DNA of 21,688 nucleotides. It comes from a virus. Shown here in pieces: positions 1 to 21,688 of this stretch. The number at the start of each line of letters is the position of its first letter. The stretch's first letter is position 1. A model generated the notes under the pieces. It saw only the letters and a program-made list of their open reading frames with translations, did no database searches and was not told the origin of the DNA. Both the position numbers and the translations under genes were made by a program. The stretch is from positions 1 through 21,688 of the IMG/VR virus record IMGVR_UViG_3300031565_000438. One strand, given 5' to 3'.

Positions 1-1
1 C

Positions 2-307
2 AAAGACAGTGATTGGGCAGAAGAATATAGTATGTTAAAAGGCCCAAATGGTTTTGAGTGCTGTTTAACAGAACCAGAGGACAGAGTATGGTACAGAGAT
101 GGTGATATTGCTGTCCAAGAGCTTAATAAGCTCGATAAGCGAATCAAAGAGCTTGAGGAGGCCTTATTCCAACACAGATGGGATATGCACTATCCATCAG
201 ATAGACCCTGCCCAACTTGTAGGCAAAGTGCAAAAGCTTTAAGACTTAAAGTACCAGACCATTGTGCAAGAAAAGAATTAGATGAGAAATCCCTGAAAGG
301 AAAATGA
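2..307 (+). CDS. Small Cys-containing hypothetical protein (5' end cut by window)
   Basis: The reading frame is open from the first complete codon at position 2, so the true start is probably outside the window. An internal ATG at 32 exists but has no clear Shine-Dalgarno. The visible part is about 101 residues, has a charged helical stretch (NKLDKRIKELEEALFQHRW) and then a CPTC knuckle; two further cysteines (CC) lie upstream. This could be a small zinc-binding or coiled-coil phage protein. No family is recognised. It ends 1 nt before the next ATG, so it is probably co-transcribed with the two genes that follow. Confidence 0.6.
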   Translation, partial: KDSDWAEEYSMLKGPNGFECCLTEPEDRVWYRDGDIAVQELNKLDKRIKELEEALFQHRWDMHYPSDRPCPTCRQSAKALRLKVPDHCARKELDEKSLKGK

Positions 308-308
308 A

Positions 309-593
309 ATGGATAGAATACTTAGACTCAAAGCCGAGCGAATCGAAGAGCTTGAAAAAGCTGTGGATGAATGGAGGACAAAGGCAGATTCAGAACTGGC
401 TATCAACGCGAGGCTGCATACTGAAACAGCAAAACTCAAAGAGCTTGAAGGGGCAACAAGAATAATATGTCATGTAGAATCTTGTTCTTGTCGTACCGCA
501 GGAATGTGCAAAGCCACGACCATACATTTACAGCCTTGTTCTCCTGATGCTGATAATGTTGTAGGTTGCTCGGAATTTACTGAAAAACCCTGA
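309..593 (+). CDS. Coiled-coil, Cys-rich hypothetical protein
   Basis: 94 residues. The first half is a strongly charged heptad-like helix (RLKAERIEELEKAVDEWRTK and onward). The second half has seven cysteines, including CHVESCSC and CRTAGMC, which suggests metal binding or a compact Cys knot. The start is supported by GGAAAA upstream and by 1-nt spacing from the previous stop. I do not recognise the family. It resembles its neighbour in plan (coiled coil followed by Cys region), so the two may be distant relatives. Function unknown. Confidence 0.6.
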   Translation: MDRILRLKAERIEELEKAVDEWRTKADSELAINARLHTETAKLKELEGATRIICHVESCSCRTAGMCKATTIHLQPCSPDADNVVGCSEFTEKP

Positions 594-603
594 AAGGCTA
601 AGG

Positions 604-807
604 ATGGCAAAGCGAGAACCAAATTACTACGGAATTAGACTTGAGATACGGGGCAATGAAGGGTTAGTGTTTTTAGTTTACCGCGACGCACTAAAAGAGC
701 GGGAAGAATGGGTTAATAGACTACGGGGCAACAGACAACAAATCATAGCCAAGGCCGAGGACATCCGTTTAGCGAGGCAAATCGAAGCTCCATTAAAAAT
801 CCGCTAA
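604..807 (+). CDS. Small basic hypothetical protein
   Basis: 67 residues, rich in Arg and Lys and mostly predicted helical after a short beta-like N-terminus (GIRLEIRGNEGLVFLVYRD). AAAGG lies upstream of the ATG. It follows the previous gene by 10 nt in the same direction. Its TAA stop overlaps the stop of the leftward gene by 4 nt, so the two operons converge tail to tail here with no room for a separate terminator. The family is not recognised; a nucleic-acid-binding role is possible from charge alone. Confidence 0.6.
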   Translation: MAKREPNYYGIRLEIRGNEGLVFLVYRDALKEREEWVNRLRGNRQQIIAKAEDIRLARQIEAPLKIR

Positions 808-1058
808 GGCTTGGCCTGGGTGATGGCAGCTTTAATTTTGCAAATAGTGCAACGACCACAATCACAATCTTCGAATCCTGGGTATCTTGGATCTGTTTCA
901 AGAAGCATTTTTGCCTCTATGGACGCTGCCAGCAAATCATCCCGCTGCTGTTTGAGGGTTTTGATTAACTCATCTCTTTTTTGCAATTGACGAAACATCT
1001 TTGGGGCAATCCGAATTTCGTCTTTAACTTCTTCCATAAAATTCTGAAGTTCACTCAT
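804..1058 (-). CDS. Coiled-coil protein with Cys-rich C-terminus, last gene of leftward operon
   Basis: 84 residues from the ATG at 1058. A long charged helix (MSELQNFMEEVKDEIRIAPK and onward to about residue 55) is followed by a cluster CDCGRCTIC that could bind zinc. The start is uncertain. AAAGGA lies 12-13 nt before this ATG, which is long. An in-frame ATG at 1160 has AAGG at good spacing and overlaps the upstream stop as TGATG, giving 118 residues. I prefer 1058 because the other genes of this operon are also separated by untranslated spacers. No family recognised. Confidence 0.6.
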   Translation of the reverse strand: MSELQNFMEEVKDEIRIAPKMFRQLQKRDELIKTLKQQRDDLLAASIEAKMLLETDPRYPGFEDCDCGRCTICKIKAAITQAKP

Positions 1059-1159
1059 AATATCACAATTTCCTTTCGTATTTGGCCATTTCAGGCCGTT
1101 TAAGGTATATTTCGAGGCCACCACATCCATTCTAAGCGACGAACGGCAGGGCGAGGGCA

Positions 1160-1318
1160 TCAAACTACCTTGTTTTTCTTTCTTGTTAATTTGCCAATAA
1201 CCACGCCCATCTCCATAGCATCGCCACAACAAAATTGCCATTCTTTGTAGTTTCCTTTGTCGTCAACTGTCGGAGTTGAACGTTTACATTTTCGGCATAT
1301 AAAAACAGTCTTTGCCAT
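1160..1318 (-). CDS. 52-residue zinc-ribbon-like hypothetical protein
   Basis: A short gene with ATG at 1318 and TGA at 1160-1162. AAAGGTGG is correctly placed upstream. The protein begins MAKTVFICRKCKRSTPTVDD, giving a CxxC knuckle near residue 8, with a second Cys pair (QFCCGD) near residue 30. It therefore looks like a half or miniature zinc ribbon, ending in a Lys/Arg-rich tail. It lies in the leftward operon between two other tiny genes. The function is unknown; the strong ribosome site and Cys spacing argue that it is real. Confidence 0.65.
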   Translation of the reverse strand: MAKTVFICRKCKRSTPTVDDKGNYKEWQFCCGDAMEMGVVIGKLTRKKNKVV

Positions 1319-1351
1319 TTCACGCCACCTTTCAAGTTATCGTTATACTTT

Positions 1352-1399
1352 CAGCACACAAGCCCGGCCAGTGGTTAGGCTGACCGGTAGTGTGGGCTG
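1352..1399 (-). other. Stem-loop in operon spacer
   Basis: The spacer between two leftward genes holds a long hairpin. The inner arms CCGGCCAG (1364-1371) and CTGACCGG (1380-1387) pair with one G-U. The outer arms CAGCACAC (1352-1359) and GTGTGGGCTG (1390-1399) pair with a small bulge. There is no U-tract, so it is not a clear terminator; mRNA protection or processing is more likely. Confidence 0.5.
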
Positions 1400-1406
1400 T
1401 TAGGAA

Positions 1407-1601
1407 TTACCAACCAATACTTTTGCTTGCTCTAACTTGCTCAGCACTGCTAACTTGACTACGTTTTTCAGCCAGCACTTTAGAGTAATATTTGCCGATT
1501 TCTCCCTGAAACCAAGGACTGCCGATAGGTGCGCTTCTCCATTTGCTTAATAGAGATTCATAATCTGCGTTATCTATCCAACTTTTCATTGATTCGTCCA
1601 T
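1407..1601 (-). CDS. Small conserved-type phage hypothetical protein
   Basis: 64 residues with AAGGGATAGAAAA before the ATG. The sequence has a tryptophan-rich central part (LLSKWRSAPIGSPWFQGEIG) followed by KYYSKVLAEKR. From memory this LxKWRxAPxGxPxFQGExG pattern recurs in small uncharacterised phage and bacterial proteins, but no function is known to me. It sits third from the distal end of the leftward operon and is flanked on both sides by spacers that form hairpins. Confidence 0.7.
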   Translation of the reverse strand: MDESMKSWIDNADYESLLSKWRSAPIGSPWFQGEIGKYYSKVLAEKRSQVSSAEQVRASKSIGW

Positions 1602-1632
1602 TTTTCTATCCCTTCATAAAGTGGTAATGTTT

Positions 1633-1660
1633 AACAGCATACGCCGGAGCGTTGTATGTT
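1633..1660 (-). other. Stem-loop in operon spacer
   Basis: CATACGC (1638-1644) and GCGTTGTATG (1649-1658) form a hairpin with a CGGA tetraloop and a 2-nt bulge. It lies between the first and second genes of the leftward operon and has no U-tract. It is a second structured spacer of the same operon. Confidence 0.4.
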
Positions 1661-1661
1661 A

Positions 1662-1826
1662 TTAGCCTTCAGCTATTTCTTCGGCTTCCTCTATTGTGTC
1701 AAACGGGCCTTCGACTGTATCATAACCACTGGCCTCTGTTGTAGCTTCATCTGGACTGTCTACACTAAATACATCACATTTAGGGCCGTGTACGCCATCG
1801 CACCAACCTACATAATATTTTAACAT
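1662..1826 (-). CDS. 54-residue acidic hypothetical protein, first gene of leftward operon
   Basis: The ATG at 1826 is preceded by a strong AAAGGATAGGAAA ribosome site, and TAA is at 1662-1664. The protein begins MLKYYVGWCDGVHGPKCDVF and ends in a very acidic helix (PFDTIEEAEEIAEG). Two cysteines lie in the N-terminal part. The family is not recognised. It is the first gene downstream of the leftward promoter and its structured leader, so any attenuation there would act on this gene first. Confidence 0.65.
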   Translation of the reverse strand: MLKYYVGWCDGVHGPKCDVFSVDSPDEATTEASGYDTVEGPFDTIEEAEEIAEG

Positions 1827-1830
1827 TTTC

Positions 1831-1938
1831 CTATCCTTTCAAATAAAAAGCCCCGACACAATATGAAAGCCGACCAAAGCTTAGAGGGAAAGTGCCGGAG
1901 CTTATGATTGATTTGATTATGGCCTTGGTCGTTTTCAT
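1831..1938 (-). promoter_or_regulatory. Structured leader of the leftward operon: two interleaved stems, possible attenuator/pseudoknot
   Basis: Read leftward, four arms occur in the order A-B-A'-B'. A (1938-1922) pairs with A' (1880-1863) over about 16 bp with one small internal loop. B (1902-1892, AGCTCCGGCAC) pairs with B' (1859-1849, GTGTCGGGGCT) over 11 bp with two G-U pairs. B' is followed by TTTTTATTT, as in an intrinsic terminator. The stems must form a pseudoknot or exclude one another. A 35-codon ORF (ATG at 1938, TAG at 1831-1833, inside the next ribosome site) spans all four arms. It has no ribosome site and would be nearly leaderless. Pairing is seen directly; attenuation is inference. 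Confidence 0.5.
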
Positions 1939-1947
1939 ACTGTTATT

Positions 1948-1976
1948 ATTATCGACTACTTAGGCTAATTTGTCAA
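1948..1976 (-). promoter_or_regulatory. Sigma70-like promoter for leftward operon
   Basis: On the minus strand, TTGACA (1976-1971) is separated by 17 bp from GATAAT (1953-1948), a full -35 match and 5/6 -10 match. The start of transcription would be near 1941, just before the leader arms. It is the best promoter match in the window and points to host sigma70-type transcription of this operon. Confidence 0.7.
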
Positions 1977-2064
1977 CAAAAAAATTATGATTATCTGAAA
2001 ATATTTGTCAAATCGCTGTTTCAAGCCCAAAAACGCATAAAAAACTTCAGACAAAATATAATAT

Positions 2065-2093
2065 ATTTTATTCTCTGGTTATTCTCTGGACAA
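2065..2093 (-). promoter_or_regulatory. Second, weaker leftward promoter candidate
   Basis: On the minus strand, TTGTCC (2093-2088) lies 17 bp from TAAAAT (2070-2065). Its spacer is made up of the tandem 11-bp repeat, so a protein bound there would block it. This is a weak match resting on position and spacing only. Confidence 0.25.
2068..2089. repeat. Perfect tandem 11-bp repeat, candidate operator
   Basis: TTATTCTCTGG occurs twice head to tail with no mismatch, at 2068-2078 and 2079-2089. The 11-bp period is about one helical turn, placing both copies on the same DNA face. It lies between the leftward promoter and the rightward promoter candidate. GACAAAAT also recurs nearby (2050-2057, 2089-2096). 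Confidence 0.45.
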
Positions 2094-2113
2094 AATTCAA
2101 AACAGTTCGTAAA

Positions 2114-2141
2114 TTGTATTCATGCACGGATGCAGTATAAA
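2114..2141 (+). promoter_or_regulatory. Rightward promoter candidate
   Basis: TTGTAT (2114-2119), a 16-bp spacer and TATAAA (2136-2141) give a moderate sigma70-like match. A transcript would start near 2148 and meet the terminator at 2167-2218 after roughly 70 nt, making a short RNA or an attenuated leader. An alternative pair is TGGACA (2087-2092) with TAAATT (2110-2115). Confidence 0.3.
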
Positions 2142-2166
2142 TGATACAAAAGTTAAGACGAATTTT

Positions 2167-2218
2167 AGTCAGCCTTCGGATACTATGGATTTAGAAAAGC
2201 CGAGGGCTGGCTTTTTTT
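2167..2218 (+). terminator. Intrinsic terminator, rightward
   Basis: The arms AGTCAGCCTTCGG (2167-2179) and CCGAGGGCTGGCT (2200-2212) pair over 13 bp with two G-U pairs. They enclose a 20-nt loop and are followed directly by a run of seven T. No recognised rightward gene lies just upstream, so it ends either a short RNA or a leader transcript from the control region. Confidence 0.75.
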
Positions 2219-2219
2219 A

Positions 2220-2352
2220 TTCTCATCTTTTGATTAGCAACAGGACAGGACAGTGGCGCGTACTCTTCGTCGGGGCAGCCGGGAAGGCGTAAAACCAAGT
2301 GCGCAGCAGAATAGGCAGGCTTAATAGAGCCTATCCAGACATAGCCTAACTG
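2220..2352 (+). other. Non-coding stretch with local self-complementarity
   Basis: No convincing gene is seen here. The stretch is more GC-rich than its flanks. It can form AGGCT/AGCCT around a TAATAG loop, ATAGGC/GCCTAT, and a second GCCTA copy that competes for the same partner. GCGC near 2256 can pair with GCGC near 2303. It might be a structured RNA or the leader of the following ORF. I could not match it to a tRNA or to a known RNA class. Confidence 0.25.
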
Positions 2353-2556
2353 GTGAAAAGGGCAAATATCGTAACATCAGAAGCTTTTCTGAAACCTATG
2401 GTATCTATGGTTGAAAAAGCAGCTTGCAATAATGACAAACACTCTTTCAAAGACAAATTATGTTGGAACGATACAGAAAACGTCTTTGGATGTACCAGCG
2501 CGAAGAATCGTAGTGACTATGTTAGCTACTCGCAAGAGTCAAATTTACCAACATAG
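2353..2556 (+). CDS. Doubtful 67-residue ORF with GTG start
   Basis: The frame starts at GTG directly after an in-frame TAA and has no Shine-Dalgarno. The translation begins MKRANIVTSEAFLKPMVSMV and has mixed composition with no recognised family or motif. It lies alone between the structured stretch and the zinc-ribbon gene at 2687. It could be a real small gene or a chance ORF within a leader RNA. Length and composition are the only support. Confidence 0.25.
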   Translation: MKRANIVTSEAFLKPMVSMVEKAACNNDKHSFKDKLCWNDTENVFGCTSAKNRSDYVSYSQESNLPT

Positions 2557-2686
2557 TAGGTTATTGTAAGTGATAGTAGCAATACACAATAATACCGTGT
2601 TGTTGTAGTTATTAACTAATGGCCAAAGCTAATAGCTAATATAACATAGCTGGGATGTAAACTAAGTAGCATAAGACAGTAAATAA

Positions 2687-3139
2687 ATGGAAAACATAAA
2701 CTGGAAAGGCGCATTCAATCGGTTCAATACTCCGCCAGATGCCATTGTAGCGTCTTATGATGATGATGAGCAGATGAACACAAAAGAGCTTGAAACGCTG
2801 GAATATAAAGCACCTGAACAGCCAAAATATGATAAATGTCAATATTGCGGAGCCGGGCGTGTGGTGAGGCCATCGGGTGAATGGCAGTATTATTGCAATT
2901 GTGATGACCCAATAAAACGCCCTGAACAGCCCATAAATACAGGATGTGCCGCTAAGGAAGATAATGAATGTGAATGTCAAATGTGTGGTGATACCAAGCA
3001 AATTTATGGAGACCCTTACGGCGTACCTTGCCCAGAATGTGTAGTTAAGAGCTCAAACCTTGAGATAATCAAACAAATTGTAGGTTGTATAAGGGTAGAA
3101 TCAGCCCTATTAAACGAGCTTAGGAAGGCTTGTGAATGA
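2687..3139 (+). CDS. Protein with two zinc-knuckle pairs
   Basis: 150 residues. Two Cys4-like modules are visible: CQYCG about residue 55 with CNC about residue 73, then CQMCG about residue 103 with CPEC about residue 121. The second resembles a DnaJ-type zinc ribbon. The N-terminal 50 residues are polar and the C-terminus is helical. A nucleic-acid or protein-binding adaptor is likely, but no specific family is assigned. No strong ribosome site precedes the ATG. It overlaps the terminase-small-subunit-like gene by 4 nt (ATGA), so the two are probably translated together. Confidence 0.7.
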   Translation: MENINWKGAFNRFNTPPDAIVASYDDDEQMNTKELETLEYKAPEQPKYDKCQYCGAGRVVRPSGEWQYYCNCDDPIKRPEQPINTGCAAKEDNECECQMCGDTKQIYGDPYGVPCPECVVKSSNLEIIKQIVGCIRVESALLNELRKACE

Positions 3140-3585
3140 ACCTTAAACAACAACTATTCGTTACATACTACACAGAAGGAGATACAAAGGGCAACTGCGA
3201 ACAATCAATGCTTAAAGCTGGATATAAGCCTGGATATGCAAGGAAGAACTCTGGTAAGTACATACAGGCAATTACAGGCATTAAAGAGGCCATTGATGAC
3301 GCTGTTAATGATATAAAAGAATGGATGAGCGGCAGTAGAAAGCTCTGTGATAAGCTATTTATGGAAAGATATGGGGCTTGCGTAGCCAGAAATGATAACA
3401 CTAATGCTATAAGATGCGTTGAGAACAAGGCTAAGAATGTGGGTTATTATGCTTTAGACAACGCACAACGCACAGAGCAGACTAAATTGGACGAGACCAA
3501 GCGTAAGGAGGTTAAACGGATTGCAAAGCTCTTAAATGAGGACACAATCAAGGAACAGCACATAATAAGGCTGGAGGCAGGCTAA
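3136..3585 (+). CDS. Terminase small subunit-like DNA-binding protein
   Basis: 149 residues. The N-terminus matches the Terminase_2 plan: KQQLFVTYYTEGDTKGN, then SMLKAGYKPGYARKNSGKY, then GIKEAIDDA. This is the usual F-x-x-x-Y, AGY-x-x-x-xAR and helix-turn-helix pattern of phage packaging small subunits. The C-terminal half is helical and charged, fitting oligomerisation or large-subunit contact. Terminase small subunits recognise the packaging site on concatemeric DNA. It overlaps the upstream gene by ATGA. TerL is about 2 kb downstream beyond a terminator, an unusual separation. Some such HTH proteins are not terminases, so moderate confidence. Confidence 0.65.
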   Translation: MNLKQQLFVTYYTEGDTKGNCEQSMLKAGYKPGYARKNSGKYIQAITGIKEAIDDAVNDIKEWMSGSRKLCDKLFMERYGACVARNDNTNAIRCVENKAKNVGYYALDNAQRTEQTKLDETKRKEVKRIAKLLNEDTIKEQHIIRLEAG

Positions 3586-3689
3586 TGTATTCTACACATT
3601 ATTACATAAATGAGTATAATAACAGGCTTTATGGCCGTTATCTTGACAGTGTACCCGCATTATTGGGCTTAAATCGAGGGTATTTATAA
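3585..3689 (+). CDS. 34-residue Tyr-rich hypothetical peptide
   Basis: The start overlaps the preceding stop as TAATG, with GGAGG 7 nt upstream, giving one of the better ribosome sites in the region. The peptide begins MYSTHYYINEYNNRLYGRYL and ends at TAA 3687-3689. It contains seven tyrosines. The coupling and ribosome site argue for translation. Function unknown. Confidence 0.5.
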   Translation: MYSTHYYINEYNNRLYGRYLDSVPALLGLNRGYL

Positions 3690-3698
3690 GGATAGCTA

Positions 3699-3971
3699 AT
3701 GTATAAAGACAAGGACAAGCAGCGAGAAGCTAATAGGAAGGCACAGGCCAAGTTTAAGGCCAAGGGTATTACTGAAGGTATTACTGGTCAGGGTATTATT
3801 GACACAAAGCGAGTAATACCCAAGTATCCAAGTATATCTGATGCTGAATTCACAAGGCTGTTGGCCACTGTGCCTCCAGGCACGCCCAACCAAAGAGTCT
3901 CCAAGCCAGGTGATGCTGACTACGTGCCCATGTGCGAGACTACAAGGAGATGTATAGATGGGCAAGGCTAA
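3699..3971 (+). CDS. Basic phage hypothetical protein (MYKDKDKQREANRKAQAKFK type)
   Basis: 90 residues with AAGGA upstream of the ATG. The N-terminal 25 residues are a highly charged basic helix. A Gly/Ile/Thr segment (GITEGITGQGI) and a Pro-rich region (ATVPPGTPNQRVSKPGDADY) follow. From memory, the basic N-terminal segment recurs in small phage proteins of unknown role. It overlaps the next gene by 14 nt. A nucleic-acid-binding role is plausible from charge, but I assign none. Confidence 0.6.
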   Translation: MYKDKDKQREANRKAQAKFKAKGITEGITGQGIIDTKRVIPKYPSISDAEFTRLLATVPPGTPNQRVSKPGDADYVPMCETTRRCIDGQG

Positions 3972-4152
3972 GGCAGATAGAACAGTACAGTTAAGACGTG
4001 CCCAGGTTGACTACCTAACAAGGGAACAGGTACAGAACAATATCGAGCAGCACAGGTTTAGCCGGCTTGTGTGTCAAGGCTTAAAAGTTGAGGCCCGGCC
4101 TGTTCCTAAAGTACCTAAACCCCCAAGGGGGCCGGGGCTGACTAAATCATAG
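3958..4152 (+). CDS. Small basic hypothetical protein with Pro-rich tail
   Basis: 64 residues. The start is supported by AAGGAG 8 nt upstream, inside the end of the previous gene. The first half is helical and basic (KADRTVQLRRAQVDYLTREQ). The tail is rich in Pro, Lys and Val (PVPKVPKPPRGPG). The DNA near its 3' end can fold as CCCCCAAGGGGG but has no T-run, so a terminator is not claimed. No family recognised. Confidence 0.55.
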   Translation: MGKAKADRTVQLRRAQVDYLTREQVQNNIEQHRFSRLVCQGLKVEARPVPKVPKPPRGPGLTKS

Positions 4153-4158
4153 TATGCC

Positions 4159-4195
4159 TCGACATATTTATAGTATTTATGGAATGTCAAGATAA
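4159..4195 (+). repeat. Recurring intergenic motif, copy 1
   Basis: The core GGAATGTCAAGATAA (4181-4195) has an AT-rich lead (ATTTATAGTATTTAT) and an inverted half-site TCGACAT (4159-4165) facing ATGTCAA (4184-4190). It lies 25 nt before a small gene. Related copies lie at 4403, 4632 and 4939. It may be a phage promoter or operator. It can also be read as the start of a mini-ORF, MECQDNFME. Confidence 0.45.
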
Positions 4196-4220
4196 TTTTA
4201 TGGAATGAAAGGAAAAAAGT

Positions 4221-4406
4221 ATGAAAGCAAAAATTGAAAACGAAAAACTGATTATTGAATTACCGGTCAATAATCCACTTGCGGTATCAACAACTGGCAA
4301 GACAAAAGTAGTTGCAAGCAGTCACGGAAACAAACAATTTGAGATGAAAGGAATTGGCCTTGTTTTTATTGGTGTGAACGCTTTTATTTATCCAGAATCA
4401 AGTTGA
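4221..4406 (+). CDS. 61-residue small beta-type hypothetical protein
   Basis: The ATG is preceded by AAAGGAAAAAAGT. The protein begins MKAKIENEKLIIELPVNNPL and continues with a Ser/Thr/Lys segment (STTGKTKVVASSHGNKQF) and a hydrophobic end (GIGLVFIGVNAFIYP), consistent with a small all-beta fold. From memory, this general layout is common among uncharacterised phage and bacterial proteins. It stands between two copies of the recurring motif, and the TTGACAT half-site of the second copy contains its stop codon. Confidence 0.65.
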   Translation: MKAKIENEKLIIELPVNNPLAVSTTGKTKVVASSHGNKQFEMKGIGLVFIGVNAFIYPESS

Positions 4407-4440
4407 CATATTTTATGGAGAATCGAGAATGTCAAGATAA
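4403..4440 (+). repeat. Recurring intergenic motif, copy 2
   Basis: TTGACAT (4403-4409) and ATGTCAA (4429-4435) form a perfect inverted pair around ATTTTATGGAGAATCGAGA. The core is GAATGTCAAGATAA. Read as protein, an ATG at 4415 opens a 36-codon frame (MENRECQDKIKVK...) to TAA at 4523-4525 without a ribosome site. No recognised gene follows directly, unlike the other copies. Confidence 0.4.
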
Positions 4441-4631
4441 AATTAAGGTCAAAACCCCATTTTTATGGGCTAACACCTCATTTAATTTACGGGCTTTTGT
4501 TTTGGCTAATTCCAAATTCTTGTAAAAGCAATGGAATGGGCGTGGCAAGGCGTAATGCCCCAGATTTTTTATATAGCTGGCGCTTCACTTTCGCATAGTG
4601 CCACACATAGGGAAGCCGGGACGGGGGCGAC
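4441..4631. other. Intergenic stretch with no supported gene
   Basis: Between two motif copies no gene is convincing. A small hairpin CCCAT-TTTT-ATGGG is present near 4456-4469 without a T-run on the plus strand. A GC-rich patch (GGGAAGCCGGGACGGGGGCG) lies near 4611-4630 in an otherwise AT-rich sequence. It might be a remnant of a lost small gene. Confidence 0.3.
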
Positions 4632-4674
4632 CTTATATATTTATTATAAAAATAACGGATGTCAAGAACATATA
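4632..4674 (+). repeat. Recurring intergenic motif, copy 3
   Basis: The core GGATGTCAAGAACATATA (4657-4674) follows TTATTATAAAAATAAC. It lies 20 nt before the next gene. The left inverted half-site is degenerate here. Its ATG opens a 12-codon frame that ends as ATGA on the next gene's start, so it might also act as a coupled mini-ORF. Confidence 0.4.
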
Positions 4675-4693
4675 TTGAAACGAAAGGGAAAAA

Positions 4694-4933
4694 ATGAACA
4701 AGGAGTTAAAAAAGCAGGTTATTCAACACGGAAACAGTATTAATGATTTACAGTCCGAGATATTGAGAATTAAGAATGTATTATTTCCTCCGACTCATTA
4801 TGAGATTCGTTGTGAGTGTACGAATTGTAATCGTAGTCAGTATATGTCTGTTCCGATGGGCGAGTTAAGGCCAAAGACTTTCAAATGTAATAAATGTCAA
4901 TGTGAGGTAGATGCAGTTTTAGTTGGCTGGTAA
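4694..4933 (+). CDS. Small zinc-ribbon protein with N-terminal helix
   Basis: 79 residues. A helical N-terminal part (MNKELKKQVIQHGNSINDLQ) leads into a four-cysteine ribbon: CECTNC about residues 40-45 and CNKCQC about residues 65-70. This is a typical zinc-ribbon layout. The ATG is preceded by AAAGGGAAAAA. Such small ribbons often bind nucleic acid or RNA polymerase, but nothing specific shows that here. A copy of the recurring motif lies just upstream. Confidence 0.65.
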   Translation: MNKELKKQVIQHGNSINDLQSEILRIKNVLFPPTHYEIRCECTNCNRSQYMSVPMGELRPKTFKCNKCQCEVDAVLVGW

Positions 4934-4938
4934 AGCTA

Positions 4939-4973
4939 TTTTATAAAAACTATGGAATATCAAGAACAATATA
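4939..4973 (+). repeat. Recurring intergenic motif, copy 4
   Basis: The core GGAATATCAAGAACAATATA (4954-4973) is preceded by TTTTATAAAAACTAT. It lies about 60 nt before the gene at 5035. It can be read as MEYQEQYRIQC, matching the MECQD reading of copy 1. A 13-codon ORF (4981-5022) with AGGA before its ATG follows. Confidence 0.4.
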
Positions 4974-5019
4974 GGATACAATGTTAGCAATAGTACCGAT
5001 AGGAGTCCCAGATAGGCCG

Positions 5020-5039
5020 TAGGACGGACGAAGAATGAA
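5020..5039 (+). repeat. 20-bp direct repeat, left copy (right copy at 5223-5242)
   Basis: TAGGACGGACGAAGAATGAA at 5020-5039 recurs at 5223-5242 with one mismatch (C to T). The left copy supplies the ribosome site and start of the small gene at 5035. The right copy supplies its last codons and stop. The gene is thus bracketed exactly, as after a small duplication. Confidence 0.55.
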
Positions 5040-5241
5040 TTATTCATTAGAAACTGTTGAGGAAAAGCTAACTCATTTGAAAATACACTTATGGGAGTTA
5101 CAACGAGAACAAGATACAAAGGGCAATGCAGCGATGGCTTATGTTTTACAGCATTTGACTATGATTGCTGACAATGCCAGAATGCAATATCTTGACCAAA
5201 AAGAATCCAAGCCACAGGAGAATAGGATGGACGAAGAATGA
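5035..5241 (+). CDS. Helical 68-residue hypothetical protein
   Basis: Predicted almost entirely helical, with a segment HLKIHLWELQREQDTKGNAA and a hydrophilic C-terminus (DQKESKPQENRMDEE). The ribosome site GGACGAAGA is part of a 20-bp direct repeat that also spans the gene's own stop. A 13-codon ORF (4981-5022) upstream ends 13 nt before this start and might act as a coupling leader. No family recognised. It is the last gene before the terminator at 5291. Confidence 0.6.
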   Translation: MNYSLETVEEKLTHLKIHLWELQREQDTKGNAAMAYVLQHLTMIADNARMQYLDQKESKPQENRMDEE

Positions 5242-5242
5242 A
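5223..5242 (+). repeat. 20-bp direct repeat, right copy
   Basis: TAGGATGGACGAAGAATGAA, 19/20 identical to 5020-5039. It spans the stop codon of the small gene. The 203-bp spacing equals one unit, so homologous slippage could remove or duplicate the gene. Confidence 0.55.
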
Positions 5243-5290
5243 GCGTAGGGACTAATAATTTAACTTAAAAAACTGATTTTTGCAACAGAT

Positions 5291-5332
5291 ACGGCTGTGT
5301 AGGAGCCTACACCTCTTACACCGCCGTTTTTT
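5291..5332 (+). terminator. Intrinsic terminator with alternative hairpin, before the packaging module
   Basis: ACGGCTGTGTAGGAG (5291-5305) pairs with CTCTTACACCGCCGT (5313-5327) with one mismatch and one G-U. The loop is 7 nt and a T6 run follows. An alternative inner hairpin (GTGTAGG with CCTACAC) would break the terminator stem. The outer flanks GCAACA and TGTTGC also pair. It separates the small-gene block from the terminase genes. Confidence 0.75.
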
Positions 5333-5352
5333 GTTGCGCAGAAAGGCAATAA

Positions 5353-5544
5353 ATGACAGTAGAACGTGAAATTAGCGGTAGAACGGACTTGACTATTAAC
5401 GAGGCCGTCAAGGAACGTCTGGAACTCATTGAATATATGAAGTCGGAGAACTGGACATTTCCGGTCATAGAGAAGATTGAGCGGCGTATTGCTGACTTGA
5501 ATAACCTGATAGCCGAGAGAGTAACTGATGGATGTAACTCCTGA
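5353..5544 (+). CDS. 63-residue helical protein directly before TerL
   Basis: Charged and helical: SGRTDLTINEAVKERLELIE and then VIEKIERRIADLNNLIAERV. AAAGG sits 6 nt before the ATG. It overlaps TerL by 17 nt, a position often held by a terminase small subunit or a packaging accessory protein, yet it is much shorter than usual and lacks the HTH pattern seen at 3136. It may be a minimal packaging partner. The family is not recognised. Confidence 0.65.
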   Translation: MTVEREISGRTDLTINEAVKERLELIEYMKSENWTFPVIEKIERRIADLNNLIAERVTDGCNS

Positions 5545-7198
5545 AGAAATAGCAAGAGAAGACGCCGGATACTGGGCTGTACTAAATGAAATCAAACTCC
5601 AGAGCGGGGTTTTTTCATGGAATACTCGCGAATACCAAAGGGAGCCTCTTAGTTCTGAAGCCAAGAGAATATGTTATATGAAAGCCACACAACTTGGTTT
5701 TACTGAAATGGAGGTTTTGAGGTCACTTCACGGTTTGATACACGGTCGTTATCCGAGAGGTATTGGTTATTATTTTCCAACTAACGATGATGTTCAGGAA
5801 TTTGGCAAGTCCCGATTCAATCCATTGATACAGTCTAATCGTAATGCTATTGGAAAATTTGTTAAGGATACCGGCAGAAAGGGTACTGATACCGCATCAT
5901 TAAAGAAAATAGGTGATGCCTTCTTATGGTTACGAGGAGCGAGGATGCCTCGTAAAATAGATGAGCAGGCCGTATCGTCCAAGACATCATCCATTCCTCT
6001 TGATAGGATTGTTTTTGATGAATTAGATTTAATGGCGGATACCGACGATAAATTTACTGTTGTCGGCAAGGCCAGAGGAAGGTTGCGGGATTCTGAATTA
6101 TCGGAAGAGTGTTTCATTTCTAATCCGACCACACCCAATTTTGGTATAGACACTTTCTTTGCCAAATCCGACCAGAGACAATGGTTCAGGTTTTGTGAGG
6201 CTTGTGGCAAACATACGACTTGTGCCGAACTCTTCTTTATGGAAGACCCTGAAAAATGCGTGAGATTGCGCAAGGATGGTTCTGGTTATATTACTTGTCT
6301 GAAATGTGGAAAAGAGATTCCTAACTATCCCGGCGAATGGGTTCCTGCTTATCCCCAAAAATCTGCTTATATGCACGGTTATCAATTATCTCAATTAACA
6401 AGCGTAAGAAACGACCCTGCCGAAATACTTTCAGAGTACAGAGACCCACCAGAAGATAATTTAAGCTCGATTGTCCGATTAAGATTAGGTTGGCCTCATA
6501 TCTCTGCGGAGGACAAGTTAAGAAAAGAAGATGTTCTGAGTTGTTGTGGTGAAAGTAACTATCCTCTCAACTCCCATCCCGGTCCTTGTTTGATGGGTTT
6601 GGATTGTATGAAGGGCAAACATCTGATTATAGGCGCACGCACAGGCTCGGAAAGTTTTGAAATCTACAAGCTCGCTATAATCAGGGGCGAGGGGATGGAT
6701 AGTTGGAATGAGATAGAGGACATTTGTAAAAGGTTTAATGTTAAGGTCGGCGTAGTCGATATTCGGCCATACGAAGATATGGCGAGACATTTCCAAAAGA
6801 AGGTAAATTTCAAAGTATGGTTATGTGAGTACAAGGAAACTACCCCTCTTGGTTCGATATTTAATCCGAACACGAAGATGGTAAGCGTATGTCGAACAGA
6901 GATTATGGATACTTCTCATAGGTTGGTAATAACGCCTGGCAATTTAGTTCTTCCTCGCAGGAGTCCTGAGATAATCGAATTTGCCAGACAGTTATGTTCT
7001 CCGTTTAAGGTAGAGGAGTTGAACAAGAAAACAAAACAAATGGTCTATCGTTATCGCAAAACAAATGACCCAGACCACTTCCGTCATTGCTTGAATTATT
7101 TACTTCTGGCTGGAAACAAATCGGGCATAGTGACAAAACATGGAAGAAACAGAAAACCCCGCCAGACGGTAGCCAACAACGATTATGCAAGAGTATGA
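5528..7198 (+). CDS. Terminase large subunit, GpA type
   Basis: 556 residues. This is the packaging motor that pumps DNA into the prohead and cuts concatemers. A deviant Walker A, KATQLGFTE (residues 52-60), fits the GpA family, where KSAQxGxTE-like loops replace the classical P-loop. The Walker B is IVFDELDLM (161-169). A zinc-ribbon-like Cys pair set (C223, C226, C257, C260) is typical of GpA proteins. The nuclease part shows GLDC (D359), VVDIRP (D411) and DPDHFRHCLNY (514-524), fitting an RNase H-like fold with late acidic and His residues. Length is slightly below lambda gpA, as for other phage relatives. The start overlaps the preceding gene. Confidence 0.95.
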   Translation: MDVTPEEIAREDAGYWAVLNEIKLQSGVFSWNTREYQREPLSSEAKRICYMKATQLGFTEMEVLRSLHGLIHGRYPRGIGYYFPTNDDVQEFGKSRFNPLIQSNRNAIGKFVKDTGRKGTDTASLKKIGDAFLWLRGARMPRKIDEQAVSSKTSSIPLDRIVFDELDLMADTDDKFTVVGKARGRLRDSELSEECFISNPTTPNFGIDTFFAKSDQRQWFRFCEACGKHTTCAELFFMEDPEKCVRLRKDGSGYITCLKCGKEIPNYPGEWVPAYPQKSAYMHGYQLSQLTSVRNDPAEILSEYRDPPEDNLSSIVRLRLGWPHISAEDKLRKEDVLSCCGESNYPLNSHPGPCLMGLDCMKGKHLIIGARTGSESFEIYKLAIIRGEGMDSWNEIEDICKRFNVKVGVVDIRPYEDMARHFQKKVNFKVWLCEYKETTPLGSIFNPNTKMVSVCRTEIMDTSHRLVITPGNLVLPRRSPEIIEFARQLCSPFKVEELNKKTKQMVYRYRKTNDPDHFRHCLNYLLLAGNKSGIVTKHGRNRKPRQTVANNDYARV

Positions 7199-7209
7199 AA
7201 GGTTAAAAA

Positions 7210-7377
7210 ATGAACAATTTATCAAAAGAGATAACTGATATTGTGAATGAGTACATTAACAAAGGACTGACCACCGAAGAAGTTTGCGGCGTTTTGGACG
7301 TTGTGAGTTTTCGTGTTAAGCAGGCGTCTTATATCTTGCCTGAATCCGAATCAGGCGGGCCAGAAGGAGAAAACTAA
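7210..7377 (+). CDS. 55-residue helical hypothetical protein
   Basis: AAAGG lies upstream of the ATG, and the gene begins 12 nt after TerL. The protein starts MNNLSKEITDIVNEYINKGL and continues TTEEVCGVLDVVSFRVKQAS, which resembles a short helix-turn-helix-like pair. The C-terminus is Gly/Glu-rich. It ends directly before the next ATG, with GGAG inside its last codons serving as that gene's ribosome site. It sits between TerL and the portal with no recognised function. Confidence 0.65.
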   Translation: MNNLSKEITDIVNEYINKGLTTEEVCGVLDVVSFRVKQASYILPESESGGPEGEN

Positions 7378-7560
7378 ATGGGCGGACTTTTCAAGAAACC
7401 CGAACCGATACAAATGCCTGAAGTCGAAGAGCCACCGGAAGTAGTAACCGAGGCGTTGAAGGGTGAAGGTGACAAGCCCAAGAAACGCAAGGGTCGTGCC
7501 GAGACCATTATCACCGGCGAGCTTGCGCCTGAAGGTATGGGCAAAACTTTATTGGGATAA
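7378..7560 (+). CDS. Small protein with KTLLG C-terminus, portal-adjacent
   Basis: 60 residues: MGGLFKKPEPIQMP, a Pro/Glu-rich middle, a basic patch (KPKKRKGRA), then ETIITGELAPEG and the terminal KTLLG. From memory, small proteins with MGG at the start, TIxTG in the middle and KTLLG at the end are frequent next to portal genes of podovirus-like phages. Their role is unknown; a connector-associated or virion protein is likely. It lies 3 nt before the portal gene. Confidence 0.7.
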   Translation: MGGLFKKPEPIQMPEVEEPPEVVTEALKGEGDKPKKRKGRAETIITGELAPEGMGKTLLG

Positions 7561-7563
7561 AAA

Positions 7564-9201
7564 ATGGCAGATAAAACAGCAGAACAGTACATAAAATCAT
7601 ACGAAATCGAGTGGGGCAAGAACGGCAACTTCCGCAATCTCTGGCAGGAGACCGCCGATTTAATGTTTCCTCGTGAAAGCAACATATCCACTACCAAGTA
7701 CAGAGGCACGGAACAGACCAAAAAGGTTTATGATACTACTGCTATTACCGATTCAAAGGAAATGGCTGATGGCCTGTTGTCTGCGATTATTCCCGCTGGA
7801 GAACATTTCTTTCAGTGGAATGTATCTAAAGACAATATCGGCGGACAATCGGATGAATACGAAGATTGGTGTGCGAGGGCTACCGATAAGCATCACAGGT
7901 CTTTATTCGCTTCCAATTTCATGTCGCAGGAGAGCGAGTTTATGCGCTCTCTTATCTGTTTCGGGACGGGAAATACCTATTCCGAATGGTCTGTAAAGGC
8001 TGGTGGTCTGAATTTCAAGGACTACGATATAGCGCTCTACATAATGCTCCTGAACAATGAGGGCATTGTAGATACTATGATGATAAAATTCCCCTTCACC
8101 GCAAGGCAGGCTGTTCAGCAATGGGGTGATAAGGCAGGCAAGAAGATATTGGAGGCTAACGCAGACTCCAAGAAACAAGAGGATATATTCCAGATACTGC
8201 ACGTAGTCAAACCGAGAGAAAAAAGGAACCCACGATATTCGGAAGACCCGATGAATATGCCTTGGGAGTCTGTCTATATCGAAGTAGAACACAAGCATTT
8301 GATTGACGAAGGTGGATTTCCTGATTTTCCATATCATCCTGCAAGATGGATGGTGACTACAGGCGAAATTATGGGCAGGGGCATAGGAACACAGATACTT
8401 CCACAGGTCAGGGTCTTACAGAAGATGAGGTGTGACAAGGTAGAATGCGGCAATAAACATAATAATCCAGCCCTTGAAGTTCTCGAAAGTTTTGAGGGTG
8501 AGGTTAAAGTATTCGCAGGAGCTATCAATCGTGTTCAGGAATTAAATTCGATAGCTCCAATAAAAGGTGTTCAAGGCAATCTACAAGCTACTAAAGAAGA
8601 AGTTGAGGCTGAACGAGAAGAAGTTCATACTGCTTTTTATAAGAACGTCTTTAATCCAATTACAGGTCTTAAAGGCGACAGAAGGACTACGGTAGAGATA
8701 CGTGAAAGAACACTCGAAGGACTAAGACGGGTAGGTCAACCAGTCGGTAGATTACAAACGGAGCATTATGAGCCTCTACTTAAAAGGACATTGATGCTTG
8801 AGATAGAGAATGGTGAGATACCCAGACCACCGCTTGGTCTTGAGACTGTAGAGATTGAGTATTTAGGTTTAATGGCAAATGCTCTTAGTTCAGGACAGGC
8901 CGCAGCCTACCAGAAAGGCGTTGCGATAGGTCTTCAGATGAAAGAACAAATTCCAGAAATAATGGATAATATCAACGTTGATGAAGGATACAGGAATCTA
9001 TGCCGTCAGTTAGGTATGAGAGCTGAAGATATAAAGTCAACAGACGACAGGGACGCTATCAGGAAAGCACGTCAGGCCGAACTTCAGAAACAACAGGCGC
9101 TTGAAGCTGCTCAGGTCGCTGCTCAGGCTTATGGACAGACCACAGGTGCGCCGGAAGAAGGCAGTCCGGCGGGGAAAGTTATGGAGGCCACAAATGCCTA
9201 A
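7564..9201 (+). CDS. Portal (head-to-tail connector), T7 gp8-like
   Basis: 545 residues, close to T7 gp8 (536). It forms the dodecameric ring at the packaging vertex. N-terminal family features are WQETADLMFPRE and YDTTAITDSKEMADGLLSAI followed by IPAGEHFFQW. The central body has the MGRGIGTQILPQVRVLQKM segment that matches the G-x-G-x-G stem region of these connectors. The C-terminus is Ala/Gln-rich (QKQQALEAAQVAAQAYGQ), as expected for the barrel or tail of the ring. The position after TerL and before the scaffold and capsid is canonical. No truncation is seen. Confidence 0.92.
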   Translation: MADKTAEQYIKSYEIEWGKNGNFRNLWQETADLMFPRESNISTTKYRGTEQTKKVYDTTAITDSKEMADGLLSAIIPAGEHFFQWNVSKDNIGGQSDEYEDWCARATDKHHRSLFASNFMSQESEFMRSLICFGTGNTYSEWSVKAGGLNFKDYDIALYIMLLNNEGIVDTMMIKFPFTARQAVQQWGDKAGKKILEANADSKKQEDIFQILHVVKPREKRNPRYSEDPMNMPWESVYIEVEHKHLIDEGGFPDFPYHPARWMVTTGEIMGRGIGTQILPQVRVLQKMRCDKVECGNKHNNPALEVLESFEGEVKVFAGAINRVQELNSIAPIKGVQGNLQATKEEVEAEREEVHTAFYKNVFNPITGLKGDRRTTVEIRERTLEGLRRVGQPVGRLQTEHYEPLLKRTLMLEIENGEIPRPPLGLETVEIEYLGLMANALSSGQAAAYQKGVAIGLQMKEQIPEIMDNINVDEGYRNLCRQLGMRAEDIKSTDDRDAIRKARQAELQKQQALEAAQVAAQAYGQTTGAPEEGSPAGKVMEATNA

Positions 9202-9331
9202 AGGAAGCAAAGTACACAAAGTCTATACAAAATTAGTATCAACGGGAATGAGTAAGGGTAAGGCTGCGAGAATAGCCCAATCCAAGACGGGGCAATCGTT
9301 AAAGACAGGTAGAAAACCGAAACATAAATGA
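9194..9331 (+). CDS. 45-residue basic small protein
   Basis: I chose the ATG at 9194 because GGAGG lies 6 nt upstream and the protein then begins MPKGSKVHKVYTKLVSTGMS. A longer in-frame start at 9101 would overlap the portal by 100 nt. The body KGKAARIAQSKTGQSLKTGR is strongly basic and resembles small phage proteins with a K-x-AARIA core. It overlaps the portal end by 8 nt and the next gene by ATGA. Function unknown; packaged DNA binding is possible. Confidence 0.7.
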   Translation: MPKGSKVHKVYTKLVSTGMSKGKAARIAQSKTGQSLKTGRKPKHK

Positions 9332-9630
9332 AAATCGACAGAGACGAAAAACAGACAATCATCGACTATCAACAGACCTTCGGCACAGAGGCAGGCAAAA
9401 GAGTTTTGCGCGATTTGATGGCTCAGATTAAGTTTGATGTGACTCATGTCCCATTATATAAAACCCATCCGATGTATTTGGATAATAATGGTAATATTGA
9501 TACGCATAAGGTTGTATCTGCTTCAAGACAAAGAGACATGATTATTTACATATATGCTAAGTTGAACAAAGACCCATACGAGGTCAAACAAAAAAAAGCA
9601 ATAAATATTGAAAGGGAAAAAGATGGCTAA
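9328..9630 (+). CDS. Bbp19-like phage protein
   Basis: 100 residues. The pattern FGTEAGKRVLRDLMAQ followed by a less conserved segment and a C-terminal helical part (RQRDMIIYIYAKLNKDPYEV) fits the Bbp19 family of small phage proteins usually found near portal and scaffold genes. The role in that family is not settled; a virion or assembly role is assumed from position. It begins inside the stop of the previous gene (ATGA). Confidence 0.6.
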   Translation: MKIDRDEKQTIIDYQQTFGTEAGKRVLRDLMAQIKFDVTHVPLYKTHPMYLDNNGNIDTHKVVSASRQRDMIIYIYAKLNKDPYEVKQKKAINIEREKDG

Positions 9631-10084
9631 AGAAGAACTGACTAACGAGGATATTAACGCAAGAAGAATAAGAGAAATCGAGCAAAAGCATAAGGAGGAA
9701 ATGGATGCGTTAAAAACTCAAATACAGTTATTGCAGATTATAGCAAAACAAGGGTCAGAAGCGCCGTCAAAGGTATTGAATAAAGAGGTCATTCAAATCA
9801 ATATGGACGGCAAGAAGTATTTTTGCGAATCTTCTGAGGAAAAGGCTATATTTTTTAAGAATCATCCAGAGGCGAAGAAATACAAATGCCAGGACTGCAA
9901 AGAAAGATTTGTGGTTCCTGCGGTAGAGGACGGCAAAATACTCGTATGCCCGAAATGTCGCTCGAAAGGTATATTTGTTAATACTGAAGCGTTTGTTTAT
10001 GAACTGCCAATTTTCATAGCCGACCCTTACCTGAATGACCCGGAAAACAAGAAACATTTTGAGCGAAAGGATAAAAATGAATGA
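9623..10084 (+). CDS. Coiled-coil plus zinc-ribbon hypothetical protein
   Basis: 153 residues from the ATG at 9623, which has AAAGGGAAAAAG upstream; a TTG at 9608 is less likely. The N-terminus is a charged coiled coil (INARRIREIEQKHKEEMDAL and onward). Around residues 88-114 a four-cysteine ribbon is visible (CQDCKERF and CPKC). The C-terminus is acidic and aromatic, ending in KDKNE. It lies between the Bbp19-like gene and the scaffold. No exact family recognised; a head assembly or internal protein is a reasonable guess. Confidence 0.65.
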   Translation: MAKEELTNEDINARRIREIEQKHKEEMDALKTQIQLLQIIAKQGSEAPSKVLNKEVIQINMDGKKYFCESSEEKAIFFKNHPEAKKYKCQDCKERFVVPAVEDGKILVCPKCRSKGIFVNTEAFVYELPIFIADPYLNDPENKKHFERKDKNE

Positions 10085-10232
10085 CAAAGAACCACCATTT
10101 GAGGCACAAGCAAGCCGTGAACTAACTAAAGAAGAAAGAGCAATAGTGAAGTTGCAGGAGGCTGTTAGTGGCACAGCACCTGTTAGCAAGAATACTCTTA
10201 TAAAAGAGGCCATAAAAATACTGAAAGGATAA
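10077..10232 (+). CDS. 51-residue helical hypothetical protein
   Basis: The ATG at 10077 is preceded by AAAGGATAAA and overlaps the previous stop by 8 nt; an upstream in-frame start would overlap it by 50 nt. The protein runs MNDKEPPFEAQASRELTKEE, then a helical segment ERAIVKLQEAV and an end KNTLIKEAIKILKG. It is probably translated together with the scaffold gene. No function recognised. Confidence 0.6.
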   Translation: MNDKEPPFEAQASRELTKEERAIVKLQEAVSGTAPVSKNTLIKEAIKILKG

Positions 10233-10235
10233 ATG

Positions 10236-11114
10236 ATGCCTGAAGAAACATCAACCGAGGCAACAGCGACAGAAACGGCAACGGCAACAGCAGAGACGGC
10301 TTCTGTTTCATTGGTAGGAAAAGATGGCAATTTCGTAAAGGATTGGCACAAATTGCTTAAAGACGAATCCTTGCACGGCGATAAGACTTTGCCAAATTTC
10401 AAGGAGCCAGAAACTCTTGCCAAAAGCTATGTTCATATTCGCAAGCAAGTGCCTTTGGACAAAATTGCAATTCCCAACGATGCCACAAGTGATGAAGAAT
10501 GGGATGCGTGGCATACTGCCGGTGGCCGTCCGCCTGCGGCTGTGGATTATAATATAACCAGACCGGAAGATTTCCCAGAGGAACATTGGAACGCCGACCT
10601 TGCTCTTGCTGCACAGGATTTGTTTCACAAGATAGGTTTGAACCAGAAACAAGTTGCTGCGCTAATGGAGTTCAATAATGCAAATGTTTTGACTGCAATG
10701 AAAGCTCAAGTCGATGCGATTGTCTCTTTTCGTCAAGAATCCAAAAATAAGTTAATGCAAGAAGAAGGCAATGCTTATGAGCAAAGAAGGCATATGGGCA
10801 ATTATGCTATTGAAAAAGGAACAAATGGTGACAATGAACTCAGGGATAGATGGTTACAGACACCATTAAAAGATGGGGGCGTGATTGGTGATTTAGTTGA
10901 TACATCAAGAATACTATCCAATATCGGCAGCAAGTTCGCCGAGCACGGCGATATTGTATCTTCCAAGATTGCTACGCCTGGCGATATACAGGAGCAGATA
11001 ACGAAAATTATGGCAGACCCGAAATATACACATAAAGATAAAAGGGTACGACAACCCTTGATTGATAAAATAATGAAATTACGAGAGGAATTAAGACAAA
11101 GCACTAATAGATAA
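10236..11114 (+). CDS. Capsid scaffolding protein
   Basis: 292 residues. A Thr/Ala/Glu-rich N-terminal tail (residues 1-23) leads into segments typical of podovirus scaffolds: FKEPETLAKSYVHIRKQ, DKIAIPNDATSDEEWDAWH, GRPPAAVDYNITRPED. The rest is helical and charged, ending in KIMKLREELRQSTNR. Scaffolds co-assemble with the capsid protein and are lost on maturation. The position directly before the capsid gene supports the call. Two adjacent ATGs (10233, 10236) exist; I chose the second because AAGGA is 6 nt before it rather than 3. Confidence 0.82.
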   Translation: MPEETSTEATATETATATAETASVSLVGKDGNFVKDWHKLLKDESLHGDKTLPNFKEPETLAKSYVHIRKQVPLDKIAIPNDATSDEEWDAWHTAGGRPPAAVDYNITRPEDFPEEHWNADLALAAQDLFHKIGLNQKQVAALMEFNNANVLTAMKAQVDAIVSFRQESKNKLMQEEGNAYEQRRHMGNYAIEKGTNGDNELRDRWLQTPLKDGGVIGDLVDTSRILSNIGSKFAEHGDIVSSKIATPGDIQEQITKIMADPKYTHKDKRVRQPLIDKIMKLREELRQSTNR

Positions 11115-11269
11115 GCAATAACGCCCTATTGGTGTAATTCATTGGACAACCTTTTACGAGGCCCAAAAACGGCGGTAATCCGCCCGCTTACCAGCGTTAG
11201 GTAGGATAGGCCCGATTGTCGGACAACCATTCCGCAGTAGTTTGAAACGACAATTAAAGAGGTTTTCTA
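11115..11269 (+). promoter_or_regulatory. Structured leader before the capsid gene
   Basis: The longest gap in the late module. It holds a perfect hairpin GGCGG-TAAT-CCGCC, then CTTACC/GGTAGG, and a longer-range pair ATTGTCG/CGACAAT. GGACAACC occurs twice (about 11151 and 11221). No sigma70-like promoter stands out. It could be a late promoter of unknown type, a processing site, or a 5' leader that boosts capsid mRNA. Confidence 0.4.
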
Positions 11270-12190
11270 ATGAGTGTTCAAATACCAGTAGCATTTGTTG
11301 ACCAGTACAAGGACAACATTCTGCTCTTATCCCAGGAAGAAACAGCACTTCTCCGGGGATGTTGCAGAATGGAGGACATGACTGGCGACACAATGTATGT
11401 CGAGCGAATCGGTGCTACGTCGATGCAGCCGAAGAATGTTCGACACGGGAACACCCCGCAGATTGACACACCGCACTCAAGACGCAAGTTGTCGGTAGCC
11501 GACTACAACTGGGCTGACCTGATTGATAGTACCGATAAGCTCAAAATGCTTATCGACCCTCAATCGGTTTATGTCCGAAACGCAGTTGCGGCTGCCAATC
11601 GCCAGATAGACGATGTTATCATCGCAGCCCTCGGTGGAGCCGCTTACAGCGGCCATACAGGGGGTACTACGGTCAATAACTATGACGTAGGCGAATGTCG
11701 TCTCGTAGATGGTGATGGCACGATTGCTGCTGCCGGTAGTAACCATAGCGCCGTTACAGAAACGGCGTTGACTATCGCCAAACTTTTGACTTGCAAACAA
11801 CTTCTTGATGATGCGCATATCAACGATAGAAGGCAGCGTTATTTCCTCTGCAACCCTTATAACATCAACCAATTACTCAACACCACTGAAGTTAAGAGTG
11901 CGGACTATAACACTGTAAGAGCGCTGGCTCAAGGCCAGATAGATACATTTATGGGATTCAAGTTCATCAAGCATACAGAACTTCCTGCGGATACCGAAGA
12001 TGCAGGATGTACCGTATGCTACGCATTTGCGCAAGATGCTATCGTGCTTTCAATTGCCGAGGAGCCGACAGTCCGAATTGATGAGCTTCCCACGAAATGT
12101 TACAGCGTGCAGATTTATGTGGAACAAAGTCTCGGTGCAACCAGGGTAGAAGGCCCGGCGGTGGTCGAAATCGACCTTGAAACGCCCTAA
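11270..12190 (+). CDS. Major capsid protein
   Basis: 306 residues with AAAGAGG before the ATG. It resembles the Phage_capsid_2-type podovirus capsid family. The N-terminus is MSVQIPVAFVDQYKDNILLL, followed by MYVERIGAT near residue 42. The characteristic block DTPHSRRKLSVADYNWADLI, then DKLKMLIDPQSVYVRN (to about residue 104), is visible. A middle helical region (RQIDDVIIAALGG) precedes insertion-like loops, and the end has the usual SLGATRVEGPAVVEI strand. The location after the scaffold and a private leader sequence fit the most abundant virion protein. Confidence 0.9.
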   Translation: MSVQIPVAFVDQYKDNILLLSQEETALLRGCCRMEDMTGDTMYVERIGATSMQPKNVRHGNTPQIDTPHSRRKLSVADYNWADLIDSTDKLKMLIDPQSVYVRNAVAAANRQIDDVIIAALGGAAYSGHTGGTTVNNYDVGECRLVDGDGTIAAAGSNHSAVTETALTIAKLLTCKQLLDDAHINDRRQRYFLCNPYNINQLLNTTEVKSADYNTVRALAQGQIDTFMGFKFIKHTELPADTEDAGCTVCYAFAQDAIVLSIAEEPTVRIDELPTKCYSVQIYVEQSLGATRVEGPAVVEIDLETP

Positions 12191-12206
12191 TTAAAGGAGA
12201 ATTAAA

Positions 12207-13040
12207 ATGAGTTCAGTATTTACATTACCTCATCAGCCTATTACTTGGGGTGGAGGCCCGCACGATTACACTTCTTCCTCTGGAGTCCATGAACGTCAAC
12301 TTGCTTACTACACAGCTGAGACAACCCAGAGATATGTCTGGGGCACTCGTGGTATTACTTGGGATGGAAAAGTATTTAGATATTCCCGTTCCAAAGATAC
12401 TTTGTACGCTGGTTATGGCGCAGTTAATGCTGCTACGGTAACTGTGGCAGAATTAATTAACTCAAACCACACCCTGACTATTGAAATAGGTGACAGGGCG
12501 GTTTTGGTTACTATAGCTGCTGCCGAAGGTTACGGCGCTGGCGCTATAGCCAAAGATGAGCTTGCAGGTGCGCAACTTGTTGTCGGGCACGGAGCGGCAG
12601 CCACTACTGAAACAAGGACAGTGGTTGGTAACGAGCCAGTTGTTGCTGGTGGTGGGACAATAATGGTTTATGTAGATTACCCATTCGCCATTCAACACAC
12701 AACAGGCTTTATGGAATTGCCGTTAAATGCTTACGGTTATCTCGCAAAGAAAAACAACCAGGTTGCCTCTGTTATGGGCGTGCCAAACATTTATGTTACT
12801 ACAGGTTACAATCTCTGGATTCAGACTTGGGGATTGTGCTGGTGCGTACCAGGTGGTGCTGATGCTGATATTGCTTCTACTGCTGATAACAGAGAGTGTG
12901 TTTTTGTTGGAGACGGTTCTGTAAACGGCTCAAACATAATTACGCTTGAAAACGGTTTTCAGAGGGCAGGTTTCGTCACAGATGCATCGCAAACAGGAAC
13001 AGGTTGTATGCCAATGGTAATGCTACAGATTAGCATTTAA
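12207..13040 (+). CDS. Probable capsid-associated structural protein
   Basis: 277 residues, rich in Gly, Ala, Thr and Val, with a beta-rich look. It contains ETTQRYVWGTRGITWDGKVF, followed by RYSRSK, a pattern I associate with proteins encoded directly after the capsid in several podovirus-like genomes. An AAAGGAGAATTAAA ribosome site precedes it. A surface decoration or stabilising role is likely from position and composition but is not demonstrated. It is followed by a strong hairpin. Confidence 0.65.
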   Translation: MSSVFTLPHQPITWGGGPHDYTSSSGVHERQLAYYTAETTQRYVWGTRGITWDGKVFRYSRSKDTLYAGYGAVNAATVTVAELINSNHTLTIEIGDRAVLVTIAAAEGYGAGAIAKDELAGAQLVVGHGAAATTETRTVVGNEPVVAGGGTIMVYVDYPFAIQHTTGFMELPLNAYGYLAKKNNQVASVMGVPNIYVTTGYNLWIQTWGLCWCVPGGADADIASTADNRECVFVGDGSVNGSNIITLENGFQRAGFVTDASQTGTGCMPMVMLQISI

Positions 13041-13048
13041 GTTTAACT

Positions 13049-13088
13049 GGGAAGGGGTCGGTCATTTTTTCCTTTCCGGCCCCAACCC
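13049..13088 (+). other. GC-rich hairpin after the capsid gene pair
   Basis: GGGAAGGGGTCGG (13049-13061) pairs with CCGGCCCCAACCC (13076-13088), with one G-U and a 2x2 internal loop. The loop holds T6, but no T-run follows the stem. It could protect the upstream mRNA end or weaken read-through into the tail genes. Confidence 0.45.
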
Positions 13089-13108
13089 TTAACTAAGGAG
13101 AATTTATT

Positions 13109-13207
13109 ATGGCAGAAGAAAAAGAACCAGAGAAAACAGAATCAGCAGAAGAATATCAGCAAAGGCGAGTCGAAGAAAGAGAAAAGGCTGCACGTGCAGA
13201 TTCTTAA
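13109..13207 (+). CDS. 32-residue charged peptide
   Basis: AAGGAG precedes the ATG, matching the ribosome sites of the neighbouring late genes. The peptide is almost only charged helix (MAEEKEPEKTESAEEYQQRR and on to AARADS). It ends inside the next gene, whose frame lies +1 relative to it. It may be a stand-alone small protein, a leader that couples translation, or the first half of a frameshifted product. Confidence 0.55.
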   Translation: MAEEKEPEKTESAEEYQQRRVEEREKAARADS

Positions 13208-13421
13208 ACGAGCAAAAAACGCTGAAATGGACATTGTTTCAGTTACTGAATCTGAGAAGAATGTTCGTGAGGAAGTTTTGCGCAGAAATGCCAAAGCAGG
13301 ATATACCACAAGGTACGGTGAGCCTACGTATTCCACAAAGATACAGGTCACCGTACCTTTTGGTGAACAGAAACTTAATATATGGCCGAGAGACGAAAAC
13401 GGCAAACTAATAGGAGAATAA
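13194..13421 (+). CDS. 75-residue hypothetical protein, GTG start
   Basis: It begins at GTG (13194) with AAAGG 6 nt upstream, within the end of the charged peptide. The helical N-terminus (ILKRAKNAEMDIVSVTESEK) continues the coiled-coil character of that peptide. The C-terminus is more beta-like (STKIQVTVPFGEQKLNIW). No family recognised. Either internal GTG initiation or a +1 shift from the upstream frame would express it. Confidence 0.55.
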   Translation: MQILKRAKNAEMDIVSVTESEKNVREEVLRRNAKAGYTTRYGEPTYSTKIQVTVPFGEQKLNIWPRDENGKLIGE

Positions 13422-13424
13422 ATT

Positions 13425-13721
13425 ATGGGAACGGCAACGACAAATGATATTTTTTGGGCATTTGTTCATTACATCAAGAACAATCGTTTCAAAACAGTAG
13501 ATTCGATGAATGAAGATGATTTGGACGCAATGGCAGAAGGATTTGCAAGGGAAAACAGTACGGAGATTACCGATGCTACTCCCGATGCTAATCTACTTCT
13601 CGGTTCTGAATGGAGTAGTGTCGAATGGCCTGGTGCTATTAGCGCTTACAGAACCAGGGCGACCTGCGACCAAGCGGATTATCCCGAAGGTCACTTCAAA
13701 AAAGCTAAATACGGAGCATAA
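13425..13721 (+). CDS. 98-residue hypothetical late protein
   Basis: AGGAGAATAAATT precedes the ATG. The N-terminus is helical with aromatic residues (NDIFWAFVHYIKNNRFKTVD). A helical acidic segment EDDLDAMAEGFARENSTEI is followed by a Trp/Ser/Thr-rich portion. A virion or assembly role is inferred from location alone. No family recognised. Confidence 0.6.
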   Translation: MGTATTNDIFWAFVHYIKNNRFKTVDSMNEDDLDAMAEGFARENSTEITDATPDANLLLGSEWSSVEWPGAISAYRTRATCDQADYPEGHFKKAKYGA

Positions 13722-13733
13722 GGAGAATAAATT

Positions 13734-14111
13734 ATGGCTTTAGCAGCATCAAATACAGGTGTACTAAGAAACTTATCACAAGACCTGCCGCTGGGGGCTA
13801 CACGTCACTTTCTTAATGTATCAGATAACAACTCTGCAACTGCAGAGTCACTGGTAGCTGCCCCTGGTGATGGACGAAAGTTAATACTCACACATATTAC
13901 AGTGGGTACACTTACCGCACAGTCAATTTCGATTCTCGATGGCGCTACGACTACATTGTTTGGGCCGGTACAGTTAGAGGCTGCTGGTATAATTTACAGC
14001 AAGGACTTCAAATGGGGTATTTCTCTGACAGCCAATACTGCTATGTATGTCGATTCTGATAGTGATGTTCTGTATCATCTTTACATCGAATACATTGATT
14101 CACCGGCATAA
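13734..14111 (+). CDS. Beta-rich small structural-type protein
   Basis: 125 residues, with many alternating hydrophobic and Ser/Thr residues (KLILTHITVGTLTAQSISIL). It is likely a single beta-sandwich domain such as a decoration, head-fibre or tail-associated protein. Ribosome site AAGGAGAATAAATT is the same as in its neighbours. It lies immediately before the tail adaptor gene. No family recognised. Confidence 0.6.
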   Translation: MALAASNTGVLRNLSQDLPLGATRHFLNVSDNNSATAESLVAAPGDGRKLILTHITVGTLTAQSISILDGATTTLFGPVQLEAAGIIYSKDFKWGISLTANTAMYVDSDSDVLYHLYIEYIDSPA

Positions 14112-14120
14112 GGAGATATT

Positions 14121-14921
14121 ATGGCTTCGCCTACAACGAAGACGGATTTGTGTAATATGGCCTTGGGCAGAATAGGCCATAAGACAGTAACGGTCGCTCT
14201 GATTACAGCCGATACCGACCCTACAGCCGTTAAGTGTAACCTTCATTACGAACAGACCAGAGATGCTCTGTTAAGGTCTTACTGGTGGCGGTTCGCAGGG
14301 GCAAGGATAAGGCTTGCTTCGTCTTGGGTGACGGCTACGGCTTACACAACCGACCAGTACGTATCGAATGATTCTGTCTGGTATAAATGTCTGCTTGCTC
14401 ATACTTCCGGCGACTTGGACGATGAGCCTGGAACCGGCGTTGTTGAAGCTACTTATTGGACTACGCTCACAGCGGTTGATTATACTCCTGTTAATGAGTG
14501 GGACTTTATGTGGTCTTTGCCGGCCGACTTTTTGGCGAGCAGGTACACTTACGATGACAATGATGCTCACCGTTCCGTGTATTCCTTTATAATCGAAGGG
14601 ACTAAGTATTACACCAGAGAGACTTCGGTAGATTATGTCTATACCAAAAAAGTAGAGACCGTTGCATCATTCGACCCGCTTTTCATCGAAGTCCTTGTCC
14701 TATCACTTGCCGTTAAGTTATGTATGCCAATTACGCAGGACAAGGAAATGTACGTCCTTCTCAAAGATGAACTTTATGGTACTGCAAGGAAACCAGGCTT
14801 AATGTCAAAGGTCAGGGCAATGGACAGGCAGGAGCAGAACACTAAGGGTCTTTTCGATTACAATACATGGCTTGCCGCATTTAGAACATCGAGAGACCCG
14901 ACCAAGTTAGGGAGTTCTTAA
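14121..14921 (+). CDS. Tail tubular protein A / adaptor with inserted carbohydrate-binding-like module
   Basis: 266 residues. The N-terminal region TDLCNMALGRIGH, then HYEQTRDALLRSYWWRFAGAR, is typical of gp11-like tail tubular/adaptor proteins that sit below the portal. The YWWRFAGARIRLA helix is interrupted after about residue 66 by a segment with Trp, Tyr, Asp and Gly in a pattern like a CBM5/12-type chitin-binding module (WVTATAYTTDQYVSND, VWYKCLLAHTSGDLDDEP, then YWTTL, to about residue 120). The adaptor fold resumes with WDFMWSLPADFLASRY. The insert could contact a surface glycan. A compact TAATG overlap leads into the glycosyltransferase cassette. Confidence 0.75.
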   Translation: MASPTTKTDLCNMALGRIGHKTVTVALITADTDPTAVKCNLHYEQTRDALLRSYWWRFAGARIRLASSWVTATAYTTDQYVSNDSVWYKCLLAHTSGDLDDEPGTGVVEATYWTTLTAVDYTPVNEWDFMWSLPADFLASRYTYDDNDAHRSVYSFIIEGTKYYTRETSVDYVYTKKVETVASFDPLFIEVLVLSLAVKLCMPITQDKEMYVLLKDELYGTARKPGLMSKVRAMDRQEQNTKGLFDYNTWLAAFRTSRDPTKLGSS

Positions 14922-15787
14922 TGCTATCGGTAATTATACCTTCGTGCAATGAACAGTTCTTACAGCCGACCATAGACGGTCTGATAGAGTCTGCCGAAGG
15001 TGATATTGAGATTATAGCTGTTCTTGATGGTGACTGGCCTAAAGTACCTATTAAGGACGACCCGCACGTTGTTCTGATACATCACACAAGACACGGTATG
15101 CGTGAAGCCATAAACGAGGCCGCCCGAATAGCTAAAGGCAAATACATAATGAAGTGTGACGGACACTGTTCGTTCGATAAGGGCTTTGATATTAAACTTG
15201 CTGCGGATTGCGAACCTGACTGGCTGGCCGTGCCTACAAGGTATAGTCTGGACGCTGAGAAATGGAAGAGAAAGCCCGACGATAGTAAGACAGTAAATTA
15301 TCTATACATTATCCCGCCCATAAAGAAAAAGCCCGAAGACGGAAGGTATTGGGAGCCTGGGTATAGCGGAGTAATCTGGCGAGGGTACGAAGAAGAAAGG
15401 AATCGCAAAGACGTTTTAATAGACGACCTGATGACCTTTCAGGGTTCCTGCTGGTTTATGCACAGAGACTATTACTTCAAGATAGGGTGTATGGACGATA
15501 CGATTGGCGGCACATTCACACGCGAAGCGCAGGAATTAGGTAATAAGGTATGGTTATCTGGCGGGAGGGTCATTCGCAATAAAAAGACTTGGTATGCACA
15601 TTTACACAAAGGCAAGCAGTACGGACGTGGCTATTACTTGGCCCGAAAGGAAATACAACAAGGTTCTGAACGAATTGTCGATTACTGGATGAACAATAGG
15701 TGGCCTGGCCAAATAAGAGACTTCAAATGGCTCATTGACCATTTTGCGCCAGTACCAGGATGGGAAAAATACGAATGGACATCTTGA
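14921..15787 (+). CDS. GT2-type glycosyltransferase with D-x-H motif
   Basis: 288 residues. It begins SVIIPSCNEQFL (GT-A nucleotide-binding strand) and continues EIIAVLDGDWP, then REAINEAARIAKGKYIMKCD-GH (D80-G81-H82), where the D-x-H motif would bind metal and donor sugar phosphate. FQGSCWFMHRDYYFKIGCMD (173-192) and WLSGGRVIRNKKTWYAH are acceptor-side features shared with the gene at 17850. Such enzymes transfer a sugar to a lipid, glycan or protein. It starts within the previous stop (TAATG). Donor and acceptor cannot be read from sequence. Confidence 0.85.
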   Translation: MLSVIIPSCNEQFLQPTIDGLIESAEGDIEIIAVLDGDWPKVPIKDDPHVVLIHHTRHGMREAINEAARIAKGKYIMKCDGHCSFDKGFDIKLAADCEPDWLAVPTRYSLDAEKWKRKPDDSKTVNYLYIIPPIKKKPEDGRYWEPGYSGVIWRGYEEERNRKDVLIDDLMTFQGSCWFMHRDYYFKIGCMDDTIGGTFTREAQELGNKVWLSGGRVIRNKKTWYAHLHKGKQYGRGYYLARKEIQQGSERIVDYWMNNRWPGQIRDFKWLIDHFAPVPGWEKYEWTS

Positions 15788-16659
15788 TAAGTACAGCTCT
15801 TTTGAATTATACAGGCGTTCCTACCTATACGCTAACGCTTTATAACCAGCTCGTATCAAGAGGTCATAAGGTTGTTGTTTATAGTCCCGAAGGTGGCGCA
15901 CTGGCGGCACGTATGAATACCATATCATCGTTGTTATTGGCTGAAAGGCCGGACGTTATTCTCGCACAACACGGCACGTTAGCGAGAGAGATGAGAAACA
16001 AGTGGCTTGATACACCGATGATATTCACTTCGCACGGAATACTACCTGAATTGGAACAGCCGCCGGTGGATATTCATATTGATAAGTACATCGCAGTCAG
16101 TGAAGAAGTCTTATTGAATTTAGCCTCTTACGATATTACAAACGTACAAATAGTACGAAACTTCATTGACACCGATAGATTTCATTGCACAAAGCCTGTC
16201 AGCGAAAAACCTAAACGGTTATTATTTTTAAGTAACTTCAAAAGGTGGCGGACATACGAAACTATTCAAAAAGCGTGTAAAATAATAGGTATCGAGTTCC
16301 GCCACCTTGGTTACACCTCACATCCCAAATATAACGTAGAGGACTATATAAACGAAGTGGATATAGTCATATCTCTTGGCAGAGGGGTACTTGAGGCAAT
16401 GGCCTGTTGCCGTCCTGTGATAGTCTTCGACCGCAGACGTGGCGATGGTTATATCAATAAAGATACTTATCGAAGAAGTCGAATGAATAATCTTTCAGGC
16501 AGGGCTTATAGTCTTGAATGCAAAACCAAAGTCTTTACGGGTTTAATATCTCAATACAAACCCGAAGATGGTATTACGAACAGGAACATAGTTCTGGAAC
16601 ATCACAACCACGTCAAGGCTGTTGATACCATTATGGAAATTATCAAGGAGGTAACGTGA
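15775..16659 (+). CDS. GT-B glycosyltransferase (GT4-like)
   Basis: 294 residues from ATG 15775; a start at 15760 adds five residues. I chose 15775 because MDILISTALLNYTGVPTYTL is the usual GT-B opening and GGGA lies upstream. The N-domain includes LYNQLVSRGHKVVVYSP and IFTSHGILPELE. The C-domain shows KRLLFLSNFKRWRTYETIQK, then DIVISLGRGVLEAMACCRPV (196-215), the conserved donor-binding E-x-x-x-CRPV loop of GT4 enzymes. Family members use nucleotide sugars and retain anomeric configuration. It overlaps the previous gene by 13 nt and the next by GTGA. Confidence 0.82.
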   Translation: MDILISTALLNYTGVPTYTLTLYNQLVSRGHKVVVYSPEGGALAARMNTISSLLLAERPDVILAQHGTLAREMRNKWLDTPMIFTSHGILPELEQPPVDIHIDKYIAVSEEVLLNLASYDITNVQIVRNFIDTDRFHCTKPVSEKPKRLLFLSNFKRWRTYETIQKACKIIGIEFRHLGYTSHPKYNVEDYINEVDIVISLGRGVLEAMACCRPVIVFDRRRGDGYINKDTYRRSRMNNLSGRAYSLECKTKVFTGLISQYKPEDGITNRNIVLEHHNHVKAVDTIMEIIKEVT

Positions 16660-17150
16660 GACCAGAACAACATATTCGTTTTAGCTCACATTTACCATTG
16701 TTGATAAGGATGATAATTGAGACTACAGGTGATGTTCTGGAATGTGGTACAGGATTGTTCAGTACGCCGGTTTTGCATTGGTTGTGCGTTCCAGATAAGA
16801 GAAGACTTGTATCTTATGACAGTAACATAAATTATTACAAGATAGCCACGCAATATGTGTGTGAATTTCATATTGTTAATTACGTAGAGGACTGGGACAA
16901 GATAGATATTGAAAAGCCTTGGGACGTTGTCTTTATAGACCATGAATGGAATAGGCGCAACATAGAAGCTCGCAGAGTGGCCGATTATGCAAAGTTTGTA
17001 ATAATACACGATACCTGTGGTAGAGACGAAAGATATTATCATTATAAAGAAACATATCCACTCTATAAATATAGTTATCAATTCTTAACCAGACCCAGAA
17101 CGAAGGTATTAAGTAATTTTGTGGACGTTAATAAGATAGGACTATGGTAA
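16656..17150 (+). CDS. Class I methyltransferase-like protein
   Basis: 164 residues with a GTG start, AAGGAGG 5 nt upstream and a 4-nt overlap with the previous stop. The pattern DVLECGTGLFSTPVLHWL (26-43) is a SAM-binding GxG loop. RLVSYDSN (50-57) provides the acidic residue for the adenosine ribose, and WDVVFIDHEWNRRNIEARR and VIIHDT follow the Rossmann-like core. It is short for the family, so it may be a catalytic core only or use a partner. It may methylate a sugar or protein made in the cassette; this is inference. Confidence 0.65.
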   Translation: MRPEQHIRFSSHLPLLIRMIIETTGDVLECGTGLFSTPVLHWLCVPDKRRLVSYDSNINYYKIATQYVCEFHIVNYVEDWDKIDIEKPWDVVFIDHEWNRRNIEARRVADYAKFVIIHDTCGRDERYYHYKETYPLYKYSYQFLTRPRTKVLSNFVDVNKIGLW

Positions 17151-17818
17151 TAAGTTATTGCATACCAATTAGGAACAGGATAGACGACTTGAAGCAATCG
17201 CTGGTAGCGGTAATTGCGGCGGCGAAGAGGAGTCCGCCGGTGGAGATTGTTATATTGGACTATGATTCAGATGACGGTTTGGAGGAATATGCCAAGACCC
17301 TGCCGCAACTCAAAGACGGTAACAACATAGTATATGTAAAGCATACGGGACATAAATACTACCACATGGCGAAAGCAAGAAACCTCTCAGCATTGGCCGC
17401 AAGTGGAGAATATCTTGTTTTGGCCAATGCGGATAACCTGCCGTCTGGATACTTCTTTCATGTGATAAGGGTTTTGATAGATGCAGGAGCGGTCTGGATG
17501 ATACCCGGCCCTTGGGATTCACTTTTGGTTATTCAAAAAGAGGAATTTATTGATGCTGGTGGATTCGATGAAAGATTCGAGTTCTACGGCCCTGAAGATA
17601 AGGAGTTAGTGGAAAGGCTTCGCCGCAGGGGGACAAAACATAAGATATACTCACGTTCATTGATTCCTGCGGTCTATACTCCTGATGTAAAAAAAGAATC
17701 AGGATACCGACTAAAAATACCAAAACAGAAAATGCACAATCTTATGATGAAATATTTTATCGAGAACAGAGAGAATAAATTGTTAGTGGCAAACCCCGAT
17801 GGCTGGGGCAAAACTTGA
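17144..17818 (+). CDS. GT2 / GT7-C-like glycosyltransferase
   Basis: 224 residues. It opens VISYCIPIRNRIDDLKQSL, has VEIVILDYDSDDG (33-45), and LVLANADN (91-98) in place of the usual D-x-D. A C-terminal galactosyltransferase-type block GGFDERFEFYGPEDKELVERLRRRG is split here as GGFDERFEFYGPED (139-152) and KELVERLRRRG. It ends GWGKT, also found near the end of the next gene. The start overlaps the methyltransferase stop. Donor and acceptor unknown. Confidence 0.8.
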   Translation: MVISYCIPIRNRIDDLKQSLVAVIAAAKRSPPVEIVILDYDSDDGLEEYAKTLPQLKDGNNIVYVKHTGHKYYHMAKARNLSALAASGEYLVLANADNLPSGYFFHVIRVLIDAGAVWMIPGPWDSLLVIQKEEFIDAGGFDERFEFYGPEDKELVERLRRRGTKHKIYSRSLIPAVYTPDVKKESGYRLKIPKQKMHNLMMKYFIENRENKLLVANPDGWGKT

Positions 17819-17836
17819 TTCCTTGAAAGGGAAAAA

Positions 17837-17881
17837 ATGAAAATGATAAATGGATGTATCAGTAATAATACCAGCACGTAA
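17837..17881 (+). other. 14-codon upstream ORF overlapping the next glycosyltransferase start
   Basis: ATG at 17837 follows AAAGGGAAAA at good spacing and reads MKMINGCISNNTST. The glycosyltransferase ATG at 17850 is in a different frame and lies 13 nt further from that ribosome site. The short ORF may couple translation, or the best ribosome site simply serves both. Confidence 0.3.
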
Positions 17882-19457
17882 TGAGATGTTCCTTGCCGGA
17901 ACTATCGAGAAGATTCTGTCTGCAATTAAGGCGGACACGGAGATTATCGCTGTCATTCAGGATTACTGGCCTGAACCACAGATAAAAGATGACCCCCGCG
18001 TAACCATAATCCACCATACCACACCAATAGGCCAAAGGGCTGCCGTCAACGAAGCTGCAAATCTAAGCCGGGCTAAATACATTCTCAAAACGGATGCTCA
18101 TTCAATGCTCGATGAAGGTTTTGACGTTAAGTTAATGGCCGACTGTGAGTACGACTGGACTGTTCTTCCCCGAATGTATAATCTTCACGTCTTTGATTGG
18201 GTCTGCGAGAACGGGCATAACTTCTATCAGGACAAATTCGGACTCAAAAAAGAGAACAAATGCCCGAACTGCCAGTTTCCTCTAAAGATGAAATATATCT
18301 GGAAGATTCGCAAGAGCAGAAAAACAGATTTTATGTGCCTCGATAAAGACTTGAGGGTTCAGTATTGGGGCAGTTATGGAGAGAGGCCGGAGGCTAAAGG
18401 TGACATAGTTGACGTTATGAATGGTCAGGGGGCGTGCTGGTTTCAACATAGAAAGAGGTTCTTAGAGTTAGGCGGCCTCGATGAAAAGCACGGCAGTTGG
18501 GGACAAGTCGGCGCTGAAATCGCTTGTAAGGCTTGGTTGTCTGGCGGCAGGCATGTAGTCAATAAAAAAACTTGGTTCGCCCATATGTTCCGTACTACGG
18601 GGCCGTTTGGCTTTCCTTATAAGATACACGGTTCAGAACAGGAGAAGGCACGTCAGTATTCGCGTGACCTCTGGAAAAATAACAAGTGGCCTTTGCAGAA
18701 GCGAAAGTTTCAATGGCTCATAGATAAGTTTGCTCCCGTTCCTACGTGGCAGGCACGTCAGGATTTATCTAAAGGTTTGGTGTACTATACCGATAACAGG
18801 GCTTCCGAGCAGATAGTTCAAGTCAATCGCAAGCTCCTTAATAATATGGGATTCCCTATCGTATCCGTTTCGTTGTATCCCATTGATTTCGGTACGAACA
18901 TCGTACTGCCGGACATTAGAGGTCGTGTAACAATGTTCAAGCAGATTCTTGCCGGTCTGGAGGCTCTGGATACGGACATTGCCTTTCTGGTCGAACACGA
19001 TATGTTATACCATCCTACCCATTTCGATTTCACGCCGGATTTGAAAGATGTCTATTATTACAATACTAACACTTGGAAGTTGCGGGAGAGTGACGGACAG
19101 GCACTTTATTACTATACCCAGCAGACTTCAGGTTTATGTGCCTATCGAGAGTTACTCGTAGAACATTATCGCAAAAGAATTGAGAGGGTCGGCAACAATG
19201 GTCACGACTACAAGATAGGATACGAACCTGGCACACACGCTTTTCCGAGGGGCATTGATAACTACAAAGCGGTTTCTTGGGAGTCTCAATTCCCGAATAT
19301 AGATATTCGACACGCATATAACCTGACCGCCAACAGGTTCAGGCAAGACCAGTTCAGAAGTCCGAAGTCTTGTCAGGGCTGGCTAATGGCGGACGAGATA
19401 CCCGGATGGGGTAAAACAAAAGACAGATTCAATGAATTCTTGAAGGAGATTAAATAA
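17850..19457 (+). CDS. Two-domain glycosyltransferase (GT2 N-domain plus second GT-like C-domain)
   Basis: 535 residues. The N-domain (1 to about 300) is a paralogue of the gene at 14921. It has SVIIPARNEMFL, EIIAVIQDYWPEPQIKDDP, KYILKTDAH (D82-A83-H84) and WLSGGRHVVNKKTWFAH. An insert with C119, H123, C138, C141 and C163 may form a zinc site. The C-domain (about 305-535) has a further conserved-looking block with DIAFLVEHDMLYHPTHFDF (376-394, E-H-D) and a long Tyr-rich tail ending GWGKT and KEIK. The two-domain form is about twice the length of single GT2 enzymes. The ribosome site fits a short ORF at 17837 better than this start. Confidence 0.85.
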   Translation: MDVSVIIPARNEMFLAGTIEKILSAIKADTEIIAVIQDYWPEPQIKDDPRVTIIHHTTPIGQRAAVNEAANLSRAKYILKTDAHSMLDEGFDVKLMADCEYDWTVLPRMYNLHVFDWVCENGHNFYQDKFGLKKENKCPNCQFPLKMKYIWKIRKSRKTDFMCLDKDLRVQYWGSYGERPEAKGDIVDVMNGQGACWFQHRKRFLELGGLDEKHGSWGQVGAEIACKAWLSGGRHVVNKKTWFAHMFRTTGPFGFPYKIHGSEQEKARQYSRDLWKNNKWPLQKRKFQWLIDKFAPVPTWQARQDLSKGLVYYTDNRASEQIVQVNRKLLNNMGFPIVSVSLYPIDFGTNIVLPDIRGRVTMFKQILAGLEALDTDIAFLVEHDMLYHPTHFDFTPDLKDVYYYNTNTWKLRESDGQALYYYTQQTSGLCAYRELLVEHYRKRIERVGNNGHDYKIGYEPGTHAFPRGIDNYKAVSWESQFPNIDIRHAYNLTANRFRQDQFRSPKSCQGWLMADEIPGWGKTKDRFNEFLKEIK

Positions 19458-20101
19458 TGGCAGCGGTAGATACAATTTTAATTTTAGATGGGATTATGCA
19501 CCAGAAGGAAACAACTTCTGACATTTATACCCAAGACCATGCAACGAACTCGTCTGTATATAGCAACCAGTTTCACATACCACTTGTATATAAGGCAGCA
19601 AGGGTAATCTATAACGGAGCTTACGACCCTGATGGTGGTAGAGTTCATTATCGAACTAAGTTATTGAGGACAACATCAATTACGACACCTACGAAAACAG
19701 CTAATCAAGAGGATGCTTGGTTGGCATTAACACCGCCAGCCGTTGCCGAGAGTTCGGCTTTTGATACAAGTGCTTCATGGGACTCAATTATTGCTGTTGA
19801 TGTATGTCAATCTTCGGTAACTGCAAACACAACCGGCATTGAAGTTATTGTTCAGGGCAGGAAAGAAGATTCTGTTGACGAATGGGTAACAATAACAAAA
19901 GTTAACGTACTGGCATATGCTGCCGTAGCTGTTAAATCCGACTTTGCAGCACAGGAAGCGGCAGCGCAAACTACACTTTCTGTAACAGACCCAACAACCG
20001 GCAAACTTACTCATCTTGGTAAGTTTGTTTTCCTTGAGGATACAGTTACGATAAATAATAGCGAAATAGCTTTTGTCGTTGAATGTGGAGCTGATGCCTA
20101 A
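19457..20101 (+). CDS. 214-residue structural-type hypothetical protein
   Basis: It overlaps the previous stop (TAATG), with GGAG upstream. The composition is rich in Thr, Ala, Ser and Val with beta-strand-like stretches (SWDSIIAVDVCQSSVTANTT, GIEVIVQGRK). There is no signal peptide or membrane segment. A tail-associated or decoration protein is suggested by its place between the glycosyltransferases and the LamG-Ser-rich protein. No family recognised. Confidence 0.65.
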   Translation: MAAVDTILILDGIMHQKETTSDIYTQDHATNSSVYSNQFHIPLVYKAARVIYNGAYDPDGGRVHYRTKLLRTTSITTPTKTANQEDAWLALTPPAVAESSAFDTSASWDSIIAVDVCQSSVTANTTGIEVIVQGRKEDSVDEWVTITKVNVLAYAAVAVKSDFAAQEAAAQTTLSVTDPTTGKLTHLGKFVFLEDTVTINNSEIAFVVECGADA

Positions 20102-21648
20102 TGGGTTGGCCATATCAACAAAAACCACCTATGGGATGGCCATTAGACTACGATAGTGGTCTTGTGCCTGATGCTGGCTTCTGGCCTATGCTTGAAGGCT
20201 CAGGCGGTCAAGTCTTTGATTTGAGCGGGAATGGTACTACTGCAACATTGATGGGTACTGCTGCTTGGTCAACTGGCTCAATGGGGTCTCAGATAACTAC
20301 AGATGATAATGGTGATAATCATATTTTAATTAATACCCCATATCACGATTACAGTAATGGTTTTACATGGGTTTATTGGGCGAAAATTACAGAACCAGCA
20401 GCATTATGGAGTGAAGACACTATAATATATGGTTATCGAGACGATGATAACACAATAATGCTCTCTTTGGAACATCGAGACGGGACTTTATATTGGTTTA
20501 ATATAAGAATTGAATTTGGTGGTACAGTAGTATCAACCAAAAAGGTTTATACGGACGGTTGGCCTTTTGGAAATAGCATAGCTTGTTTTGTTGTTTCATG
20601 GGACAAGGCTACAATTCGGTTATATGCAAATGGTGTTGAACTTGTATCAATAGCTCAAGTCGCTGCACCTACAAATACAATGGGGCCAAGAACACTTGGC
20701 TCTACTTGTGCATGTGACTCAGTTATTTTTTCAGAATATTTACGTGCCTTATCTGCTTCTGAAATATCCCAACTCTACCGAGAGCCATTTTGTATGTTCA
20801 AAGACCCTGCCGAGATTGCTCTTCTCGGTGGTTATGTGTCAACAGGGGCATCGGTTAGCCCGTCTGCGTCAATATCACCGAGCGATTCCGTTAGTCCGAG
20901 TATATCTCCGAGTGCATCAGTTAGTCCATCGGCGTCTGTTTCTCCGAGCATTAGTCCTTCGGCATCTGTCTCACCGTCGATTAGTCCTTCGGCCTCGATT
21001 AGTCCTTCAGCTTCTGTTAGTCCAAGTATCAGTCCGTCCGCTTCAATTTCTCCTTCGGCTTCCGTCAGTCCATCCATAAGCCCATCAGCGTCTATCTCGC
21101 CGTCTGCGTCAGTATCACCGAGCATAAGCCCGTCAGCATCGGCTTCACCAAGTATTAGTCCATCTGCCTCGGTGAGTCCGTCAATTAGTCCGTCAGCATC
21201 AATTTCACCGTCTGCGTCTGTGAGTCCAAGCATTAGTCCCTCGGCATCGGTTAGTCCTTCTGCATCGGTTTCGCCATCAGTCAGTCCGAGCATTAGCCCT
21301 TCTGCTTCGATTTCGCCTTCAGCTTCAATTTCACCATCCATCAGCCCATCGGCTTCGCCGAGTTTGACAGGTTCGATTAGCCCGTCGGCATCCGTGAGTC
21401 CGAGCGCCAGTCCTTCTATTAGTCCGTCTGCTTCAGTTTCGCCTTCAATTTCACCGTCTGCTTCAGTTTCGCCTTCGATAAGTCCTTCTTCTTCGGCGTC
21501 ACCATCTATATCCCCATCTGCATCCGCAAGTCCGTCATATTTCTTCGGTGGTATCAATTACGAAGGCCCGATTACTCACATAAAAGTAGTGGGTGGAATA
21601 GTGACAGAAGTGAGGAATCTTACCAGTAGTACAAGGAGTGTCTTTTAA
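20101..21648 (+). CDS. LamG-like protein with long Ser-Pro repeat tail
   Basis: 515 residues. After a short MGWP-containing leader, residues 20-235 look like a concanavalin/LamG domain: GFWPMLEGSGGQVFDLSGNG, the central strands WFNIRIEFGG, and the usual ending ALSASEISQLYREPF. Residues 250-479 are almost entirely Ser-Pro repeat with SPSAS and SPSIS units. A short 36-residue end (YFFGGINYEGPITHIKVVGG and so on) looks like an anchor or capping segment. The likely role is a tail fibre or other surface-exposed virion protein with a carbohydrate-binding head and an extended stalk. The Ser-rich stalk is a plausible glycosylation target for the nearby enzymes. No signal peptide. Confidence 0.75.
   Translation: MGWPYQQKPPMGWPLDYDSGLVPDAGFWPMLEGSGGQVFDLSGNGTTATLMGTAAWSTGSMGSQITTDDNGDNHILINTPYHDYSNGFTWVYWAKITEPAALWSEDTIIYGYRDDDNTIMLSLEHRDGTLYWFNIRIEFGGTVVSTKKVYTDGWPFGNSIACFVVSWDKATIRLYANGVELVSIAQVAAPTNTMGPRTLGSTCACDSVIFSEYLRALSASEISQLYREPFCMFKDPAEIALLGGYVSTGASVSPSASISPSDSVSPSISPSASVSPSASVSPSISPSASVSPSISPSASISPSASVSPSISPSASISPSASVSPSISPSASISPSASVSPSISPSASASPSISPSASVSPSISPSASISPSASVSPSISPSASVSPSASVSPSVSPSISPSASISPSASISPSISPSASPSLTGSISPSASVSPSASPSISPSASVSPSISPSASVSPSISPSSSASPSISPSASASPSYFFGGINYEGPITHIKVVGGIVTEVRNLTSSTRSVF
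20848..21537 (+). repeat. Coding Ser-Pro repeat region
   Basis: About 230 codons made of near-uniform SPSAS, SPSIS and SASVSPS units. All six Ser codons (TCN and AGY) and many Pro, Ala, Val and Ile codons are mixed, so the DNA is only loosely repetitive while the protein pattern is kept. This points to selection on the protein and to avoidance of exact DNA repeats. A long antisense ORF arises as a side effect. Confidence 0.85.
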
Positions 21649-21688
21649 TGGCAACAACTAATATACCTGTGTTATCATCAAATACCGG
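21648..21688 (+). CDS. Start of next gene (cut by window)
   Basis: ATG at 21648 overlaps the previous stop (TAATG), with AAGGAG upstream. The visible peptide is MATTNIPVLSSNT. Its position suggests another tail or fibre gene, but it is too short to identify. Confidence 0.6.
   Translation, partial: MATTNIPVLSSNT

Follow-up and report, generated by a model that had tools for sequence, protein, structure and literature searches.

In a phage genome record, a set of leftward genes opens with a leader RNA of about 105 nt that bears two long stems whose arms interleave in the order A-B-A'-B', with a short open reading frame running across them: does this arrangement regulate the operon that it precedes and, if so, by what means? 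The record is a linear, 21,688-nt phage sequence (IMG/VR IMGVR_UViG_3300031565_000438), the whole of which is referred to here as the window.

Genome context

The rightward genes of the window include a terminase (5528–7198), a portal-like gene (7564–9201) and a capsid gene (11270–12190), and leftward from about 1826 runs a short operon whose genes are small and unknown. Terminases from cultured viruses reach ~24% identity at most; related terminases are found on one MAG contig each of Sedimentisphaerales (Planctomycetota) and Heimdallarchaeota and on an Omnitrophota MAG chromosome, relatives that may be taken as leads to the host only.

Several other features of the region were recorded. A row of glycosyltransferase-like genes lies within the structural region (14921–19457, plus strand; GT2/GT4 Pfam matches in four of five), and a protein with a long Ser-Pro-rich repeat (SISPSASVSPSA...) is encoded at 20101–21648 (plus strand), the repeat being open on the other strand too. 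Where the rightward side begins, seven T follow a strong hairpin (2167–2212, plus strand; −24.3 kcal/mol, z −4.3), which may be a small RNA or another terminator-like leader, pointing away from the leader studied here. In the leftward operon, another small gene is preceded by a simple strong hairpin (1340–1405, minus strand; −25.6 kcal/mol, z −3.7). One relative, L004, also has stems ahead of several genes and harbors a tRNA gene within its leftward operon (464–532, minus strand).

Anatomy of the leader

The leader (1976–1831) comprises the following features, all on the minus strand:

1948–1976, minus strand: sigma70-type promoter, TTGACA at 1976–1971, a 17-nt spacer and GATAAT at 1953–1948 (11 of 12 matches)
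1831–1938, minus strand: leader ORF of 35 codons, MKTTKAIIKSIISSGTFPLSFGRLSYCVGAFYLKG, with ATG at 1938–1936 and TAG at 1833–1831
1922–1943, minus strand: arm A, bearing the leader AUG and pairing with A'
1904–1921, minus strand: A-to-B linker, A-rich and G-poor (17 leaders pooled)
1892–1903, minus strand: arm B, pairing with B'; changes of the C-G/U.G type in L017 retain pairing
1858–1880, minus strand: arm A' (anti-A), pairing with A; three double compensatory changes relative to L017
1867–1882, minus strand: self-hairpin of A', AAGCU-UUGGUC-GGCUU, possible inside the B:B' loop
1848–1859, minus strand: arm B', the 3' arm of the putative terminator, pairing with B
1841–1849, minus strand: T tract, TTTTTATTT, read from the sequence
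1827–1840, minus strand: Shine-Dalgarno region of the first gene, GAAAGGATAGGAAA, read from the sequence
1665–1826, minus strand: first gene of the leftward operon, 53 aa, without a Pfam match

Arms A (1943–1922) and A' (1880–1858) pair over about 21 bp, composed of 11 bp, a small internal loop and 10 bp, and arms B (1903–1892) and B' (1859–1848) over 11–12 bp, including two G.U pairs. The start of B' is the end of A', and the helices A:A' and B:B' adjoin, with at most two bases in common in the window. A preliminary description of this DNA had reported a near-consensus promoter at the start of the leader, two long interleaved stems and a T-rich tract at the end of the second stem, and all three lie where it had placed them. 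Its further statement that the 35-codon ORF spans all four arms holds for the whole of B, A' and B' and for only most of A; the ORF does end, as described, within the ribosome site of the 53-aa gene (1826–1665), its TAG falling inside GAAAGGATAGGAAAATG. A second promoter-like leftward site is present at 2011–1984 (minus strand), 35 bases upstream of that at 1976–1948, both being near-consensus and in tandem.

Taken alone, the leader's minimum free energy of −27.9 kcal/mol is only slightly out of the ordinary (z-score −1.9 against shuffles, 4 of 200 being equal or better), since nested folding can credit just one of the two stems. Scored as an A-B-A'-B' layout, the leader reaches 54.4, a value attained by none of 3000 dinucleotide shuffles (shuffle maximum 44.0). 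The loop of the A' self-hairpin is the complement of GACCAA in A; the hairpin is also found in L017, L007, L150 and L207 and is missing from some leaders (pooled enrichment p ~0.003). With a UUNG-type loop complementary to A, it would compact B:B' and offer a nucleation site for A:A'.

Recurrence of the layout in other phages

About 16 more leaders of like layout occur in about 12 other phage records, with arm sequences that are mostly unrelated; one of them is located in a Sedimentisphaerales MAG contig. The first relatives were retrieved with a pattern on the end of B' and the ribosome site: L017 (= L020), L018 (= L025), L007 and L024, in which A and A' differ from those of the window, yet pair. 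In L007, L017 and L024, B' is likewise followed by the window's Shine-Dalgarno motif, and in L018 by a near match to it. A broad pattern, most of whose hits were ordinary terminators ahead of ribosome sites, was used as a control. A layout scan, blind to arm sequences, was used to find further leaders and added a second one in L024, two in L004, and those of L008, L150, L159, L154, L174, L149 and L204. The leaders L207+14487 and L214-2699 were found in longer records of L017 and L024.

The leaders of L017, L018, L024, L159, L204, L149 and L207 likewise start at promoter-like sites, and those of L007, L008, L149, L150, L154, L159, L174 and L204, together with both L004 copies, share the direction and region of the window's leader, with the terminase ~2–8 kb downstream. 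A stem with a T tract is present in most leaders, L154, L174 and L214 having only a weak T tail. At the thresholds used, the element is present in about one third of the terminase-related loci with enough upstream sequence and absent from about two thirds. No match to the window-type terminase was found in the L017, L018 and L024 records, which may be fragments, and the layout is thus probably not tied to a single virus lineage. Searches by sequence returned little: a 24-mer from the window's leader, sought as an exact pattern, gave no match, the 53-aa first protein as query gave two short, probably unrelated matches only, and distant blastn against cultured phages gave none, no characterised phage in that collection carrying a close copy.

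Outside this group, a promoter, interleaved stems and a T tract were seen at L064:4414 (minus strand), L142:7252 and 7536 (plus strand) and L037:216 (plus strand), preceding a DnaD-like gene in L142 and an HNH endonuclease gene in L037. The interleaved stems of these three records were set apart as possible look-alikes, as no leader frame is open through all arms. Hits in L010, L123, L192 and L130, at L004+788 and in coding regions were judged to be chance or nested hairpins.

Thresholds were picked during exploration, hence exact ratios are rough and the contrast with controls is what counts: among places with a T tract and a ribosome site scoring at least 44, the group had 11 against 1.0 expected from shuffles and control phage loci 6 against 3.2, and at a score of at least 48 the figures were 8 against 0.0 and 2 against 0.8, respectively. 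When the search was anchored on promoters, 13 sites (unmerged, and including three unrelated comparison loci) reached 44 or more, as against 0 in 1417 shuffled sites. A looser promoter-anchored search with merged hits gave 9 against 0.3 at a score of at least 48, the frame from the first ATG being open in seven of the nine; the control loci gave 2 against 0.3, with an open first-ATG frame in none. One or two of the nine merged hits (L010 and L004+788) are probably false. Judged at the level of sequence, the interleaved-stem layout is confirmed as real and far from chance.

Pairing is retained while arm sequences change

Sequence alignment across leaders cannot align the A arms; a comparison of own with foreign pairing was therefore used in place of a covariation alignment, covering the 15 leaders in which both helices were script-delimited (including the comparison leaders L064 and L142, and excluding the window and L024+). 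Arm A scored a mean of 28.8 (minimum 20.0) with its own A' versus 9.9 (maximum 18.0) with the A' of other leaders, and arm B scored 29.9 with its own B' versus 12.9 with those of others. Between the window and its closest homologue, L017, three A:A' pairs have changed on both sides (A-U to G-C, C-G to U-A and G-C to A-U), and two B:B' pairs are altered on one side with pairing retained. Pairing across these two sequences stands at 98% and falls to 31–47% when the partners are slid, a shuffle control being weak with two sequences (73 of 500). The preliminary description had named arms not conserved or not covarying in relatives as a result that would count against it; what emerged is a conserved layout in which arm sequences have been replaced and pairing retained.

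Under symmetric scoring, G.U combinations exceed A.C combinations (45 versus 21, p = 0.004), indicating that the RNA of the leader strand is what is kept. The A-to-B linker is rich in A (52% versus 27% expected) and poor in G (9% versus 23%) across 17 pooled leaders, and A' directly adjoins B' in most leaders.

The leader frame stays open

In 14 leaders of the group, the chosen start gives a frame without a stop up to the end of B'. Because these starts were chosen, the count was repeated with the first ATG after the −10 box; in nine promoter-proximal leaders, this frame has 0 in-frame stops over 283 codons, as against 15 and 15 in the other two. In most leaders the frames end 2 to 34 bases past B', which is the ribosome site or the start of the first gene, and those of L024- and L159 continue in frame into the first gene; L214 is an exception, with an ORF of just 7 codons. 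Arm A covers or adjoins the leader start codon or its ribosome site in the promoter-proximal leaders, the covered site being GGAGG or GAGG in L174 and L154; the second copy in L004 is an exception, with arm A lying over the end of the upstream gene.

No conserved leader peptide was found, the peptides being unrelated across leaders. For the leader ORFs of the window and L017, dN is 0.20 and dS 0.29 (dN/dS near 0.7), with differences spread evenly over codon positions. As the peptides are not conserved, the signal would not be a particular amino acid; rather, it seems that the act of translating the leader frame matters, not its product.

A candidate ribosome-gated attenuator

We propose that the leader, with its two interleaved helices, acts as a ribosome-gated attenuator of transcription heading a phage operon, with early termination as a predicted state, a reading that we consider reasonably probable. 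With no ribosome on the leader, A:A', which is transcribed first, would form, burying the leader start and preventing the B:B' terminator. Were a ribosome to pause at the start of the leader ORF, it would cover A, permitting B:B' to form with its T tract and transcription to end, and a ribosome that had advanced to B would block B:B' and let transcription go on. Finishing at the start of the next gene, it would couple that gene's translation as well. The signal sensed would then be the rate at which ribosomes start and move on the leader.

Under nested folding, which allows no pseudoknots, the two helices appear as alternatives. Masking the leader start (−15 to +16), in imitation of an initiating ribosome, gave B:B' a probability of 1.0 in all of the 15 leaders but L004a, where it was 0.91, and masking codons 6–16 gave A:A' at ~1.0 and B:B' at 0 in 13 of 15, a behavior that a ribosome-gated attenuator would require. 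Without masking, nested folds of the free RNA at equilibrium favored B:B' in most leaders, and those of the window and L149 favored A:A'. Transcription order would favor A:A' first; the default state and the condition that flips it are what we infer. The anatomy supports such a putative switch, and the layout of an attenuator or pseudoknot riboregulator recognized in the preliminary description gains support from its preservation in relatives and from the leader ORF, which stays open across leaders. Several points weigh against the proposal: arms A and B do not overlap, and by pairing alone both helices could coexist as a pseudoknot; three leaders have weak T tails; unmasked folds differ among leaders in the helix that they prefer; about two thirds of the related loci lack the element at the thresholds used; and the ORF of L214 is very short.

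Another reading, which we consider unlikely, is a translational switch without early termination, in which the first gene would receive its ribosomes from leader translation, through a coupled stop and start, and an A:A'/B:B' pseudoknot upstream of the ribosome site would tune initiation, as in repY-repZ of ColIb-P9. Such a switch fits leader ORFs that in most leaders end at or near the next start or enter the gene in frame (L024-, L159), the abutment of A' and B' in most leaders and the long, A-rich linker L1; however, the ribosome site of the first gene is without a strong stem (−1.8 kcal/mol), leaving nothing obvious to open, and the T tract after B' in most leaders would not be needed.

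Less likely still, the terminated leader could itself be the regulator, a short stable RNA whose A' would pair in trans with A of new transcripts and silence them, as P4 CI RNA or Gifsy-1 IsrK do on their own operons. A' is a full antisense of A, and several leaders allow it to fold into a short hairpin whose loop is of the UUNG type; antisense RNAs use this shape for recognition. Against this stand the finding of no separate antisense promoter or processing site and the differences among the arms of one phage's leaders, by which any action would be leader-specific, although the idea has precedents in phages (PMC4825925).

It is quite improbable that the structure is passive, a terminator or insulating hairpin by the ribosome site or a stem protecting the 5' end of the mRNA, with the ORF open by accident: phages commonly have an ordinary hairpin followed by a T tract and a ribosome site, and a simple hairpin precedes another gene of the window's operon, but interleaving together with an open frame recurs far above shuffles and controls. 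A DNA-level operator, in which a repressor would bind the arms as inverted repeats near the promoter, is scarcely credible and was rejected, given that the arms lie downstream of the start, differ wholly in sequence even within one phage and show more G.U than A.C. A riboswitch was also rejected, with neither a conserved loop nor an Rfam match.

Tentatively, the ribosome-gated attenuator proposed here may represent a modular, sequence-independent class, present in many phages of uncultivated bacteria in one to three operons each, in which helices that share no arm would be exclusive only by interleaving and an ORF of ~30–40 codons would read ribosome initiation and speed and no amino acid. If such a family exists, its arm sequences would be free to change, with just the layout and the open frame kept; it would escape sequence-based RNA searches, as the lack of an Rfam hit here illustrates, and would show phages tying operon expression to the state of host ribosomes. 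The design can be searched for in other phages by layout instead of sequence.

Comparison with known systems

The preliminary description had pointed to RNA family models as a possible source of a match, and in this respect the leader stands apart: no Rfam family, whether of riboswitches, C4 antisense RNA or other leaders, exceeds its gathering threshold in the window, or in nine other loci save for one tRNA, and the best sub-threshold match is L10_leader at 18.5 bits versus 44. Type III toxin–antitoxin systems (ToxIN), which occur in phages and plasmids, likewise place a pseudoknot-capable RNA and a terminator before a gene; an antitoxin of this type was rejected, as the leader has no tandem repeats and no recognisable toxin gene lies downstream.

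The P4 CI RNA/seqA/seqC system and Gifsy-1 IsrK-orf45-anrP are phage operon leaders with internal complementarity and early termination (predicted here), and in IsrK a small ORF lies upstream of the first gene (PMC4825925); the window's leader is similar to them in position and in its predicted logic. Unlike in those leaders, all arms of the window's leader lie within one ~105-nt RNA spanned by an ORF, and no separate antisense RNA is seen in the sequence. With ColIb-P9 (IncI) repY-repZ, the leader shares a leader ORF, pseudoknot-capable arms and coupling to the next gene. In ColIb-P9, the pseudoknot activates repZ translation and a separate stem hides the repZ ribosome site. The window's leader, in contrast, has a T tract after B' and lacks such a hiding stem, with only a −1.8 kcal/mol hairpin between the T tract and GAAAG.

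The trp and his leaders and the erm and vmlR uORF attenuators are alike in having a promoter-proximal leader ORF, two alternative RNA structures, a T-tailed hairpin before the first gene, here a putative terminator seen in most leaders, and an outcome set by ribosome position, the last predicted here. The presence of a leader ORF near the promoter is borne out by a frame kept open (0 versus 15 and 15 stops), its translation being predicted. Attenuation typically relies on overlapping structures (PMC9226507), whereas the window's helices share no arm and exclusion would come through interleaving; among the leader peptides compared, no run of control codons and no conserved stalling peptide was found. 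As these two traits of attenuators are lacking, the leader is not assigned to any family; within the open-access literature compared, it resembles a leader-ORF attenuator in its predicted working. Known attenuators exclude terminator from antiterminator by means of a common arm, and exclusion by interleaving would, within that literature, be new.
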